NCBI RefSeq assembly: GCF_005233845.1 | Contig: NZ_SZQL01000002.1 | Span: 1 to 64,000, forward strand | From: Ilyomonas limi | Lineage (GTDB): Bacteria > Bacteroidota > Bacteroidia > Chitinophagales > Chitinophagaceae | Direction: 5' to 3' | Length of the DNA stretch: 64,000 nt | Part shown: positions 1-64,000 of the stretch, in pieces | How positions within the stretch are numbered: the first letter of the stretch is position 1 | Layout: every line of letters begins with the position of its first letter | The notes under the pieces: generated by a model | The model's database searches: none | What the model was told of the DNA's origin: nothing | Seen by the model: the letters and a program-made list of their open reading frames with translations, nothing else | Translations under genes and position numbers: made by a program

Positions 1-407
1 TGAATAAGAAATGGAAAAATTATAACCGAACTTATAGCCATCAAAAAGCAACTGTATAGCAATTACAGGACTAAAAATTATATTTGTATAACCGAATCAG
101 GATTTATTTAATAATCTGTATAGCTATTTTAGGACGAGTCATGCGTTACTCTTACTACATAGTAAAGCGTAGGTAAAGCCTACCCAAAGCCTGGGATAAG
201 TGTAGTCAAAGCAAAGTCAGGATTTCAGGCAAAAATACAAAAGCAGCAATGGAAAGCTTAATGTTCTGTTCAGCAATCATTGCAGCAAACAGTGCAGCTT
301 TATAAATATTTGCTTCGCTTTTTTATACCCTCTAAAATTCCCGTGCAAAATTTTTATTGTAAATCAACCAATTACAAAACTCTGTTTCAAAATTATTCCT
401 TAAAAGC
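1..407. other. Non-coding region upstream of the rplM promoter
   Basis: No supported gene is seen here on either strand. It contains a degenerate direct repeat (21-140) and a cluster of short complementary segments around 153-209: ACTACA at 154-159 can pair with TGTAGT at 201-206, enclosing two small overlapping hairpins (GTAGG 169-173 with CCTAC 179-183; CCCA 183-186 with TGGG 192-195). These lie upstream of the predicted rplM promoter, so they are not part of its leader and may belong to the 3' region of whatever precedes the window. Confidence 0.5.
21..140. repeat. Imperfect direct repeat, two units about 65 bp apart
   Basis: TATAACCGAA occurs at 21-30 and again at 87-96, and CTGTATAGC at 52-60 and 116-124, each followed by a similar AGGAC-containing segment. 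The spacing of 64-66 bp between matching parts indicates an old tandem duplication of non-coding DNA. No function is evident. Confidence 0.55.
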
Positions 408-439
408 TTTGTAATTAAAGCCTGTTTCACGTACCTTCG
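408..439 (+). promoter_or_regulatory. Candidate Bacteroidota-type promoter for rplM-rpsI
   Basis: TTTG at 408-411 is followed after 20 bp by TACCTTCG at 432-439, close to the phylum's TTTG-N19/20-TAnnTTTG pattern with one mismatch. Transcription would start near 445, leaving a leader of about 50 nt. A 9-bp inverted repeat, AATTACAAA at 370-378 and TTTGTAATT at 408-416, overlaps the upstream element and could be an operator. Confidence 0.5.
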
Positions 440-457
440 CAGCCATTTTTAAAAACG

Positions 458-473
458 CGGCGGGATAGCGCCG
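458..473 (+). promoter_or_regulatory. GC-rich hairpin in the rplM leader
   Basis: CGGCG at 458-462 can pair with CGCCG at 469-473 around a 6-nt loop, ending 22 nt before the rplM start codon. Ribosomal protein operons are often autoregulated through leader hairpins; that role here is inference. Confidence 0.35.
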
Positions 474-495
474 GTAAACAATTTAATAGTTAATA

Positions 496-939
496 ATGAG
501 CAAATTACATTTCACCACCAAGCATGCGAATGCGGCTACCGTTAAGCACAACTGGTATGTTGTGGACGGTACTAATCAAACCGTGGGACGTATGTGTGCC
601 AAGATTGCTGCCGTACTGCGTGGCAAAAACAAGGCATACTACACCCCGCACGTAGATTGCGGCGACTACATCATCGTTACCAACGCCGACAAAGTTGTCT
701 TCACCGGCAACAAAATGGAAGAAAAAACCTACATTAATTTCTCCGGGTACCCCGGCGGCAAAAAAGAAGAGATCGCTAAAGACCTGCTTCGCCGTCGCCC
801 CGAAATGGTGGTAGAAAGAGCAGTAAAAGGCATGTTGCCTAAAAACCGTCTCGGTCGCAAAATGATTAAAAAGTTATTTGTGTACGCTGGTGCCGAGCAT
901 CCGCATACTGCACAGCAACCTAAAGAACTTAAATTCTAA
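496..939 (+). CDS. rplM: 50S ribosomal protein L13 (uL13)
   Basis: This is the large-subunit ribosomal protein L13, an early assembly protein that binds 23S rRNA. The 147-residue length is normal for the family. The sequence shows the typical [13 protein letters not shown] start, the [10 protein letters not shown] segment, the FSGYPGG segment and the MLPKNRLGR motif near residues 114-122. It is the first gene of the conserved rplM-rpsI pair; rpsI follows after 54 bp, so the two are very likely cotranscribed from the promoter at 408-439. No Shine-Dalgarno sequence is visible before the ATG, as is common in this phylum. Confidence 0.98.
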
Positions 940-940
940 A

Positions 941-959
941 GCCCCGGCTCTAAAGGGGT
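941..959 (+). repeat. CCCC...AAAGGGG palindromic element in the rplM-rpsI spacer
   Basis: CCCC at 942-945 faces GGGG at 955-958 across a short loop. Related CCCCTTTAGGGG-type elements occur at 2598-2609 and 63167-63186, so this looks like a member of a small interspersed family. Confidence 0.4.
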
Positions 960-993
960 AATATAATTAAATTATTAGCATAAAGCTATTTAA

Positions 994-1383
994 ATGGAAA
1001 AACAAAAAAACGCAGTTGGTCGCCGTAAAGAAGCCGTTACCCGCGTATTCCTTAGCAGAGGGGAAGGCAAAATCACTGTAAACGGCAAAGACTATAAACA
1101 ATATTTCGCACTGCCATACCTGCAAAACCAGGTAGAAGCACCTTTGAAAACCGTTGAATCGTTAGATAAATTTGATGTGCTCATTAATGCACAGGGTGGT
1201 GGTTTAAAAGGTCAGGCAGAAGCCGCCAAATTAGGTATAGCCCGCGCCCTGCTGGAAGTCAATCCTGAGTTGCGCCCGGCTTTAAAAGCTGCCGGTCACC
1301 TCAAGCGTGATCCACGCAGTGTAGAACGTAAGAAGTTCGGTCACAAAAAAGCACGCCGGAGCTTCCAGTTCAGCAAGCGTTAG
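994..1383 (+). CDS. rpsI: 30S ribosomal protein S9 (uS9)
   Basis: Small-subunit ribosomal protein S9; its extended basic C-terminal tail reaches into the ribosomal P site and contacts tRNA. The family features are clear: NAVGRRKEAVTRV at the N-terminus, the GGGLKGQAEAAKLGIARALL segment in the middle, and a C-terminus rich in lysine and arginine ending in SFQFSKR. The terminal arginine preceded by lysine is the expected tail. The length of 129 residues is standard. It is the second gene of the rplM-rpsI unit. Confidence 0.98.
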   Translation: MEKQKNAVGRRKEAVTRVFLSRGEGKITVNGKDYKQYFALPYLQNQVEAPLKTVESLDKFDVLINAQGGGLKGQAEAAKLGIARALLEVNPELRPALKAAGHLKRDPRSVERKKFGHKKARRSFQFSKR

Positions 1384-1420
1384 TTTTTGGATCCCGGATA
1401 ATACGGACTTATTACCGATG

Positions 1421-1461
1421 CTGCTGATACCGAAAGCATTTTCTCAAACCGGTATTATCAG
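1421..1461 (+). promoter_or_regulatory. Candidate leader hairpin before rpsB
   Basis: The 12-mers at 1421-1432 and 1450-1461 are complementary at 10 of 12 positions, giving an imperfect stem whose inner part is ATACCG/CGGTAT with a 17-nt loop. It ends 39 nt upstream of the rpsB ATG. In other bacteria an rpsB leader structure binds S2 and represses rpsB-tsf; a similar role here is inference. Confidence 0.35.
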
Positions 1462-1500
1462 TACTTTATCAGAAACATCATTATTAAAATTTTTATACAA

Positions 1501-2400
1501 ATGGAACAAGTTCCTTCTTTACAGCAACAATTGCTCGATGCAGGTGTACACTTTGGTCACCTGAAGAAGAAGTGGAATCCTAAAATGTTGCCTTACATCT
1601 TTGCCGAAAAGAAAGGTATTCATATTATAGATTTAAACAAAACGGTAGATCACCTGCAGGAAGCTGCTGCCGCTATGAAGCAAATTGCAAAGAGTGGCAA
1701 AAAGATCATGTTTGTAGCTACCAAGAAGCAGGCAAAAGAAATTGTAAGCGAATGCGCCAACCGCGTAAATATGCCCTTTGCAACCGAGCGTTGGTTGGGT
1801 GGCATGCTTACCAACTTTAACACCGTGCGCAAGAGCGTAAAGAAAATGCAGAGCATTGATAAAATGCTAAGCGAAACCGGTGCCGCCGAAAATCTTACTA
1901 AAAAAGAACGCCTTACATTAAGCCGTGATAAAGAGAAAATGGAAAAAGTACTGGGCGGTATCGCTCAGTTGGGTCGCCTGCCGGCAGCTCTTTTTCTGGT
2001 AGATATTGGTCACGAGCACATTGCCCTGGCAGAAGCTAAGCGTTTGGGCATCACTACTTTTGGTATGGTAGATACTAACAGCGATCCCAACAAGGTTGAC
2101 TTTGCAATTCCTGCCAATGACGATGCCACCAAATCTATCGCTATCATTACCAACTACATCACTGCCGCTATTGCCGAGGGTTTGCAGGAGCGTCAGCAGA
2201 GTAAAGACGAAGAAGTAGAAGAAGTGGATAATGAAGCAGAAAAGAAGGCAGCCCGCCTGCAGGCAGAAGCCGAAGCAGAAGGTGGTCGCGCACGTGGCGA
2301 AAGAGCAGCACATGGCACCAATCAGCCTAAACGCCGTGTACCTGGTGGTGCAAGCCGCAGACCGGCCGGTGGTGGCGGACAAGGTGGACCACGCAGATAG
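1501..2400 (+). CDS. rpsB: 30S ribosomal protein S2 (uS2) with an arginine/glycine-rich C-terminal extension
   Basis: Residues 1 to about 227 form a standard S2 core: LLDAGVHFGH near the start, FVATKKQAKE, RWLGGMLTNF and the DTNSDP motif are all present. Beyond it is an extension of about 70 residues that is first acidic (KDEEVEEVDNEAEKK) and then glycine- and arginine-rich with repeated RG, RR and GGG steps. Acidic or alanine-rich S2 tails are usual in the phylum; this RG-rich end is less ordinary and could contact RNA. The neighbour tsf follows 229 bp downstream, the usual rpsB-tsf arrangement. Confidence 0.97.
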   Translation: MEQVPSLQQQLLDAGVHFGHLKKKWNPKMLPYIFAEKKGIHIIDLNKTVDHLQEAAAAMKQIAKSGKKIMFVATKKQAKEIVSECANRVNMPFATERWLGGMLTNFNTVRKSVKKMQSIDKMLSETGAAENLTKKERLTLSRDKEKMEKVLGGIAQLGRLPAALFLVDIGHEHIALAEAKRLGITTFGMVDTNSDPNKVDFAIPANDDATKSIAIITNYITAAIAEGLQERQQSKDEEVEEVDNEAEKKAARLQAEAEAEGGRARGERAAHGTNQPKRRVPGGASRRPAGGGGQGGPRR

Positions 2401-2502
2401 GAGCTTTGTAAACAACAGCTGTTGGTTGACTGATGATAAGTTTGTTCATCTTTCTGTCAACTATCATCCAACAACTGTCAACTTAATATATAGCCTACAC
2501 AC

Positions 2503-2524
2503 CCCAACTGCAGCAATAGTTGGG
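2503..2524 (+). promoter_or_regulatory. Hairpin between rpsB and tsf
   Basis: CCCAACT at 2503-2509 pairs with AGTTGGG at 2518-2524 around an 8-nt loop, followed by TTCTGTGTTT. It could act as a partial terminator that lowers tsf expression relative to rpsB, but the U-tract is weak. Confidence 0.35.
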
Positions 2525-2597
2525 TTCTGTGTTTATAAGCAATAAAGAATTAGTGCTAATTCCCCTTTAGCATTACAAACAATTCAATTTTATAACT

Positions 2598-2609
2598 CCC
2601 CTTTAGGGG
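2598..2609. repeat. CCCCTTTAGGGG palindrome before tsf
   Basis: A perfect palindromic 12-mer lies about 20 bp before the tsf start, and a partial copy (CCCCTTTAG) sits near 2564-2572. It belongs to the same interspersed family as 941-959 and 63167-63186. Confidence 0.45.
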
Positions 2610-2629
2610 ACGGGGGCAAACATTTGATT

Positions 2630-3472
2630 ATGTCATCAACAGTTCAAATAACAGCAGCAGATATTAATAAGCTGCGCCAGGCAACCGGCGCTGGTATGAT
2701 GGATTGCCGCAAAGCATTAACCGAAACCGGTGGCGATTTTGAAGCAGCTATCGACTGGCTGCGCAAGCAAGGTCAAAAAGTAGCTGCCAAGCGCAGCGAC
2801 CGCGAAGCCAAAGAAGGTGTTGTAATCGCACAAACCAACAGCGATAATAATGTTGGCATCATTGTATGCGTAAGCTGCGAAACCGATTTTGTTTCTAAAA
2901 ACACCGATTTTGTCGCTTTTGTACAAAGTATTGCCGATGCAGCCATTGCCAACAATGTAAAAAGTACAGAAGAATTAAAAGATACAACCGTAAACGGCGC
3001 TACAGTATCCAACCTTATCAACGATAAGCTGGCTGCTATTGGCGAAAAAATAGACGTTACCCGTTTTGAAAGAGTGGAAGCGCCTTATGTAGCTTCTTAT
3101 ATTCACGGTACAAACCGTATAGGCGTATTGGTAGGTTTAACCACTTATGCTCCGGAAGTTGGTAAAGATGTGGCTATGCAAATTGCGGCATTGAACCCCG
3201 TGGCATTGGATGAAAATTCAGTTCCTGCCGGAACCATTGATCGCGAAAGAGCCATTGTAACCGAGCAGATTCAGCAAGATCCGAAGATGGCTGGTAAACC
3301 TGCCGAAATGATTGCTAAAATTGCAGACGGTAAACTGAAAGCATTCTTTAAAGAGCAAACTTTATTGGCTCAGCCTTTTGTAAAAGACAACAGCAAATCT
3401 GTTGCTGATTATTTAAAGAGCGCCGGTGCCGATGTAAAAGTTACTGAGTTCAAAAGAGTAGCAGTAGGATAA
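2630..3472 (+). CDS. tsf: Translation elongation factor Ts
   Basis: EF-Ts is the nucleotide-exchange factor that releases GDP from EF-Tu. The N-terminal UBA-like domain carries the signature LRQATGAGMMDCRKAL at about residues 15-30, and the core contains CETDFVSKNTDF, the TDFV segment that contacts EF-Tu. The 280-residue length is normal. The ATG at 2630 is chosen over an upstream in-frame TTG at 2624 because the family starts just before this ATG. It ends the translation block and is followed by a strong terminator. Confidence 0.97.
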   Translation: MSSTVQITAADINKLRQATGAGMMDCRKALTETGGDFEAAIDWLRKQGQKVAAKRSDREAKEGVVIAQTNSDNNVGIIVCVSCETDFVSKNTDFVAFVQSIADAAIANNVKSTEELKDTTVNGATVSNLINDKLAAIGEKIDVTRFERVEAPYVASYIHGTNRIGVLVGLTTYAPEVGKDVAMQIAALNPVALDENSVPAGTIDRERAIVTEQIQQDPKMAGKPAEMIAKIADGKLKAFFKEQTLLAQPFVKDNSKSVADYLKSAGADVKVTEFKRVAVG

Positions 3473-3490
3473 TATATTTTTTCTTTTTGT

Positions 3491-3529
3491 AAAAAGGGAA
3501 TATCCGTACCGGATATTCCCTTTTGTTTT
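3491..3529 (+). terminator. Rho-independent terminator after tsf
   Basis: An 11-bp perfect stem (GGGAATATCCG at 3496-3506 with its complement at 3510-3520) and a 3-nt loop are followed by TTTTGTTTT; the flanking A and T runs extend the stem. Confidence 0.9.
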
Positions 3530-3572
3530 CTGGATATTGTAAGATTAATTTACCGTATATAAAATTAATGTT

Positions 3573-3782
3573 ATGCCGTACAACAAGGAGGAATTAATTG
3601 CATTACCGGCAGCCGAGAAGATAGCCTTGGCTGAGGAACTCCGGAGTAGTATAGAAAACGAATTAATGCCGGCTACAAGCGAAAAGATTGCGTTTGCAAA
3701 AGAGCGACTCCAATTGCACGAAGAAAATCCAAAAGAAGGTATAAGCCCAGATATGCTTAAAAAATATTTTGCTGATAAGTAG
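3573..3782 (+). CDS. Addiction-module antitoxin-like protein, partner of the decayed toxin that follows
   Basis: This 69-residue acidic, helical protein resembles the small addiction-module component family (TIGR02574 type) found directly upstream of RelE/ParE toxins. The N-terminal part has the typical LPAAEKIALAEELRSSIE helix; the C-terminal part (KEGISPDMLKKYFADK) would be the toxin-binding segment. The partner toxin starts at its stop codon but is broken (see 3781-4081), so the antitoxin is now an orphan. The reading frame itself is intact. Family assignment is from sequence style and context, not a search. Confidence 0.65.
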   Translation: MPYNKEELIALPAAEKIALAEELRSSIENELMPATSEKIAFAKERLQLHEENPKEGISPDMLKKYFADK

Positions 3783-4081
3783 GGCTTTCAGGTTAATTAT
3801 TAACCCGATTGTTTTCTTAGATATTGAGGACGCTATAACTGTTATGAACAGTAAGCGAAAGGTTTAAGTTAGCGTTTTTATGATGATTATTTGACTACCT
3901 TACAAAACATTCAATCTCATCCGCTCCATTATACTTTTACATATCTCTCTGTTCACGGTGTATGGTGATCAGGTTTCCTTACAAAGTGTCTTATCTTATT
4001 GAACGGGAAAAAATTCTTATTATTGGCGTTGTACATGCAAAACGCAGTAATACTTTTGTAAGAAAACGGTTACGTTTATAG
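3781..4081 (+). pseudogene. Remnant of a RelE/ParE-family toxin gene
   Basis: Three overlapping frames together read as one RelE/ParE toxin of about 100 residues. Frame one (3781-3861) gives FRLIINPIVFLDIEDAI followed by NSKRK, the usual toxin N-terminus. Loss of one base near 3861 moves it to the next frame, which after a TAG at 3870 reads RFYDDYLTTLQNIQSHPLHY (3873-3932). A second shift near 3963 leads to RFPYKVSYLIER then ILIIGVVHAKR (3979-4047), the classic toxin C-terminus, ending in TAG at 4079. No start codon remains. It directly follows the antitoxin-like gene, as expected for such modules. Confidence 0.8.
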
Positions 4082-4084
4082 GTT

Positions 4085-4537
4085 CTATTCTTTATTTTTT
4101 GTATCCACCACAATCGTTACTGGCCCATCATTCAATAAACGCACTTTCATATCCGCGCCAAAAATGCCGGTCTGTATCGGTTTACCCAAATCAGCACTCA
4201 ACTGATCAATCAGCTTTTCATACATTGGTATAGCAACAGGTGGCTTGGAGGCACGTATGTACGAAGGACGGTTACCTTTTTTGGTGCTGGCATGTAATGT
4301 AAACTGGCTTACAAGTAAAATATCACCGTCAACATCTTTTAAACTTACATTCATTACGCCGGCTGTATCATCAAAAATGCGCATGTTCACAATTTTGCCA
4401 CTCAACCATTGTATGTCTTCTGCCGTATCTGCATCTTCAATACCTACCAATACCAGCAAACCCGTTTGAATACTGCCGGTTATTTCACCATTCACTTTAA
4501 CCATTGCTTCCGAAACTCTTTGTATCACTGCACGCAT
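4085..4537 (-). CDS. dtd: D-aminoacyl-tRNA deacylase
   Basis: Dtd hydrolyses D-amino acids (and glycine mischarged on tRNA-Ala) from tRNA, a proofreading step. It begins MRAVIQRVSEAMVKV as the family does, and shows the SQFTL motif near residues 78-82 that forms the active site and the C-terminal NDGPVT segment that carries the Gly-cisPro motif. The length of 150 residues is normal. It is transcribed away from arfB, which starts 101 bp beyond its ATG, and its stop lies 3 bp from the end of the toxin relic on the other strand. Confidence 0.97.
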   Translation of the reverse strand: MRAVIQRVSEAMVKVNGEITGSIQTGLLVLVGIEDADTAEDIQWLSGKIVNMRIFDDTAGVMNVSLKDVDGDILLVSQFTLHASTKKGNRPSYIRASKPPVAIPMYEKLIDQLSADLGKPIQTGIFGADMKVRLLNDGPVTIVVDTKNKE

Positions 4538-4638
4538 AAGCTCTTAATTGTTACCTTTAATTTTTATCCTTTTAATTTGTTGCAAAGGAAGTAAACTTGC
4601 AGGTTTCACTACTTCTTTTTCACCAATTAACAATAGTA

Positions 4639-5046
4639 ATGAAGATAGACATTACGCCCGAAATAATTTTTCGAACCGCACGCAGCGGCGGCAAAGGCGG
4701 ACAAAATGTAAATAAAGTAGAGACAATGGTGGAAGGTCGCTGGCCTGTTGCACTTTCGCAGCTTGTAAGCGAAGAACAAAAAGTACTGATTTTACAAAAG
4801 CTGTACAACAAAATAACTGCCGATGGCGCTTTGCTGGTAAAATCGCAGGCAGAAAGAACGCAGTTGGGCAACCGTCAGTTGGTAATTAAAAAGATGAATG
4901 CGCTAGTGCAACAGGCGTTAGAAAAAAAGAAAAGCCGCATTGCTACCAAACCTTCCAAAGCGGCTAAAGAAAAACGGATAGAAAATAAGAAAAAGCTTTC
5001 GCAGGTAAAAGAAGGTCGTCAAAAAATAAGAAGAGGAGATTGTTGA
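4639..5046 (+). CDS. arfB: Peptidyl-tRNA hydrolase ArfB-type ribosome rescue factor
   Basis: This release-factor-like protein rescues stalled ribosomes by hydrolysing peptidyl-tRNA without a stop codon. The catalytic GGQ motif is present in RSGGKGGQNVNKVET (about residues 12-26). The lysine- and arginine-rich C-terminal tail from about residue 100 is the part that enters the empty mRNA channel in ArfB. At 135 residues it lacks the codon-recognition domain of true release factors. ATG 4639 is preferred over a TTG at 4597 because it gives the family's normal N-terminus. Its stop overlaps the next start (TGATG). Confidence 0.93.
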   Translation: MKIDITPEIIFRTARSGGKGGQNVNKVETMVEGRWPVALSQLVSEEQKVLILQKLYNKITADGALLVKSQAERTQLGNRQLVIKKMNALVQQALEKKKSRIATKPSKAAKEKRIENKKKLSQVKEGRQKIRRGDC

Positions 5047-5783
5047 TGAAAAAGTGTTTGCTATTGATTGTTGTAATAATAAGCGTTTGTATCGCTTTTT
5101 CTCAAAAGGGAAAAGAAAAACCGGCATCGCAAACTATCCGTTTGATTTTTCAAAATATGGTAGGTGATGCTTCGCTGCAAACAGGCATTGAGTACACCAA
5201 TGCTTTTGGTGAACCTTTTATGGTAAGGGCTTTTAAATATTATATCTCCGATATGCAATTGCAATATGCAGATAGTACTATTTACAAAACAAACCTAACT
5301 CCGCACTTAGTAAACGAGAGAGACAGTACTACCAAACAACTTTCCTTTATTGCACCGGCAGGCAACATTACAGCCATTCAATTTTTATTAGGTGTGGATA
5401 GCATTACAAATACAACCGGCGTACAAACGGGCGATTTAGATCCGGCCAAAGGCATGTATTGGGTATGGAATACCGGCTATATCATGGCAAAGCTGGAAGG
5501 CACTTCTGCGGTAGCCAAATCACCCGGCAGGCAGTTTTCGTACGATGTTGGCGGCTATAAATATGGCGAAAATGCGGCAAGAAAAATTGATCTACCAGTA
5601 CCAGCAGCTTTTTATCAGGAAACATCATTATCAAAATCCAGGGATGTTATTATCAAGGCTGATGTATTGAAATGGTTTGCCGGCACACATGATGTAAAAA
5701 TTGCGGAGCATCCTATGTGCCACGAGCCGGGTAAATTAGCAATGGATATTGCAGATAATTACGAAAAGATGTTTACATTTTGA
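5046..5783 (+). CDS. MbnP-family periplasmic protein
   Basis: A 245-residue exported protein with an N-terminal signal peptide (MKKCLLLIVVIISVCIAFSQ) and the features of the MbnP family: the early FRAFKYYISDM-like segment, GVDSITN, and the GMYWVWNTGYIMAKLEG region. MbnP proteins are usually paired with the di-haem MbnH enzyme and linked to copper or metal uptake; no MbnH-like gene is nearby here, so the job is unclear. Its ATG overlaps the arfB stop, indicating translational coupling even though the functions are unrelated. The stop is followed by a 140-bp gap. Confidence 0.75.
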   Translation: MKKCLLLIVVIISVCIAFSQKGKEKPASQTIRLIFQNMVGDASLQTGIEYTNAFGEPFMVRAFKYYISDMQLQYADSTIYKTNLTPHLVNERDSTTKQLSFIAPAGNITAIQFLLGVDSITNTTGVQTGDLDPAKGMYWVWNTGYIMAKLEGTSAVAKSPGRQFSYDVGGYKYGENAARKIDLPVPAAFYQETSLSKSRDVIIKADVLKWFAGTHDVKIAEHPMCHEPGKLAMDIADNYEKMFTF

Positions 5784-5923
5784 ATAATGATGCTTCCCTA
5801 CAGCCAACTGATTAGCCTGATGCCTTTTATGTAAGCGTCAGACTATCAGTAATGCCATTCATTTATCAGTAAGATCTGCGATTAATAAGAGTCAGTAATA
5901 TCAGTTATCCTAAGTAAAGCAAA

Positions 5924-7753
5924 ATGTACAAATCATTAGAAGCCTGTTTGATTGACCTGGAAAAGCATGGTCATTTGGTGCGCGTGAAAGAAGAAGTAGA
6001 TCCTTATCTGGAAATGGCGGCTATTCATCTGCGCGTGCATGAGGCTAAAGGTCCGGCTTTGCTGTTTGAGCATGTAAAAGGTTGCAATTATCGCGCAGCA
6101 TCCAACATTTTTGGTACGCTGGAAAGAAGCCGTTTTATTTTTCGCGATACTTATACCACTATACAAAAACTCATAGTATTAAAAAACAATCCGGCTGCAG
6201 CTTTTAAACAACCCATCAAACATGCTGGCGCTGCAATAGGAGCTTTGCACGCATTACCACTGAAAAATCCCATCAATAAGCCTGTTTTGCAAAATGAAAT
6301 AACCATTCATCAACTGCCACAAATTCATCACTGGAAAATGGATGGCGGTGCTTTTGTAACATTACCGCAGGTATATACCGAAGATATAGACAAACCCGGC
6401 GTAATGAACGCTAATCTGGGTATGTATCGCATACAATTATCAGGTAATGAATATGTGCCCGATAAAGAAGCAGGATTACACTACCAGTTGCATCGCGGTA
6501 TTGGGGTGCATCAAACCAAAGCAAATGAAAAAGGCCAGCCCCTGAAAGTAAGTGTGTTTGTAGGCGGCCCACCAGCACATACGTTGGCTGCAGTAATGCC
6601 TTTGCCCGAAGGTTTAAGCGAACTCACCTTTGCCGGTGTGCTGGCAGGCAGAAGATTTCGTTATGTGTATAAAGATGGTTATTGCATTAGCACCGATGCG
6701 GACTTTGTAATTACCGGCGAAGTGCATGACGGCGATAATAAACCTGAAGGTCCTTTTGGCGATCACCTGGGTTATTACAGTTTACAGCATCCTTTCCCGG
6801 TAATGAAGGTGCATAAAGTATATGCGCGCAATAACGCTATTTGGCCGTTTACAGTAGTTGGTCGTCCGCCGCAGGAAGATACAAGCTTTGGTCAGTTGAT
6901 ACACGATATGACCGGCGATGCAATACCCAACGAAATACCGGGTGTAAAGGAAGTACACGCGGTAGATGCGGCGGGGGTACATCCGTTGTTGCTGGCGGTG
7001 GGCAGTGAGCGATACACGCCATACGCTCCTGCAAAGCAGCCCGCCGAACTGCTCACCATTGCCAATCATATTTTAGGCACCGGGCAACTGAGCTTAGCCA
7101 AATTTCTGTTCATCACTGCCGATGATGACAACAGCGTGCATGCACACGATGTAGTAGCATTTTTACAATATGTATTATCGCGCATAGACCTGGGACGCGA
7201 CGTTCATTTTTACACAAATACTACCATTGATACGCTCGATTACTCGGGTACGAGCCTTAACAGTGGCAGCAAAGTGGTATTTGCGGCTTATGGAGATGTA
7301 AAAAGAAATCTTACTACAGAAGTGCCGGCAGCCTTAACCGAATTGCAGCAATTTAAAAATGCAAGATTGGCAATGCCCGGAGTGGTATGTATGCAAATGG
7401 ATCCTTTTACAACTCAACAGCAGGCAGAAGAAGCAATAGAAGTGTTGAATATACAATTAAAAAGTAAAACAGCAGCTATTGCAGGTGTACCATTCATCGT
7501 GTTGTGCGATGATGCAACATTTGCCGTATCTACGCTGAATAACTTCTTATGGATAACATTTACACGCTGTAATCCATCGCATGATATACATGGTATAAAC
7601 AGTTTTGTAAAAAACAAACACTGGGGTTGTAGCAATGTAATTATTGATGCACGCATCAAACCGCATCATGCGCCACCGGTAGAAAAGGATGCTGGTGTAG
7701 AAAGTAAAATTGAGAAGTTGTTTAGAAAAGGGGGAAGTTTATATGATATCTGA
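5924..7753 (+). CDS. UbiD-family decarboxylase
   Basis: A 609-residue member of the UbiD family, which uses prenylated FMN to decarboxylate aromatic or alpha,beta-unsaturated acids, classically in quinone biosynthesis. Family hallmarks include FGTLERSRFIFRD early on, LHYQLHRGIGVHQTKA, the KPEGPFGDHLGYY segment that supplies metal and prFMN contacts, and the C-terminal WGCSNVIIDARIKP. The length exceeds E. coli UbiD (about 500) but fits the longer menaquinone-type decarboxylases of Bacteroidota. No ubiX-like flavin prenyltransferase is in the window. The substrate cannot be named from sequence, so no gene symbol is given. Confidence 0.85.
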   Translation: MYKSLEACLIDLEKHGHLVRVKEEVDPYLEMAAIHLRVHEAKGPALLFEHVKGCNYRAASNIFGTLERSRFIFRDTYTTIQKLIVLKNNPAAAFKQPIKHAGAAIGALHALPLKNPINKPVLQNEITIHQLPQIHHWKMDGGAFVTLPQVYTEDIDKPGVMNANLGMYRIQLSGNEYVPDKEAGLHYQLHRGIGVHQTKANEKGQPLKVSVFVGGPPAHTLAAVMPLPEGLSELTFAGVLAGRRFRYVYKDGYCISTDADFVITGEVHDGDNKPEGPFGDHLGYYSLQHPFPVMKVHKVYARNNAIWPFTVVGRPPQEDTSFGQLIHDMTGDAIPNEIPGVKEVHAVDAAGVHPLLLAVGSERYTPYAPAKQPAELLTIANHILGTGQLSLAKFLFITADDDNSVHAHDVVAFLQYVLSRIDLGRDVHFYTNTTIDTLDYSGTSLNSGSKVVFAAYGDVKRNLTTEVPAALTELQQFKNARLAMPGVVCMQMDPFTTQQQAEEAIEVLNIQLKSKTAAIAGVPFIVLCDDATFAVSTLNNFLWITFTRCNPSHDIHGINSFVKNKHWGCSNVIIDARIKPHHAPPVEKDAGVESKIEKLFRKGGSLYDI

Positions 7754-8148
7754 CGCTATTTATTGATTTGATTTTCAATTGCACGATAAATCATATAGAT
7801 ACAAAAGCAAGATATTTTTCTTTCTATATTTATATTTCGATTGTGGTAAAAACTGCTACTCTTCCATTAAAAATATTACCATTTATTTAGTACGAAACCT
7901 GCATAATGAGCTGCCGGTTATGAAAATTACATTCAATAAAAGACATCAGCAGCATCTGTATAAATCAGGAAACTTCAATAGTAAGTAACTAATAACTAAA
8001 AAATAGGGGCTCCGGAAAACCAGTGCCCCTTTTTTCAACCCTAAACCCTTAAAAAACATTACTTATTGACAAAAACTATACCAACAAAACTGTTGAATAA
8101 AGTAGTAATGAGCTTACGCTGACTTATAACAATTTATAATACATGCCA
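7754..8148. other. Non-coding gap between the UbiD-family gene and ndk
   Basis: The gap is AT-rich and carries one supported element, the hairpin at 8005-8035. A 69-codon open frame at 7779-7988 is rejected: it is low-complexity, tyrosine- and phenylalanine-rich, and resembles no family. Nothing else is seen. Confidence 0.6.
8005..8035. terminator. Terminator hairpin between convergent genes
   Basis: AGGGGC at 8005-8010 pairs with GCCCCT at 8025-8030, followed by TTTTT on the plus strand; on the minus strand the stem is followed by ATTTTTTAG, so it can serve both the UbiD-family gene and ndk. Confidence 0.7.
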
Positions 8149-8565
8149 TTAAAAAAGTTCCAAACCCGAAAAGAAAAAGCTGCCTTCGATAGCTGCATTT
8201 TCGTCACTGTCGCTGCCATGCACTGCATTTTCGCCTACCGAAGCAGCAAACAATTTACGGATGGTGCCTTCGTCGGCTTTTGCAGGGTCAGTAGCGCCAA
8301 TGAGTTTTCTGAAGTCTGCTACTGCATTCTCCTTTTCTAAAACAGCGGCTACAATAGGACCACTACTCATAAAATTAACCAATTCGCCGTAAAAAGGACG
8401 CTCTTTATGCACTTCATAAAACGCACCTGCCTGCTCTTTGGTCAGTTTTGTCCATTTCATGGCTTTGATAGTAAAACCTGCTTTAATGATCATATCTATA
8501 ATGCCGCCGGTGTGTCCTTTTTGCGTGGCATCCGGCTTAATCATCGTAAATGTTCTGTTATTCAT
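8149..8565 (-). CDS. ndk: Nucleoside diphosphate kinase
   Basis: Ndk moves the gamma phosphate from ATP to other nucleoside diphosphates through a phosphohistidine. The N-terminal TMIKPDA motif and the active-site motif NAVHGSDS with His116 are intact. The 138 residues match the usual prokaryotic length. A minus-strand TACTTTTG element at 8585-8592 lies just upstream, which would give a leader of about 15 nt. It is transcribed divergently from the PAP2 phosphatase gene. Confidence 0.98.
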
Positions 8566-8584
8566 TAGTATAAAAATTTGGCGG

Positions 8585-8592
8585 CAAAAGTA
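8585..8592 (-). promoter_or_regulatory. Candidate -7 element for ndk
   Basis: The plus strand reads CAAAAGTA, that is TACTTTTG on the minus strand, a full match to TAnnTTTG, about 20 bp before the ndk ATG. No good -33 element was found. Confidence 0.4.
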
Positions 8593-8698
8593 AGTATTGA
8601 AAAATTATATTCAGCATTAAGCATTCCCGTTTACCAAAGAATAAATGCAGTTCAGCACTGTTATCTTTACCAACTTTAGTAAACTACTATACAGCGCC

Positions 8699-9322
8699 AT
8701 GTTATCTATTTTAAAGAGAATTTTTCCTATTGTTCTTACAGCTATTTTCTTTTTTGTTTTAAAAGTTAATGCACAAAATCTTGATGTTAATATTTTAAAA
8801 GCAATCAATCCCCGTTATCCTACATCCGATATATGGTCTGGCATAAGTGGCAGTGGCTACTGGCTTACGGCTGCTGTTCCGGCAGGTACATTCGCCTATG
8901 GTTTGATAGAAAAAGATAAACAGGCACAGCACGATGCAATAGAAACGGCAATCAGTATTGGCATCAGCAGCATTATCTCGGAAGCACTGAAAAGAACTAT
9001 TAATGCCACGCGGCCGGCAGATAAATATCCAAACGAGATTTTCGTAACCGCACCCGACCATGGCAGGGCATTTCCATCAGGCCACACAACGCTGGCTTTT
9101 GCTACGGCTACAAGCCTTACATTGGAATATAAAAAATGGTACATTGCTGTGCCGGCTTATGCCTGGGCAAGTGCAGTTGGCTACTCGCGCATGTACAAAG
9201 GATATCATTTGCCTTCGCAGGTATTAAGCGGTGCAGCCATAGGCGTTGCAAGTGCGTATGCAAGCCACTGGATTATGCAAAAACTATGGAAGCCAAAAGT
9301 TGCTCACAGAGCGTATAGATGA
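8699..9322 (+). CDS. PAP2-family phosphatase, exported
   Basis: A lipid or diphosphate phosphatase of the PAP2 superfamily. The first motif KRTINATRP and second motif PSGH are intact. The third, normally SRxxxxxHxxxD, reads SRMYKGYHLPSQ, so the nucleophile His is present but the acidic residue that polarises it is replaced by Gln. With the start at 8699 the N-terminus is a clean signal peptide ending near KVNAQ; an in-frame ATG at 8645 would add 18 residues before it. It stands alone, divergent from ndk. Substrate unknown (phosphatidate, undecaprenyl diphosphate and others are possible). Confidence 0.85.
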   Translation: MLSILKRIFPIVLTAIFFFVLKVNAQNLDVNILKAINPRYPTSDIWSGISGSGYWLTAAVPAGTFAYGLIEKDKQAQHDAIETAISIGISSIISEALKRTINATRPADKYPNEIFVTAPDHGRAFPSGHTTLAFATATSLTLEYKKWYIAVPAYAWASAVGYSRMYKGYHLPSQVLSGAAIGVASAYASHWIMQKLWKPKVAHRAYR

Positions 9323-9457
9323 ATAATAAACTTTGTGAATGAGTTGTGAGTAGTGTGGCTGCTTGTTTAGTTTTTGTTACACTTAAAGCATTAATAATAT
9401 TACTACATGAAAATTCTTCCCTTTATCTGTACTCATCCGTGCTATTTGTGAGCAAAA

Positions 9458-10081
9458 TCATTCCATGCTTAATCCAAACTCATCCAAACATAACTTCGTT
9501 TGCTCCAGATTTACATGGTGGATAGCATGAATACCAAGGCTTTTTGCCACTTCTATAAAAATAGGACGATCATCTATATATACAGTTTCTTCGGGCTTCA
9601 CCAGTAAAATATCCATTGCCAGCTTGTAAATATCTTTATCGGGCTTGCGAAGGTGCACATACGAAGAAGATACAAACACGTCAATAAAGCGATTTAATTG
9701 GAATGTACATACGCGGTAATCATTCAGTTCTCTGCCTTCGTTATTAACCGAGGCAGTTTTAATTTTATATTGCTGTTTCAGGCGGTAAATCCAATCAATC
9801 ATGGGTTGCAGTGGCTGCGATTGTGCAAACATGAAATCCTTAAAATCCTCTTTTGTAAAACTTTTTTTTTGATAAAATACGATTAGCTGTAAATATTCAT
9901 TAAGGTTTATTTTGCCGGTCTCATACGCATCAAAAGCTACCTTGTGGCGTTCGTTCATTTCATCATAATCTATATTAAATTTTTGTGCTGCCAGTCTGCG
10001 CGATTGATGTCCCCAGCCATTGGTAAGAAACACACCCCCAATATCAAGCAGTAAAGCTTTGATGCGAATAGTTGTACTCAT
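9458..10081 (-). CDS. HAD-superfamily hydrolase (HAD-IA type)
   Basis: A 207-residue haloacid-dehalogenase-like phosphatase. Motif I is LLDIGGVF, with the nucleophile Asp but Gly where many members have the second Asp, as in the YihX-like DxGxV group. Motif II may be ASVNN, motif III is the Lys of RKPDKDIYK (about 145-153), and motif IV is YIDDRPIF with two aspartates. The helical cap lies at about residues 15-85. Substrate unknown; related proteins act on sugar phosphates. Its stop is just downstream of an intergenic word-like repeat (9421-9453). Confidence 0.85.
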   Translation of the reverse strand: MSTTIRIKALLLDIGGVFLTNGWGHQSRRLAAQKFNIDYDEMNERHKVAFDAYETGKINLNEYLQLIVFYQKKSFTKEDFKDFMFAQSQPLQPMIDWIYRLKQQYKIKTASVNNEGRELNDYRVCTFQLNRFIDVFVSSSYVHLRKPDKDIYKLAMDILLVKPEETVYIDDRPIFIEVAKSLGIHAIHHVNLEQTKLCLDEFGLSME

Positions 10082-10150
10082 GTTTTGAAATTATTTTATT
10101 CTATTGCTACCAGCAAATGCAATTTGTAATGATGTAAAAAAGTATGCGGA

Positions 10151-10210
10151 TATTATCCGCATCAACACATAAAATCTTATCTGCACAATTCAGTGCAATC
10201 TGTTTAATCC
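10151..10210. repeat. Word-like intergenic repeat (ATCTGTGCAATCTG type)
   Basis: The stretch has near-repeats of ATCnnAnCTGCACAATTCAGTG and GCAATCTGTTTAATCC. A related piece, ATCTGTACTCATCCGTGCTAT, is at 9425-9445 after the PAP2 gene. It resembles imperfect, phrase-like intergenic sequences commonly seen in Bacteroidota genomes; no coding potential. Confidence 0.4.
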
Positions 10211-10265
10211 TTTATTATTAAACCAGTCCAATAGTTATATAACTTTATCAGCCTAGTCTGCGATC

Positions 10266-10511
10266 CTAACTCGCCTTTCCTTTCATTTCCCAGTGATCTT
10301 TTATTTTATTGCCGTTATTATCATACTTCAGCGTGCGCGCATAGCGTTCGCCTTTAATGTTGCCATCTTCTCCCCTTTTGCCAATAAACAAGAAGATGGG
10401 GTTGCCTTTTTCATCTGTTTTAAAAGCAATATCTTTTTCTCTGAAACGCATATCTATCATGGATGAAGGCTCGTATGTTTTACTCAGTTTTTTTATCAGT
10501 TCTTCCTGCAT
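10266..10511 (-). CDS. Small hypothetical protein, 81 residues
   Basis: A hydrophilic, highly charged 81-residue protein beginning MQEELIKKLSKTYEP and containing IGKRGEDGNIKGERYAR and a DNNGNKIKDHWEMKGKA end. It has no signal peptide and no membrane segment. The alternating YARTLKYDNNGNKIKDHW pattern suggests a beta-hairpin-rich fold. No family is recognised, but codon use and the ordered protein-like pattern favour a real gene. It stands alone between two non-coding gaps. Confidence 0.55.
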   Translation of the reverse strand: MQEELIKKLSKTYEPSSMIDMRFREKDIAFKTDEKGNPIFLFIGKRGEDGNIKGERYARTLKYDNNGNKIKDHWEMKGKAS

Positions 10512-10728
10512 TTTATATCACTATTTAATAAAGATTTTTATACCAAACAAAAGCGGCACGGCACAAGGTAGGCATTCAAAAAGTTTACCGGGATTTTAAT
10601 GTTGCTTGTTGCCTGCTTTATGGTATCGGTAAAACTATAAGCAAAATATAATCCTGCAGTATAATACAGCTTTCATAATTTGCAGGTCAACAGTGCGTAT
10701 TTCTATATACAGCCAACACTATACTGCC

Positions 10729-11736
10729 ATGCCAGCAACAAAATTATTGGTGAGAGTTATACTATTATGTATTGTACTACAAGGCAGTTCAGTTGGTACT
10801 TTTTGCCAGGATATATCGTGGATGAAAGGAATATGGAAAGGGCATAGCGGCACTCCATTTTTAGTACCACCTGTACAATGTATCAATACCTTGCAGATTA
10901 CCACAGCAGATGATAGTACTTTTAACGGCATACAAACTACTTATTTTGCAAAGGACACCAACATAAGAAAAATGTATGCCTGCAATGGTTTGCTTACGCA
11001 AAGCAAAAAACAGTTTTACAGAGGAGATGTAGTGTATAAAAAGGATAGCAACCATAGAGGCTATGAGTGGAACGATTGTGCAGGATATAAAGCAGGATTT
11101 TGCAGTTTGTATGTAGAAGAGGAGAAAATAATATTGCTGGTTACTACCAATACAGGTGATAGTGCCTGCAACAGTACAGTTGCTTATTACAGAGATTTGA
11201 GTAGCTTCAACAACATTACACAACAGCAATTAATAAGCTTGTATGGCAAGTTGCGTTACAGTAGTTTAATAACATCTTCATCTTACAAACTGATCAATAC
11301 ACATAAAAAAAATGTTGCTACACTGGATCAACAGGATACTTTGCAAACAGATGTCTCATTAAACATTAATGCTCTACCAACAGTATTGCACGAGCGGAAA
11401 AACAAGCTGGCGCAAACGCTGCAAATCACTTCGCCATACATAGAAGTAATATTGCTGGATGATGCTGAAATTGATGGGGATATTGTATCGCTGTATCACA
11501 ATAATGTAGAAGTGTTGAGCCATAAAACGCTTGGTAAAGAAGTTATCAAATATAGCTTTAAGGCAGATAAACAACATACTTATCATGAGCTGGTATTGGT
11601 AGCCGAAAACTTAGGAAGCATTCCGCCAAATACAGCGCTGATGCGCATAAGAGCCGGCAATAAAAAATATGAGTTGACTACCAGAGCTAACCTGCAGGAA
11701 AATGCCAAAGTAATAATTGAATATACGGGCGAATAA
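10729..11736 (+). CDS. Secreted protein of unknown function with a C-terminal beta-sandwich-like module
   Basis: A 335-residue exported protein. The ATG at 10729 gives a signal peptide (MPATKLLVRVILLCIVLQGS to about residue 27); a GTG at 10693 would add 12 residues. The first half (WMKGIWKGHSG, then alternating hydrophobic strands) looks like a lipocalin-like barrel. The second half, from about residue 213, contains LDDAEIDGDIVSLYHNN and VLVAENLGSIPPNTALMRI, a segment that I recall from many secreted Bacteroidota proteins and that forms strands ending at the C-terminus. Function unknown. No neighbours in the same operon. Confidence 0.7.
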   Translation: MPATKLLVRVILLCIVLQGSSVGTFCQDISWMKGIWKGHSGTPFLVPPVQCINTLQITTADDSTFNGIQTTYFAKDTNIRKMYACNGLLTQSKKQFYRGDVVYKKDSNHRGYEWNDCAGYKAGFCSLYVEEEKIILLVTTNTGDSACNSTVAYYRDLSSFNNITQQQLISLYGKLRYSSLITSSSYKLINTHKKNVATLDQQDTLQTDVSLNINALPTVLHERKNKLAQTLQITSPYIEVILLDDAEIDGDIVSLYHNNVEVLSHKTLGKEVIKYSFKADKQHTYHELVLVAENLGSIPPNTALMRIRAGNKKYELTTRANLQENAKVIIEYTGE

Positions 11737-11990
11737 ATTTATCCTGCATTACATAACTAATAATTACCTGGCTGCCTTTTACAGCTTACCTTCTGAGGTA
11801 TAATAACCCCATTAGCTATTGCTGATTATAATATTTTAAGCACTTCTGCTAAATTTATTTTGATATCTGTGCTGTTGCTATTTTATTATTAAACAATTAC
11901 ACATTCACATTTTACAGAGATATACCAGAAAGTTGGTATGGCATATCTTTTACAGCAATAGCACTATTGTTAACCTAAATAATCAACTCT

Positions 11991-12965
11991 ATGTTTTATC
12001 ATGTAAAAGACTTGCAGTACAATGCACGTGTATCCAGGCCCGATCCGGCTTTTGCAACCATGCTACTCGAACAGTTTGGCGGCGCAAATGGCGAACTGGC
12101 AGCAGCCCTCCGCTATTTTTTACAAGCTTTTGGCAACCGGATGACGCATCCTGATAAATATGACTTGCTGATGGATATTGCTACCGAAGAATTTAGCCAC
12201 CTGGAAATTGTGGGCGCCACCATTCAGATGCTACTCACCGGTATAAATGGCGAGTTGAAAGAAGCCGCTGATCAGGCAGAAATTATGCAATTGCTGAATG
12301 GTAAGAGCGCCAAGGAGAACTTTATACATCAGGCAATGGTGGCACCGCAGTTTTTAGTGTCCAGTGGTGGCGGACCAATGCTGGCTAACAGCCAGGGTGT
12401 GCCCTGGACAGCTTCGTATATCAATGGCGATGCAAATGGTGATTTAACCGTTGATCTTCGCTCGGATATTGCTGCAGAATCGCGTGCGAAAATTGTATAT
12501 GAATATTTAATGCAGTTTACGGATGATGAATATGTAAAAGAAACATTGCGCTTTTTGATGACGAGGGAAGTTGCCCACTACCAGATGTTTGAAGCTGCGC
12601 TCAGCACCATACAACCCAATTTTCCACCGGGCATATTGCAAAGCGACCCGCGTTACAGCAATTTGTATTTCAACATGTCGAACGGCAACAACATACGTGG
12701 CGCATGGAACCAGGGCGTAAGCACGCAACTGGGCGAAACCTGGCAGTATATTGAAGATCCGATTCAGCATGTAATGGACACGAATGGGTTACTAAAGCAG
12801 CCCATTGCAGGTACCGATCGCACCGAAGACCAGGTATCGGAAATGAATGAAAAACTAGGTAAAATGCGAAGCGCACATATAAAAGAAATGGCACCCGCAG
12901 GTCCCCAACAATGGAATGATCCAAACTATGGTGCTGATACTAAAAACAAGAATTTTAATTTGTAA
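11991..12965 (+). CDS. Manganese catalase
   Basis: A di-manganese, non-haem catalase that converts hydrogen peroxide to water and oxygen. All metal ligands of the family can be placed: Glu35 (GGANGELAAAL), Glu67 and His70 (IATEEFSHLEIV), Glu163 (AAESRAKIVYEY) and His196 (REVAHYQMFEA), with the Glu163-His196 spacing as in characterised enzymes. The 324-residue length is slightly longer than the Lactiplantibacillus enzyme. It is cytosolic (no signal peptide), stands alone and is followed by a 15-bp stem terminator at 13188-13237. Confidence 0.95.
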   Translation: MFYHVKDLQYNARVSRPDPAFATMLLEQFGGANGELAAALRYFLQAFGNRMTHPDKYDLLMDIATEEFSHLEIVGATIQMLLTGINGELKEAADQAEIMQLLNGKSAKENFIHQAMVAPQFLVSSGGGPMLANSQGVPWTASYINGDANGDLTVDLRSDIAAESRAKIVYEYLMQFTDDEYVKETLRFLMTREVAHYQMFEAALSTIQPNFPPGILQSDPRYSNLYFNMSNGNNIRGAWNQGVSTQLGETWQYIEDPIQHVMDTNGLLKQPIAGTDRTEDQVSEMNEKLGKMRSAHIKEMAPAGPQQWNDPNYGADTKNKNFNL

Positions 12966-13268
12966 ATAGCAAGTAGCCTGTCAAATTTAAATTTACTAAT
13001 CGAAGCCGCTATTCGCAAGCCTGTGGCGTCTGTAGCCCATGCGCCCAACACGGAGGTATTATTACTTACAACTTACAGGCGCTTTTTCCGATGAATCGGG
13101 ACAAGTAGTGCGGAAACCATGGTTGCAATAGATTAAAAATAGATTTGAGTGAACACTTATTTGCATAAGCTTAAGCTTTGATATAAACAACACTGCAATA
13201 AATAAGTATAATGCCTGTTTATTGCAGTGTTGCTTTTTAAAATATACCTTCAGTTTTTATTATAACTA
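12966..13268. other. Gap between manganese catalase and the DsbA-like gene
   Basis: It contains a short palindrome CCGAT-GA-ATCGG near 13089-13100 and the terminator at 13188-13237. No gene is seen. Confidence 0.6.
13188..13237 (+). terminator. Long-stem terminator
   Basis: Fifteen perfect base pairs (13188-13202 with 13218-13232) around a 15-nt loop are followed by CTTTTT. It ends only 32 bp before the start of the DsbA-like gene. Confidence 0.8.
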
Positions 13269-14072
13269 ATGGATGAAACGATAAAAGGAACGACTGCGGC
13301 ACCGGTACAAAACAGCATAAAAACACCGTTGCAGGATAAAATATCCATCACTTATTTTACCGATCCGTTGTGCTGCTATAGTTGGGCTATGGAGCCACAA
13401 TGGCGCAGGCTGCAATACGAGTACGCAAACAGTATAGATGTGCAGTATATAATGGGCGGCTTGCTGCCCGACTGGACAAGCTTTGAAGACAGCATCAACA
13501 ATATAACCCGGCCGGCACAAATGGGCCCGCTTTGGATGCAGGCAAGTGAGGTATCGGGTATGCCTATGAGCAGCGCAATATGGCATACAGACCCACCGGT
13601 GTCTTCTTATCCTGCCTGCATTGCAGTGAAGTGTGCGCAACTGCAATCGGCGGCTGCCGGTGCGCGGTATTTGCGCTTGCTACGCGAAAGCCTGATGTTG
13701 CATGGCAACAACATCAGCCGGCAGGAAGTACTGATAGCTACAGCAGAACAACTGGCTGCCGAGATGCCGCAATTTGAGATACAACGTTTTGAGCAAGACC
13801 TGGTTAATGGCAATGGTTTAGCCCTTTTTCGCAGTGATATGCACACAGTGCAAATTCAAAGCATCCAGCGGTTTCCGGCTTTGTTATTCAGGCGGCTGGG
13901 TTATCCTTCGGTGCTGCTTACGGGTTATAAACCTTATGCAGTTTTATTGCAGGCTTTTGAGCAGGTTGCCGGAAATATGCCAAAAACTCAAACCGCTGCT
14001 GAGGAAAATTACCGCCGGTATTGGACTTCTGCTACAGAGCGGGAAATAGCTGAAATTAAAACTGAGCCATGA
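13269..14072 (+). CDS. DsbA-family thioredoxin-fold protein (YjbH/SpxH-like)
   Basis: A 267-residue thioredoxin-fold protein related to the Thioredoxin_5 / FrnE group. After a short strand (ISITYFTDPLCC) the usual CxxC position reads L-C-C-Y-S-W-A, so the second redox cysteine is Ser. The following EPQWRRLQYEY helix and the cis-proline-like region PSVLLTGYKPY (about residue 215-225) fit the family. With one of the two cysteines missing it may act as an adaptor or isomerase-like factor instead of an oxidoreductase; in Firmicutes the SpxH relatives are protease adaptors. No signal peptide, so cytosolic. Confidence 0.75.
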   Translation: MDETIKGTTAAPVQNSIKTPLQDKISITYFTDPLCCYSWAMEPQWRRLQYEYANSIDVQYIMGGLLPDWTSFEDSINNITRPAQMGPLWMQASEVSGMPMSSAIWHTDPPVSSYPACIAVKCAQLQSAAAGARYLRLLRESLMLHGNNISRQEVLIATAEQLAAEMPQFEIQRFEQDLVNGNGLALFRSDMHTVQIQSIQRFPALLFRRLGYPSVLLTGYKPYAVLLQAFEQVAGNMPKTQTAAEENYRRYWTSATEREIAEIKTEP

Positions 14073-14344
14073 TTTTAACACTGGAATTTAGAGATGAATA
14101 AGATAGAAGAAGCAAGCAATGCTTTGATTGTTCTATAATGAGGAATTCTGAATCTATAAAGGTTTTGACCCCCTTTTTACTTTATTATCCGTGAATTCTC
14201 TTTTGTACGCATTATCTATTCATGCTATCGCTGTTATGCAGCATTTAACAATTGTGTGAGCGTTATAAACATCAATACAAATATTAAAGGCTAACCAATA
14301 TATTTGTTGACGTACTGTGCTGCCAAAAGAGAGTACGATAGCTT

Positions 14345-15406
14345 ATGAAAGAATCATCGTTGCCTGCCGTTAAGTTTGTTTGCCGGTTGTTAAGTATCAT
14401 TGTTTTATATTGCCTGCCAGGGCAATTTACGTATGCGCAATCTGCTGCTTCTAATGAAACAAGCATTTATCAAAATCCGGTGTTCCGCCACGATTTTCCC
14501 GATCCTAATTTGGTGAAAGCAAAAGATGGCTTTTTTTATGCTTATTCCACACAAGCCAACTGGAAGCGCGACAGTTTAGAAGATGCAACCCACTTTATCC
14601 CTATCCTGCGCTCGGCCGATTTAATACACTGGACATTTATTGGCAATGCCTTACAAAAAAAGCCTGACTGGAAAAGCGAAGGCGGCATTTGGGCGCCTGA
14701 TGCTACTTATTACAAGGGCAAATATTACCTCTACTACTCCTTTTCTACCTGGGGCGATCCCAACCCCGGCGTTGGCTTTGCAGTAAGTGATAAGCCCGAA
14801 GGTCCGTTTACCGATAAAGGCAAATTATTTTTAAGTAAAGAAATAGGGGTAGATAATTCTATTGATCCGGTGCTGATAATTGACGGCGGCAAACTGTACC
14901 TTATATGGGGCAGCTTTCATGGTATTTATGGCGTTCCATTGTCTGATGATGGCGCAAGTGTAACAGGCGATAAATTTCAGATTGCAGGCAATGCCTATGA
15001 AGGTTCTTTTGTGTATAAAAGAGGAAAATATTACTACTATTTTGGTTCCACCGGCACTTGTTGCGAGGGCGTAAAAAGCACGTACAGAGTAAAGGTGGGC
15101 AGGGCTACTTCCTTCAAAGGACCATACATAGATAAGGATGGAAAACCGCTGCTGGAGAATGGCGGCACACTGCTGTTGCAAGGCAATGCCGGCACTACGG
15201 GTTTTGTAGGTCCGGGACATAACGGCGATATATTTACAGATGATGCCGGCAATACCTGGATGTTGTATCATGCTTTTGATAAAGTGCAGGGCTATAAGCG
15301 CATGATGCTGCTGGATAAAATAGAATGGATAAATGATTGGCCCTATATACTAAATGAAGAACCCAGCTTTACACCACATCAAGGTCCGGTGTTTAAGAGC
15401 AAATAA
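14345..15406 (+). CDS. Glycoside hydrolase family 43 protein, arabinanase-like
   Basis: A 353-residue exported enzyme with a signal peptide ending near YAQS. The five-bladed propeller motifs of GH43 are visible: the catalytic-base motif DFPDPN near residue 50-55, the pKa-modulating Asp in NSIDPV, and the general-acid Glu in AYEGSF. Segments such as GGIWAPDATYYKGKYYLYYS, FGSTGTCCEG and GPGHNGDIF are close to endo-1,5-alpha-L-arabinanases. It likely cuts arabinan or arabinosyl side chains in plant material. No SusC/SusD pair or other glycosidase adjoins it, so it is outside a polysaccharide-utilisation locus as far as this window shows. Confidence 0.88.
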   Translation: MKESSLPAVKFVCRLLSIIVLYCLPGQFTYAQSAASNETSIYQNPVFRHDFPDPNLVKAKDGFFYAYSTQANWKRDSLEDATHFIPILRSADLIHWTFIGNALQKKPDWKSEGGIWAPDATYYKGKYYLYYSFSTWGDPNPGVGFAVSDKPEGPFTDKGKLFLSKEIGVDNSIDPVLIIDGGKLYLIWGSFHGIYGVPLSDDGASVTGDKFQIAGNAYEGSFVYKRGKYYYYFGSTGTCCEGVKSTYRVKVGRATSFKGPYIDKDGKPLLENGGTLLLQGNAGTTGFVGPGHNGDIFTDDAGNTWMLYHAFDKVQGYKRMMLLDKIEWINDWPYILNEEPSFTPHQGPVFKSK

Positions 15407-15840
15407 ACAAACCATGGTGCTGAAATAATGTTTAATACGGAAGTAGGTCAATTATGTAATACTATAGATGAAAAGAGGTAAACAACTCCTTACCCGTAAA
15501 ATTATACATACAATAGCAGGTTTATTCGCTTTGTTTTATCCGGCTGGCTGTTTTTCCTCTATAGATAAGTAGATATTGGAAGCCGGTTACAAGCACTTAT
15601 GGCTGCATAAGCAATTAAATCTTTATGTATAAAAGGAAAATGTGTTTATCAGAGCAGTTATAGTATAGATTTTGTAGTAAATAATTATTGCCATTAGCAG
15701 GTATGGGTTAGTGCTACAGTTCTTTTAAACATTTAATACACAACTTATTATTTTAGTTTCTCTCAGGTAATCAGTTGGTGTCAAGTTTATTTGGCAATAC
15801 TAAAAAAAGCTACTAATTTAATCTCATTAAAGCTTGCCTT
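15407..15840. other. Non-coding gap after the GH43 gene
   Basis: Nothing is firmly supported. A 34-codon open frame at 15468-15572 encodes a basic start, a hydrophobic stretch and a lipobox-like YPAGC; it could be a truncated lipoprotein start or a chance frame. Confidence 0.5.
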
Positions 15841-16230
15841 ATGACACATCATCACACTATCGCACGAATTGCCGTAATTATTTTAGGCATCGTACTTATC
15901 TGCTTTGGGCTGTACCATTTTCTCAATCCGGAAAACCTGGTTGGATATGTGCCGGCATTCATGCCGGGAGGTCAGTTATGGGTGTACATTACAGGTGCTG
16001 CTTTTATACTGGCGGGTATAGCGTTTATTTTGCATAAGCAGGTAAACATAGCAGGTTATTTATTGGCACTGTTGCTCGTTATTTTTGTGCTCACTATTCA
16101 TTTGCCCAATTACTTAAATTCAGGTAGTCCCGAAATGCGCCAGGTTGCCTTTGTAAATCTTTTAAAAGATACCGCATTGGCAGCTTTTGCTTTATACCTT
16201 GCCAGCAATGCCCGGAATCTGGAAGGCTAA
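15841..16230 (+). CDS. DoxX-like integral membrane protein
   Basis: A 129-residue protein with four predicted membrane segments at about residues 8-25, 46-64, 70-88 and 103-121. The first helix ends in GLYHFLNPENLVGYVPAFMPGG, typical of DoxX-type proteins (helix, short proline-containing loop, second helix). DoxX relatives are small inner-membrane proteins of poorly defined, often redox-linked function. It stands alone. Confidence 0.75.
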   Translation: MTHHHTIARIAVIILGIVLICFGLYHFLNPENLVGYVPAFMPGGQLWVYITGAAFILAGIAFILHKQVNIAGYLLALLLVIFVLTIHLPNYLNSGSPEMRQVAFVNLLKDTALAAFALYLASNARNLEG

Positions 16231-16472
16231 AAGCCTGTTTATTTTTCCTGTTGTACAGGATACTACTTATTGCGGCAGCTAAATACAGGAATTACCCATC
16301 ACTTTTCCTTTAGTATGAGGCGCAGCAATACTATACATTGCTTAATGCGCATCTCATACCAGTATTAATTGAGTAATATGCCATGTCTCCTGCTCGCAGC
16401 TCAAAGCCTGCAGCTTATATATCGCGCCTTTCTGCTTTTGCTTTTGCCATATATTGCACCCAAACTGCTTGT

Positions 16473-17075
16473 ATGACCAAAGGACGTTTGGAAGCCTTTA
16501 GCGATGGTGTACTCGCCATTATTATTACCATTATGGTGCTCGAAATAAAGGTACCGCATAGCGATACATTAGCTTCTTTGAAGCCACTGCTTCCTGCGCT
16601 TTTAAGCTACGTGCTCAGCTTTATTTACATCGGTATTTACTGGAACAATCACCACCACATGTTGCATACGGTTCGTCATATCAATGGCAGTACCTTATGG
16701 GCAAATACACATCTTCTCTTCTGGCTTTCGCTGGTACCTTTTGCCACCCATTGGATGGGTGAAAACCATTTTACCGCATTGCCGGTAGCTGTGTATGGGA
16801 TTATATTATTTATGGCAGGCTTTGCATATTATATTTTACTGCATACACTCATACGTCTGCACGGCAAAGATTCGCTGCTTGCCCATGCAATTGGAGGGGA
16901 TAAAAAAGGTATTGTTTCAATTGTTGTATATGCTGTGGGCATCATCCTATCTTTTACAGCACCGGCTATCAGCCTTATATTGTATGCCGCCGTAGCTGCT
17001 ATGTGGCTGATACCTGATCCGCGGATTGAAAAGTTGTTGTATAATAAAAAGGAGAAAAACAATTATCAAGAATAG
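16473..17075 (+). CDS. TMEM175-family (DUF1211) membrane protein
   Basis: A 200-residue protein of the bacterial TMEM175 potassium-channel family. The signature RLEAFSDGVLAIIITIMVLEI at the N-terminus contains the FSDG motif of the pore-lining first helix, and six membrane segments can be drawn (about 8-28, 42-62, 77-97, 107-130, 147-168, 170-185). The conserved NHHHML segment after helix 2 is also present. The ATG at 16473 is chosen over 16383 because the family begins with this Thr-Lys-x-Arg-x-Glu-Ala-Phe-Ser start. Potassium conduction is inferred from the family. Confidence 0.85.
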   Translation: MTKGRLEAFSDGVLAIIITIMVLEIKVPHSDTLASLKPLLPALLSYVLSFIYIGIYWNNHHHMLHTVRHINGSTLWANTHLLFWLSLVPFATHWMGENHFTALPVAVYGIILFMAGFAYYILLHTLIRLHGKDSLLAHAIGGDKKGIVSIVVYAVGIILSFTAPAISLILYAAVAAMWLIPDPRIEKLLYNKKEKNNYQE

Positions 17076-17528
17076 CAGCAAAGAGATGGAAAAACACCTG
17101 CGGAAATTTTTCTTTTTGTAGGGACGAGTTGAGGTGCTACTATTAAGCTACTGGTGTAATTGAAGAATAAGGCTGGGCATTTACACGAGTACGTTTTTGC
17201 CGCAAGGAACGGGAGTTTTATCGAAAAGAAAACAGAGTTAAAAAAGGCTTCGCCCTCACAATTCATACGGTTTATATCAAAACAAATGATTGAAACCGCT
17301 GATGTGCTAATTTCTAAACCGCCAGCATTTTTAAACCGATGGATTAAAAGAGAATTTGTTTATTACATAACGAATTTCTCTACTTCCCTTTATTATATCC
17401 GCTCCTTTTTCTACCTGGTTAATCAGCGTAAAATCATTAACAGCAGGCTTCAAAAAAAACAAATGAAAAAGCAAGTGCACGGGCACTTGCTAAACAGGCT
17501 ATTGTATAATAGAATCTAAACGATCGTA
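17076..17528. other. Gap between the TMEM175-like gene and the ERF gene
   Basis: It contains the ERF terminator at 17464-17490. A 119-codon TTG-started frame at 17160-17519 runs straight through that terminator and resembles no family, so it is rejected. Confidence 0.6.
17464..17490 (-). terminator. Terminator of the ERF gene
   Basis: GCAAGTGC at 17471-17478 and GCACTTGC at 17483-17490 form a perfect 8-bp stem with a 4-nt loop; on the minus strand it is followed by TTTTTCATTTG and a further T run. Confidence 0.85.
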
Positions 17529-18125
17529 TTAGTTAGATGCAGCGGTTTCATTTACGATGCCCTGTAATTCAGCACGAACTTCTTTATTCAGTTTGAAGAA
17601 CTGTGCAACCTGGCTAATAGTAGTGGTTCCATTCTTCAATCGCTCTACAACCAAATCGTACTTTTTACTGTTTTTATCCAGCCATGGCTTTTCGGCTACC
17701 GTAGAAGCTTTTACTGCTGCTTCCTGCGGGTTGGCTGCACCGTGTGTAGCGCGGTTAGCATCATCATCTTCATCGAGGTTTAAGCCCAGCACAGCAGCTA
17801 AGGCATAACGGCGCATGTAAGAGATAACACTACCCTGGGCCTGCGGATCGTTTTTAAGCGGTTGCATGAAGTAATCGCACTGCATGTATTCGCCGCTTTC
17901 GCCGTGCATCAGTACTGTAGTTAAACCATTCTGCCCTGTAGGAAACTGCGTAAAAGACAACCCCGCATCCAGCAGCGGCTGCTTAATAGCTTCCAGAATA
18001 GTAGACAGCGTAGCATACTTGCTGTTGAAGAAAGGATTGGTAGCGTCTTTAGTAATCTTGCCAACGCTTGCATGAAATTGCTTCAACGCTTTCGCCAGAT
18101 TCACAATTGAGGGAGACTTTTCCAT
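17529..18125 (-). CDS. ERF-family single-strand annealing protein
   Basis: A 198-residue member of the ERF superfamily, recombinases that pair complementary single strands; best known from phages such as P22. The N-terminal region (LAKALKQFHASVGKI, then NPFFNSKYATLSTILEAIKQPL) and the core SVISYMRRYALAAVLGL segment at about residues 99-116 match the family signature of a Tyr-x-Arg-Arg-Tyr helix. The C-terminal region after about residue 130 is variable and ends in a helix. No integrase, terminase or other phage gene is nearby. A minus-strand TATATTTG element lies 36-43 bp upstream. Confidence 0.85.
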   Translation of the reverse strand: MEKSPSIVNLAKALKQFHASVGKITKDATNPFFNSKYATLSTILEAIKQPLLDAGLSFTQFPTGQNGLTTVLMHGESGEYMQCDYFMQPLKNDPQAQGSVISYMRRYALAAVLGLNLDEDDDANRATHGAANPQEAAVKASTVAEKPWLDKNSKKYDLVVERLKNGTTTISQVAQFFKLNKEVRAELQGIVNETAASN

Positions 18126-18160
18126 AAACTTACTTGACTTTAAAATTTTAATTGAATGAC

Positions 18161-18168
18161 CAAATATA
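18161..18168 (-). promoter_or_regulatory. Candidate -7 element for the ERF gene
   Basis: CAAATATA on the plus strand equals TATATTTG on the minus strand, matching TAnnTTTG, 36 bp before the ATG. Confidence 0.45.
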
Positions 18169-18332
18169 CTACATTTTACTAAAAGTATTAGCTATATTTT
18201 CATAAAGAAATCATAACGTTTTTAGAAGTTTAAAGCATTGAAAATTAATAAGTTTTGATAGAAAAGTTGCTTATAAATATTTGATTTTACAGTAATTATG
18301 AAATCAAAAAAATAGCTGTTATAAGTTAATGA

Positions 18333-18364
18333 TTATACACAGGTTATACACATAGTTTTCCACA
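18333..18364 (+). promoter_or_regulatory. Cluster of three DnaA-box-like 9-mers
   Basis: TTATACACA at 18333-18341, TTATACACA at 18344-18352 and TTTTCCACA at 18356-18364 all match the relaxed DnaA box TTWTNCACA in the same orientation at 11-12 bp spacing, close to one helical turn. They abut the uvrB stop codon and face 200 bp of AT-rich DNA. The match is seen directly; DnaA binding is inference. Confidence 0.5.
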
Positions 18365-18366
18365 AT

Positions 18367-20412
18367 CTATGCTTTCATTACATCCAACTCTTTCTGCAAT
18401 CTAAACATCTCATCGCGCAGTCTTGCCGCCTCAATAAAGTCCAGATCGCGGGCTGCTTTTTCCATTTGCTTCTTTGTTTGCTGCACTGCCTTTTCCATTT
18501 GGGGGATGGTTTTATATACCACCTGTTCTTCGGCAGCTACCGCAGGCTTCACAATATCTTCATCTCCCTGCAGTGCATACGGGCTTTTAGTGTCATAGCC
18601 TTTAATGTCCAGCACAGAGGTTTGTGCCATCACCTGCTCAATACTTTTCTTCACAGTTTTTGGCACAATACCGTGTTCCATGTTGTAAGCAATCTGTTTT
18701 TCGCGGCGGCGGGCTGTTTCATCCATTGTCCGCTGCATGCTTTCTGTTATCTTATCTGCATAAAAAATCACCAGCCCATCCACATTACGTGCTGCACGTC
18801 CGGCTGTTTGCGTAAGCGAGCGTTCATTGCGCAAAAAGCCTTCTTTATCCGCATCAAGGATAGCTACGAGCGATACTTCGGGTAGGTCTAAACCCTCACG
18901 CAACAAGTTTACGCCTACCAGCACATCTATTTCGCCAAGCCGCAACTGCCGTAATATTTCTACTCTTTCCAGCGTATCTACATCGCTGTGGATGTATTTA
19001 CTTTTTATATTAATTCTACCTAAATATTTGTCCATTTCTTCTGCCATACGCTTGGTAAGCGTGGTTACCAACACCCGGTCGCCCTTGGTCACGCGCTTGT
19101 CTATTTCATCCAGCAAATCATCAATCTGGTTTACACTTGGGCGCACTTCAATTGGAGGATCTAATAAACCTGTGGGTCGCACTACCTGTTCTACTACCAC
19201 ACCGCCGGTTTTTTCCAGTTCGTATTCGCCGGGTGTGGCACTTACAAATACCATTTGCCCCACCATACTTTCAAATTCATGGAAGTTGAGCGGGCGGTTA
19301 TCCAATGCACTGGGCAAGCGAAAGCCATAATCTACCAACACCAGTTTACGGCTTCTGTCGCCGCCATACATACCTGCTATTTGCGGTACGGTTTGATGGC
19401 TTTCATCCAGTATCGTCAGGAAGTCTTTAGGAAAATAATCCAGCAAACAGAATGGACGGCTGCCGGGTGTACGGCGATCAAAGAAGCGGGAATAATTTTC
19501 GATGCCATTGCAAAAACCCAGTTCGCGTATCATTTCCAAATCGTATTCCACACGCTCTTTTATGCGCTGTGCTTCTAACAACTTGCCGATGCTTTTGAAA
19601 TACTCTACCTGCATGCGCATTTCATCCTGAATTTCATAAATGATTTGCTGCTGCATATCTTTTGGCGCCAAGAACAAGTTAGCCGGAAAAATAGTAGCTT
19701 CTTCCATTCTGCTGATGCGCTTGTTGCTGCTGAGTTCAATAGACTCTATCTCTTCTATTTCATCGCCAAAAAAGGTAACGCGCAAACCATAATCTGCATA
19801 CGGCAGGTTCACATCCACTGTATCTCCTTTTACCCTGAAATACCCACGCGTAAAATCGCCTTGTGTGCGGGTGTATAACGAGTTGACTAACGAATGTAAA
19901 AAGCCCTGCCTTGAAATTACCTGACCTTTGCGAATGCGGATAATGCCATTTTCAAATTCCTTCGGATTTCCCAGGCCATAAATACAGCTCACACTCGCTA
20001 CAATGATCACATCGCGCCTGCCGGTAAGCAATTGCGCCGTAGCTTGTAGCCGCAGCTTATCCAGTTCCTGGTTAATACTCAAATCTTTTTCAATGTATTT
20101 GTCACTTACCGGTATATAAGCCTCCGGCTGATAATAATCGTAATAACTTACAAAGTAGCCTACTGCATTATCGGGGAAGAACTGCCGGAACTCTCCATAC
20201 AACTGTGCCACAAGTGTTTTGTTGTGGGTTAAAACCAGGGTTGGGCGTTGCACATTTTGAATAACATTTGCCATGGTGAATGTTTTACCACTACCGGTAA
20301 CGCCGAGTAAGGTCTGGTATCTTTCACCACTTACTATTCCTTCTGTTAATTGTTGAATAGCCGAGGGCTGGTCGCCGCTGGGCTGGTAAGGTGCTTTTAT
20401 CTGAAAATGCAT
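18367..20412 (-). CDS. uvrB: Excinuclease ABC subunit UvrB
   Basis: UvrB is the damage-verifying helicase-like subunit of nucleotide excision repair. The Walker A motif GVTGSGKT lies at about residues 36-43, the damage-sensing beta-hairpin region [12 protein letters not shown] at about 91-102, the helicase motif DESH follows in the middle, and the C-terminal UVR domain ([18 protein letters not shown]) that binds UvrC ends the protein. The length of 681 residues is typical. ATG 20412 is used instead of a TTG three codons upstream. It is divergent from the TetR gene and has a minus-strand TAATTTTG element at 20430-20437. Confidence 0.98.
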
Positions 20413-20719
20413 ACCACGCAATTTACTAACAAAATTAGTTTATAGAAAGGGCGAGAACAGGAATTAAGGAATGATTATTATGGATTGTAAATAATGCTCT
20501 CTGTGCCCGAAAGGAATTCCCATTTTATAAGTGAGAGGATAGCAAATTTCCTGCTTCTGCTGGTGTCCTTTACCGGCAAATAGTTATCTGTTAGCGAAGA
20601 ACACCAACAGAGGCGAAATATTTACCTCTTCCATATACATTAGTACAATCATTATCTGTAAAACATAATGCATCAGAAAAATCCTTATCTAAAAACCTAA
20701 TCATCTTTACTTTTGTAGT
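20413..20719. promoter_or_regulatory. Divergent promoter region of uvrB and the TetR regulator
   Basis: CAAAATTA at 20430-20437 (TAATTTTG on the minus strand) is a full -7 match 18 bp before uvrB. TACTTTTG at 20708-20715 is a full match on the plus strand ending only 4 bp before the TetR start codon. No gene lies between. Confidence 0.45.
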
Positions 20720-21310
20720 ATGGCACGCATACAAACCAATAAAGATATCTCGCGCAAAGACGTTATTGTGCAGGCAGCCGCCAACTTGTTTTTGGAAAAA
20801 GGGTATAAAGCAGCAAGTATGCGCGACCTTGCCGAGCGCGTAGGCGTAGAAGCAGCCAGTTTGTACAATCATATCCGCTCCAAAACCGAACTCCTGCACG
20901 ACATCTGCTTTGCAGTAGCCAACCGCTATTGGGAGCACATGAGCCAGGTAGAATCTACCGAAAGCCCCATCATCAATAAAATTGAAGCGTTGCTGCGCTT
21001 CCAAATAAACCAGATGATATATAATTATGCAGAAGTGCATGTAAGCGACCGTGAATGGCGTCATTTGGCAGAGCCGTATTTATCCAATTTTCAAACACAG
21101 CGACGCAGCTATCGCAAGCGTTTTGCAGCTATTATTGAAAAAGGGATTGAGCAAGGCCAAATAAAAAATATTGATGCGCCTACGGCTGTATTAATCATGC
21201 TGCATGCCATTAGCGGCATTGAAAGCTGGCACCGCAGCAGGCAAAAGATAAACGACGAGGCATTAGAAGAAAACATGATTACTATAATGCTTGATGGCTT
21301 GAGGAAGTAA
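20720..21310 (+). CDS. TetR/AcrR-family transcriptional regulator
   Basis: A 196-residue repressor-type regulator. The N-terminal helix-turn-helix covers about residues 14-60: AAANLFLEKGYKAASMRDLAERVGVEAASLYNHIRSK is the classic TetR pattern, with the recognition helix ending in SLYNHI. The C-terminal ligand domain is helical and unassigned. Its target and ligand cannot be told; no transporter or enzyme gene is immediately linked except the convergent isocitrate dehydrogenase. The -7 element so close to the ATG suggests a nearly leaderless transcript. Confidence 0.92.
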   Translation: MARIQTNKDISRKDVIVQAAANLFLEKGYKAASMRDLAERVGVEAASLYNHIRSKTELLHDICFAVANRYWEHMSQVESTESPIINKIEALLRFQINQMIYNYAEVHVSDREWRHLAEPYLSNFQTQRRSYRKRFAAIIEKGIEQGQIKNIDAPTAVLIMLHAISGIESWHRSRQKINDEALEENMITIMLDGLRK

Positions 21311-21323
21311 AGATGCAGGATGA

Positions 21324-21461
21324 CAGGAGAAGAGTTGACAGTTAACAGAAAGAAATTACTTATAACAAATATGCTTAAACAAAAGCGTCTTGCTGCTTTG
21401 CAAGACGCTTTTGTTTTCCTTCTTATCATCTGTCAATTAGCAACTGTCAACTCTTCTCCTG
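21324..21461. repeat. Perfect 20-bp inverted repeat framing a terminator
   Basis: The 20-mer at 21324-21343 (CAGGAGAAGAGTTGACAGTT) is exactly complementary to 21442-21461. Between the arms, about 98 bp apart, sits the bidirectional terminator at 21377-21416. Confidence 0.8.
21377..21416. terminator. Bidirectional terminator between the TetR and icd genes
   Basis: A 17-bp perfect stem (21377-21393 with 21400-21416) with the loop TGCTTT has AAAC at the 5' foot and GTTTT at the 3' foot, so it can stop transcription arriving from either side of these convergent genes. Confidence 0.9.
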
Positions 21462-21473
21462 CTATCTGCTCTC

Positions 21474-22928
21474 CTATTGCCCCTGCGCCAAACTATATAC
21501 TTTCTTCTCTCCCAACTTCAACAATAATTCAGATGAACAAATTTTAAAATCGCCGCTCAGGCTTATATACAAGCCCAGTACATCCTGCTGGTTCAGCGGG
21601 CGATCATCCAGGCTTTCAAAACGTGCATTGTACAGGTTTACAAGATTGGTATAAACAGAACCCGTTGGCCACACCTGCGTACCGCGGTTGCTGATATTTA
21701 TCAGCTTAAACTTAACGCCCGCATGACGCATACATTTATTTGCAATCGCAATCGGCTGTTCATTACTTTCAATAAAAAAATCAACGCCGCCAATCAGTTC
21801 CGGCGCAGAATCTTTCGTTTCCATCATTTCATTTTTCTCCAGCTTAAAATGCGTTTGTGTTCTCGGTAGGTTGGCAATAATTGGTTTAGCGCCCTGTTCG
21901 GGTTGCTTACCAAAATTGGAGATAATCGCATCGGCAAACTGCGTAGTATTTAAAGCCGGTATTGCTTTATTACCAAAATCGCCGGTATGTACTCCTTGCT
22001 CCAACGTATATAGCAATGCATTTTCAATGATAGCTGCGCTTTCCATCAATCCCAGATGGCGCAGCATAGCAATGCCGCTCAACAGCAAGGCTGTCGGGTT
22101 TGCAATGTTTTTACCAGCAATATCCGGCGCAGTGCCATGTACAGCTTCAAATATGCAAATATGGTCGCCAATGTTGGCGCTGGGCGCAAAGCCCAAACCA
22201 CCCACCAAGCCAGCGCATAAGTCACTCACAATATCCCCTTGCAGGTTGGTAAGTACTACTACATCAAACGTATCGGGGCGGGTTACTAGTTTCATACACA
22301 GATCATCTACAATTACATCATCGGCTTTCAGGGCAGGATATTCTTTAGCTACTTCGTAAAATACTTCAAGGAATAAACCATCCGTTATTTTCATAATGTT
22401 GGCTTTATGCCCACAGGTAATGCGGCGAGCTCTTTTTTTCTTCGCCATTTCAAAAGCATAGCGTATCACTTGCTCGCTGCCGGGGCGTGTAATGAGGCGG
22501 CGACTCAGCGCCACATCATGTGTAAGCATGTGCTCCACGCCGCCGTACGTATCTTCTATATTTTCGCGCACCACCGTAATATCTATGGGTATGCCTGCTT
22601 TACTAAACACGGTATCCACCCCATGCAGCGTTTGAAATACGCGGTTATTTGCGTAGGTGTTCCAGGTTTTGCGGGCTGTTACATTCACACTTTTTACACC
22701 TTTTCCTTTAGGCGTTTCCATTGGACCTTTAAACAAAATACCCAAAGTTTCAATGGTTTGTTTTGCTTCGGGCGTCATGCCATTGCTGTAGCCTTTATCA
22801 AACACCCATTTTCCCATTTCCACCACTTCGTACTCCAGCGGCACTTTAGCTGCAGTAAATATGTGCAATACAGCGTCCATTATTTCAGGACCAATTCCAT
22901 CTCCTTTAGCCACAGCAATTTTTGTCAT
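21474..22928 (-). CDS. icd: NADP-dependent isocitrate dehydrogenase with C-terminal extension
   Basis: Converts isocitrate to 2-oxoglutarate in the citric acid cycle. The N-terminal domain shows AVAKGDGIGPEIM, VRENIEDTYGGVEH with the substrate-binding Arg and Tyr, DLCMKLVTRPDTFDVVVLTN, and the Asp-containing GDIVSDLCAGLVGG metal site. Residues from about 340 on form an extra domain (QTHFKLEKNEM ... VDFFIESNEQP ... QQDVLGLYISLSGD), like the two-domain enzymes known from Thermus and Rickettsia. At 484 residues it fits that type. An ATG four codons upstream (22940) is an alternative start. A TACCTTTG element lies at 22951-22958. Confidence 0.93.
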   Translation of the reverse strand: MTKIAVAKGDGIGPEIMDAVLHIFTAAKVPLEYEVVEMGKWVFDKGYSNGMTPEAKQTIETLGILFKGPMETPKGKGVKSVNVTARKTWNTYANNRVFQTLHGVDTVFSKAGIPIDITVVRENIEDTYGGVEHMLTHDVALSRRLITRPGSEQVIRYAFEMAKKKRARRITCGHKANIMKITDGLFLEVFYEVAKEYPALKADDVIVDDLCMKLVTRPDTFDVVVLTNLQGDIVSDLCAGLVGGLGFAPSANIGDHICIFEAVHGTAPDIAGKNIANPTALLLSGIAMLRHLGLMESAAIIENALLYTLEQGVHTGDFGNKAIPALNTTQFADAIISNFGKQPEQGAKPIIANLPRTQTHFKLEKNEMMETKDSAPELIGGVDFFIESNEQPIAIANKCMRHAGVKFKLINISNRGTQVWPTGSVYTNLVNLYNARFESLDDRPLNQQDVLGLYISLSGDFKICSSELLLKLGEKKVYSLAQGQ

Positions 22929-23373
22929 AGTTGTTAGCATTTATTGTACACAAAGGTAAGTGCACAAAACACAGCAGAAAGGGAAAGCATTGAGAATTTA
23001 AGTATAATAGCAAGCAGATTTTGATTAGAAGCATATTGAAACACCTGGCGGTGTCTTTTATTTTGTGTGGGCAGGCTGCAATGCTATAATGAATCGTCTC
23101 TTGCGCAGTGCGCCGCCACAGGCAATGATCGTACATTTCAACTGTAGAATAATTATTGAGTATGTATGCAAATACGTTTTTGAACCACAGAGGCAATGAA
23201 GTAAAACACAGAGGAACACTAAGAAAGTAGTAAATTCTTCCATCCTGTTCATCCCAACAATCTCGCAAATCCCGGTTCAGACCATCAGTTTCACCAGCAA
23301 AAATATCAGGAAACATCATTATTATTAAAAATCGAAAGTATTATTTTCGTTTTCAACAACACAACCTTGCGCA
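22929..23373. other. Gap between divergent icd and the serine hydrolase gene
   Basis: It contains the icd -7 element (plus-strand CAAAGGTA, 22951-22958), a word-like repeat of the ACCACAGAGGCA...ACACAGAGG type at 23184-23229, and a TATTTTCG promoter-like element at 23342-23349 before the next gene. Open frames on the minus strand here are not protein-like. Confidence 0.5.
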
Positions 23374-24642
23374 ATGAAAAAACTATCCTGCTTACTACTG
23401 CTTACTGCAACTTACTTGCTCTCCGCTGCCCAAACACTACAAACTGCTGCTCCATCAGCTGCCAATTTCTCCGATGAACGGCTGCAACGCATTGATAAAG
23501 TAATGCAACAGGCAGTGGACAGCGGCTGGATTGCCGGCTGTGTTGCCTTCATTGCAAGAAATGGCAAAATTGTGTATAACAAAGGCTTTGGATATGCCGA
23601 TGTAGAAAGTAAAACCAAGATGCAACCCGATAATATTTTCCGTATTGCATCGCAAACAAAAGCCATTACCAGTGTTGCCGTAATGATGCTGTACGAAGAA
23701 GGGAAATTTTTACTGGACGATCCTGTTTCCAAATACATTCCCGCCTTTGCGAATGCAAGAGTATTATATGAATTTACTGAGAAAGACAGCACTTTTACAA
23801 CCGTGCCTGCGAAGCGCGAAGTAACCATCCGCGATTTGCTCACGCATACGTCAGGCATAGATTACGCGCTCATTGGCTCGCCGCAAATGAAGGCGATTTA
23901 TGCTAAAGCAGGTTTAAACCCAGCCTTTGGCAGCGATACGATGAAACTGGTGAATATGGTGAATAAACTGGCAACCCTGCCACTGGGACATCAGCCCGGC
24001 GAAAAGTGGACGTACGGGTTGAATGTAGATGTATTAGGCCGCCTAGTAGAAATTGCATCCGGCATGCCGCTCGACCAGTTTTTTCAGCAACGCATCTTTC
24101 AGCCGCTGGGGATGAATGATACTTACTTTTATCTGCCCGAAAATAAATACAACCGTCTTGTAACAGCTTACACCGAAGACAAACAACACAAGCGCGTTAC
24201 CTGGGAAAGCCAAAAAACGTCTATTGGCACTTCCAATTATCCCAAAATACACGGCACTTACTTTGCCGGTGGTGCAGGATTGAGTTCTACCGTAAGAGAC
24301 TACGCCACCTTTTTGCAAATGCTGCTGAATGGCGGTATATATAATGGACATCGCCTGCTGGCACCACGCACCATTGAGTTGATAACTTCCAACCAGATTG
24401 GCGACCTTAATTTGGGTGTTGATAAATTTGGATTAGGCTTTGAAATTGTTACTGCTGCAGGGCAGGCGCAGGCTGCGTGGTCTCAAGGATCCTTTGCATG
24501 GGGCGGATTTTTTGGTACTACCTATTGGGCAGACCCAAAGAAAAATATAGTGTGCGAAATTTATATGCAGCAAACGCCGTTAACGCACTGGGAAATCTCT
24601 AACAAGTTTAAAGCGTTGGTGTACCAGGCATTAATGGATTAA
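23374..24642 (+). CDS. Exported serine hydrolase of the beta-lactamase / class C family
   Basis: A 422-residue exported enzyme with a signal peptide (MKKLSCLLLLTATYLLSAAQ). The nucleophile motif SxxK is S93-Q-T-K96 in RIASQTKAIT. The second motif region, TYGLNVDVLGRLVE, corresponds to the Tyr-containing motif of EstB-like esterases, and a Gly-rich segment (FAWGGFFGTTYW) fits the third motif. Such proteins act as esterases, D-amino-acid peptidases or lactamases; the substrate is not predictable. Stand-alone gene with folB 32 bp downstream, possibly cotranscribed. Confidence 0.88.
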   Translation: MKKLSCLLLLTATYLLSAAQTLQTAAPSAANFSDERLQRIDKVMQQAVDSGWIAGCVAFIARNGKIVYNKGFGYADVESKTKMQPDNIFRIASQTKAITSVAVMMLYEEGKFLLDDPVSKYIPAFANARVLYEFTEKDSTFTTVPAKREVTIRDLLTHTSGIDYALIGSPQMKAIYAKAGLNPAFGSDTMKLVNMVNKLATLPLGHQPGEKWTYGLNVDVLGRLVEIASGMPLDQFFQQRIFQPLGMNDTYFYLPENKYNRLVTAYTEDKQHKRVTWESQKTSIGTSNYPKIHGTYFAGGAGLSSTVRDYATFLQMLLNGGIYNGHRLLAPRTIELITSNQIGDLNLGVDKFGLGFEIVTAAGQAQAAWSQGSFAWGGFFGTTYWADPKKNIVCEIYMQQTPLTHWEISNKFKALVYQALMD

Positions 24643-24674
24643 AGGCTTTGCACCGATAGTTGTATTTTGCGCCC

Positions 24675-25028
24675 ATGCTTACAATACATTTAACTAACCT
24701 CCAATTTTATGCTTATCATGGTTTGTACAAAGAAGAAGCAGCCATTGGCGGCAAGTACGAAGTGAATGTATCGGTAAGTCACTGCGAAGCAAAAATACCG
24801 GTATTGCATATTGATGAAACAATAGATTATACAGCAGTATATGACCTGATAAAAAGACACATGCTGCGCCCCAGGCACTTGCTCGAAGCAGTTGCCACCA
24901 TGCTGGCTAAAGACATACTGGATACGTTTGCATTAGCCGATGAAGTGAATATCTCTATAAAGAAAATTACACCCCCGATAGTCGGTTTTCAGGGCAGTGT
25001 AAGCGTGCAGTATTCGGCGAAGCGGTAG
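24675..25028 (+). CDS. folB: Dihydroneopterin aldolase
   Basis: FolB converts 7,8-dihydroneopterin to hydroxymethyldihydropterin in folate synthesis. The family start LTNLQFYAYHGLYKEE with the conserved Gly and the catalytic Glu, the DYTAVYDLIK segment, HLLEAVATMLAKDIL and the C-terminal lysine in ISIKKITPPI are all present. The 117 residues match the family. ATG 24675 is used; the upstream in-frame ATG at 24660 lies next to a TATTTTG promoter-like sequence and is less likely. Confidence 0.93.
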   Translation: MLTIHLTNLQFYAYHGLYKEEAAIGGKYEVNVSVSHCEAKIPVLHIDETIDYTAVYDLIKRHMLRPRHLLEAVATMLAKDILDTFALADEVNISIKKITPPIVGFQGSVSVQYSAKR

Positions 25029-25191
25029 TAATTTATAAGTTAAATTCTTACTGTTCAACACTAAGCCTATAGTTTGGGTTAAAACACCAAACAAGCGCGG
25101 AATAAAGTTTCGTTTGTTAACCTTTAAACAAAACTGCCCTTTTCCCATCTTACCCATATACAATAATTTGCAGATAACAGTATTTTACAGC

Positions 25192-25950
25192 ATGAAAACA
25201 TTATTAGCAATTTGCTTTTTATCTATATCATTTTTTGCGCAGGCACAAACCGGCACTACCGAACAATTACAACAGGCTAATACATTACTAAAACAATTTA
25301 AAGAGCCGGAAGCATTAGCTATTTACCAGCAAATTGCGGCGCAGCAAGACACAAATGTTGCAGTGCTTGTAAAGTGCGCAGAACTCAACTGCAGCATAGG
25401 CGAACGACAAACCGATAAAGGGGCAAAAGTCACTTATTTTACTACTGCCAAACAATACGCCGATAAAGCACTTGCAGCCGACAGCACCAATGCCGATGCG
25501 TTATATGCCGAAGCATTGGCGTATGCCAAATTATCTTCAACAGAAGAGGAAAATAAGAAAATAGTAGAAGATGTAAAGCAAATGAAACTATATGCCGATA
25601 AAGCGTTGGCCGCAAATCCCAATCATGCCCTTGCAAATTATATAGCAGGCAAATGGCACTACGAAATGCTGGCGCTTAATTGGTTTAAAAAAGCAGCACT
25701 GAAAACTTTTTTTGGCAAAGGCTTGGCAACGCCGGATATTGATTCTGCCATTACCTACATGGAAAAATGTAAAACACTATCGCCATATTTTGTGCAAAAC
25801 TATTTGGATCTAGCTAAAGCATACGGCTACAAGAACCGCCCGGCGCAACAAATAGAAGTATTAACCAAAATGGTAAAGCTGCCAACGCGTACCGCCGATG
25901 ATGTAGCACTAAAAGAAGAAGGCAGAAAAATGCTGAGTGATTTGCAATAG
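25192..25950 (+). CDS. Exported TPR-like protein
   Basis: A 252-residue exported protein with a signal peptide (MKTLLAICFLSISFFAQAQ). The remainder is helical and alanine-rich with repeating patterns such as ALAIYQQIAAQ, YADKALAADSTNADALYAEALAYAKL and YADKALAANPNHALANYIAGKWHYE, which are tetratricopeptide repeats. Such periplasmic TPR proteins scaffold partners; no specific function can be assigned. The ATG at 25192 is chosen because it gives the signal peptide directly. Confidence 0.8.
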   Translation: MKTLLAICFLSISFFAQAQTGTTEQLQQANTLLKQFKEPEALAIYQQIAAQQDTNVAVLVKCAELNCSIGERQTDKGAKVTYFTTAKQYADKALAADSTNADALYAEALAYAKLSSTEEENKKIVEDVKQMKLYADKALAANPNHALANYIAGKWHYEMLALNWFKKAALKTFFGKGLATPDIDSAITYMEKCKTLSPYFVQNYLDLAKAYGYKNRPAQQIEVLTKMVKLPTRTADDVALKEEGRKMLSDLQ

Positions 25951-26000
25951 TTTTTTAACTGCATCAACACAAAGAATTTAATATGTTATCTTCCTTCTTA

Positions 26001-26022
26001 GTCCTTCGCGCCTTTGCGGTTT
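26001..26022. repeat. Word-like intergenic repeat (CTTCGCGCCTTTGCGGTTT type)
   Basis: It lies between two convergent genes, 14 bp before the enoyl-CoA hydratase stop. Similar pieces are at 42271-42298 and, in the opposite sense, at 34599-34626 and 57588-57613. Confidence 0.45.
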
Positions 26023-26036
26023 AATTCATCACGCTT

Positions 26037-26819
26037 TTACAGTTTTTTTTCTTTAAACTTTCTCAGGCACTCTTTGGTATAGCTGCTTAATACCAGTTTG
26101 CCGCTGATGGCAGCCCGCTCCTGCAACAGCATATCCCAATGATCCGTATCGTGCCAGAAAACTTTTTTCATCTCTGCCGCCGCTTCGGGGCTGGTGTGCG
26201 CCAGTGCGCTGGTAAGCCGCGCAATAGCTTCATCCATGCTTTCGGGTGTTGGATGCAACCCGGCATATAAACCTTTTCTTTTTGCCCAGTCGCTGCTGCG
26301 CCATGCCGTACTGTCAATTGCCAGCTCGCTGTATGCCGATAGACCAATCTTCCTTTCCACCGCAGGACCAATGACCAGCGGGCCAATACCAATAGACAGT
26401 TCACTCAGTTTTACATCAGCGCCTTCGAGCGCAATGGTGTAATCGGCAGCGGCGGCAAGCCCAACGCCACCGCCAACACATTTGCCATGCACACGCGCCA
26501 CAATTAACTTGGGGCATTTACGCATAGCATTAATGATGCTGGCAAAACCGTTGAAAAATTGAGCACCCTGTTGTTCATCTTCTATGGTCAGGAGTTCATC
26601 AAAAGAAGCACCGGCACAAAAAGCACCACCGCCGGCCGCACGTAATACAATAACATGAATGTCTATGTTACGTGCGGCACTGTCTATCTCGTGCACCAGG
26701 CTGGCAATAAGAGGTGATGGTAATGAATTGCTTTGCGGATGATAAAATTCAATGATCAGGATATTGTTATGCACTTCTGTTTTTACATAACCATCTTTTG
26801 CATCTGTATCAATTGTCAT
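26037..26819 (-). CDS. Enoyl-CoA hydratase/isomerase family protein
   Basis: A 260-residue crotonase-fold protein. The oxyanion-hole segments GGGAFCAGASFDEL (about 63-76) and VHGKCVGGGVGLAAAADYTIA (about 108-128) are clear. Glutamates sit at both catalytic positions, in KLSELSIGIGP and in AYSELAID, so hydratase activity is plausible. The pathway is not evident: no other beta-oxidation gene adjoins, although etfA/etfB lie 14 kb away. Confidence 0.88.
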   Translation of the reverse strand: MTIDTDAKDGYVKTEVHNNILIIEFYHPQSNSLPSPLIASLVHEIDSAARNIDIHVIVLRAAGGGAFCAGASFDELLTIEDEQQGAQFFNGFASIINAMRKCPKLIVARVHGKCVGGGVGLAAAADYTIALEGADVKLSELSIGIGPLVIGPAVERKIGLSAYSELAIDSTAWRSSDWAKRKGLYAGLHPTPESMDEAIARLTSALAHTSPEAAAEMKKVFWHDTDHWDMLLQERAAISGKLVLSSYTKECLRKFKEKKL

Positions 26820-27403
26820 ACACAGCTATTTTGCAATACAAATGTATGCTTAAAACAATGTAATACAGCCACTTCAAAGACGTGCTTTTCCGCTTGTATG
26901 AATAAAAAGCCTATAAAAATTCTTACAAAGATGGCCGCAGGTTATGCATTAAAAAAGTTCGTGAAAAGCAGCAGTTATCGGTGAAATTGCTGTTAAGTAA
27001 ATGCCGGATATTTGTTTTTATTGCCGCCTATTAAGGAAAGAACTATTTTATAATAAAATATTTATTCCAACAGTCATCCGGCGAATAGATAGGATTGTAT
27101 TGCTAACATATTATAGCCACTTCATTCAATTTGCGGATTAAAAAGCCTGAAGGAATAATAGGATAAACTATCTATCGTAGGAGGAGGTTCCAGAGCCTTT
27201 TTCTGCGGTACATTCCTGTTATATCAATTTCATTCATCTGCTTAAAACTTTTTATTATGTTTGGATAAAGCGCGAAGTGAGCAATTGCATTATTATACAG
27301 CTAATCATTAGCTGACCGTGTGGTAAAAAATAAACTATAAACGGTTTGTCCTGCTGCAAAAAGGAACGTATCTTGACCATAATTAGTACCTTATCAATCA
27401 TCT
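26820..27403. other. Long gap before the aspartyl protease gene
   Basis: The only candidate is a 28-codon frame at 26898-26984 (see separate entry). The remainder is AT-rich with no visible terminator, repeat or protein-like frame. Confidence 0.5.
26898..26984 (+). CDS. Possible tiny basic protein, 28 residues
   Basis: Starts MNKKPIKILTKMAAGYALKK and ends with FVKSSSYR: an arginine/lysine-rich, amphipathic 28-residue frame with an ATG. The ordered composition is suggestive but the length is too short for a firm call, and no family is recognised. Confidence 0.25.
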   Translation: MNKKPIKILTKMAAGYALKKFVKSSSYR

Positions 27404-28618
27404 ATGTTTGCTGCCATACGGAGAAATTTATTGTTTTGTTTGATAGCATGGATTTGCATGTTGCCGGTACGCAGCCTTACGCAGCAAAATGCAGAACCGA
27501 TAGGGCCTGCCAGGCATATTACTACGGTACCTTTTACTATGCTTACGGGGGGTATCGTCATTATACGGGCAACACTCGATTCGCTCCCCGACTCACTCAA
27601 CTTTATACTCGATACCGGCAGTGGCGGTATCTCGCTCGATTCTACCACGTGCAGCACGCTAGGAATAAAACTGCAGCATAGCAACCGCACCATTCGCGGT
27701 ATCGCAGGCATTAAAACAGTTGATTTTGCTTACGGGCATACAATGAACCTGCCCGATCTGTCGGTGGAGAAATTGGATTTTCATGTAAATGATTATGACA
27801 TTCTTACCAGCGTATATGGTGTAAAAATAGATGGCATTATAGGCTACAGCTTTTTCAGGCGGTACATTATAAAGATTGATTATGACAAAATGCAAATGGA
27901 AGTGCTGACACCCGGCGCTATCAAATACCCGCGTGGTGGCACACTGTTAAAACCCCAATTCAGCACACTGGCCATGCAGCGCTTGTATGTAAAAGACCGC
28001 GTGGGCATAACTGCTAAATTTTATTACGATATGGGCGCCGGCTTATGTATGCTGCTGTCTAAGAGTTTTGTAACAGACAGTATGTTTCTTAACACTAAGA
28101 AAAAAATGTTTGAAACGCAGGCGCAAGGGCTTGGCGGCAAGGCAGAAATGAGCCTTACCATAATAAAAGAAATAAGATTAGGACCTTATCGTTTTAGAAA
28201 AGTTCCGACTTATATTTTTAATGACGAATACAATGCTACCTCCTATCCGGCAAGTGGTGGGCTGATTGGCAATGATATATTGCGCCGCTTTAATGTGGTG
28301 CTGAACTATGGCAAGCAGGAAATTTTTATAAAACCCAATAACCGCTATAGAGATTCTTTTGATTATGCTTACACTGGTCTCGGCATTTACCTGATAAATA
28401 ATGAAGTAACAGTGCTGGATATAATGAAGGGCTCTCCGGCAGAGAAAGCTGGCTTTCAGGAGGGCGATGTAGTAATAGGCATGAACAAAAACTTTAGCGG
28501 CAACATACAAGTGTATAAAGCCATGTTGCAAACAATTAATACTACTATATCGGTAATGGTGCGCGATAAAAATGGAGAGCTGATGAAGCGGCAATTAAAA
28601 GTACAAAGTATATTATGA
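27404..28618 (+). CDS. Exported retropepsin-like aspartyl protease with PDZ domain
   Basis: A 404-residue exported protein with a signal peptide to about residue 28. Two retropepsin-like halves are visible: the first has the catalytic FILDTGSGG motif at about residue 68-76 and the flap-like GIAGIK; the second has FYYDMGAGLCML at about 206-217, with Met where Thr is usual, and the GLIGNDILRRF psi-loop segment. The C-terminal PDZ domain (about 323-400) shows GLGIYL, KGSPAEKAGFQEGDVVIGMN. Function unknown; this domain order is common in Bacteroidota envelope proteins. Confidence 0.88.
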   Translation: MFAAIRRNLLFCLIAWICMLPVRSLTQQNAEPIGPARHITTVPFTMLTGGIVIIRATLDSLPDSLNFILDTGSGGISLDSTTCSTLGIKLQHSNRTIRGIAGIKTVDFAYGHTMNLPDLSVEKLDFHVNDYDILTSVYGVKIDGIIGYSFFRRYIIKIDYDKMQMEVLTPGAIKYPRGGTLLKPQFSTLAMQRLYVKDRVGITAKFYYDMGAGLCMLLSKSFVTDSMFLNTKKKMFETQAQGLGGKAEMSLTIIKEIRLGPYRFRKVPTYIFNDEYNATSYPASGGLIGNDILRRFNVVLNYGKQEIFIKPNNRYRDSFDYAYTGLGIYLINNEVTVLDIMKGSPAEKAGFQEGDVVIGMNKNFSGNIQVYKAMLQTINTTISVMVRDKNGELMKRQLKVQSIL

Positions 28619-28968
28619 ACAGGTTATACCATTCTTTACGTCAGCAGCCCGCATTCCTGTTCTTAACTGTTTTTCTCCGATAGTTAAATAAACATACACC
28701 TTCACGCTGAACTAAGTAAGAATTATAGTGCGGTTTAGTTTATAAAAAAGAATAGCATTATAGTCATCTAAACCAGCCTACCTTTTTATCTATACCAATC
28801 ACTTTTTATAAACCACCACCAATTTTAGATGTTTATCTGGCATCTATGTTGTTTATTTGAGCTTCCGTTCAGTATAAGTGCTAATCGGATTGTAAGTTTA
28901 TTTATTACTCACAAATAAACAGGCTTATTTATTTTATTGCATATTGCAACACCATCAAAACACAACAC
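28619..28968. other. Non-coding gap before the OmpA-family gene
   Basis: No gene, repeat or clear terminator is seen. The sequence is AT-rich, and probably contains the promoter of the OmpA-family gene, but no convincing TAnnTTTG element was found. Confidence 0.5.
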
Positions 28969-29796
28969 ATGCAAAAGCTATCATCCAGGTTGTTAATGCC
29001 CGCTGTTGCGCTCGTTCTATTGCTGCTAAGCAGTTGCGTAGCCAAAAAAAAATATTTAGACTCCCAGCTTGCGCTTCGTTATTCTAAAAGCGATAGTGTA
29101 AGGCTGGCTAACCAGGTAAACGATTTGCAACAAACCATTGCCCAGTTGCAGGCACAAATTACTACCCAGCAAGGCAATATTACCGACCTGCAAAATAGGC
29201 TAAACCAAACCGCGCAGGAAGCGCAAAACAAGGGCAGCCAGTTGCAACAAAGTCAGCAGCAATTGGCCGACCAGCAGCAGCGCCTTAAGCAACTGCAATC
29301 GCTGATAGACCAGCAAAAAGCAAAAAGTGACGAGCTGCGTAAGCGTATGTCCGATGCGCTGGTTGGCTTCAACTCCAACGAACTAACCGTATCGCAAAAA
29401 AACGGGCGTGTGTATGTAAGCCTGCAGGAAAGTTTGCTCTTTCCTTCGGGCAGTGCAGTAGTGAATCCTAAAGGCAAGGAGGCACTGGCAAAGCTGGCGC
29501 AGGTGTTGAATGTAAATCCTGATATTTCGGTAAATATTGAAGGGCATACCGACTCTATACCCATTCACGGCAAATACGAAGATAACTGGGCATTGAGCGT
29601 AGCGCGCGCTACTTCTATAGTAAGAATACTGGTAAACGATTACCAGGTAGATCCTATAAGAGTGATCGCATCTGGTCATAGCTCATACGATCCGGTTGCT
29701 ACCAATTCCACACCCGAAGGCCGGGCCGCCAATCGCAGAACAGAAATTATTTTATCGCCTAAACTCGATGAATTGTATAAGTTGCTGGAGCAGTAA
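28969..29796 (+). CDS. OmpA-family peptidoglycan-binding lipoprotein
   Basis: A 275-residue lipoprotein: the signal peptide ends in the lipobox LLSSC, so Cys23 would be lipidated. Residues about 45-125 form a glutamine-rich coiled coil (repeats of QLQQSQQQL type). The C-terminal OmpA domain (about 135-270) has SLLFPSGSAVVNPKGKEAL, the peptidoglycan-binding NIEGHTDSIP segment, ALSVARATSIVRIL and the NRRTEIIL end. It would tether the outer membrane to the cell wall. Stand-alone gene. Confidence 0.93.
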   Translation: MQKLSSRLLMPAVALVLLLLSSCVAKKKYLDSQLALRYSKSDSVRLANQVNDLQQTIAQLQAQITTQQGNITDLQNRLNQTAQEAQNKGSQLQQSQQQLADQQQRLKQLQSLIDQQKAKSDELRKRMSDALVGFNSNELTVSQKNGRVYVSLQESLLFPSGSAVVNPKGKEALAKLAQVLNVNPDISVNIEGHTDSIPIHGKYEDNWALSVARATSIVRILVNDYQVDPIRVIASGHSSYDPVATNSTPEGRAANRRTEIILSPKLDELYKLLEQ

Positions 29797-29888
29797 ACAT
29801 TTTATTTTATACTAAAGCCTTTATTGCAAATACCTGCTGATTTTAAACAGCAGTTGTCCATTGCAGCAAAGGCTTTTATTTTTACCGC

Positions 29889-30341
29889 ATGAATAACATT
29901 TCTGTACGCAGGGCACAAAAAGAGGATTGCGGGCAAATTTTAGAATTGGTGAAAGAACTCGCGGTGTACGAGCGCGCACCGGAAGAAGTAACCGTTACAC
30001 TGGAGCATTTTACCGAAAGTGGTTTTGGCGAACAACCCGTGTGGTGGGCGTTTGTAGCCGAAGAGCATAACATTATCATTGGCTTTGCTTTGTATTACAT
30101 TCGCTTTTCTACCTGGAAAGGACAGCGCATGTACCTCGAAGATTTTGTGGTAACAGAGCAGGCACGCGGCAAAGGCGTTGGCAAGTTGTTGTTTGATAAA
30201 ATAGTAGAAGAAGCAAAAGAAAAAAAGTTCAATGGTATTGTATGGCAGGTACTGGAGTGGAATGAACCGGCAATTAATTTTTATAAAAAATACAATGCAA
30301 AGTTTGATGGTGAATGGGTGAATTGCAGTGTTGAGGTGTAA
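29889..30341 (+). CDS. GNAT-family N-acetyltransferase, diamine/thialysine acetyltransferase-like
   Basis: A 150-residue acetyl-CoA-dependent acetyltransferase. The acetyl-CoA binding motif is ARGKGVGKLLFDKI at about residues 93-106, preceded by the YLEDFVVTEQ strand. The segment ELAVYERAPEEVTVT and the WWAFVAEEHNIIIGFALYY strand are close to spermidine/spermine or thialysine acetyltransferases (SSAT type). The substrate is inferred from similarity of style only. It is convergent with galE. Confidence 0.88.
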   Translation: MNNISVRRAQKEDCGQILELVKELAVYERAPEEVTVTLEHFTESGFGEQPVWWAFVAEEHNIIIGFALYYIRFSTWKGQRMYLEDFVVTEQARGKGVGKLLFDKIVEEAKEKKFNGIVWQVLEWNEPAINFYKKYNAKFDGEWVNCSVEV

Positions 30342-30442
30342 GATGAAGCGGTAAGCTTTGAGCTGTATGTAATTACTTGTAAATAGTAAGCTACTGACTT
30401 ATGTTTACTTTCATACTTTATTATAAAACAGTTTTCCTTTAA

Positions 30443-30480
30443 AAACAAGAGCACGAAGCCTCTGCTTCATGCTCTTGTTT
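30443..30480. terminator. Bidirectional terminator between the GNAT gene and galE
   Basis: AAACAAGAGCA (30443-30453) pairs with TGCTCTTGTTT (30470-30480), and GAAG/CTTC extends the stem inward after one mismatch. A and T runs at both feet allow use in both directions. Confidence 0.85.
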
Positions 30481-30496
30481 AAAACACTTCTGTCCA

Positions 30497-30532
30497 AAGC
30501 TTGAGCTCGCAGCTTGCAACTTGTAGCTTCTT
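30497..30532. repeat. Word-like intergenic repeat (AGCTTGnAGCTTG type)
   Basis: Imperfect repeats of AGCTTG: AAGCTTGAGCTCGCAGCTT then GCAACTTGTAGCTTC. Related segments lie at 30355-30398 and 31700-31727, so copies flank galE on both sides. Confidence 0.45.
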
Positions 30533-31586
30533 AATTCAATACCGGGTTTTGTTTCTTCATCAGTTCTTCATCCTGTTTTACTTTTTGCTCCCACTCCCAG
30601 GCGGTGCGCATCATATCTTTGAGATTGTATTGTATTTGCCAGCCCAATTCATCCACAGCTAACTGGTTATTGGCATAAATGGCTACTACATCACCGGGAC
30701 GGCGCGGACCAATTTTATAATTCAATTGTACACCGGATACTTCTTCAAAAGCGTGAATCGCTTCGAGCACCGTTACGCCGTTGCCGGTACCCAGATTAAA
30801 CACATCGCAATTGGATTTGTTGCGATTATTTTCCAGGTATTCCAATGCCAGCGTGTGTGCATGGGCAATGTCACTTACATGAATATAATCGCGCACGCAA
30901 GAGCCGTCGCGCGTTGGATAATCAGCACCATACACCGTCATTTGTGGCAGTTTGCCAATAGCAGTTTGTGTAATGGCTGGCACCAGGTTTTGGGGCTTGC
31001 CCAGCGGCAACTCCCCAATTTTTATAGATGGATGCGCACCCACCGGATTGAAGTAACGCAGTAAAATAGCTTTTGTACCCGCAACCTGTGCAAAATCGCA
31101 AAGTATCTGTTCGCCCATTTGCTTGGTAGCGCCATACGGCGACTCTGCTTTTTTGATGGGTGATTGTTCCGTTACTGGAATAGCATCGGGGTTGCCATAC
31201 ACGGTACACGAAGAAGAAAAAACAAAACTTGGGATATTAAATTCCTTTACACACTTCAGCAGGTTAATGAGTGAAAACAGGTTGTTTTCGTAATACATCA
31301 ATGGTTCGGCAACCGACTCGCCTACTGCTTTATAGGCCGCAAAATGAATGATGCCGGTAATGTCTTCGTTTTCCTGAAATACAGCCAGCGTATCATCAAA
31401 ATTTTTAAGATCTACTTTATAATTTTTCAGCTTTTTACCTGTTATTTTTTCTATGCCATCCAGCAGGTAAGTAGTAGAGCGGGAGTTGTCATCTATCGAG
31501 ATAACTTCGTAGCCGTTTGCTATTAAATCTACTACGGTATGTGAGCCTATGTAGCCGCAGCCACCGGTAACCAGTATTTTTTGCAT
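30531..31586 (-). CDS. galE: UDP-glucose 4-epimerase
   Basis: GalE interconverts UDP-glucose and UDP-galactose with bound NAD. The Rossmann motif VTGGCGYIGSH is at the N-terminus, the catalytic Tyr-Lys pair is in SPYGATKQMGE (about 150-160), preceded by the catalytic Ser in SSSCTVYG, and NPVGAHPSIKIGE and RDYIHVSDIA fit GalE specifically. The length of 351 residues is close to E. coli GalE (338). ATG 31586 is chosen; the longer frame to 31721 would add 45 residues that do not belong to the family. Confidence 0.95.
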   Translation of the reverse strand: MQKILVTGGCGYIGSHTVVDLIANGYEVISIDDNSRSTTYLLDGIEKITGKKLKNYKVDLKNFDDTLAVFQENEDITGIIHFAAYKAVGESVAEPLMYYENNLFSLINLLKCVKEFNIPSFVFSSSCTVYGNPDAIPVTEQSPIKKAESPYGATKQMGEQILCDFAQVAGTKAILLRYFNPVGAHPSIKIGELPLGKPQNLVPAITQTAIGKLPQMTVYGADYPTRDGSCVRDYIHVSDIAHAHTLALEYLENNRNKSNCDVFNLGTGNGVTVLEAIHAFEEVSGVQLNYKIGPRRPGDVVAIYANNQLAVDELGWQIQYNLKDMMRTAWEWEQKVKQDEELMKKQNPVLN

Positions 31587-31812
31587 AGTTGATTGTTGAT
31601 TGCCGCAAAATAAAGAAAAAAATTTGGTGGTTAGGTGATTAAGGAGTGTTGATAGATGCTGGATGACGGTTGACAGTAACAAAGCTGCTTTATCCTCCAT
31701 AACTCGTAGCTCCAAGCTCATAGTTCGGTATTCCTGGCCTAAATTTTTACTGTTAAACTTTTCTGCTTGCCTTTCCGAATGCAGTTTGCTTTGTTATTTT
31801 GCATCTATTCCA

Positions 31813-32130
31813 ATGAAACCGAAAACAGTCATATCGCTTTTCTGCATTATCGTGCTCCTGTTTCAGGTGTTGCCAGTGCAGCAGTTGGGCAGTATGCTTT
31901 ACAACAATCAAATACAGGAAGAACTCCCTCACGGCGGAACCGAGATAGGAAAATATATGAAGGGTAAGCCTGACTTTAAAAAAGACTTCTGCTGCACACA
32001 CTATTTTGCCGGAATAAATTATATCTATACCAACGCAACCTCTTATATTCATTTTGCTACTGCCTTACCACTCTCTCAGGCGGGCGATATACAAACGCCG
32101 CCTCCCAATATTATTCCATCTTTAGCATAG
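31813..32130 (+). CDS. Small exported or membrane-anchored protein of unknown function
   Basis: A 105-residue protein with an N-terminal hydrophobic segment (KPKTVISLFCIIVLLFQVLPVQQLG), then a polar part with a Cys-Cys pair (DFCCTHYF), two histidines near the end of the helix (HGGTEI, HYF) and a proline-rich end (TPPPNIIPS). I recall similar short proteins in Chitinophagaceae, but no family can be named. It lies 150 bp before the SulP gene in the same direction and may share a transcript with it. A TATTTTGC element lies about 14 bp before its ATG. Confidence 0.65.
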   Translation: MKPKTVISLFCIIVLLFQVLPVQQLGSMLYNNQIQEELPHGGTEIGKYMKGKPDFKKDFCCTHYFAGINYIYTNATSYIHFATALPLSQAGDIQTPPPNIIPSLA

Positions 32131-32280
32131 CATACTACAAATGTGTATGTATTAGTAATAGGTGAAGGACTGCATGTGTTGCAGTCGTTAACATCAACTA
32201 TTATTATTGCTATTTATCTATTATTGGCTGCGTATCAGCCGCAATCATTTTTCTTTTCCGTTATCCAAATTATCAGCATT

Positions 32281-33855
32281 ATGAAAAAATATTTGAATAG
32301 TGCAGGTGCAGACTTTTCTGCTTCTGTAGTGGTCTTTCTTGTAGCATTGCCGTTGTGCCTTGGCATTGCTTTAGGCTCCGGCGCTCCTTTATTTTCGGGT
32401 TTAATTGCCGGTATTGTTGGCGGTATGGTAATTGGCAGCCTCAGTGGTTCGCAATTAAGTGTAAGCGGACCAGCAGCCGGCTTAACCGCCATTGTAGTTA
32501 CAGCTATTGGTAAAATGCCAGCGTACGAAGCCTTCTTATTAGCAGTAGCAGTAGCTGGCGTCACACAGCTAATTTTTGGCTTTATAAAAGCCGGTGTATT
32601 TGGCGATTATGTGCCTTCGAGTGTAATAAAAGGCATGCTTACGGCAATAGGTATTATTTTAATTTTGAAACAAATACCACACCTTGTAGGTTACGACAAA
32701 AACTTTGAAGGCGACACTGCTTTTATGCAGGCAGACAACAATAATACTTTTAGCAGCATTGTAAATGCTATTAGCGGAATTACACCTTTGGCAGTAGTTA
32801 TTGGTGTGGTGTGCCTGGCGGTGTATGTAGTGTGGGATAAAGTATTGTATAAAAAAAGCCGCTTTTTTCAGTTGGTACCTGCACCACTTATTGTGGTAAT
32901 AGTGGGTGTTTTATTAAATGTATTTTTACAAAACGGTTCTTCTCTGATGCTGAAAGAGGAGCACCTGGTAAGCATACCAATTGCGTCTTCTCCAAAGGAG
33001 TTTATTTCCTTCTTTACCATGCCCGATTTCAGTTATATTAATTTGCCCATCGTGTGGACAACCGGGCTTACCATTGCTATCGTGGCAAGCCTTGAAACCT
33101 TGCTGAATATTGAGGCTGCCGATAACTTGGATCCTTACCATCGCGTAACACCCACCAATCGCGAGTTAAAAGCGCAAGGCATTGGCAATCTTGTTTCGGG
33201 CTTGATTGGTGGCTTGCCCATTACATCCGTAGTGGTACGTACGAGTGCCAATATTAACTCCGGTGCTAAAACAAAAATGGCGGCTATCTTTCATGGTATA
33301 TTGCTCTTGCTTTGTGTAGCGCTTATTCCCGGTGTTCTCAATTTAATACCTTTATCTGCATTAGCAGCTATTCTTATTTATACCGGCTATAAACTGGCAA
33401 AGCCAAGTATATTTGCAGACTTATACAAAAGAGGCATTGACCAGTTTATTCCTTTTATTGCTACGGTAGGTGTTATTATTTTTACAGATTTATTGATAGG
33501 AATATTAATTGGCATCGCCATCGGTTTGTTCTTTGTAATCAGGAGCAATTTTAAATCTTCGCTGATGGTGGTACACGATAGCAACCGGTATTTATTTCGC
33601 TTTAGAAAAGATGTATCTTTTTTAAACAAACCATTGCTCAAAAGCAAACTGGAAAAGGTACCGGAAAATTCGTTTGTGCTGATAGACATTATGCGTGCTG
33701 ATTTTATAGATAAAGATGTAGTGGAAGTGATTAATGATTTTAATAAACACGCACAGCTTAAAAACATCAGCGTGGAAGTAAAGCGAAGTACAATGCGGCC
33801 TTCGCACCAGATGATCAGAGCAAAAGACGAAGTACCGGAATTGGAAACTGTTTAA
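32281..33855 (+). CDS. SulP-family anion transporter, likely bicarbonate
   Basis: A 524-residue SulP/SLC26-type transporter with about 12-14 membrane segments. Typical features are the N-terminal DFSASVVVFLVALPLCLGIALGSG, the GLIAGIVGGMVIGSLSGSQLSVSGPAAG region with the anion-site Ser residues, and ASLETLLNIEAADNLDP. The C-terminal 85 residues (LRFRKDVSFLNK ... FVLIDIMRADFIDKDVVEVINDF) form a short STAS domain. The carbonic anhydrase gene follows after 104 bp, and that pairing suggests bicarbonate rather than sulfate as substrate; this is inference. ATG 32281 begins the family's normal N-terminus. Confidence 0.9.
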   Translation: MKKYLNSAGADFSASVVVFLVALPLCLGIALGSGAPLFSGLIAGIVGGMVIGSLSGSQLSVSGPAAGLTAIVVTAIGKMPAYEAFLLAVAVAGVTQLIFGFIKAGVFGDYVPSSVIKGMLTAIGIILILKQIPHLVGYDKNFEGDTAFMQADNNNTFSSIVNAISGITPLAVVIGVVCLAVYVVWDKVLYKKSRFFQLVPAPLIVVIVGVLLNVFLQNGSSLMLKEEHLVSIPIASSPKEFISFFTMPDFSYINLPIVWTTGLTIAIVASLETLLNIEAADNLDPYHRVTPTNRELKAQGIGNLVSGLIGGLPITSVVVRTSANINSGAKTKMAAIFHGILLLLCVALIPGVLNLIPLSALAAILIYTGYKLAKPSIFADLYKRGIDQFIPFIATVGVIIFTDLLIGILIGIAIGLFFVIRSNFKSSLMVVHDSNRYLFRFRKDVSFLNKPLLKSKLEKVPENSFVLIDIMRADFIDKDVVEVINDFNKHAQLKNISVEVKRSTMRPSHQMIRAKDEVPELETV

Positions 33856-33873
33856 ATAACCATTAAGTTAAGC

Positions 33874-33908
33874 GTGAAAAGGGAACATCTCACCGTTTCC
33901 CTTTTCAC
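33874..33908 (+). terminator. Hairpin between the SulP and carbonic anhydrase genes
   Basis: GTGAAAAGGGAA (33874-33885) is complementary to TTCCCTTTTCAC (33897-33908), a 12-bp stem. No long U-tract follows, so it may be a partial terminator or an mRNA-stabilising structure. Confidence 0.55.
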
Positions 33909-33959
33909 CGTTCACCTACTTTAAACAACATAGTATTATTAATAAAGCACCATAACATT

Positions 33960-34592
33960 ATGAAATCCTACGAAAAATTGTTGCTCGAAAATAAGGGCTG
34001 GGCAAGCGAAAAAATAGAAGAGGACCCCGAATATTTTCAGCGATTGGCAAAGCTGCAGAAACCAGAGTTTTTATGGATAGGCTGCAGCGACAGCCGTGTG
34101 CCGGCTAATGAAATTACCAATACACAGCCCGGCGAAATATTTGTACACCGCAATATTGCCAATTTGGTCATCACTACCGATGTTAATTTACTGAGTGTAC
34201 TGGATTATGCCGTAAATCACCTGAAAGTACGGCACGTAATTGTATGCGGGCATTATGGCTGCGGCGGCGTAAGTGCAGCACTTACCAATAACGATTATGA
34301 GCATGTGCTGAATATGTGGCTGCGAAACATAAAAGATGTGTATCATATTTATAAAAATGAGCTGGATGCAATAACAAACAGGGAAGCTAAATGCGACCGG
34401 CTGGTAGAATTAAATGTGATAGAACAGGTAAAACATTTGGCAAGAACCTCTATCATTCAGCGTGCATGGAAAAATGAACAGCGCCCGCATTTGCATGGTT
34501 GGGTGTATGGGCTGAAAGATGGAGTTATAAAGCCCATATTCGAAATGCCTGCAGGTACCACATTGGAAGATGTGTATCAGTTTGATTTATAA
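33960..34592 (+). CDS. can: Beta-class carbonic anhydrase
   Basis: Catalyses hydration of carbon dioxide to bicarbonate with a zinc ion. Ligands are Cys42, Asp44 (or the Asp-Arg pair with Arg46) in WIGCSDSRVP, His98 and Cys101 in VCGHYGCGG. The 210 residues match the Escherichia Can type. Adjacent to the SulP gene, it probably converts the imported bicarbonate or traps carbon dioxide for carboxylases. Confidence 0.96.
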   Translation: MKSYEKLLLENKGWASEKIEEDPEYFQRLAKLQKPEFLWIGCSDSRVPANEITNTQPGEIFVHRNIANLVITTDVNLLSVLDYAVNHLKVRHVIVCGHYGCGGVSAALTNNDYEHVLNMWLRNIKDVYHIYKNELDAITNREAKCDRLVELNVIEQVKHLARTSIIQRAWKNEQRPHLHGWVYGLKDGVIKPIFEMPAGTTLEDVYQFDL

Positions 34593-34903
34593 TTTTTTGC
34601 CACAAAGGTGCTAATATACAAAGCACTTTTGGTAGTGTTTTTAAATGTAAGATGGCTTAAAAGGAACCATAAATAAGGTGAACAGACATTCTTATTTTCT
34701 AAATTTATCAATACCATAGAAATAAAAGCTTTTTTAAGTAGCATAGATCTTTTTTTGACCATCTTACATTCCGGAACACTATAAACAATTACTCATTTGT
34801 CAGGCAATAGTTCATCAAAAATAAAAGCACGAAGAAAATAACCTTCGTGCTTTTGTCTTATAAAAAAATTTTTGTATTCGTATTTTGGTGGCTAATTCTC
34901 CGG
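34593..34903. other. Gap between convergent carbonic anhydrase and plsX genes
   Basis: A word-like repeat (GCCACAAAGGTGC...ACAAAGCAC, 34599-34626) follows the carbonic anhydrase stop directly; the terminator at 34823-34854 lies near the plsX end. A 61-codon minus-strand frame here is not protein-like. Confidence 0.6.
34823..34854. terminator. Bidirectional terminator before plsX 3' end
   Basis: AAAAGCACGAAG at 34823-34834 pairs with CTTCGTGCTTTT at 34843-34854 with an 8-nt loop; A/T runs at both feet. Confidence 0.85.
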
Positions 34904-35854
34904 TTATACCGCCTGCATAAATGCATGTTTTATTATACCGCAAAAATTGGTCTGCAGCATTTTTTCAGCTACTAATATCATATTCTTAAATGCTGCTGCA
35001 TTAGAGATGCCATGACCAATAATTACGGGCTTGGCTACGCCTAAAACCGGCGTTCCGCCATAATTTTCGTAATGAAAGCGATGCAGGTATTCATCATTAT
35101 CCAGTTGCCGGTTAACAGCAATATCATAAAACGATTCTGCCATTTTTAGTACCACATTGCCGGTAAAGCCATCGCACACCATTACATCTGCTTTATCTTT
35201 AAACACATCTCTGCCTTCTACATTGCCCACAAAGTTGATGGTGGCATTTTCTTTCAATAACGGGTAAGTGGATTGCGCCAGCAAATTGCCTTTACCTTCT
35301 TCTTCGCCTACATTTAACAAACCCACTTTAGGGCTATCAACACCTAGTACATACTGTGCATACAAGCTGCCGAGTACGGCAAACTGGTTCAATTGTTCCG
35401 GTTTGCAATCGGCATTCAAGCCTACATCCAGCAGCAAGCCGGTAGCACCGTTGAGTTTGGGAACAATAGTAGAAATGGTGGGGCGAAGTACGCCTTCGAT
35501 AGCTTTGATGGTGTACATAGTGCCGACCAGCATGGCGCCGGTATTGCCTGCACTAAGAAAAGCATCAATTTTGCCGGAGGCTAATAAATGAAAACCAATT
35601 GCAATGGAAGATTGCTGTTTTTCTTTGAGCGCTTTGGTAGGATGCTCGTGGTAGCCAATCACTTCGGGCGCATGAATAAGCCGTATAGTGTTTGCAGGAA
35701 TGTTGTGTTCAATTAGTAATGGCTGCACCTGCTGCTCATCGCCTATACAAAATAGTGTTGCCGGCTGTGCACTGGCAGACAAATACTGATGTACGCCTTT
35801 AACGGCTTCAAGGGGAGCATAATCGCCGCCCATCATGTCCAGTCCAATATTCAT
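34904..35854 (-). CDS. plsX: Phosphate acyltransferase PlsX
   Basis: PlsX makes acyl-phosphate from acyl-ACP for phospholipid synthesis. The start NIGLDMMGGDYAPLEAVKG, the SAGNTGAMLVGTMYT segment, the LLDVGLNADCKPEQL motif and the VMVCDGFTGNVVLKM segment are family signatures. The length of 316 residues is normal. It is the last gene of the conserved DUF177-rpmF-plsX block; fabH, which often follows plsX, is not present here because a convergent carbonic anhydrase gene comes next. ATG 35854 is used instead of a TTG three codons upstream. Confidence 0.96.
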   Translation of the reverse strand: MNIGLDMMGGDYAPLEAVKGVHQYLSASAQPATLFCIGDEQQVQPLLIEHNIPANTIRLIHAPEVIGYHEHPTKALKEKQQSSIAIGFHLLASGKIDAFLSAGNTGAMLVGTMYTIKAIEGVLRPTISTIVPKLNGATGLLLDVGLNADCKPEQLNQFAVLGSLYAQYVLGVDSPKVGLLNVGEEEGKGNLLAQSTYPLLKENATINFVGNVEGRDVFKDKADVMVCDGFTGNVVLKMAESFYDIAVNRQLDNDEYLHRFHYENYGGTPVLGVAKPVIIGHGISNAAAFKNMILVAEKMLQTNFCGIIKHAFMQAV

Positions 35855-35899
35855 AGCCGGCAAGCTAATAATAATTGCTGAAAAAATAAAAGTGTTGCC

Positions 35900-36094
35900 T
35901 TATGCTTTCAGCGGTGCTTTTTCCGATACTACTTTTCCTTTGTAGTACAGTTTTCCTTCACTCACATGCGCACGGTGGCGCACGTGCATTTCACCGGTAG
36001 TGGTGTCTTTGCTCAGCGTTACTTCTTCGGCTTTATAATGCGTTCTGCGCTTTGCGCTGCGTTGTTGCGAATGTCTGCGTTTTGGGTTTGGCAT
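35900..36094 (-). CDS. rpmF: 50S ribosomal protein L32 (bL32)
   Basis: A 64-residue ribosomal protein starting MPNPKRRHSQQRSAKRRTHY, as L32 does. It lacks the four-cysteine zinc site present in some L32 versions, so it is the zinc-free form. It lies between the DUF177 gene and plsX, the standard order, with 45 bp to plsX. Confidence 0.97.
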   Translation of the reverse strand: MPNPKRRHSQQRSAKRRTHYKAEEVTLSKDTTTGEMHVRHRAHVSEGKLYYKGKVVSEKAPLKA

Positions 36095-36123
36095 AACCTA
36101 AAATTTAAAATATCTAATAATGT

Positions 36124-36666
36124 TTATTGTAAGTTTTTAAACTGATCCAGGCCTTTCCACAACGGATTGGCTCCTTTTTCCGTATCATTTTCCATCTGCT
36201 CCAGCTTCTTCAGCACTTCCGGATTACAGGTACTTTTACCTTCTGCATCTTCAGGACAATATTTTTGCGTTGGAATGCTCAGGTTGATGAACTCGTAAAT
36301 CCAGTCGGCAATATGCAAATGGCTTTCTGTTTTGCTGATGTAATACACATCAGGATCTTCTTCCTGCTCATTCATCTTTTGCGGCTCGTCCACCATTTTC
36401 ACCACAATATTAAACTCATCCCAAAGCCGCATGGTGAGCGGGTTGCCACAACGGTCACAGGCAGCATCTGCTGTTCCGTCTATATCAAACTTCAGCAGCA
36501 TGAAGCCATTTTTTTTGTCCAATGTGAGCTTTACATTTGCGTACACATTGGTAAAATCCTGTTCGTCGTAAGGTGCAAAGAACTTATCATCTATCTCGTA
36601 CTGAAACTCGTGAACGCCCGGCTTTAAACCCACAAACGGAATTTCAAATGCTCTCCGGTTATTCAT
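36124..36666 (-). CDS. DUF177 (YceD-family) protein
   Basis: A 180-residue member of the YceD/DUF177 family, linked to 23S rRNA processing or accumulation and almost always found upstream of rpmF. The conserved CDRCGNPLTMRLWDEFNIVV segment at about residues 70-90 and a second Cys pair (KYCPEDAEGKSTCNPE) near the C-terminus are present. The frame continues upstream to 36804, but ATG 36666 gives the family's normal start. Confidence 0.88.
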   Translation of the reverse strand: MNNRRAFEIPFVGLKPGVHEFQYEIDDKFFAPYDEQDFTNVYANVKLTLDKKNGFMLLKFDIDGTADAACDRCGNPLTMRLWDEFNIVVKMVDEPQKMNEQEEDPDVYYISKTESHLHIADWIYEFINLSIPTQKYCPEDAEGKSTCNPEVLKKLEQMENDTEKGANPLWKGLDQFKNLQ

Positions 36667-36834
36667 GGTCACAAAATTAAGGTCGGCAAAGGTAGGGCAA
36701 AAATGGATAGTGAACAAAGGTAATTTTGTTGCAGGAGATTGTTTTATAATTTGTTTGGGAAGTTTAAGAGAGAATAGATAAAATCCTAAGTTACGAGAAT
36801 GCATTACTGCACTTACTTACAAATGATCATTCAA

Positions 36835-36875
36835 ATACAAGAGCCTGCCTCATTATCCAAGGCAGGCTCTTGTAT
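36835..36875 (-). terminator. Long-stem hairpin downstream of the metalloprotease gene
   Basis: Sixteen perfect pairs between 36835-36850 and 36860-36875 around a 9-nt loop, 15 bp beyond the metalloprotease stop. The U-tract is weak. Confidence 0.7.
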
Positions 36876-36889
36876 ATAAAAAAATACAA

Positions 36890-39460
36890 TTATTTAGGTT
36901 CCAATGCTTGTTTGATTCTCTCAGCTACATCCTGCAAATGATATTTGCTCATTTTATCAGAAGTGCCCGGTACCGCAGCCAGTATTCTGCTACGCAATGC
37001 TACTAAATGTGCCCGTGCAATGGATACCACATCGGTTGATTTGACGCCGCCGCCGCCAATAGCAGGTCTGGATCCGAAACTAATGGTAATCATCCCGGTA
37101 GAAGGCGTCAATATATTTATCAAAGCTTCCGCGTATGTTTTTTGCAAATTGCGGCGGTACATATCTATTGGTTTCTTAGTAGCCAGTTCGCTCCAGATGC
37201 CACTTTCCGCATCGGTGAGCATATCATCGGGGCTGTACGTATTGGCAGTACCAAAGCGATAGCTACTATACACCATCCGGCCCAGGCGCGAGTTGGAAAC
37301 CAAACTATTGATAACGTTCGTTTGAATATTACCTACCGTTTCTGCTGTTACAGGATTACTAAATTTATTCAATACCTCCCTGTTTACCAGCCAGGTAGGT
37401 GTTTCAAACAACTGCTTGTTTAAGAAAGCAATGGCTTCTTTTTGCGTGGTTTTTGGTGTGGGAGAATACACATCGCCGCTTTGCTCTATACTTTTGGGAA
37501 CTTCATACACACCACCTACATTTTTCAGTACATGAAACATATAACGGTTGTATTGCAATGCCAGTTGCGTGTACATGTCCTCCAGATTCTCGTATGTATC
37601 TGCTTCTTCTTTTGTCCATTCGGGCAGGTTAGCCAATATGCGCTGCAGGTTTTTAATGCCATAAGCACTGGCTTTCATGTTATCGTTGCCCAAATCCTCA
37701 GTTTGTGAGTGCGGATCGTAGGGGTTGGTTTCGGTACCAAACCATAGACGCGGATTAGCTTTCAGGCTGTCCACAATCCATTTGTTTACAATCTTCTTAT
37801 CCTCTTCTTCATTTTTAGCACCCGTATAAGCATAGCCCCATTGAATAGCCCACTTGTCATAATCGCCAATGCGCGGGAATAAGCCGGCTTCAGTAATGCT
37901 GTCCTCGGGTTGGGCTACATAATTAAAGCGGGCATAATCCATAATAGAAGCCGTATGTCCATGCGCTTCCACCCAGGCTTTGTTGCGAAGCAGTTCAACA
38001 GGTGTAGTGCTGCTGCTGCCCATATTGTGGCGCAAGCCAAGCGTATGGCCAATTTCGTGCGATGAAACAAAGCGTACCAGTTGTCCCATCAAAGAATCAT
38101 CAAACTCCATTTTACGGGCTTTGGGGTCAACGGCGGCAGTTTGTATCATATACCAGTCGTGCACCAGCTTCATTACATTGTGATACCAGCCAATATGACT
38201 TTCAATGATTTCACCACTGCGCGGGTCGTGTACGTTGGGACCGTATGCATTTTCAATATTCGAAGCAAAATAGCGCACTACCGAAAAGCGGGCATCTTCC
38301 AGGCTCATGCTACTATCGTTTTCCGGCCATTCTTTGCCTATGATAGCATTCTTAAAACCAGCTTTTTCAAATGCTTTTTGCCAGTCGTTGATACCCGCTA
38401 TCAGGTAAGGACGCCATTTTTTAGGCGTAGCCGGATCAATATAATACACAATGGGCTTTTTTGGCTCTACCAGTTCGCCACGCTTCCATTTATCCATTTC
38501 CTCGGCTTTTGGCTCTAAGCGCCAGCGTACCACAAATACTTCATTTTTTACTTTCTGTTGTTCATCGCCATACTTGGTATAGTCATCAGCAAAATAACCT
38601 ACACGCGGGTCGAACATGCGCTTATTCATGGGCGTGGCAGGCAGCAGGACAAAAGAATTATTAATTTCTAAAGTAACGGCTCCCGCTGCGCTGGCTGCCG
38701 GAAAAGTAGTAGAAGGAAATGGGCCGGCACTAAATCCACCAAAATTGGGCGCCGAATTGAACGTTTTTACCGTCTTCACTTCGGTATTGATAGGATAACT
38801 GTTGATGTTAGCGATGTACGACCTATCGCTGATGAGACCGGACAAATTATAAGCGCGTTTATCAAACGGATTGATGCTTACCACCTGAATATCTCCTCTG
38901 AAAAAATCAGTAACATCAATTACTACGGTTGCAGAATCTTTGCCGGTTGTATCCTTGCCGTAAGCTTTGATATCAAACACGCCCGCAATCGGGTTGAGAT
39001 TGGAATTGGTAACTGCTTTATAAATCTGATTGGAAGAATCAGCTACATTAATAGTAGTAATTACACGCAAAAAGACATTATTATTAGGACCTTTTTCCCA
39101 GGCGATGGTTTGTTGATTAGCCAGTTCGCCACCATACACATCGGCGCCGCCGGGCACTTTGCTGTAGCGCGTAATAGCAATGATTTCGCGGTTCATCAGG
39201 CTGTCCGGTATTTCAAAATACCATTTCTCCTCTACTTTATGCACGGTAAACAAGCCAGGCTTAGTGATGGCTTTACTGGTAATTACTTCGTTGTAAGGTT
39301 TCGGTGCGCCTATCTTTTGCGGTGGCAATCGTTTGGTGGTATCACCGGCTGGTGTAGCGCGAACATTGGTCTTAGCAGCAGCAGTTGTAGTGGATTTTTT
39401 TTGCGTAGCACATCCTGCTATTAATCCGGTAACGGAGAGCAGTAACAATAAATTTTTCAT
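36890..39460 (-). CDS. Large zinc-dependent metalloprotease, lipoprotein
   Basis: An 856-residue protein with a lipobox signal (LIAGC, Cys17), so probably anchored in the envelope. The first 330 residues match the DUF5118/DUF5117-type N-terminal regions: the IPDSLMNREIIAITRYSKVP and PMNKRMFDPRVGYF segments. The metzincin zinc site HEIGHTLGLRHN lies at about residues 466-477, followed by SIMDYARFNY, the Met-turn. The rest is C-terminal to the catalytic domain. These large metalloproteases are typical of Bacteroidota; the substrate is unknown. It stands alone with its own terminator. Confidence 0.93.
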   Translation of the reverse strand: MKNLLLLLSVTGLIAGCATQKKSTTTAAAKTNVRATPAGDTTKRLPPQKIGAPKPYNEVITSKAITKPGLFTVHKVEEKWYFEIPDSLMNREIIAITRYSKVPGGADVYGGELANQQTIAWEKGPNNNVFLRVITTINVADSSNQIYKAVTNSNLNPIAGVFDIKAYGKDTTGKDSATVVIDVTDFFRGDIQVVSINPFDKRAYNLSGLISDRSYIANINSYPINTEVKTVKTFNSAPNFGGFSAGPFPSTTFPAASAAGAVTLEINNSFVLLPATPMNKRMFDPRVGYFADDYTKYGDEQQKVKNEVFVVRWRLEPKAEEMDKWKRGELVEPKKPIVYYIDPATPKKWRPYLIAGINDWQKAFEKAGFKNAIIGKEWPENDSSMSLEDARFSVVRYFASNIENAYGPNVHDPRSGEIIESHIGWYHNVMKLVHDWYMIQTAAVDPKARKMEFDDSLMGQLVRFVSSHEIGHTLGLRHNMGSSSTTPVELLRNKAWVEAHGHTASIMDYARFNYVAQPEDSITEAGLFPRIGDYDKWAIQWGYAYTGAKNEEEDKKIVNKWIVDSLKANPRLWFGTETNPYDPHSQTEDLGNDNMKASAYGIKNLQRILANLPEWTKEEADTYENLEDMYTQLALQYNRYMFHVLKNVGGVYEVPKSIEQSGDVYSPTPKTTQKEAIAFLNKQLFETPTWLVNREVLNKFSNPVTAETVGNIQTNVINSLVSNSRLGRMVYSSYRFGTANTYSPDDMLTDAESGIWSELATKKPIDMYRRNLQKTYAEALINILTPSTGMITISFGSRPAIGGGGVKSTDVVSIARAHLVALRSRILAAVPGTSDKMSKYHLQDVAERIKQALEPK

Positions 39461-39663
39461 TCAGTTCTTCACAATTTTAAAACGCGATGAAGATAATGTG
39501 CGATATTGATATGCTGACCGGAATTAATTTAATGATTACCTAATTTATAATCTGCTTTTGATATTATAAATACACAAATGGGTACAAAGACGAATAATAA
39601 ACACTTTGTAATACTTGTTTTAGAGGTGTGATTATAATAAGTTTTATCAGCAATATTTAAAAC

Positions 39664-39691
39664 AAAAAGCAGTGCAAAGGCACTGCTTTTT
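39664..39691 (-). terminator. Terminator of the DUF5684 gene
   Basis: AAAAAGCAGTGC at 39664-39675 and GCACTGCTTTTT at 39680-39691 form a 12-bp stem with a 4-nt loop; on the minus strand TTTTTGTTTT follows. Confidence 0.85.
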
Positions 39692-39711
39692 GTATCAGTA
39701 AAACACTATTA

Positions 39712-40107
39712 TTACATAGCGGTTTGTTCAAAATCAAAGGTATGCTCACCGCTGTAAGCTTGAAAAGCAATTGGATCGCCATAAGGTCCCTGATACTGCG
39801 CATCGCCAAAACCCAGTTGCAGTATGCCTATACCAAAGATAAACATGAGCAAGGTGGTTAGTTCGTCTTTGCCAAAGCTTTTAGAAAGTATATTATACGT
39901 CCAAATACCAAAAACAATATTTACCACAGGAATACATAACAGCAGCAACCACCATGCAGGTTTACCTACTATTTTCAGTAAAATATAAATGTTGTAAAAG
40001 GGAATAATAGCAGCCCAGCCTGGCTGACCGGCTTTCTCATAAATTTTCCAGGTGGCTACCACCATCGCAATGATGTAAGCAAAATAAGCAACTACAAAAA
40101 GAATCAT
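39712..40107 (-). CDS. DUF5684-family membrane protein
   Basis: A 131-residue protein with three or four membrane segments (about 1-20, 32-58, 60-72, 84-102). The motif WKIYEKAGQPGWAAIIPFYNIYILLKI is the DUF5684 signature. The C-terminal 30 residues are soluble and rich in Gln, Tyr and Gly. Function unknown. Confidence 0.78.
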   Translation of the reverse strand: MILFVVAYFAYIIAMVVATWKIYEKAGQPGWAAIIPFYNIYILLKIVGKPAWWLLLLCIPVVNIVFGIWTYNILSKSFGKDELTTLLMFIFGIGILQLGFGDAQYQGPYGDPIAFQAYSGEHTFDFEQTAM

Positions 40108-40197
40108 AAAATCTGTTTATGTTTTGGTTTTGTTTTAAAAGTCAAATGTCTGTTTTATTATAAAAATAAATACTACTTTATATACTTTTAAACAATA

Positions 40198-40231
40198 AAT
40201 AAGCGATACTTAATGAAAAGTACCGCTTATT
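40198..40231 (-). terminator. Terminator of etfA
   Basis: AATAAGCG-A-TACTT pairs with AAGTA-C-CGCTTATT with one mismatch; T-rich sequence follows on the minus strand. Confidence 0.75.
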
Positions 40232-40256
40232 AAAAATGAATAAATTCACATGTTTG

Positions 40257-41222
40257 TTATACTCCTTTCAGCTTCTTGATTTCTTCTGTAAGTTTTGGTA
40301 CTATTTCAAACAAATCGCCAACTACGCCATAGTCCGCCGCTTTGAAGAAAGGTGCTTCTGCATCTTTATTAATCACGACCATCACTTTGCTCCTGTTTAC
40401 GCCGGCAAGATGCTGTATGGCACCAGAAATACCTACGGCAATATATAAATTTGGTGATACCTGAATACCCGTTTGTCCCACATGCTCGTGGTGGGGGCGC
40501 CAGTGTGCATCGGCTACCGGGCGGCTGCAGGCCAATGCTGCATGTAATGAATGCGCAAGGTCTTCGAGGATGCCCCAGTTTTCAGGCCCTTTCATTCCGC
40601 GACCACCGCTTACTACAATTTCTGCCTCAGTAAGTGGTACTTCGCCTTGTACTTTATTGACGGTGGCTGCTTTTACCTTAGCATTATCGGCGGTAGCATC
40701 CAATTTTTCTACCTGTGCGGTTTCGCTGCCGGTTTCAGCAATGCGAAAACTATTTGGATTAACGGTTATTACTTTCACCGGTGAAGTGATGGCTACATTG
40801 GCAAATGCTTTTCCAGAAAAAACCGACTTACGCACCGCAAAACCATTGCTGGTATCGGGCAAAGCCACTGCACCGGCAACAAGCCCGGCTTTGAGTTTTG
40901 CAGCTATGCGCGGCGCTACAGCACGTCCGGTTTGGTTGTGGGAGAAAACGATTACTTCTGCATTGCTTTTTTGTACAGCTTCCATGATGGCATTTGTGTA
41001 AGCCTGAGCATCCATTGTGTTGAAGGTATCACTTTCGCCGTGATATACTTTGGATACGCCATAACTGCCAAGATCGGCTGCATTTTTTGCCAAATTACCC
41101 AGTACTACAGCATTAGCGGTAGTGCCTATCTGTTTAGCCAAGGCCACGCCATAGCTTAATGCTTCTAATGATGCTTTTCTTATCTGACCTTCAGCTTGGT
41201 CAACGAATATGAGAACAGACAT
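40257..41222 (-). CDS. etfA: Electron transfer flavoprotein, alpha subunit
   Basis: The FAD-binding alpha subunit of the ETF, which takes electrons from acyl-CoA and other dehydrogenases to the quinone pool. The C-terminal FAD domain shows the VSGGRGMKGPENWG signature at about 208-221 and GQTGIQVSPNLYIAVGISGAIQHLAG at about 248-273. The length of 321 residues is normal. It follows etfB (upstream on the minus strand) after 142 bp. Confidence 0.96.
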   Translation of the reverse strand: MSVLIFVDQAEGQIRKASLEALSYGVALAKQIGTTANAVVLGNLAKNAADLGSYGVSKVYHGESDTFNTMDAQAYTNAIMEAVQKSNAEVIVFSHNQTGRAVAPRIAAKLKAGLVAGAVALPDTSNGFAVRKSVFSGKAFANVAITSPVKVITVNPNSFRIAETGSETAQVEKLDATADNAKVKAATVNKVQGEVPLTEAEIVVSGGRGMKGPENWGILEDLAHSLHAALACSRPVADAHWRPHHEHVGQTGIQVSPNLYIAVGISGAIQHLAGVNRSKVMVVINKDAEAPFFKAADYGVVGDLFEIVPKLTEEIKKLKGV

Positions 41223-41364
41223 TTTTTGTGAATTTGTGCCCTCTTCCCTACTCTTCTCCGCAGATGGTGAAGGAAATGAAAAGAGCGTATTTAATAGTGA
41301 ATTGCCAATTATAAGAGGTGAGAAATAAGTTGTAACTTAAATATCTTTTTCTTGCTTCTCATTT

Positions 41365-42108
41365 TTATATAACTCTTGCTTCTTCGTGCAGCAGCCGCAC
41401 CAGTTCTGCCATATCGGTAGCAGGCACCATTTTAACACCGGCTTTGGCAGGCGGTAATTCGTAGCTTACTATTTTGGTGAGTGCTTCTATGGGGGTAGGT
41501 TCTACCACTTTTAGCGGTTTGGTACGGGCAGCCATAATGCCGCGCATATTGGGGATGCGTTGCTCGGCAACCCCCTTCTGACAACTAACAACAGCAGGCA
41601 AAGCCACTTCGTCCACTTCTTCGCCACCCTCAATTTCGCGGGTCACCACAGCCGTTGTGCTGTTCAATTCAAATTTGGTAGCTAATGATATATAGGGCAA
41701 ATCCAATAATTCTGCTACCATGCCGCCAATAGCAGAAGCATTATAATCTATTGTTTCTTTACCGGTAAAAATTAAGTCATAGTTGCCCTGTTTCGCCACT
41801 TCGGCTATTTGTGCTGCTACAAAATAGGTATCATCACTTTGCGCATTGATGCGAACGGCTTCATCGCCACCTAACGCCAATGCTTTGCGGATAATGGGAT
41901 CGCTATCTGCACCGCCTACATGAACAAGCGTGATAGTTATAGAGGCATCTTTTTCCTTTAACTCAATAGCACGCACCAGCGAATACCATTCGTCGTATGG
42001 ATTGATAATCCATTGCACACTAGCCTCGTCAAACTTTGTATTGTTTTCTTTAAAAGCAATCTTTGAAGTAGTATCCGGTGTTTTACTTATACAAACTAAT
42101 ATTTTCAT
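41365..42108 (-). CDS. etfB: Electron transfer flavoprotein, beta subunit
   Basis: The AMP-binding beta subunit of ETF. Typical features are MKILVCISKTPDTTSKIAF at the start, NPYDEWYSLVRAIELKE, VHVGG and the beta-subunit signature region EGGEEVDEVALPAVVSCQKGV at about 166-186. ATG 42108 gives the family start, instead of the longer frame to 42165. First gene of the etfB-etfA unit; its partner is downstream on the same strand. Confidence 0.95.
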   Translation of the reverse strand: MKILVCISKTPDTTSKIAFKENNTKFDEASVQWIINPYDEWYSLVRAIELKEKDASITITLVHVGGADSDPIIRKALALGGDEAVRINAQSDDTYFVAAQIAEVAKQGNYDLIFTGKETIDYNASAIGGMVAELLDLPYISLATKFELNSTTAVVTREIEGGEEVDEVALPAVVSCQKGVAEQRIPNMRGIMAARTKPLKVVEPTPIEALTKIVSYELPPAKAGVKMVPATDMAELVRLLHEEARVI

Positions 42109-42144
42109 GCAATAATATTTGAGAGCCGCAAAGATAACAGTCGG

Positions 42145-42180
42145 GAAACAAGATACAAGGAACAAGTATTCAAGTATTCA
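42145..42180. repeat. Word-like intergenic repeat (ACAAGATACAAG type)
   Basis: Imperfect repeats of AACAAGATACAAGGAACAAGT and ATTCAAGTATTCA. Forward copies also occur at 44481-44505 and a reverse-sense copy at 44921-45003. Confidence 0.4.
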
Positions 42181-42270
42181 GTAAATAAGAATACGAGAAT
42201 AATTATCCGGGCAAAACTCAGCCCATAGACTCGTTTATGAAAAAGCAACTTGCCTTTTGTTCCAAACACA

Positions 42271-42298
42271 CCTTTGCACCTCAGCGCCATTGCGGTTT
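42271..42298. repeat. Word-like intergenic repeat (CCTTTGCACC...GCGGTTT type)
   Basis: CCTTTGCACCTCAGCGCCAT then TGCGGTTT, similar to 26001-26022. It ends 9 bp before the stop of the thioredoxin-like gene. Confidence 0.4.
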
Positions 42299-42306
42299 GA
42301 AAAAAC

Positions 42307-43554
42307 TTAATTCCATGTTTTCTCGCCGGCTTTCATTTTGTCTAAAGTTTGCTGATAGCCTTTTTTCTCGGCTTCATTTACCACCAAATCCATTGCTTTT
42401 TGTTCCCATTCTATCGCTTCATCTTTACGTCCTAAACGGTACAGGATATTGGCATATGTGTCCATATATGCCGGGTTTTGTTCCTTCTCAAAAGAACGTT
42501 TGCTCCATTCCAGCGCACTTTGCAGGCAGTTTTCATCGCTGCAGTTTTGAAAAACAGTCCAGGCATATTCATTCAAATTGCCTTGCGATACATTATCGCC
42601 ATAGCTTTTCATATATGCAACGATGGCTGGGCCAAAGTCATTCCACTGCTGGCGATTCATATAAAAAAGCACCTTTGAATAGGCAATCACTTCATTGGCC
42701 TTGGCGGGATATTTTAACTGCACACTATCTTTCAGCTTATTCCAGTTCGGCTCGCCGGCAATAGGTGCATACCGGTTAAATAATACGGGCACCACTTCTT
42801 CATAAAAAATAATACGGTTAACCCCATTTTCAGCAACGCCTTTACCCAATACTGCATCTACTTTTTCAGGGTTTTGAAGCATTATCTGAAAACCTTTGTC
42901 CTTGCTGCTTTGTGTAAAAGCCTGCAGCAGGTTAAGTGTTTTAGGGGTATAAATATTGCTTTGCGTTGCTAAATAGTCGTTTGCTATCTGCGAACCGGTT
43001 TTATCGTCGTAAGCGTGTAAGGCAGCCATAGCAAGGTTGTATAAGAAGGCTGAATCTTTTTGTCCTGCTTTGTATTTAGCCAGCATTGGATAATATTGCT
43101 TTGCAGGGTCTAATGCTTCTTTAGCTTTAGCTATAAATTCGTCACCCGTTTGCGCAGCACCCACAATGCGGTGAACAAGCTTGCCATTCTGGTCAAAAAT
43201 TAAAAATGTTGGATAAGCCATTATCCCGTATTCTTTGGCAATATCGTGTCCCGCGGCATACCAGCTTTTTACTTCCTCATTATCGCTGTCGGTAGTGTCC
43301 AGTTGCACACCTACATTGATGAAATTGGCATTCATCAGATCGCCGACTGCCTCCTGCGGAAAAATCTGCGCACTCATATATTTGCAGGGACCGCACCAGG
43401 TAGTAAAGCAATCCATAAAAATATATTTATGTTCAGCTTTGGCTTTTGCCTGTACCTGCTGCCACGTAAGCCCTTGCTCAAAATGTACCCCTTTGTCCTG
43501 TGCTAAAGCAGCAATTGGCAAAAGGCAAAGCAACCATTGAATGATGTTTTTCAT
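42307..43554 (-). CDS. Exported thioredoxin-fold protein with TPR-like C-terminus
   Basis: A 415-residue exported protein (signal peptide ending in ALAQ). The thioredoxin fold occupies about residues 30-150 with the redox motif TTWCGPC (Cys54, Cys57) and the cis-proline region AYPTFLIFDQNG. The rest is helical; the end (YANILYRLGRKDEAIEWEQKAM) is a tetratricopeptide repeat. Likely a periplasmic reductase of the resA/tlpA kind; partners unknown. ATG 43554 gives the signal peptide; a longer frame to 43593 exists. Confidence 0.88.
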   Translation of the reverse strand: MKNIIQWLLCLLPIAALAQDKGVHFEQGLTWQQVQAKAKAEHKYIFMDCFTTWCGPCKYMSAQIFPQEAVGDLMNANFINVGVQLDTTDSDNEEVKSWYAAGHDIAKEYGIMAYPTFLIFDQNGKLVHRIVGAAQTGDEFIAKAKEALDPAKQYYPMLAKYKAGQKDSAFLYNLAMAALHAYDDKTGSQIANDYLATQSNIYTPKTLNLLQAFTQSSKDKGFQIMLQNPEKVDAVLGKGVAENGVNRIIFYEEVVPVLFNRYAPIAGEPNWNKLKDSVQLKYPAKANEVIAYSKVLFYMNRQQWNDFGPAIVAYMKSYGDNVSQGNLNEYAWTVFQNCSDENCLQSALEWSKRSFEKEQNPAYMDTYANILYRLGRKDEAIEWEQKAMDLVVNEAEKKGYQQTLDKMKAGEKTWN

Positions 43555-43959
43555 ACGATAAAAATTTAGTTGAAGATATTTAAGTAATTGCAAATAAGGT
43601 GATAAACTGTGTAAAATGTATGCATTTTCAATTACGTTTCTAATACTTCTCCCTGAAGATGCAATTCATAAGGAAAAAGACCTTATTGCCTTAGTAAAAT
43701 GCCATTACAAAGAAGAAGACCAACCTTATTTCCAATAACTACAAGCCAATAAAGCATTGAATAGTGTATTATTCCTTTTTATTAAGGTAATAAGGTAGAT
43801 AAAAAACTACTTACGATCCAACGTAATACTTATGCTGTAAAAATAGAAATGCATGTAATCTGGTAGAAAGAACAAAAATGACACCTGTTTTATTTATGCG
43901 GCGCTTCGTTTGCTCGTTGCTCTTGTTTCCTTTACTTTTATCCAAAAATTTATACCGTT
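43555..43959. other. Gap upstream of pyrR
   Basis: A 40-codon frame at 43616-43738 (begins MYAFSITFLILLPEDAIHKE) is intact but resembles nothing known. Otherwise AT-rich; a TACCGTTTTG segment sits at the very start of pyrR. Confidence 0.5.
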
Positions 43960-44481
43960 TTGAAATCAATATTAACCGAACAGCAGGTAGCGTTGAGCGT
44001 AAAGCGGCTGGCGCACCAGGTGTTGGAAGATCACCTCAGCTTGCAAGAAACGGTGCTTATCGGCATTCAGCCGAGAGGCATTTACCTGAGCGATAGGATT
44101 GTGTATGAATTAAAAAATTTAGTAACCCCTTCAGCTATTCACTATGGCAAGCTGGACATTACTTTTTATCGCGATGATGTGCGCAGCAATTTGCATATTC
44201 CCAATGCCACCGATATTCCTTTTAGCATAGAAAACAAACAGGTTATTATTATAGATGATGTGCTGTGGACGGGCAGAACCATCCGCGCTGCTTTGGATGC
44301 ATTGCAGGATTTTGGACGCCCCGCCAAAGTGCAGTTGTGCGTGTTGATAGACCGCCGCTTTAGCCGCGAATTTCCCATTCAGGCAGATTATGTTGGCAAA
44401 ACCATAGACACTTTTCCTTCACAAAAAGTGCTGGTACACTGGAAAGAAAAACATGAGGTAGATGAGGTGGTGTTGATGTGA
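43960..44481 (+). CDS. pyrR: Bifunctional pyrimidine regulator / uracil phosphoribosyltransferase PyrR
   Basis: PyrR-type protein with the phosphoribosyltransferase fold. The PRPP-binding signature VIIIDDVLWTGRTIRAALDAL is at about residues 92-112, and LIGIQPRGIYL and LDITFYRDD are also typical. In Firmicutes PyrR regulates pyr operons by RNA attenuation, with weak uracil phosphoribosyltransferase activity. The start is a TTG: no in-frame ATG lies close upstream, and family members start at this point. It precedes pyrB, but the two are separated by 543 bp with a gene relic. Confidence 0.93.
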   Translation: MKSILTEQQVALSVKRLAHQVLEDHLSLQETVLIGIQPRGIYLSDRIVYELKNLVTPSAIHYGKLDITFYRDDVRSNLHIPNATDIPFSIENKQVIIIDDVLWTGRTIRAALDALQDFGRPAKVQLCVLIDRRFSREFPIQADYVGKTIDTFPSQKVLVHWKEKHEVDEVVLM

Positions 44482-44505
44482 AGATACAAGAGGCAAGTCA
44501 TAAGG
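44481..44505. repeat. Word-like repeat after pyrR
   Basis: GAAGATACAAGAGGCAAGTC resembles 42145-42180 and, inverted, 44921-45003. Confidence 0.35.
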
Positions 44506-44582
44506 TGTAAGACTGTTCAGTTCGGGGAAAATAGTCAAAGAAATAAAATTTAAAAATTAACACATTTCACCAGCTAAAAGTT

Positions 44583-44909
44583 ATGTCACAAGAGTTGGAG
44601 GACAGGTTTTGTAAATTCACGGAAAGGATAAGCATTTTTTGCAGCAGTTAAAATGGGACATTATTAATAATGAATATAATAAACCTGGTAAGAGCTAGTA
44701 ACTCTGCTGATGCCAATTACATAGAACCTGCTGATAGCTTAGGCATTGCAGATGAAAAAATGAACCGCAGGATCGCCGCCGTGAAGCAAAAGGAAAGCAT
44801 ACACTGCTAAAATTGATTTTATTATATGAAGAAGCACAGAACAGCCTTGCCTGATGAAGCAGAATAAAGAAGGAAAATTCCTTCTGCCATTATTAAAAAA
44901 CCTGTATAA
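44583..44909 (+). pseudogene. Remnant of a four-helix-bundle (S23 / rRNA intervening sequence) protein gene
   Basis: Three frames together read as the four-helix-bundle family. ATG 44583 gives MSQELEDRFCKFTERISIF; a shift near 44641 gives LKWDIINNEY (44648-44677); the frame from 44670 gives LVRASNSADANYIEPADSLG, then IADEKMNRRI and KQKES (to 44810), and from 44807 LKLILLYEEAQNSLADEAE-like residues with further shifts, ending about 44909. The core segment matches the family's LVRS...ANYIEA...S.GKKDEKM pattern. Stops at 44649, 44808 and elsewhere show it is dead. Word-like repeats of opposite sense flank it. Confidence 0.7.
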
Positions 44910-44920
44910 TATTTCCTCTT

Positions 44921-45003
44921 CACCTGCTCCTTGTTTTAAATCTTGTCTCCTCTCTTGTTCATTATTTCTCTTGTTTCCTGAATCTTGCTTCTTGTTTTCT
45001 TAA
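44921..45003. repeat. Word-like repeat before pyrB (CTTGTTTCnTGAATCTTG type)
   Basis: Pyrimidine-rich imperfect repeats such as CTCTTGTTTCCTGAATCTTG and CTTCTTGTTTTC, the reverse sense of the repeats at 42145-42180 and 44481-44505. Confidence 0.45.
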
Positions 45004-45009
45004 ATCTTT

Positions 45010-45017
45010 TATCTTCG
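45010..45017 (+). promoter_or_regulatory. Candidate -7 element for pyrB
   Basis: TATCTTCG at 45010-45017 resembles the rplM element TACCTTCG and ends only 7 bp before the pyrB ATG, implying a near-leaderless mRNA and an own promoter independent of pyrR. Confidence 0.35.
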
Positions 45018-45024
45018 CTTTTTA

Positions 45025-45951
45025 ATGAAACTATCCACGCCACATCTGCTGGGCATTAAAGATCTTGCCAAAGAAGATATTGCGCTTATTTTATCTACCG
45101 CTGCACAGTTCAAAGAAGTTTTACAGCGTCCTGTAAAGAAAGTCCCGTCGTTGCGCGATGTAACGGTGGTAAATTTGTTTTTCGAAAACTCTACACGCAC
45201 ACGCATGTCTTTTGAACTGGCAGAAAAACGCTTATCTGCCGATTCGCTCAACTTTACTGCCAGTGCTTCTTCTGTTGCCAAGGGCGAAACGTTGCTGGAC
45301 ACTGTCAACAATATTTTGAGCATGAAGGTAGATATGGTAGTAATGCGGCACAGCGCCAGCGGTGCACCGCATTTTTTGGCAAAACACATACCGGCAGCCA
45401 TCATCAATGCAGGCGATGGGATTAATGAACATCCCACGCAGGCATTGCTCGATGCGTATTCCATGCAGGAGAAACTCAATCGTTCGCTCGAAGGTTTGAA
45501 AGTGGCAATTATTGGTGATATTATGCACAGCCGTGTAGCGCTTAGCAATATTTATTTACTTACTAAAATGGGCGCTGACGTAACCGTAGCCGGACCGCCA
45601 ACACTCATTCCAAAATACATTAGCGAAGCCTTGGGCGTGCGGGTAGAATACAATGTACTAAAGGCATTGCAATGGTGCGATGTGGCTAATGTGCTTCGTA
45701 TTCAATTAGAACGCATGAACCAACCCTTGTTTTCTTCCTTGCGCGAGTACAGTTTGGCGTATGGTATTAATAAAAAAATGCTGGACAGCCTCAACAAAGA
45801 AATTGTGATTATGCATCCGGGACCAATCAACCGCGGGGTGGAACTGGACAGCGATGTAGCCAATGGCCCACATTCCATTATTCTCAACCAGGTAGAAAAC
45901 GGGGTAGCGGTGCGCATGGCGGCTTTGTATTTGCTGGCAGACAGAGATTAA
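45025..45951 (+). CDS. pyrB: Aspartate carbamoyltransferase catalytic subunit
   Basis: Catalyses the first committed step of pyrimidine synthesis, joining carbamoyl phosphate and aspartate. The carbamoyl-phosphate motif FFENSTRTRMSFE is at about residues 52-64, HPTQALLDAYSM at about 134-145, and the aspartate-loop region and C-terminal helix (VRMAALYLL) are present. The length of 308 residues is standard. No pyrI regulatory gene follows. Confidence 0.97.
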   Translation: MKLSTPHLLGIKDLAKEDIALILSTAAQFKEVLQRPVKKVPSLRDVTVVNLFFENSTRTRMSFELAEKRLSADSLNFTASASSVAKGETLLDTVNNILSMKVDMVVMRHSASGAPHFLAKHIPAAIINAGDGINEHPTQALLDAYSMQEKLNRSLEGLKVAIIGDIMHSRVALSNIYLLTKMGADVTVAGPPTLIPKYISEALGVRVEYNVLKALQWCDVANVLRIQLERMNQPLFSSLREYSLAYGINKKMLDSLNKEIVIMHPGPINRGVELDSDVANGPHSIILNQVENGVAVRMAALYLLADRD

Positions 45952-46064
45952 GACCTCACCCAAGTCCGCTCCACAGGAGCGCGCTTAGAAGGTTAGTTTA
46001 ATTAATGGTTGATTTACATTTTTATTCAACCAAATGTCCCACATCTACAATAGCATTTTATCCA

Positions 46065-46136
46065 TTTTCATTCACTATTGACCATTCGCTATTCACCATT
46101 ATTACTCACAACTGATAATTCACCATTCACAAACTC
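46065..46136. repeat. Word-like repeat (ATTCACnATTCACCATTCAC / ACTCACAACT type)
   Basis: Imperfect repeats such as CATTCACTATTGACCATTCG, CTATTCACCATTATTACTCAC and AATTCACCATTCACAAACTC, immediately before the coaD start. Close relatives are at 50680-50780. Confidence 0.5.
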
Positions 46137-46141
46137 ATCAC

Positions 46142-46621
46142 ATGTCGCGTATCTGTTTATTTCCCGGCACTTTCGATCCCATTACTTTGGGGCATATAGA
46201 TATTATTAACCGTAGCCTTAGCCTTTTTGATAAAATGTTTATTGGCATTGGTAAAAATGCCAATAAACAGCCCATGTACAGTGAGGAGCAGCGGCTGGAA
46301 TGGATAAAAACAATTTATAAAGACGAGCCGCGTGTAGATGCCTTGATTTATGAAGGTTTAACTGTGGATTGCTGCAAAAGCGTAAATGCTACCTACATAC
46401 TCCGCGGCATTCGCTATGTAAGCGACTTTGAATACGAAAAAGTAATTGCTGATATGAACCGCAGCCTCGACCACAATATCGAAACTATTTTTCTTACCTG
46501 CGCACCACAGTTTACTTCAATTGCCTCTACCCTGGTAAGAGACGTAATACGCCACGGCGGCGACGCCAGTTCCTTTGTACCCGAACCCGTACGGCAATCT
46601 ATTTATGGAAATAAGCAGTAA
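46142..46621 (+). CDS. coaD: Phosphopantetheine adenylyltransferase
   Basis: CoaD adds AMP to 4'-phosphopantetheine, the penultimate step of coenzyme A synthesis. The start CLFPGTFDPITLGHIDII contains the nucleotidyltransferase TxGH-like motif (here LGHID), ILRGIRYVSDFEYE matches the family, and SIASTLVRDVIRHGGD carries the SSTLVR-like motif. The 159-residue length is normal. Confidence 0.97.
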   Translation: MSRICLFPGTFDPITLGHIDIINRSLSLFDKMFIGIGKNANKQPMYSEEQRLEWIKTIYKDEPRVDALIYEGLTVDCCKSVNATYILRGIRYVSDFEYEKVIADMNRSLDHNIETIFLTCAPQFTSIASTLVRDVIRHGGDASSFVPEPVRQSIYGNKQ

Positions 46622-46804
46622 GCATAAGTTTACAGGTTCACTAGTCCGGATGCTGCGGTATTCAGGTATATAGGTCTATAAACTATTAGTTGCCGGAGCT
46701 TTATTTACCTGCATTATTATGTGTTGTTACATTAGCGCAATAAATAGTTTATGTATAACAACTAATTTACTTTTACTGCCTGTTATTTGCTATATTTTTT
46801 TAGC

Positions 46805-47839
46805 ATGAAAAAAATTATTCTCCTACTGTTTATTGTAACTATTATCGCAGGCTGCATATTCGCCTGGATGGTGTTTGGCAGTGCCACTACATTTGATGCA
46901 AAATCGAAGTACATATATGCGTACGATTCTCTGCCGCCGAAGCAGCAAATTGAGCAGCAGTTGCAGGATAGTAATTATATAAGAAACCTGTGGCTCTTCA
47001 ATATACTCGCCGACCGGATGAATGTTTGGAACCGGCTGAAGCCCGGACGCTTTGAAATAGAAAAAGGGGAAAGCCTGATAGACCTTGCACGCCGGTTGCG
47101 CAACAATGTGCAGGCGCCTGCCCGGTTGGTCATTAATAAATTGCGCACCTCAAACGACCTGGCAAAACTGGTTGGCAAAAATTTTTCTACCGATTCGGCG
47201 CAAGCCTTACAATTTTTAACCAGTAATGACTCTTTGCAGCCATTAGGTGTGGATACGAATACCTTGTTTACGCTTATTATCCCGGATACTTACATTATCA
47301 ACTGGAATAGTTCGGTAAAAAAAATATTGCAGCGCCTCGATAAAGAAAGAGACAAGTTCTGGCACGAAGACCGCCGCCTTGCAAAAGCCGATAGCCTGGG
47401 ATTATCACCAAAACAGGTTTATACGCTTGCATCTATTGTGGAAGAAGAAACCAATAAAAATGATGAGAAAGGCGAAATTGCTTCTGTTTATATCAATCGT
47501 TACAAAAAAGGCATGCCACTGGGTGCCGACCCGACCATCAAATTTGCGCTAAAAGATTTTGCATTGAAAAGAATTTTGTACGGGCATTTGCAGGTAGCAT
47601 CGCCTTACAATACGTACCGCAATGCTGGCTTGCCGCCCGGGCCAATTTGCACGCCTTCGGAAAAAACGATTGATGCGGTATTGAATGCTCCTTCCACAGA
47701 TTATCTTTTCTTTGTAGCTAAAAGCGATTTCAGCGGCTATCACCAGTTCAGCAGCAATTATGCCCAGCACCAGCAGTATGCCAAGCAGTACCAGCAGGCG
47801 CTGAACGAGCGTGTAGCCGCGAAGCAAAAAGCACAATAA
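46805..47839 (+). CDS. mltG: Endolytic transglycosylase MltG
   Basis: A peptidoglycan glycan-strand terminase of 344 residues, anchored by an N-terminal membrane segment (about residues 2-21). The conserved core LGLSPKQVYTLASIVEEETN with the catalytic Glu and the NTYRNAGLPPGPICTPS segment are clearly present. The LysM-like N-terminal part (FEIEKGESLIDLARRLRN) precedes it. ATG 46805 is chosen as the start; the upstream ATG at 46787 would add six residues. Confidence 0.95.
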   Translation: MKKIILLLFIVTIIAGCIFAWMVFGSATTFDAKSKYIYAYDSLPPKQQIEQQLQDSNYIRNLWLFNILADRMNVWNRLKPGRFEIEKGESLIDLARRLRNNVQAPARLVINKLRTSNDLAKLVGKNFSTDSAQALQFLTSNDSLQPLGVDTNTLFTLIIPDTYIINWNSSVKKILQRLDKERDKFWHEDRRLAKADSLGLSPKQVYTLASIVEEETNKNDEKGEIASVYINRYKKGMPLGADPTIKFALKDFALKRILYGHLQVASPYNTYRNAGLPPGPICTPSEKTIDAVLNAPSTDYLFFVAKSDFSGYHQFSSNYAQHQQYAKQYQQALNERVAAKQKAQ

Positions 47840-47842
47840 GCC

Positions 47843-48814
47843 TTGATAAAACTGGAACGCATATTATTCACTTCGGGTCCTGTTTCATTCATCAGGGAAT
47901 GGAGCAAAAGGCATACGCTGCCAGGCTTTCAGGGCATCTGCTTATACGATGTATTTTCTGTACTGGCTGCACAAATAAAACAACATGGTTTAAACATCCG
48001 CGCCGCAGCTATTTCCTTCAATTTAGTAATGGCCATTCCGGCCATTCTGCTTTTTTTATGCACCCTGGTACCTATTGTGCCCGGCTCGCAGCAGGTGTAC
48101 AAAGAATTGCTGCATTTTGTAAGAGATTTTACACCTAGCTCCGACACTAAAAAAGTGCTGGTTCAGCTTTTGAATGACTTTTTTAAAAATAATACTACCG
48201 GACTTATTTCTATAGGCTTTTTACTGGTGGTCTTTACAGCATCCAACGCCATGATGGGCGTTATTCGCGCTTTTGACCGTTCGCTAAATGAAAAAAGGAA
48301 GACCAATTTCATCAAAAAAAGGTTGCGTGCCATTCGCTTGATCAGTATGCTTATCGGACTGATTATTGGCACCATCCTTATTTCGGTGGGACAAGGATAT
48401 ATGTTTGGTAAAATCATGTCGTGGCTCAATATCCATAATGCCACATTGCAAGCTATTATTCAAAATTCCCGGCTACTGGTCGGCTTCTTTTTGTTTGTAT
48501 ATGCTATTGGTTATATTTATAAATATGCGCCTTCTTATACCATCAGGCGCAAGTTGTTTACACCTGGTGCTGTTATTGCCGCCATACTTATGATCGCAAT
48601 TACTTCTCTTTTTTCTTTTTGGGCGCAAAACATGTCCAATTACAATAAAGTATATGGTTCGATTGGCTCGCTGATCATCATCATGCTGCTTATTTTTCTT
48701 AATTCATTAATGCTGTTGATTGGCTATGAATTAAACTTAAGCATATACATTTTGGCAGCTAAGAGAAAATTGAAAGAATCGAAAAAAGAAAATAATCCTG
48801 TTCGTAAAGAATGA
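47843..48814 (+). CDS. YihY/BrkB-family membrane protein
   Basis: A 323-residue protein with six membrane segments (about 57-80, 107-125, 150-175, 195-215, 230-250, 262-285). Motifs ISFNLVMAIPAILLFL, RAFDRSLNE and the PGAVIAAILM region are those of the YihY/BrkB family (RbnB-like), whose role is poorly known. It starts with TTG three bases after the mltG stop, so the pair is probably cotranscribed. No in-frame ATG precedes the conserved region. Confidence 0.88.
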   Translation: MIKLERILFTSGPVSFIREWSKRHTLPGFQGICLYDVFSVLAAQIKQHGLNIRAAAISFNLVMAIPAILLFLCTLVPIVPGSQQVYKELLHFVRDFTPSSDTKKVLVQLLNDFFKNNTTGLISIGFLLVVFTASNAMMGVIRAFDRSLNEKRKTNFIKKRLRAIRLISMLIGLIIGTILISVGQGYMFGKIMSWLNIHNATLQAIIQNSRLLVGFFLFVYAIGYIYKYAPSYTIRRKLFTPGAVIAAILMIAITSLFSFWAQNMSNYNKVYGSIGSLIIIMLLIFLNSLMLLIGYELNLSIYILAAKRKLKESKKENNPVRKE

Positions 48815-48876
48815 CCGGATAATCTTCAGTTCAATAGAACCATAAATTTCCAACATTATATTAATACTTGCATTGC

Positions 48877-48884
48877 TACATTTG
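48877..48884 (+). promoter_or_regulatory. Candidate -7 element for the cyclotransferase gene
   Basis: TACATTTG matches TAnnTTTG fully and lies 18 bp before the ATG of the next gene. Confidence 0.4.
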
Positions 48885-48902
48885 CCCCGTTCATTTTTTT
48901 GT

Positions 48903-49715
48903 ATGAAAAAATTTCTGGCAGCCCTTTCTATACTCCTCTTTGTTGCATGCAACAACAACGATACTAATAGCGGCAATATTTCTGTTGAAGATAACAGCAA
49001 TCCGCCCCCGCCGGCTATTAATTATTCCGTAGTAAAAATGTATCCGCACGATACTTCCTTCTTCACCGAAGGATTGATATGGCATAATGATCACCTGTAC
49101 GAAAGTACGGGACTGGAAAATAAAAGCCGCCTGGTAAAAACCGACCTCAACAATGGAAAAATTGTACAGGAATCTAAAATGCTGCCAACAGATTTTGGTG
49201 AGGGCATAGCCATTTTAAACGGTAAAATTTATCAGCTTACTTACCAGCAGCACAAAGTATATGTGTACGATTTAACAACCTTCAAAAAAATTCAGGAGTT
49301 TAATTGGCCCTACGAAGGCTGGGGCATGACTACAGATGGCAAGCACCTCATTATCAGCACAGGCAGCAGCAATCTGTACATTGTAAACCCGGATAATTTT
49401 CAAATAGTAAACACAGTAAGCGTTACTAACAATTATGGTCCGGTGGGAAAAATAAATGAACTGGAATATGTAAACGGAGCCATTTACGCCAATGTTTGGT
49501 TTGAGAATATTATTCTAAAAATTGATCCTCAAAGCGGTCAGGTAGTTGGACAAATAAACTTGCAGAACTTAGTACAAAACAGTGGCATTACACTCAACGA
49601 TCCTAATGAGGATGTATTGAACGGCATTGCTTACGACAGCACTAAAGATGCTTTATACATTACCGGCAAGCGCTGGCCGGCGCTGTTTGAAATAAAGCTG
49701 AACAAACAACATTAA
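48903..49715 (+). CDS. Glutaminyl-peptide cyclotransferase, lipoprotein
   Basis: A 270-residue glutamine cyclotransferase of the five-bladed propeller type (as in plant-type QC), which makes N-terminal pyroglutamate. It is exported: the signal peptide ends in the lipobox LFVAC, so it is a lipoprotein. Hallmarks are MYPHDTSFFTEGLIW, ESTGLENKSRLVK, EGIAILNGKIYQLTYQQ, and the C-terminal LNGIAYDSTKDALYITGKRWP. The Gln or peptide substrate is unknown. ATG 48903 gives the signal peptide; the frame extends to 48873. Confidence 0.9.
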   Translation: MKKFLAALSILLFVACNNNDTNSGNISVEDNSNPPPPAINYSVVKMYPHDTSFFTEGLIWHNDHLYESTGLENKSRLVKTDLNNGKIVQESKMLPTDFGEGIAILNGKIYQLTYQQHKVYVYDLTTFKKIQEFNWPYEGWGMTTDGKHLIISTGSSNLYIVNPDNFQIVNTVSVTNNYGPVGKINELEYVNGAIYANVWFENIILKIDPQSGQVVGQINLQNLVQNSGITLNDPNEDVLNGIAYDSTKDALYITGKRWPALFEIKLNKQH

Positions 49716-50038
49716 TCTGAAACGACTTTTAACCCAATAACAGAAGCGATTAACGTAAAAATGAAAAACAGCCGCCAGAAGTCGGCGGGTTCATTAAAAA
49801 ATAGAATGCCAACAATCACCGTACCTACCGAGCCGATGCCGGTCCATACTGCATAAGCGGTGCCTACCGGTATGGTATCCACTGCTTTATACATCAGCCA
49901 AAGGCTTACAAAAAGGAATACTAAAAATAGTACCGTCCAGAAAATAAATGGAGAGCCGGTGGTATCTTTCATTTTTGCCAACGAAATACTGAAACCTATT
50001 TCCAGGAGACCCGCAATAATTAGTAGAAGCCAATCCAT
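49712..50038 (-). CDS. SMR-family exporter, guanidinium exporter (Gdx/SugE)-like
   Basis: A 108-residue protein with four membrane helices (about 2-22, 31-50, 58-80, 85-104). The essential glutamate is in IAGLLEIGFS near residue 13, and GTAYAVWTGIGSVGTVI is the Gly/Trp motif of the SMR family, closest to Gdx (SugE)-type guanidinium exporters. Its stop overlaps the convergent cyclotransferase stop by 3 bp. The start at ATG 50038 is used; an upstream frame extension to 50128 is not protein-like. Confidence 0.88.
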   Translation of the reverse strand: MDWLLLIIAGLLEIGFSISLAKMKDTTGSPFIFWTVLFLVFLFVSLWLMYKAVDTIPVGTAYAVWTGIGSVGTVIVGILFFNEPADFWRLFFIFTLIASVIGLKVVSD

Positions 50039-50141
50039 ATCAAACAATTGTAAAAAAGCCTGCAAAAATAGCGCAGCATTTGCACGATAAAAGAGCAAAG
50101 GCGCTAAATGCCTAACTTCGCACACCAAATTCTGTATTTAT

Positions 50142-50585
50142 ATGCAAACAATAGAACTTACACGCGAGCAGTTGGAGTATGGCTTTGTAGCTACAGATGC
50201 CAATGGTCACCGCGTGCAAATAGATTCCAGCCCCGAAAGTGGGGGTAAAAATTATGGTGCGCGTCCAATGCAATTATTACTGATGGGGCTTGCAGGTTGC
50301 AGCGCTATAGATGTGATTAGTATATTAAATAAACAACGACAAAAAGTTACTGACTACAAAATGGTAGTGCGCGGTGAGCGCGAACACGGCAAAGAACCAT
50401 CTTTGTGGAAGGATATTGAAGTAGAATTTCATATTTATGGTGATGTAGAACCGGCCAAAGCACAGCGTGCAGCCAACTTATCTATAGAAAAGTATTGCAG
50501 CGTAGCGGCTACGCTAATTGCAGCCGGCACCAACATTCAGTACAAAGTATTAGTGAATGATGTAGCTGCTGTACAAACAGCATGA
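50142..50585 (+). CDS. OsmC-family peroxiredoxin-like protein
   Basis: A 147-residue OsmC/Ohr-family thiol peroxidase. The two redox cysteines are in GLAGCSAIDVISIL (about residue 50) and SIEKYCSVAATLIAAG (about residue 121), as in OsmC. The N-terminal strand region and the long DYKMVVRGERE strand fit the fold. Likely reduces organic hydroperoxides. Confidence 0.9.
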   Translation: MQTIELTREQLEYGFVATDANGHRVQIDSSPESGGKNYGARPMQLLLMGLAGCSAIDVISILNKQRQKVTDYKMVVRGEREHGKEPSLWKDIEVEFHIYGDVEPAKAQRAANLSIEKYCSVAATLIAAGTNIQYKVLVNDVAAVQTA

Positions 50586-50597
50586 ACGGGAATGGCA

Positions 50598-50670
50598 GGT
50601 TTGTGAGTAGTGAGAATTATTAATTGTAAGTAAAAGAATAGGGTGAGCAATAAAAGGTAAAAAGTGAGAA
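50598..50670. repeat. Reverse-sense word-like repeat (GTGAGTAGTGAG type)
   Basis: GTTTGTGAGTAGTGAGAATT and GGGTGAGC...AAAAAGTGAG are the reverse sense of the CTCACAACT-type repeats at 50680-50780, so the two blocks could fold back on each other. Confidence 0.4.
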
Positions 50671-50679
50671 CAGGCTTTC

Positions 50680-50780
50680 CTCACCATTCACCATTGGCAA
50701 TTCACATAAAGTACTCACTGCTCACAACTCCACACTCATATTCACTACTCACAACTAACAATTCACAATTTAACAACTCA
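50680..50780. repeat. Word-like repeat (CACCATTCACCATTGGC / ACTCACAACT type)
   Basis: Contains CCTCACCATTCACCATTGGC, ATTCACATAAAGTACTCACT, GCTCACAACTCCACACTCAT, ATTCACTACTCACAACTAAC and AATTCACAATT, ending 10 bp before the metZ ATG. The best-preserved block of this family in the window. Confidence 0.55.
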
Positions 50781-50789
50781 TAATAAAGA

Positions 50790-51968
50790 ATGGATAAAAA
50801 CAACTGGCATCCGCAAACAAAAGCTGTACGCATGCGATCTACCCAGACGCAGCACATGGAACACTCTGCACCTATGTATCTCACCAGCAGCTTTACGTTT
50901 GAGGATGCGGATACTATGCGCGGCGCCTTTACCGAAGAAAATGATGCCAATATTTACAGTCGTTACAGCAATCCAACAGTAGATGAATTTGTAGCTAAAG
51001 TATGCGCGCTGGAAGGCGCAGAGGCGGGCTTTGCAATGGCTTCGGGCATGGCAGCCGTGTTTGCCAGCCTTATTGCGCCGCTAAAGGCAGGCGATCATTT
51101 ACTGTGTTGCAGTTCGGTATTTGGCAGCACCTTTACTATTGTTACCAAATATTTTCCGCGCTATGGCATTGAATACACGATGGTGCCGGCAAATGACAAA
51201 GAAGCATGGGAAAAAGCGGTGAAGCCCAACACCAAAATGATGTACTTAGAAACGCCTACCAATCCGCAGTTGGAAATTATAGACCTGGAATGGGCGGGAC
51301 AATTTGCAAAAAAACACAACATTATTCTCAATGTGGACAATTGCTTTGTTACACCGCTGTTGCAACAGCCTATGGCTTATGGAGCGCATCTCGTAGTACA
51401 TTCTGCCACCAAATGGATGGATGGGCAAGGGCGTGTGCTGGGTGGCGTTGTAGTTGGTAATAAAGATTTAATAAGAGAAATCTATTTGTTCTGCCGCAAT
51501 ACAGGTCCGGCGATGTCGGCTTTTAATGCATGGATATTGAGCAAAAGCCTGGAAACACTGGACGTACGCCTGCAACGCCATTGCGAAAATGCAATAAAAA
51601 TAGCGCAGGTCTTAGAAAAAAATGATAAAGTAGCCTGGGTTAAATATCCTTTTCTGCCCAGTCATCCGCAATACGATATTGCCATCAAGCAAATGCAAGC
51701 AGGTGGCGGTATTTTGTGTTTTGAAATAAAGGGTGGCATTGAAAAAGGCGTAAATTTTCTGGATGCTTTGGAACTGCTTTCCTTAACATCTAACCTCGGC
51801 GATTCGCGCAGTATTGCATCGCACCCGGCAAGTACCACCCATTCTAAACTTACCGAAGCAGAAAGATTGGCAGTAGGTATCACACCCGGTTTAATAAGAA
51901 TATCCGCAGGTCTGGAACATGCCGATGATATTATTGCAGATATTATGCAGGCTTTGGATAAAGCCTAA
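50790..51968 (+). CDS. metZ: Trans-sulfuration enzyme, O-succinylhomoserine sulfhydrylase-like
   Basis: A 392-residue PLP enzyme of the Cys/Met metabolism family, probably forming homocysteine from O-acyl-homoserine and sulfide. The PLP lysine is in HSATKWMDGQGR at about residues 207-218; the SRYSNPTVDEF and EGAEAGFAMASGMAA motifs and the SLTSNLGDSRSIASHPASTTH segment are typical. The WMDGQGRVLGGVV form favours MetZ over cystathionine gamma-synthase; O-acetyl specificity is not excluded. The terminator at 51995-52030 follows. Confidence 0.9.
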   Translation: MDKNNWHPQTKAVRMRSTQTQHMEHSAPMYLTSSFTFEDADTMRGAFTEENDANIYSRYSNPTVDEFVAKVCALEGAEAGFAMASGMAAVFASLIAPLKAGDHLLCCSSVFGSTFTIVTKYFPRYGIEYTMVPANDKEAWEKAVKPNTKMMYLETPTNPQLEIIDLEWAGQFAKKHNIILNVDNCFVTPLLQQPMAYGAHLVVHSATKWMDGQGRVLGGVVVGNKDLIREIYLFCRNTGPAMSAFNAWILSKSLETLDVRLQRHCENAIKIAQVLEKNDKVAWVKYPFLPSHPQYDIAIKQMQAGGGILCFEIKGGIEKGVNFLDALELLSLTSNLGDSRSIASHPASTTHSKLTEAERLAVGITPGLIRISAGLEHADDIIADIMQALDKA

Positions 51969-52358
51969 CTAAAAAGCTGTTTTTCAGAAAAAATAAACGC
52001 TGACAGGGTTCTAAATCCTGTCAGCGCTTTGCTACAGCAGGATGATGTTCATGCGCCAACTATTGCCAAACAAAAATTTCTAAACCATTTTTTATTAAAC
52101 AAAAACAATCCGGAACTTAAATGCTTCGGGGGTTAGCTGATGGCATCAGGTATATCTGGGTTAATACTTATATATCTACCTGTATTTTTATATAAATCGC
52201 TTTCCTCTTACTACAAACTCTTTTTGCATCAATACCCTATTCTCCAAACACTTCATTTCCCTGCCCTCCACGTTTAACACCAGCTTTACAGTTTTCTACA
52301 GAATTGCTTCATAAGTGCCACTCACTTTTGGTGTACAAAACAAAAAACTATTAGAAAC
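51969..52358. other. Gap between metZ and the HtrA gene
   Basis: Contains the metZ terminator and then AT- and pyrimidine-rich DNA. A TTTTGG near 52326 could be part of an HtrA promoter but the element is incomplete. Minus-strand frames here are shadows. Confidence 0.5.
51995..52030 (+). terminator. Terminator of metZ
   Basis: GCTGACAGG at 51999-52007 and CCTGTCAGC at 52017-52025 form a 9-bp stem followed by GCTTT. Confidence 0.75.
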
Positions 52359-53618
52359 ATGACATTTAAACAATTGATTGCTGTATCCGCGATAAGTGCA
52401 GCCACTGCCATTAGCGGCGTATGGGTGTATGGCAAATATGAAAATGGAGATTTGCTGGCTTCCATCAAACCTTCGGCTAATTACATTTTTCAGCCTGCAA
52501 AATATACGGAAAAAGATGCCATAGTGCCATCCGTTAATTTTGAGAATGCAGCGGCATCTGCAACGCCGGCCGTAGTACACATCAAAGTAATGCAACAGCC
52601 AAGGCAGCAAAGCTTTAATCCTTTTGCGCAAAACGGTAGCGGTTTTTTTGATGGTTTTGGTGGCATGTCGTACAAAGATGGAGAAGATAATGCTGATGCT
52701 GGTAGCAATGTACGGCAGGTAGGTTCTGGCTCCGGCGTGCTTATCAGCAAAGATGGCTACATTGTTACCAACAACCACGTAGTGGAGAAAGCCGATGGTT
52801 TGCTCGTTACATTGAATGATAAAAAAGATTATAAAGCCAAAGTAATTGGTACCGACCCCAGTACCGATCTGGCAGTTATCAAAATTGAAGGCAACAACTT
52901 CCCTTATCTTTCTTTCGCCAACTCCGATGATGTGAAGGTTGGTCAATGGGTATTGGCAATTGGTTATCCTTTAAACCTCGAAACCACCGTTACTTCGGGC
53001 ATTATAAGTGCCAAATCAAGAAGTATTGGTATTAACGGCCGAAATAGCGAGGCGCCTATAGAATCATTCATTCAAACCGATGCTGCCGTTAACCCCGGCA
53101 ATAGTGGCGGTGCATTGGTAAACACCGGTGGTGAATTAATTGGTATTAACTCCGCTATTGCTTCGCCCACGGGTTCATACGCAGGTTATTCTTACGCTAT
53201 TCCATCCAATCTGGTACGCCGTGTTGCAAGTGATATTGTGAAATATGGCAGCGCGAAAAGAGCGTATTTAGGTGTGCAATTTGGTAGCGACCAGATGAGC
53301 GATGCTGATCGTAAAAAATACAATATTCCCGATGGTGACGGCGTATATGTAATGGAAGTTGCGCAAGGCAGCGCCGCCGAAAAAGCAGGTATTGAAAAAG
53401 GTGATTTTATTACAGCTATCAACGGCACTGCTATTAACACCGGAACTGAAATGGTTGGCAAGATTTCTTCGCTTCGTCCTGGCGATAAGATAGAAGTAAC
53501 TTATAAGCGCAATGGTGCCGAAAATACAACTACGGTTACCTTGCAAGGTGCTGCAGGCAATTATCAACAGCAGCCAGATAGAGGTAGAAATGAATTCAAC
53601 AGCGAGGGAGATGAATAA
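52359..53618 (+). CDS. Trypsin-like periplasmic protease, HtrA/Deg family
   Basis: A 419-residue serine protease of the HtrA/DegP/DegQ family. An N-terminal membrane anchor or signal (about residues 4-25) is followed by the catalytic triad: His in TNNHVVEK, Asp in DPSTDLAVIKIE, Ser in NPGNSGGALVN. One PDZ domain follows (about 300-395), where AYLGVQFG begins and VAQGSAAEKAGIEKGDFITAIN carries the ligand groove; many relatives have two PDZ domains, so this is the short, DegS-like layout. The last 20 residues are polar. Quality control of envelope proteins is likely. Confidence 0.93.
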   Translation: MTFKQLIAVSAISAATAISGVWVYGKYENGDLLASIKPSANYIFQPAKYTEKDAIVPSVNFENAAASATPAVVHIKVMQQPRQQSFNPFAQNGSGFFDGFGGMSYKDGEDNADAGSNVRQVGSGSGVLISKDGYIVTNNHVVEKADGLLVTLNDKKDYKAKVIGTDPSTDLAVIKIEGNNFPYLSFANSDDVKVGQWVLAIGYPLNLETTVTSGIISAKSRSIGINGRNSEAPIESFIQTDAAVNPGNSGGALVNTGGELIGINSAIASPTGSYAGYSYAIPSNLVRRVASDIVKYGSAKRAYLGVQFGSDQMSDADRKKYNIPDGDGVYVMEVAQGSAAEKAGIEKGDFITAINGTAINTGTEMVGKISSLRPGDKIEVTYKRNGAENTTTVTLQGAAGNYQQQPDRGRNEFNSEGDE

Positions 53619-53727
53619 ATAAATGAGCAGTTTCATTCTTTGTTTAAAGGCTTTGTTCGATAGCAAGATGAAATAGGTAAAGACAGCAATATTGGTTTTC
53701 TTATTAAACAGGAATACTGCAACCATG

Positions 53728-53757
53728 AAGCCCGCCTATAAAAGGCGGGTTTTTTGT
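53728..53757 (+). terminator. Terminator between HtrA and the two-component genes
   Basis: GCCCGCC and GGCGGGT form a GC-rich stem followed by TTTTTT; it separates the protease from the regulator unit that starts 28 bp later. Confidence 0.9.
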
Positions 53758-53784
53758 TATTGAGAAACGAAGCAATTTTTACTG

Positions 53785-54462
53785 ATGAAAATCCTAATTA
53801 TAGAAGATGATACAACCTTGCGGGAATCTATGGTGCAATACTTAGAACACCAGGGTTTTGTATGCGAGGCAGTAAGTGATTTTAAAACAGGAAAAGAAAA
53901 AGTGGCTGAGTTTGTATATGACTGTATTGTAGTGGATATTGGCTTGCCTTATGGCAGCGGTTTGGATATTGTAAAAGAACTGAAGTACATGGAATCGAAA
54001 GCCGGAATTATTATTGTTTCAGCCAAAAATTCGTTGGAAGACAAACTGAATGGGTTAGACCTGGGCGCCGATGATTATCTTTCCAAACCTTTCTATTTAT
54101 CCGAACTTACGGCACGTATTAATGCTATTATCCGGCGGCGAACATTTAGCGGCAGCAAAGCAATAAAATTTAATGAAATAAAACTGGAACCGGAAGCGCG
54201 AAGGGTAATGGTAAACGACAAGCCGGTTGAGCTTACCGATAAAGAATATCAGTTGCTGGAATATTTTATTGCCAACCAGCGCCGCCTGCTTACCAAAGCA
54301 GCTATTGCCGAGCATGTGTGGGGCGATGAATACATACACGTAAGTAATTACGACTTCATTTATACCCACATCAAAAATGTAAGAAAAAAACTGATAGATG
54401 CCGGCAGCGGCGATTATATAAAAACGGCGTATGGTGCGGGCTATCGTTTTACAGATACATGA
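53785..54462 (+). CDS. OmpR-family response regulator
   Basis: A 225-residue response regulator. The receiver domain has the acidic pocket EDD (residues 7-9), the phosphoacceptor Asp51 in VVDIGLP and Lys101 in LSKPFY. The C-terminal winged helix (about 128-225) shows LTDKEYQLLEYFI and a final NVRKKL...IKTAYGAGYRF, typical of OmpR/PhoB. It is paired with the sensor kinase 217 bp downstream, but the stimulus and targets are unknown. Confidence 0.95.
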   Translation: MKILIIEDDTTLRESMVQYLEHQGFVCEAVSDFKTGKEKVAEFVYDCIVVDIGLPYGSGLDIVKELKYMESKAGIIIVSAKNSLEDKLNGLDLGADDYLSKPFYLSELTARINAIIRRRTFSGSKAIKFNEIKLEPEARRVMVNDKPVELTDKEYQLLEYFIANQRRLLTKAAIAEHVWGDEYIHVSNYDFIYTHIKNVRKKLIDAGSGDYIKTAYGAGYRFTDT

Positions 54463-54679
54463 TGTTTGGCCATTAATCTGAAATCAATATAATAGTCTGG
54501 ATATCAGGATAATAGCTAACAGATAACGTTTGGCAGAAAGAACAAAGGCTTACAGGCTTGTATAATAAGTATTTAGAATCTTAATGTATAAACTATCCTT
54601 TAAAGAAAATGTGCTGCTTTATGTCCTGTGGGTTTAAGGGCGTATTTCATCATTTTCACTTCATTAAGTTCCATCGTTT

Positions 54680-55945
54680 ATGAAGCTTCTTACAAAAACC
54701 ACTTTATATTTTTTAGCCGCTATGGTTCCTTTATTGGCGGTAGCCGGCTTTTATTTGTTTAATAAATTTAGCAAAGAAATAAACAGCCGCAGCGATAAAG
54801 AGTTGATAAGCGAAGAATATGAATGGATAAAATACCTGGAATCTGAAACAGCAAACGGAACGAGCTTTATTTTAAAATCGCCCGATATCACCATTTTCCC
54901 TACCGATGCTGCCGCTACTCCCTATGCCACACTTACCAACATATATGGCTATAATGCACAAGGCGAAAAAATTCCGTTCCGGCAGTTGTCGCAGGTAATA
55001 GCTATTGGCAATATTCCTTACCTCATTACGATACGGCAATCGCAGGAGCAAAAAGCAGCTTTGGTGACCGATGTTACCCGCATTATGTTTTTCGTTTTTG
55101 CAGGACTGTTTATTGCTACTCTAATTTTCAATTGGGCAATCAGCAAGCAATTATGGGCGCCATTCCGGCGCTCGCTACATAAAATAAGAGGCGCCGAACT
55201 GCAAAAAATGCAAGCCATCTACTTTGAAGAAACCAGCACACAGGAGTTTAACGAGTTAAATACAGCGCTAAACTATATGACCGGCAGAATATACAGGGAT
55301 TTTGTAAATATGAAAGAATTTACAGAGAATGCAGCACATGAAATGCAAACGCCTATTGCAGGTGCACAAAGCAAATTGGAATTGTTGCTGCAGGATGCCA
55401 ACTTAAAAGAAGAGCAGGTGCAAGCTATTTTGCAGGCTACGGATGCCTTAAACCGGTTAAGTAAATTAAACCAAAGCTTGCTGCTACTGGCAAAAATTGA
55501 AAATAATCAATACGAAACGGGCGAAGCCGTATCTTTTAAAGCAGTAAGTGAGAAATATTTATCACTTTTTGATGCTTTTATTAAGGATAAACAAATAATA
55601 ATAAAGACAAACTTTGAAGAAGATTTTAAAACAGCTTTGCATTCATTGCTGGCAGACTCACTCATCTCCAATCTTTTGGGTAATGCTATTAAATACAATT
55701 ATAAAGGTGGAACAATTGAAATTAAAACCAATACAAATAGCTTTTCTATCAGCAACACCAGTATGCAACCATCTATTCCAAAAGAAAAATTATTTACCCG
55801 TTTTAACAGTGCCAACAACAGCGAAGAACCGTCCAATGGTTTTGGGTTAGCCATTGTAAAGAAAATTGTGGATACGAATAATCTGCATATTACTTATGAT
55901 GCAACTAATGGGGTACATCGTTTTACCATACTGAATGTTTTATAA
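54680..55945 (+). CDS. Sensor histidine kinase
   Basis: A 421-residue membrane kinase. Membrane segments are about residues 8-29 and 134-153, with a sensor loop of about 100 residues outside between them. The phosphoacceptor is His220 in NAAHEMQTPI; the ATP-binding domain has the N-box SNLLGNAIKYN, and FNSANNSEEPSNGFGLAIVKK carries the F and G2 boxes. It follows the OmpR-type regulator, so the two form a two-component system. Confidence 0.95.
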   Translation: MKLLTKTTLYFLAAMVPLLAVAGFYLFNKFSKEINSRSDKELISEEYEWIKYLESETANGTSFILKSPDITIFPTDAAATPYATLTNIYGYNAQGEKIPFRQLSQVIAIGNIPYLITIRQSQEQKAALVTDVTRIMFFVFAGLFIATLIFNWAISKQLWAPFRRSLHKIRGAELQKMQAIYFEETSTQEFNELNTALNYMTGRIYRDFVNMKEFTENAAHEMQTPIAGAQSKLELLLQDANLKEEQVQAILQATDALNRLSKLNQSLLLLAKIENNQYETGEAVSFKAVSEKYLSLFDAFIKDKQIIIKTNFEEDFKTALHSLLADSLISNLLGNAIKYNYKGGTIEIKTNTNSFSISNTSMQPSIPKEKLFTRFNSANNSEEPSNGFGLAIVKKIVDTNNLHITYDATNGVHRFTILNVL

Positions 55946-56049
55946 AACATCCCCTGAATACACTTTAATAAAAGTAGTCTCAGCGCAATCAGCCCATCAT
56001 TGCACAAATGCCGCTAAAATGTGCACTTAACTGTAGCATCCAATTTGAA

Positions 56050-56076
56050 TTTACTACAGTCTACAGTCCACAAATT
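56050..56076. repeat. Word-like repeat (CTACAGTCTACAGTCCAC type)
   Basis: TTTACTACAGTCTACAGTCC then ACAAA: three near-copies of CTACAGT in the gap before the CBS gene's 3' end. Confidence 0.35.
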
Positions 56077-56173
56077 CCGCACAAAGCCGCCGTTGCGGTG
56101 ATTTTGAAGCTGTCTTCCTGCTGGCAGCAATTGAGGAATGACAGGCTGAATGTAAAACTGTATTAATAATACG

Positions 56174-57529
56174 CTATTTCGCCAGGCTTTGCAGCACATC
56201 ATATTTCGTTACAATGTGGTAATCGCCTTTTTCGTCTTTTGCCAACACTGCTCCGTTTTCTTTAGTAATAAGGCTGCTTAATCTTTCTACCGGCGTTTCA
56301 AAAGCTACCAGCGGGTATGGCTTTTCCATTACATTTTCAACTGCTTCGCTTTTAATATCCGGATTATTAAACACTTTTTGAAACAAGCCATTTTCACTCA
56401 CCGAACCAATTGGTCCATTGCCATTCATAACCGGGATATGTTCTATATCATATTGCTGCATCAGTTCTACGGTTTCGGCAACCGTATTGGTTGGCTGCAC
56501 AGTTATTAATCTTTTTGTACCGCGCCCATTAATAATGTCTTTAAATGTTTTTACATCCAAAAAGCCCCGCTCCATCATCCATTGGTCGTTGTACACTTTT
56601 GCTACATAGCGGCTGCCGTGGTCATGGAAAATAATTACGACCACATCATCCTTTTTCAAGCTGTCTTTCAGTTGAAATAAGCCCTGCAATGCACTGCCGG
56701 CGCTGTATCCAACAAATATACCTTCTTCCTTAGCTATGCGCCTTGCCATTACCGCACCATCCTTGTCAGTTACCTTTGTAAACTTATCAATCACGCTCAT
56801 ATCGTAGTTCTGAGGCACAAAGTCTTCCCCTATTCCTTCGGTAATGTATGGGTGCACTTCTTTCATATCAATCTCACCGGTTTCAAAGTATTTGGTTAGC
56901 AAAGAGCCGTAGCTATCCACTGCCCACACTTTAATATTTGGATTTTTTTCTTTCAAATATTTTCCTGCGCCGCTTATTGTTCCGCCAGTGCCGGTAGCTA
57001 CAACGAGATGCGTTACTTTACCTTCGGTTTGCTCCCAGATTTCAGGACCGGTTTGCTCGTAGTGCGCCAGCCGGTTAGCCAGATTATCGTATTGATTTAT
57101 ATAAAAAGAATTGGGAACTTCGGTGGCTAATCTTTTGGAGACAGAATAATAACTTCTCGGGTCTTCGGGCTCTACATTGGTAGGACAAACAACTACTTCA
57201 GCACCTACCGCCTTCAATATATCTACCTTTTCCTTGCTTTGCTTATCGGTAGTAGTAAAAATACATTTGTAGCCTTTGATAATGGCTGCCAGCGCCAAGC
57301 CCATTCCGGTGTTACCACTCGTACCTTCTATGATGGTACCGCCGGGTTTTAGCTTTCCTTCCTGCTCCGCTACCTCAATCATCTTTACAGCCATTCTGTC
57401 TTTGATGGAATTGCCAGGATTAAAATATTCCACTTTAGCCAACACTGTACAAGGCAGGTCTTCCGTTATTTTATTCAGCTTTACCAGTGGTGTATTGCCA
57501 ATGGTTTCCAGAATATTGTTGAGCCACAT
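56174..57529 (-). CDS. Cystathionine beta-synthase with CBS domains
   Basis: A 451-residue PLP enzyme with a C-terminal CBS-domain pair. The N-terminal catalytic domain shows TIGNTPLVKL, the PLP-lysine motif NPGNSIKDRMA, the phosphate-binding TSGNTGMGLA and GTGGTISGAGKYLK. The C-terminal part (about 330-451) has two CBS repeats (RLITVQPTNTVAETVELM, MEKPYPLVAFETPVERLSSL). Together with metZ it could run transsulfuration from homocysteine to cysteine; the CBS domains may sense a regulator. ATG 57529 is used. Confidence 0.92.
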   Translation of the reverse strand: MWLNNILETIGNTPLVKLNKITEDLPCTVLAKVEYFNPGNSIKDRMAVKMIEVAEQEGKLKPGGTIIEGTSGNTGMGLALAAIIKGYKCIFTTTDKQSKEKVDILKAVGAEVVVCPTNVEPEDPRSYYSVSKRLATEVPNSFYINQYDNLANRLAHYEQTGPEIWEQTEGKVTHLVVATGTGGTISGAGKYLKEKNPNIKVWAVDSYGSLLTKYFETGEIDMKEVHPYITEGIGEDFVPQNYDMSVIDKFTKVTDKDGAVMARRIAKEEGIFVGYSAGSALQGLFQLKDSLKKDDVVVIIFHDHGSRYVAKVYNDQWMMERGFLDVKTFKDIINGRGTKRLITVQPTNTVAETVELMQQYDIEHIPVMNGNGPIGSVSENGLFQKVFNNPDIKSEAVENVMEKPYPLVAFETPVERLSSLITKENGAVLAKDEKGDYHIVTKYDVLQSLAK

Positions 57530-57587
57530 AAACAAGGTTTTTTACAAAGATAATTGAATGGTAGCGCCGGCATATTCCGATTTAGTT

Positions 57588-57764
57588 ACGAAAACGCAAA
57601 GACAAAGATTTTTATACATTTTTACTTTCGTGTACCAGCAACTATATTCCTTTCTTTTTGGCAGGCATTTCCACATCCAAAATTTGGGCGCTTATTTCTT
57701 TGTTACTCATGCAATAATATCTTAATATTTTGTACTCTTTGTGTTTTAGAGTTTTTGTGGCGTT
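57588..57764. repeat. Foldback pair of word-like repeats
   Basis: ACGAAAACGCAAAGACAAAG (57588-57607) is answered by the opposite-sense ACTCTTTGTGTTTTAGAG and TTTTTGTGGCGTT (57734-57764). Both belong to the CACAAAGGCGCAAAG/CTTTGCGCCTTTG-like family. Confidence 0.4.
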
Positions 57765-57775
57765 ATACCAAGTTA

Positions 57776-57804
57776 AAAATAAAAAGCCGTTGCAATGCAA
57801 CGGC
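57776..57804 (-). terminator. Terminator of the nuo operon
   Basis: GCCGTTGC and GCAACGGC form a perfect 8-bp stem with a 3-nt loop at 57786-57804; on the minus strand TTTTTATTTTT follows. It closes the nuo operon 29 bp after nuoN. Confidence 0.92.
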
Positions 57805-57832
57805 CATATACCAAACGTGAGTAGTAAGCAAA

Positions 57833-59263
57833 TTAGAAATAAAACCAGCTTAATAAAGCCTGCGGAAAAATGCCAAAGTAAATAATAATAGCAGCCAACA
57901 GCAGTAATCCAATTTTGAAAGACATAGTTGGTGCTTCTACTACTGCCGCATCGCCGGCTTTGAAATACATAGCTTGTATTACTCTGAAATAATAATACAC
58001 GCTAATGGCTGCGAATACCACGGCTGCAATCACCAGCCACAGGTAAGTACCGGTTTTAATAGCAGATTCCAGCATGAAAAACTTGGCAAAAAAGCCCGCT
58101 GTGAGCGGAATACCTGCAAGTGACAACAGGAAAATGGTATTGGTAAAAGCAAGTACCGGCTGCGTTTTACCCAGTCCATTATAGCCTTCAAAAGTAAAGT
58201 CTTTCATCTTTACCAATATGGCAAAAATACCAATGGTTGCAAGGCTGTAGGCAACGGAATACACCAATATACCTTCTTTGGCAACATCATTCATACTAAA
58301 CAAAGCAAACAGCATAAAGCCAGCCTGCGCAATACTGGAGTAAGCCAGCATACGTTTTACACTCTGCTGAAAAACGGCAGTTACATTACCAACAAGCAAA
58401 GTACAAATGATGATGATAGCAAAAAGCAATTTCCAGTCAACGCCAATAAGTTTGTTGGTCTCTACGCTGGTGCCCAACATGCGGGCATCGAACAGTTTGA
58501 TAAAAGCAATAAAGCCAGCCACTTTTACAATGGTTGCCATAAAAGAAGTAATTACTGCCGGCGCGCCATCGTACACATCGGGCGTCCAGAAATGAAAAGG
58601 TGCTGCCGATACTTTGAAACCAATAGAGACCATCAGCAATAGCATACCCATGATTTCTAAAAAAGAAACCGATAACTCAGACATACCATTAGCGCCTTGT
58701 TGCGGGCTGGCGGCATGTATTACTTCGATATTAAAAGAGCCGGTAGCACCATAAATGAGTGCAATGCCCATAAGCATTAAACCGGTAGAAAAAGAACCCA
58801 TTAACAAATACTTCAGCGCGGCTTCATTGCTCATCATATTGCGCTTATCGCTACCGGTTAAAATATATAGCGGAATAGACAGTATTTCTATACCTAAAAA
58901 CAGCATTAATAAGTTGTTGTAGGAAGATAAAATAGCAATGCCGCACAGCACAAAAAAAATCAATACAAAGTATTCCGCTACATAGGTGCCAATCTTTTGT
59001 ATATCACGGCCGGAAAGCAGCACATATATTAAGGTAGAGGCAATGGCAATAGTGTTGAAAAAAAGACCAAAGTTGTCGTAGCTGAGCATGCCTTTGGTAT
59101 TGATATGAAAAAGCGAAAAGCCGTGCATTTCGGCAATATTGCCAGCGAGCAGTAAGACTAAGCCAATACTTGCAATATGACGATAGCTGTTTTTATTAGG
59201 CACAAAAACAGAGCAGAACATCATAACGACACCTATAATAACCGAAAGTATGATTGCATTCAT
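57833..59263 (-). CDS. nuoN: NADH-quinone oxidoreductase subunit N
   Basis: Antiporter-like membrane subunit of complex I (476 residues, about 14 helices), one of three proton-pumping subunits. It has the family segments GIEILSIPLYILTG, the conserved Lys-containing FKVSAAPFHFWTPDVYDGAP and the QQSVKRMLAYSSIAQAGFML motif. It is the last gene of the nuo cluster, 21 bp after nuoM. Confidence 0.95.
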   Translation of the reverse strand: MNAIILSVIIGVVMMFCSVFVPNKNSYRHIASIGLVLLLAGNIAEMHGFSLFHINTKGMLSYDNFGLFFNTIAIASTLIYVLLSGRDIQKIGTYVAEYFVLIFFVLCGIAILSSYNNLLMLFLGIEILSIPLYILTGSDKRNMMSNEAALKYLLMGSFSTGLMLMGIALIYGATGSFNIEVIHAASPQQGANGMSELSVSFLEIMGMLLLMVSIGFKVSAAPFHFWTPDVYDGAPAVITSFMATIVKVAGFIAFIKLFDARMLGTSVETNKLIGVDWKLLFAIIIICTLLVGNVTAVFQQSVKRMLAYSSIAQAGFMLFALFSMNDVAKEGILVYSVAYSLATIGIFAILVKMKDFTFEGYNGLGKTQPVLAFTNTIFLLSLAGIPLTAGFFAKFFMLESAIKTGTYLWLVIAAVVFAAISVYYYFRVIQAMYFKAGDAAVVEAPTMSFKIGLLLLAAIIIYFGIFPQALLSWFYF

Positions 59264-59284
59264 ATTGCTTACCTACAATAAAAT

Positions 59285-60730
59285 TTAAAATGTTTTTACC
59301 TGCGCCAATAAGGTCTTTACCGTATCACTCGTTAACTCAATCATCGGTTGCGGATATACCCCAAAGAACAATATCAGCACCACCAATACTGCCAATGCTA
59401 CATTCACGCTGGCAGCGCTATCTCTTGCCTGCATAGTCAATTCGGATGTTTGTCCGTAAAATATTTTTTGCACCATACTCAATGTATAAGCTGCAGCGAG
59501 TATAATACTAACGATTGCAACGGCCGCAGCAATCCAATTGTACTGAAATAATCCATTTAACATCAAAAATTCACCAACAAACGAATTGGTTAGCGGTAAC
59601 GATATATTAGCAAAAGCCATTACTACAAATAAAATTGCTAAGTCCGGCGCCTTTTGTGCCAAACCGCCCAACTGGCTGAACTTGCGCGTACCAAATTGTT
59701 GTTCTATTGCATCGGCAACTATCCACAAACCCAATACTACAATGCCGTGGTTGAACATCTGGATCATTACCCCTTGCAGCCCGGCTTCTTTACCGGCAAA
59801 GATGGCGGCACTCATTAGTCCAATATGGGCTATGGAAGAATAAGCGATCAAACGCTTCATATCATCTTGCCTGATAGCGATGAGTGAAGCATATATAATT
59901 CCTATAACACTGAGTACCACAACAAGTCCATCAAATTTTGCAACAGCCAACGGAAATACAGGTACACACCAGCGAATTACTGCGTAAATACCCATCTTTA
60001 CCATTATAGCACTCAACATCATAGTAACGGCAGTGGTTGACTGCTCGTATGTATCGGGCTGCCAGGTATGAAAAGGGAAAATGGGCATTTTAATGGCAAA
60101 TGCAATAAAAAACATCCAAAAGCCAAAGTTTTGCTCTGCTTGTGTGAGCTTCAAGTCGTAAAATGCCTGCAGTGCAAAAGAGTGTGCGCCCGGCGTTTTA
60201 AAATATAAATACAAAATACCAATGAGCATCAGCAACGAGCCTAAGAACGTATAAACGAAAAATTTAAAGGTTACAGGTATGCGCCGCTCGCCGCCCCACA
60301 TAGAGCAAAGAAAGTAGGCCGGTACCAATGCCAGTTCCCAAAAGAAATAAAATAACAGGCTATCCGATGCCAAAAACACACCCATCATGCCAGCCTGCAT
60401 CAGCAGCATGAGGCTGTAAAAGCGGCCTGGATTTTTATAATCATTCCTGTAAGTAGAGATGATAATAATAGGCAATGCTATGGCATTGAGCAATGCCAGC
60501 ATTTTGCTCATTCCATCCAGCGACAGGCTAAAATTGCTGCCCATTTGCGGAAGCCACGCACCATTAAAAAACAGTTGGTTGTGGTTGGTTGAATAAACAG
60601 ATAGAATAGCTAATGCCAGTGTTGCAAACGAAGCAATGAGTGACCATCCTTTAGCCCCTTTTCCGCTGTTTACAAATACAGCTACAAGTCCGGCAAATAA
60701 TGGTATCAGTATCAAAAAAAGTGCAATCAT
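59285..60730 (-). CDS. nuoM: NADH-quinone oxidoreductase subunit M
   Basis: Antiporter-like subunit M of complex I (481 residues). WELALVPAYFLCSMWGGERR with the conserved Glu, FFIAFAIKMPIFPFHTWQPDTYEQ with the pumping Lys, and DDMKRLIAYSSIAHIGLM are signatures. It lies between nuoL and nuoN in the usual order. Confidence 0.95.
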   Translation of the reverse strand: MIALFLILIPLFAGLVAVFVNSGKGAKGWSLIASFATLALAILSVYSTNHNQLFFNGAWLPQMGSNFSLSLDGMSKMLALLNAIALPIIIISTYRNDYKNPGRFYSLMLLMQAGMMGVFLASDSLLFYFFWELALVPAYFLCSMWGGERRIPVTFKFFVYTFLGSLLMLIGILYLYFKTPGAHSFALQAFYDLKLTQAEQNFGFWMFFIAFAIKMPIFPFHTWQPDTYEQSTTAVTMMLSAIMVKMGIYAVIRWCVPVFPLAVAKFDGLVVVLSVIGIIYASLIAIRQDDMKRLIAYSSIAHIGLMSAAIFAGKEAGLQGVMIQMFNHGIVVLGLWIVADAIEQQFGTRKFSQLGGLAQKAPDLAILFVVMAFANISLPLTNSFVGEFLMLNGLFQYNWIAAAVAIVSIILAAAYTLSMVQKIFYGQTSELTMQARDSAASVNVALAVLVVLILFFGVYPQPMIELTSDTVKTLLAQVKTF

Positions 60731-60780
60731 ATCTATTTACTTCTTACCCTTCTCCAGTGAAGAAAGGTTTGGATGAGATC

Positions 60781-62697
60781 TTAAAATATTTTTTGAATAA
60801 AAGCAATGATGATTCCCTGATTCCAGAATATCAGGAACAACACCACAATACTGAGCACCATGAACAGAAGGTAACTGCCTACCTGCCCGCTCTGCAGCAA
60901 GCGTAATTGCCGTGCAGAATACTGCACAAACCGGCCTGCACCATTCACTATGCCATCTATGCCAGACTTTTCAACTACATTTTTAAGGAAGCCGCCAAAG
61001 CTATTTACCGGCTTTACAACTGCGGCGTTATAAGCTTCATCCACATACCATTTATTTTCCAGCACTTTGCCCAGCCCGGTTTCCTCTTCTGCGGCGGGCT
61101 GATACTTGCTGTATTTACGCCATGCCCATACGATCATTACAATACTTAACACGGTTACAATGCCCATTAACATTAGCTCGTGTGTAGCATCGCCCAAATG
61201 CTCTGGCTGCAGCGCTTTTGATTGTGCAAATACAGGCGCCAAGAAGTGCTCGAGCCAGTGCGCATCTTTTGCAAATACTTCGGGAATACCAATAAAGCCG
61301 CCAACAACTGCAAGGATTGCCAACACAATCAATGGGATGGTCATAGCAGCAGGACTTTCGTGCAGATGGTGCTCGTGCGTACCTCTAAACTTGCCCAGGA
61401 AAGTAGCGGCATACAAACGGAACATATAAAATGCGGTCATTAATGCACCCGCAACACCAACCCAATACAAAACGGGATTGTGTAAGTCTGCCGCAGCTAA
61501 AATTTCATCCTTACTAAAGAAACCGGAGAGAGGCGGAACGCCTGCAATGGCTAAGCAAGAAAGCAGGAACGTAATATTAGTAATAGGCATCCACTTTTTC
61601 AGCCCGCCCATATAGCGCATGTCCTGCTCGCCGCTCATTGCATGAATAACAGAGCCTGCGCCGAGGAATAAACAGGCTTTGAAAAAAGCGTGTGTCATTA
61701 CATGGAAAACTGCGCCGGTATAAGCCCCAACACCCAATCCTAAAAACATATAACCAAGCTGACTAACAGTAGAGTAAGCCAGCACTTTTTTAATATCATT
61801 TTGCTTCAATGCAATCGTTGCGCCCAATATAGCTGTAGCCAAACCGATGATGGCTACTACATTTTCGGTAAGCGGAGCCAGTGTATATAAAATATTGCTG
61901 CGGGCTATCATATAAATACCGGCAGTAACCATTGTTGCGGCATGGATGAGTGCAGATACCGGCGTAGGGCCGGCCATTGCATCGGGCAGCCACGTATATA
62001 AAGGTATTTGTGCGCTTTTACCGGCTGCGCCCAGAAATAATAATAAAGTAATGCCGGTTATATCAGTTCCGCTTAAGTTCTTATAATTAGCAAAAACATC
62101 TGCATAATTGAGGGTGCCTAATTTTTGTAGCAACCAGAACATAGCGAGCAAGAAGCCAACATCGCCAATGCGGTTCATTACAAAAGCTTTTCTTGCAGCC
62201 ACATTGTAGTTATCCACTTTAAACCAAAAACCTATCAATAAATACGAACATAATCCCACACCTTCCCAGCCGAGAAACATGATGAGATAGTTGGCGCCCA
62301 ACACAAGCAATAACATGGAGAAAACAAAAAGGTTGAGATAAGCGAAGTATCTGCCAAAATGCTTCGTTTCTTCATCGTGCATATAAGCAGTAGAATATAC
62401 ATGAATGAGGAAACCAACACCGGTAATGATTAATAAAAATATAGTAGAAAGCTGGTCAACCTGAAAAGCAAAACCGATATTAAAAGTACCTGTATTAATA
62501 AAGGTAAATAAGGGTTCAACCGGCAAAGCACCTTGCTCTTTTACCTGCAAAAACAAAAGAATACTTACAATAAAAGAAGCGAGTATAGCACCACTGCCAA
62601 TGATGCCAATTAATGATTTGGACAATGATTTTCTCAGCAATCCATTGATGAGAAAACCAAGCAGCGGAAATAATGGTACTAAGTAAACTAAATTCAT
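60781..62697 (-). CDS. nuoL: NADH-quinone oxidoreductase subunit L
   Basis: The largest antiporter-like subunit of complex I (638 residues), with the long lateral helix at the C-terminus. Signatures are MFLGWEGVGLCSYLLIGFW, KSAQIPLYTWLPDAMAGPTP, VSALIHAATMVTAGIYM and NDIKKVLAYSTVSQLGYM. It starts the nuoL-M-N run and follows nuoK after 73 bp. Confidence 0.96.
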   Translation of the reverse strand: MNLVYLVPLFPLLGFLINGLLRKSLSKSLIGIIGSGAILASFIVSILLFLQVKEQGALPVEPLFTFINTGTFNIGFAFQVDQLSTIFLLIITGVGFLIHVYSTAYMHDEETKHFGRYFAYLNLFVFSMLLLVLGANYLIMFLGWEGVGLCSYLLIGFWFKVDNYNVAARKAFVMNRIGDVGFLLAMFWLLQKLGTLNYADVFANYKNLSGTDITGITLLLFLGAAGKSAQIPLYTWLPDAMAGPTPVSALIHAATMVTAGIYMIARSNILYTLAPLTENVVAIIGLATAILGATIALKQNDIKKVLAYSTVSQLGYMFLGLGVGAYTGAVFHVMTHAFFKACLFLGAGSVIHAMSGEQDMRYMGGLKKWMPITNITFLLSCLAIAGVPPLSGFFSKDEILAAADLHNPVLYWVGVAGALMTAFYMFRLYAATFLGKFRGTHEHHLHESPAAMTIPLIVLAILAVVGGFIGIPEVFAKDAHWLEHFLAPVFAQSKALQPEHLGDATHELMLMGIVTVLSIVMIVWAWRKYSKYQPAAEEETGLGKVLENKWYVDEAYNAAVVKPVNSFGGFLKNVVEKSGIDGIVNGAGRFVQYSARQLRLLQSGQVGSYLLFMVLSIVVLFLIFWNQGIIIAFIQKIF

Positions 62698-62770
62698 AAG
62701 CCCCCGCGGGAGTTTTTATAGTTAGAAGTGCCGCCGGTATTTCTCCTGTTAGGGCCGGGGCTGCGCCTCC
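62698..62770. repeat. nuoK-nuoL spacer with palindromic elements
   Basis: CCCCCGCGGGAGTTTTT near 62701-62717 and CCTGTTAGGGCCGGGGCTGCGCC (near 62745-62768, quoted in two parts: CCTGTTAGGG and CCGGGGCTGCGCC) recall the CCCTTTAGGGGCGGGG family seen in the next spacer. Confidence 0.35.
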
Positions 62771-63115
62771 TTAATTTTTCAGGCGATTCAAAAAATTCAC
62801 ATCCACCGAATGGGTGTTTCTATACATCATTACAATAATAGCCAATCCTACACTCACTTCTGCCGCTGCTACTACCATAATAAAGAATACAAATATTTGC
62901 CCATCAATACCCACATTGGCTGCATTGCGTGCGGCAGTATTCGTTGCGGCTGCAACAGGCTGCATTTTAGAAAACGCCACCAGCAGCAAATTCACGGCAT
63001 TCAGCATTAGCTCGATACACATGAAAATGACGATAGCATTGCGCCGCGTAAGCACACCAACAATCCCGATGCAAAACAATGTTGCCGATAAGGCGATATA
63101 GTATTGAATTGGCAT
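62771..63115 (-). CDS. nuoK: NADH-quinone oxidoreductase subunit K
   Basis: A 114-residue three-helix subunit of complex I. The conserved glutamates are in [17 protein letters not shown] (Glu35 region) and in [14 protein letters not shown] (Glu72-like), as in E. coli NuoK. Between nuoJ and nuoL, in the standard order. Confidence 0.95.
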
Positions 63116-63166
63116 AAGCTTTAAATTCCCAAAGGAACTTTAAAAGTTAAAAATGTTTTCTGCCTT

Positions 63167-63186
63167 TCACCCTTTAGGGGCGGGGC
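63167..63186. repeat. CCCTTTAGGGGCGGGG element between nuoJ and nuoK
   Basis: CACCCTTTAGGGGCGGGGCG at 63167-63186; same family as 2598-2609. Confidence 0.45.
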
Positions 63187-63188
63187 GT

Positions 63189-63692
63189 TTAATTCTTTTT
63201 TCCTATAACTACTGCGCCCACCATAGCGCTTAAAAACAATATGCTGCTTACCTCAAATGGCACAGCATATTGGGTAAACAAAGTATGCCCTAAGTTTTTA
63301 ATCAATCCTATATCCCCGGTATTTAACTGTGCTGTTTTGTTGGTTAAATCTACAGAAGTACGCACCACAGAAAGCAGCACAGCAAGCAACAAACCACCGG
63401 ATATTACGCCGGCAAACTTCATCCACATGCTGCGTTTTGGTTCAATGGCTACATCCAGATTCATGAGCATAATAACAAACAAAAACAACACCATGATGGC
63501 GCCTGCATATACAATCAGGTTTACAATAGCAAGGAATTGGGCATTCAGCAAAATATAGTGCCCCGAAATAGCAAAGAAAGTTGCAATCAGCCACAATACA
63601 CTATGCACCGGATTTTTACTTATCAGCACCATAATGGCACTTACAAGTGTCAGTACGCTTAAAAACCAGAAAAGTATTTCAGTAATGCTCAT
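63189..63692 (-). CDS. nuoJ: NADH-quinone oxidoreductase subunit J
   Basis: A 167-residue, five-helix complex I subunit. LVSAIMVLISKNPVHSVLWLI at the start and the VYAGAIMVLFLFVIMLMNLD segment with the pi-bulge region of helix 3 are the family signatures. The end of the protein (ILFLSAMVGAVVIGKKN) is usual. Confidence 0.95.
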   Translation of the reverse strand: MSITEILFWFLSVLTLVSAIMVLISKNPVHSVLWLIATFFAISGHYILLNAQFLAIVNLIVYAGAIMVLFLFVIMLMNLDVAIEPKRSMWMKFAGVISGGLLLAVLLSVVRTSVDLTNKTAQLNTGDIGLIKNLGHTLFTQYAVPFEVSSILFLSAMVGAVVIGKKN

Positions 63693-63710
63693 CTAAGTTG
63701 GTCTGTTTGC

Positions 63711-63724
63711 CCCGACTTGTCGGG
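63711..63724. repeat. CCCGAC-TT-GTCGGG palindrome between nuoI and nuoJ
   Basis: A perfect 14-bp palindrome with a TT loop. With 62698-62770 and 63167-63186, every spacer from nuoI to nuoL contains a GC-rich palindromic element. Confidence 0.5.
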
Positions 63725-63742
63725 ATGAAATATTGAAAATGA

Positions 63743-64000
63743 TTATCGTTTTCCAGTTAATCTATTTTCATTCGGTTCTAATCCCTTTGCTTTTGCATAT
63801 GCTTCCGGTTCGGTCACGGGATTGGGTATCAGCAAATCTTCTTTAGTGTATATAAACTTTTTACGTGCGTAATCGGCAGGTGCTACTGTTTCGCTCAGGT
63901 AAACGGCATCCTTTGGACAAGCTTCTTCGCACAAGCCGCAAAATATGCAGCGCAGCATATTTATTTCGTATTTAGCAGCATATTTCTCCTCGCGGTACAG
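63743..64000 (-). CDS. nuoI: NADH-quinone oxidoreductase subunit I, 3' end
   Basis: The C-terminal 85 residues of the ferredoxin-like complex I subunit that carries the N6a and N6b clusters. One cluster motif is visible, [12 protein letters not shown], followed by [19 protein letters not shown]. The start lies beyond the window edge (64000), so the first cluster motif is not seen. Confidence 0.95.

Follow-up and report, generated by a model that had tools for sequence, protein, structure and literature searches.

Three tandem DnaA-box-like sequences between uvrB and an orphan ERF gene in Ilyomonas limi: a possible secondary DnaA site outside the origin

What might the replication initiator DnaA do, if anything, in the gap between uvrB and a gene for an ERF-family protein in Ilyomonas limi? 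Here, three copies of a DnaA-box-like 9-mer stand beside very AT-rich DNA, and the original prediction saw in them, with doubts, an origin-like layout that could instead be a titration site, a site regulating either neighbor, or a fossil replicon. The window, meaning the whole stretch of DNA that was analyzed, covers the first 64 kb of C12, a contig in a draft genome that holds 5,883,685 bases in 70 contigs. Its relevant features are these.

17470..17491, minus strand: terminator-like hairpin followed by a T run, downstream of ERF
17529..18125, minus strand: gene for an orphan ERF-family single-strand annealing protein of 198 aa (PF04404, E 3.6e-26; PHROG 2324, E 8e-45)
18126..18366, no strand: AT-rich gap between uvrB and ERF, 241 bp, 20.7% GC
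18161..18168, minus strand: candidate ERF promoter, TATATTTG, fitting the Bacteroides -7 consensus TAnnTTTG, with no clear -33 TTTG
18333..18341, plus strand: DnaA box 1, TTATACACA
18344..18352, plus strand: DnaA box 2, TTATACACA, 2 bp after box 1
18356..18364, plus strand: DnaA box 3, TTTTCCACA, separated by 3 bp from box 2 and by 2 bp from the stop codon of uvrB
18367..20421, minus strand: uvrB (NF003673, 1007 bits; TIGR00631, 972 bits), its 3' end adjoining the boxes

The layout is as it had been described. The box starts lie 11 and 12 bp apart, with GG and TAG as the intervening bases, and all three boxes run head to tail with the AT-rich DNA on their 5' side. Both uvrB and ERF are on the minus strand, and the boxes sit 2 bp past the stop codon of the first and upstream of the second. 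To the left, a ribosomal block recognized by eye (rplM, rpsI, rpsB and tsf, in reading frames at 496, 994, 1501 and 2624) is on the plus strand and is indeed transcribed toward the site. No RNA element was recognized here, the site having no Rfam match and a fold z of 0.19.

The spacing is the first reason to take the boxes seriously. In excerpts of a study of E. coli, DnaA in vivo is described as preferring boxes 2 or 3 bp apart, with a close match in 15 of 16 ChIP regions (PMC11317965). The boxes in the window are same-strand double boxes with gaps of 2 and 3 bp, and the triple thus follows the E. coli rule twice.

The second reason is rarity. Single boxes, of course, are common; TTWTNCACA occurs in the window at chance density (12 matches against 10.8 expected), and in the whole genome 963 times, against 741 for the reversed pattern (totals only). 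Same-strand pairs of TTWTNCACA with a 2-3 bp gap, however, number only two in the 5.88 Mb draft, and these overlap within the window cluster. Pairs whose first box is TTATACACA, with gaps of 1-4 bp, likewise amount to two overlapping pairs found only at this site, against none in the control search of the same genome; widening the gaps to 0-30 bp adds five further pairs (control, one), none of them spaced by 2 or 3 bp. No pairs beginning with TTTTNCACA and having 2-3 bp gaps occur in this genome. When 613 kb of its DNA was sampled and genes were marked crudely as reading frames of at least 300 bases, three boxes within 40 bp were seen in one of 388 intergenic pieces, the window site alone. The suspicion that boxes might stand at chance density across AT-rich gaps was not borne out in the same sample, where 46 of 49 AT-rich intergenic pieces have no box, two have at most one per 40 bp, and the window site has three.

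The reading that we favor, with a probability of roughly 0.55, and favor over chance, is that the boxes form a lone secondary candidate DnaA-binding site outside the origin, either regulatory or titrating. The titration and regulatory alternatives of the original prediction are thereby the best reading that remains. From the boxes we infer that DnaA binds here. The genome's own DnaA scores above the family cut-off and carries what we take to be the usual domain IV signature. Cooperative binding to the three head-to-tail boxes is proposed because the 2 and 3 bp gaps match the preference of the E. coli protein. A small DnaA complex would then form directly behind uvrB, with the candidate ERF promoter lying 165-196 bp downstream, and would tune the transcription that enters or starts the ERF unit. 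Alternatively, the complex would sequester a small number of DnaA molecules from the origin; chromosomal boxes are reported to titrate DnaA in E. coli (PMC12371093).

The regulatory version needs, of course, something to regulate. ERF looks like its own transcription unit because it has both a promoter-like match, to a consensus given in an excerpt on Bacteroides promoters (PMC7366714), and a hairpin with a T run, although terminator-like sites in the region number two against 1.5 expected in shuffles. The boxes are far from this candidate promoter, which counts against a secondary site and makes a direct effect uncertain; any effect of the boxes on ERF is speculative. Also against a secondary site is that no such cluster is conserved near uvrB in 29 relatives, or upstream of ERF at 30 viral loci.

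The nearest precedent is found in the double boxes of E. coli, for example those upstream of nrdA, polA, purH and nrdD, which in the same excerpts are also same-strand, spaced by 2 or 3 bp and outside oriC (PMC11317965). Unlike these, the window site has three boxes in a row, lies past the end of uvrB and a long way upstream of a phage-type orphan gene, and is known from sequence. It is probably a site of a known kind in an unexpected place, and the finding is probably an ordinary one. If DnaA does bind, this would be a non-origin DnaA site that suggests that the 2-3 bp double-box rule extends outside E. coli. A more elaborate version, in which a captured phage annealing gene has come under the replication initiator, has little to recommend it as a probability; here, the three-box complex would act as a roadblock to, or a switch for, transcription that continues from uvrB into ERF, tying strand annealing to the replication cycle or to the level of free DnaA. 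Among the literature matches listed, no report of DnaA control of an ERF gene was recognized.

The strongest rival to a secondary DnaA site is chance, and it is a tentative one that we nonetheless hold live. Under this hypothesis, an 11-bp tandem duplication of one box, together with a chance third box in AT-rich DNA, produced a functionless cluster. Were the sites independent, only about 3e-5 triples would be expected genome-wide. Boxes 1 and 2, however, are identical and 11 bp apart, so that one may derive from the other by duplication. A single chance pair then suffices, and arithmetic from the 963 sites gives about 0.16 chance pairs with a 2-3 bp gap genome-wide. Pairs of the same form occur in 3 of 58 relatives, roughly the chance level by estimate, and the family therefore has no general enrichment of such pairs. 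What chance does not so readily deliver is two gaps that both obey the DnaA spacing rule, in a genome whose other AT-rich gaps hold few boxes.

Conservation, of course, would speak against chance. None was seen at the uvrB loci of relatives, all of them outside the source genus: two boxes within 100 bp, with flanks up to 1.5 kb, were found in none of the 29 examined (37 had been matched). Single boxes do occur at these loci, for instance 113 bp beyond the end of uvrB in L055, and the DNA 3' of uvrB differs in the 11 relatives where it was examined. Comparison of the gap in related species had been offered at the outset as a check on the origin, and its outcome goes against one. In three of the relatives (G010, G015 and G008; L031, L033 and L034), the gene directly 3' of uvrB encodes, judged by eye, a ParA-like ATPase.

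Considerably less probable than chance is that a fossil plasmid or phage replicon brought in both ERF and the boxes. The ERF gene itself makes such a history thinkable. Its domain match lies well above the curated cut-off (PF04404, 92.4 bits against 25), its PHROG match is annotated as Erf-like, which is phage-type, and it is rare, being found in 2 of 147 family genomes with its own included; the other copy is in DNA that appears phage-like by eye. Its nearest relatives are on viral contigs, the best at 61% over query residues 1-198, and a relative at 58% is on a contig of a metagenome-assembled genome with phage-like genes (by eye); matches in named phages (781 records) are all below 60%.

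At 30 viral ERF loci, each covering the 600 bp upstream of the match and its first 60 bp (with shorter upstream DNA in L138, L147 and L161), no box cluster was found and a single box was found in six. The triple is absent from the viral contigs that carry ERF relatives, and no cluster lies near the ERF relative on one plasmid stretch. Pfam matches for six proteins of the neighborhood are all cellular except ERF, no other mobile gene was recognized beside it, and a search for flanking repeats around the site gave nothing convincing. The phage-type orphan ERF lends the fossil replicon a little weight, and the viral and plasmid relatives, lacking the cluster, weaken it.

What, then, of the origin itself? 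That the site is a chromosomal origin, main or backup, where DnaA unwinds the adjoining AT-rich DNA, is very improbable, and this reading was rejected on skew, on trios, on conservation and on a better candidate near nadA. In its favor, the tandem boxes adjoin DNA of 21% GC, boxes beside AT-rich DNA being a feature of the basal unwinding system (BUS) as well, and among the 12 family relatives having uvrB and nadA on one contig, the two lie 15-285 kb apart in 11, although draft contigs bias such distances toward short values. Both genes were matched in 22 family relatives, and in one of them, G018, they are 797 kb apart.

An origin of the BUS type was sought as a box with three or more DnaA-trios after it on the same strand, within 16 bp. 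No strict match was found in 18101-18480, and no (.A.)x3 follows any of the boxes within 16 bp. The polarity is also opposite, since the AT-rich side is 5' of the window boxes, whereas the module upstream of nadA has trios and AT-rich DNA 3' of its box. Third-position GC skew, chosen as being less moved by gene direction, is -0.015 to the left of the site and -0.023 to the right, the same sign, with only 18 kb on the left. Cumulative all-base skew has a local maximum and no minimum near 15-17 kb. Beyond 20 kb on C12, 13 of the 14 stretches sampled have a negative all-base skew, and third-position skew is near zero in many. With only 18 kb of contig on the left, this test is weak alone. The original prediction looked to a skew minimum as the mark of an origin; there is no change from negative to positive here, and in two relatives (G018 and G022) the sign changes at nadA.

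The oriC of this genome is likely instead to lie upstream of nadA, at about 35.3 kb on contig C1.

G000:C1:35290-35642 (L109 10290-10642): candidate oriC upstream of nadA, with AT-rich DNA, trio repeats, a spacer and four TTATNCACA boxes

The four boxes, at 35338, 35373, 35439 and 35634, stand beside CTACTACTATTAGGAG, which, read on the other strand, gives a degenerate box with 2 mismatches, then a spacer of 4 bp and then TAATAGTAGTAG. In an excerpt of a report on the BUS, that system is a DnaA box, a spacer and DnaA-trios, the commonest trio being 3'-GAT-5' (PMC8287927); the module upstream of nadA has the same layout, box then spacer then trios. The route to nadA was through box clusters in single-contig relatives; G018 has seven boxes upstream of the gene. 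A search for nadA gave a match in 29 of 39 genomes, and the module stands upstream of it in 17 of 23 family loci (its own included), is absent from the other 6 of the 23, and is present in one of six loci from other families of the order. The slices were assumed to have a full 1500-bp flank, so that three cut by contig ends (L175, L183 and L187) may be misplaced.

The skew of two relatives is consistent with this placement. In G018, the third-position skew changes sign between 2.33 and 2.41 Mb, with nadA at 2.375 Mb and uvrB at 3.17 Mb; coarse sampling had put the minimum at 2.75-3.25 Mb, near uvrB, and finer sampling moved the change to nadA. In G022, the change falls between 0.53 and 0.68 Mb, with nadA at 0.639 Mb and uvrB at 0.36 Mb. 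(A box pair at 672 kb in G022 was considered as the origin of that genome and rejected, since it lies inside a coding reading frame.) A third relative, G004, is uninformative because its skew follows the gene strand; it gives no clear signal, and its flat all-base minimum also covers uvrB. The skew of this genome itself is weak (pooled over C1, +0.003 for plus genes and +0.042 for minus genes), and it shows no clear change less than 10 kb from C1:35 kb.

The trio 12-mer CTAYTAYTATTA is by itself no marker, as it occurs 14 times in the genome and its reversed control 32 times. Strict box-plus-trio matches number 17 in 600 kb of the genome's own DNA, so that the weight lies solely on the recurrence of the module upstream of nadA. 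Among the literature matches listed, none was recognized as reporting an origin at nadA. This by-product may matter more than the window site, as an origin candidate common to many genera of the family offers a clear place to study the initiation of replication.

Least probable of all is a DARS-like site that recharges DnaA, which was rejected on box orientation: three boxes are close together here as in DARS1 and DARS2, and the E. coli DARS1 adjoins uvrB too, in its promoter region (an excerpt of PMC5835720), but DARS needs head-to-head boxes I and II (an excerpt of PMC10380432), whereas all three window boxes are head to tail on the plus strand, no minus-strand box with at most one mismatch occurs in 18101-18450, and the site lies past the uvrB stop codon, at the other end of the gene from DARS1. 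Nor do gaps of 2 and 3 bp leave room for an IHF site between boxes, as in datA. In E. coli, DnaA controls the uvrB promoter (PMC6015884). Boxes adjoin uvrB in both species, at the promoter there and at the 3' end here, and control of the E. coli kind was rejected for that reason.

Other groups of boxes were met in these genomes. In this genome, a pair of TTATCCACA with a 1-bp gap (G000:C3:195501-195519; L106 1501-1519) lies about 244 bp upstream of a gene for a B12-dependent ribonucleotide reductase; E. coli DnaA binds upstream of reductase genes, according to excerpts of PMC11317965. Close pairs or clusters are upstream of smc in one relative (G034, L005 1501-1520) and of mraZ in two (G018, L102 1421-1655; G004, L098 1501-1519), and these boxes make a DnaA regulon in the family possible. 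In another genome (L004, G031:C1:1081335-1084356), eight TTWTNCACA occur within 3 kb around a gap flanked by an ABC transporter gene on one side and a phaC-like gene on the other.
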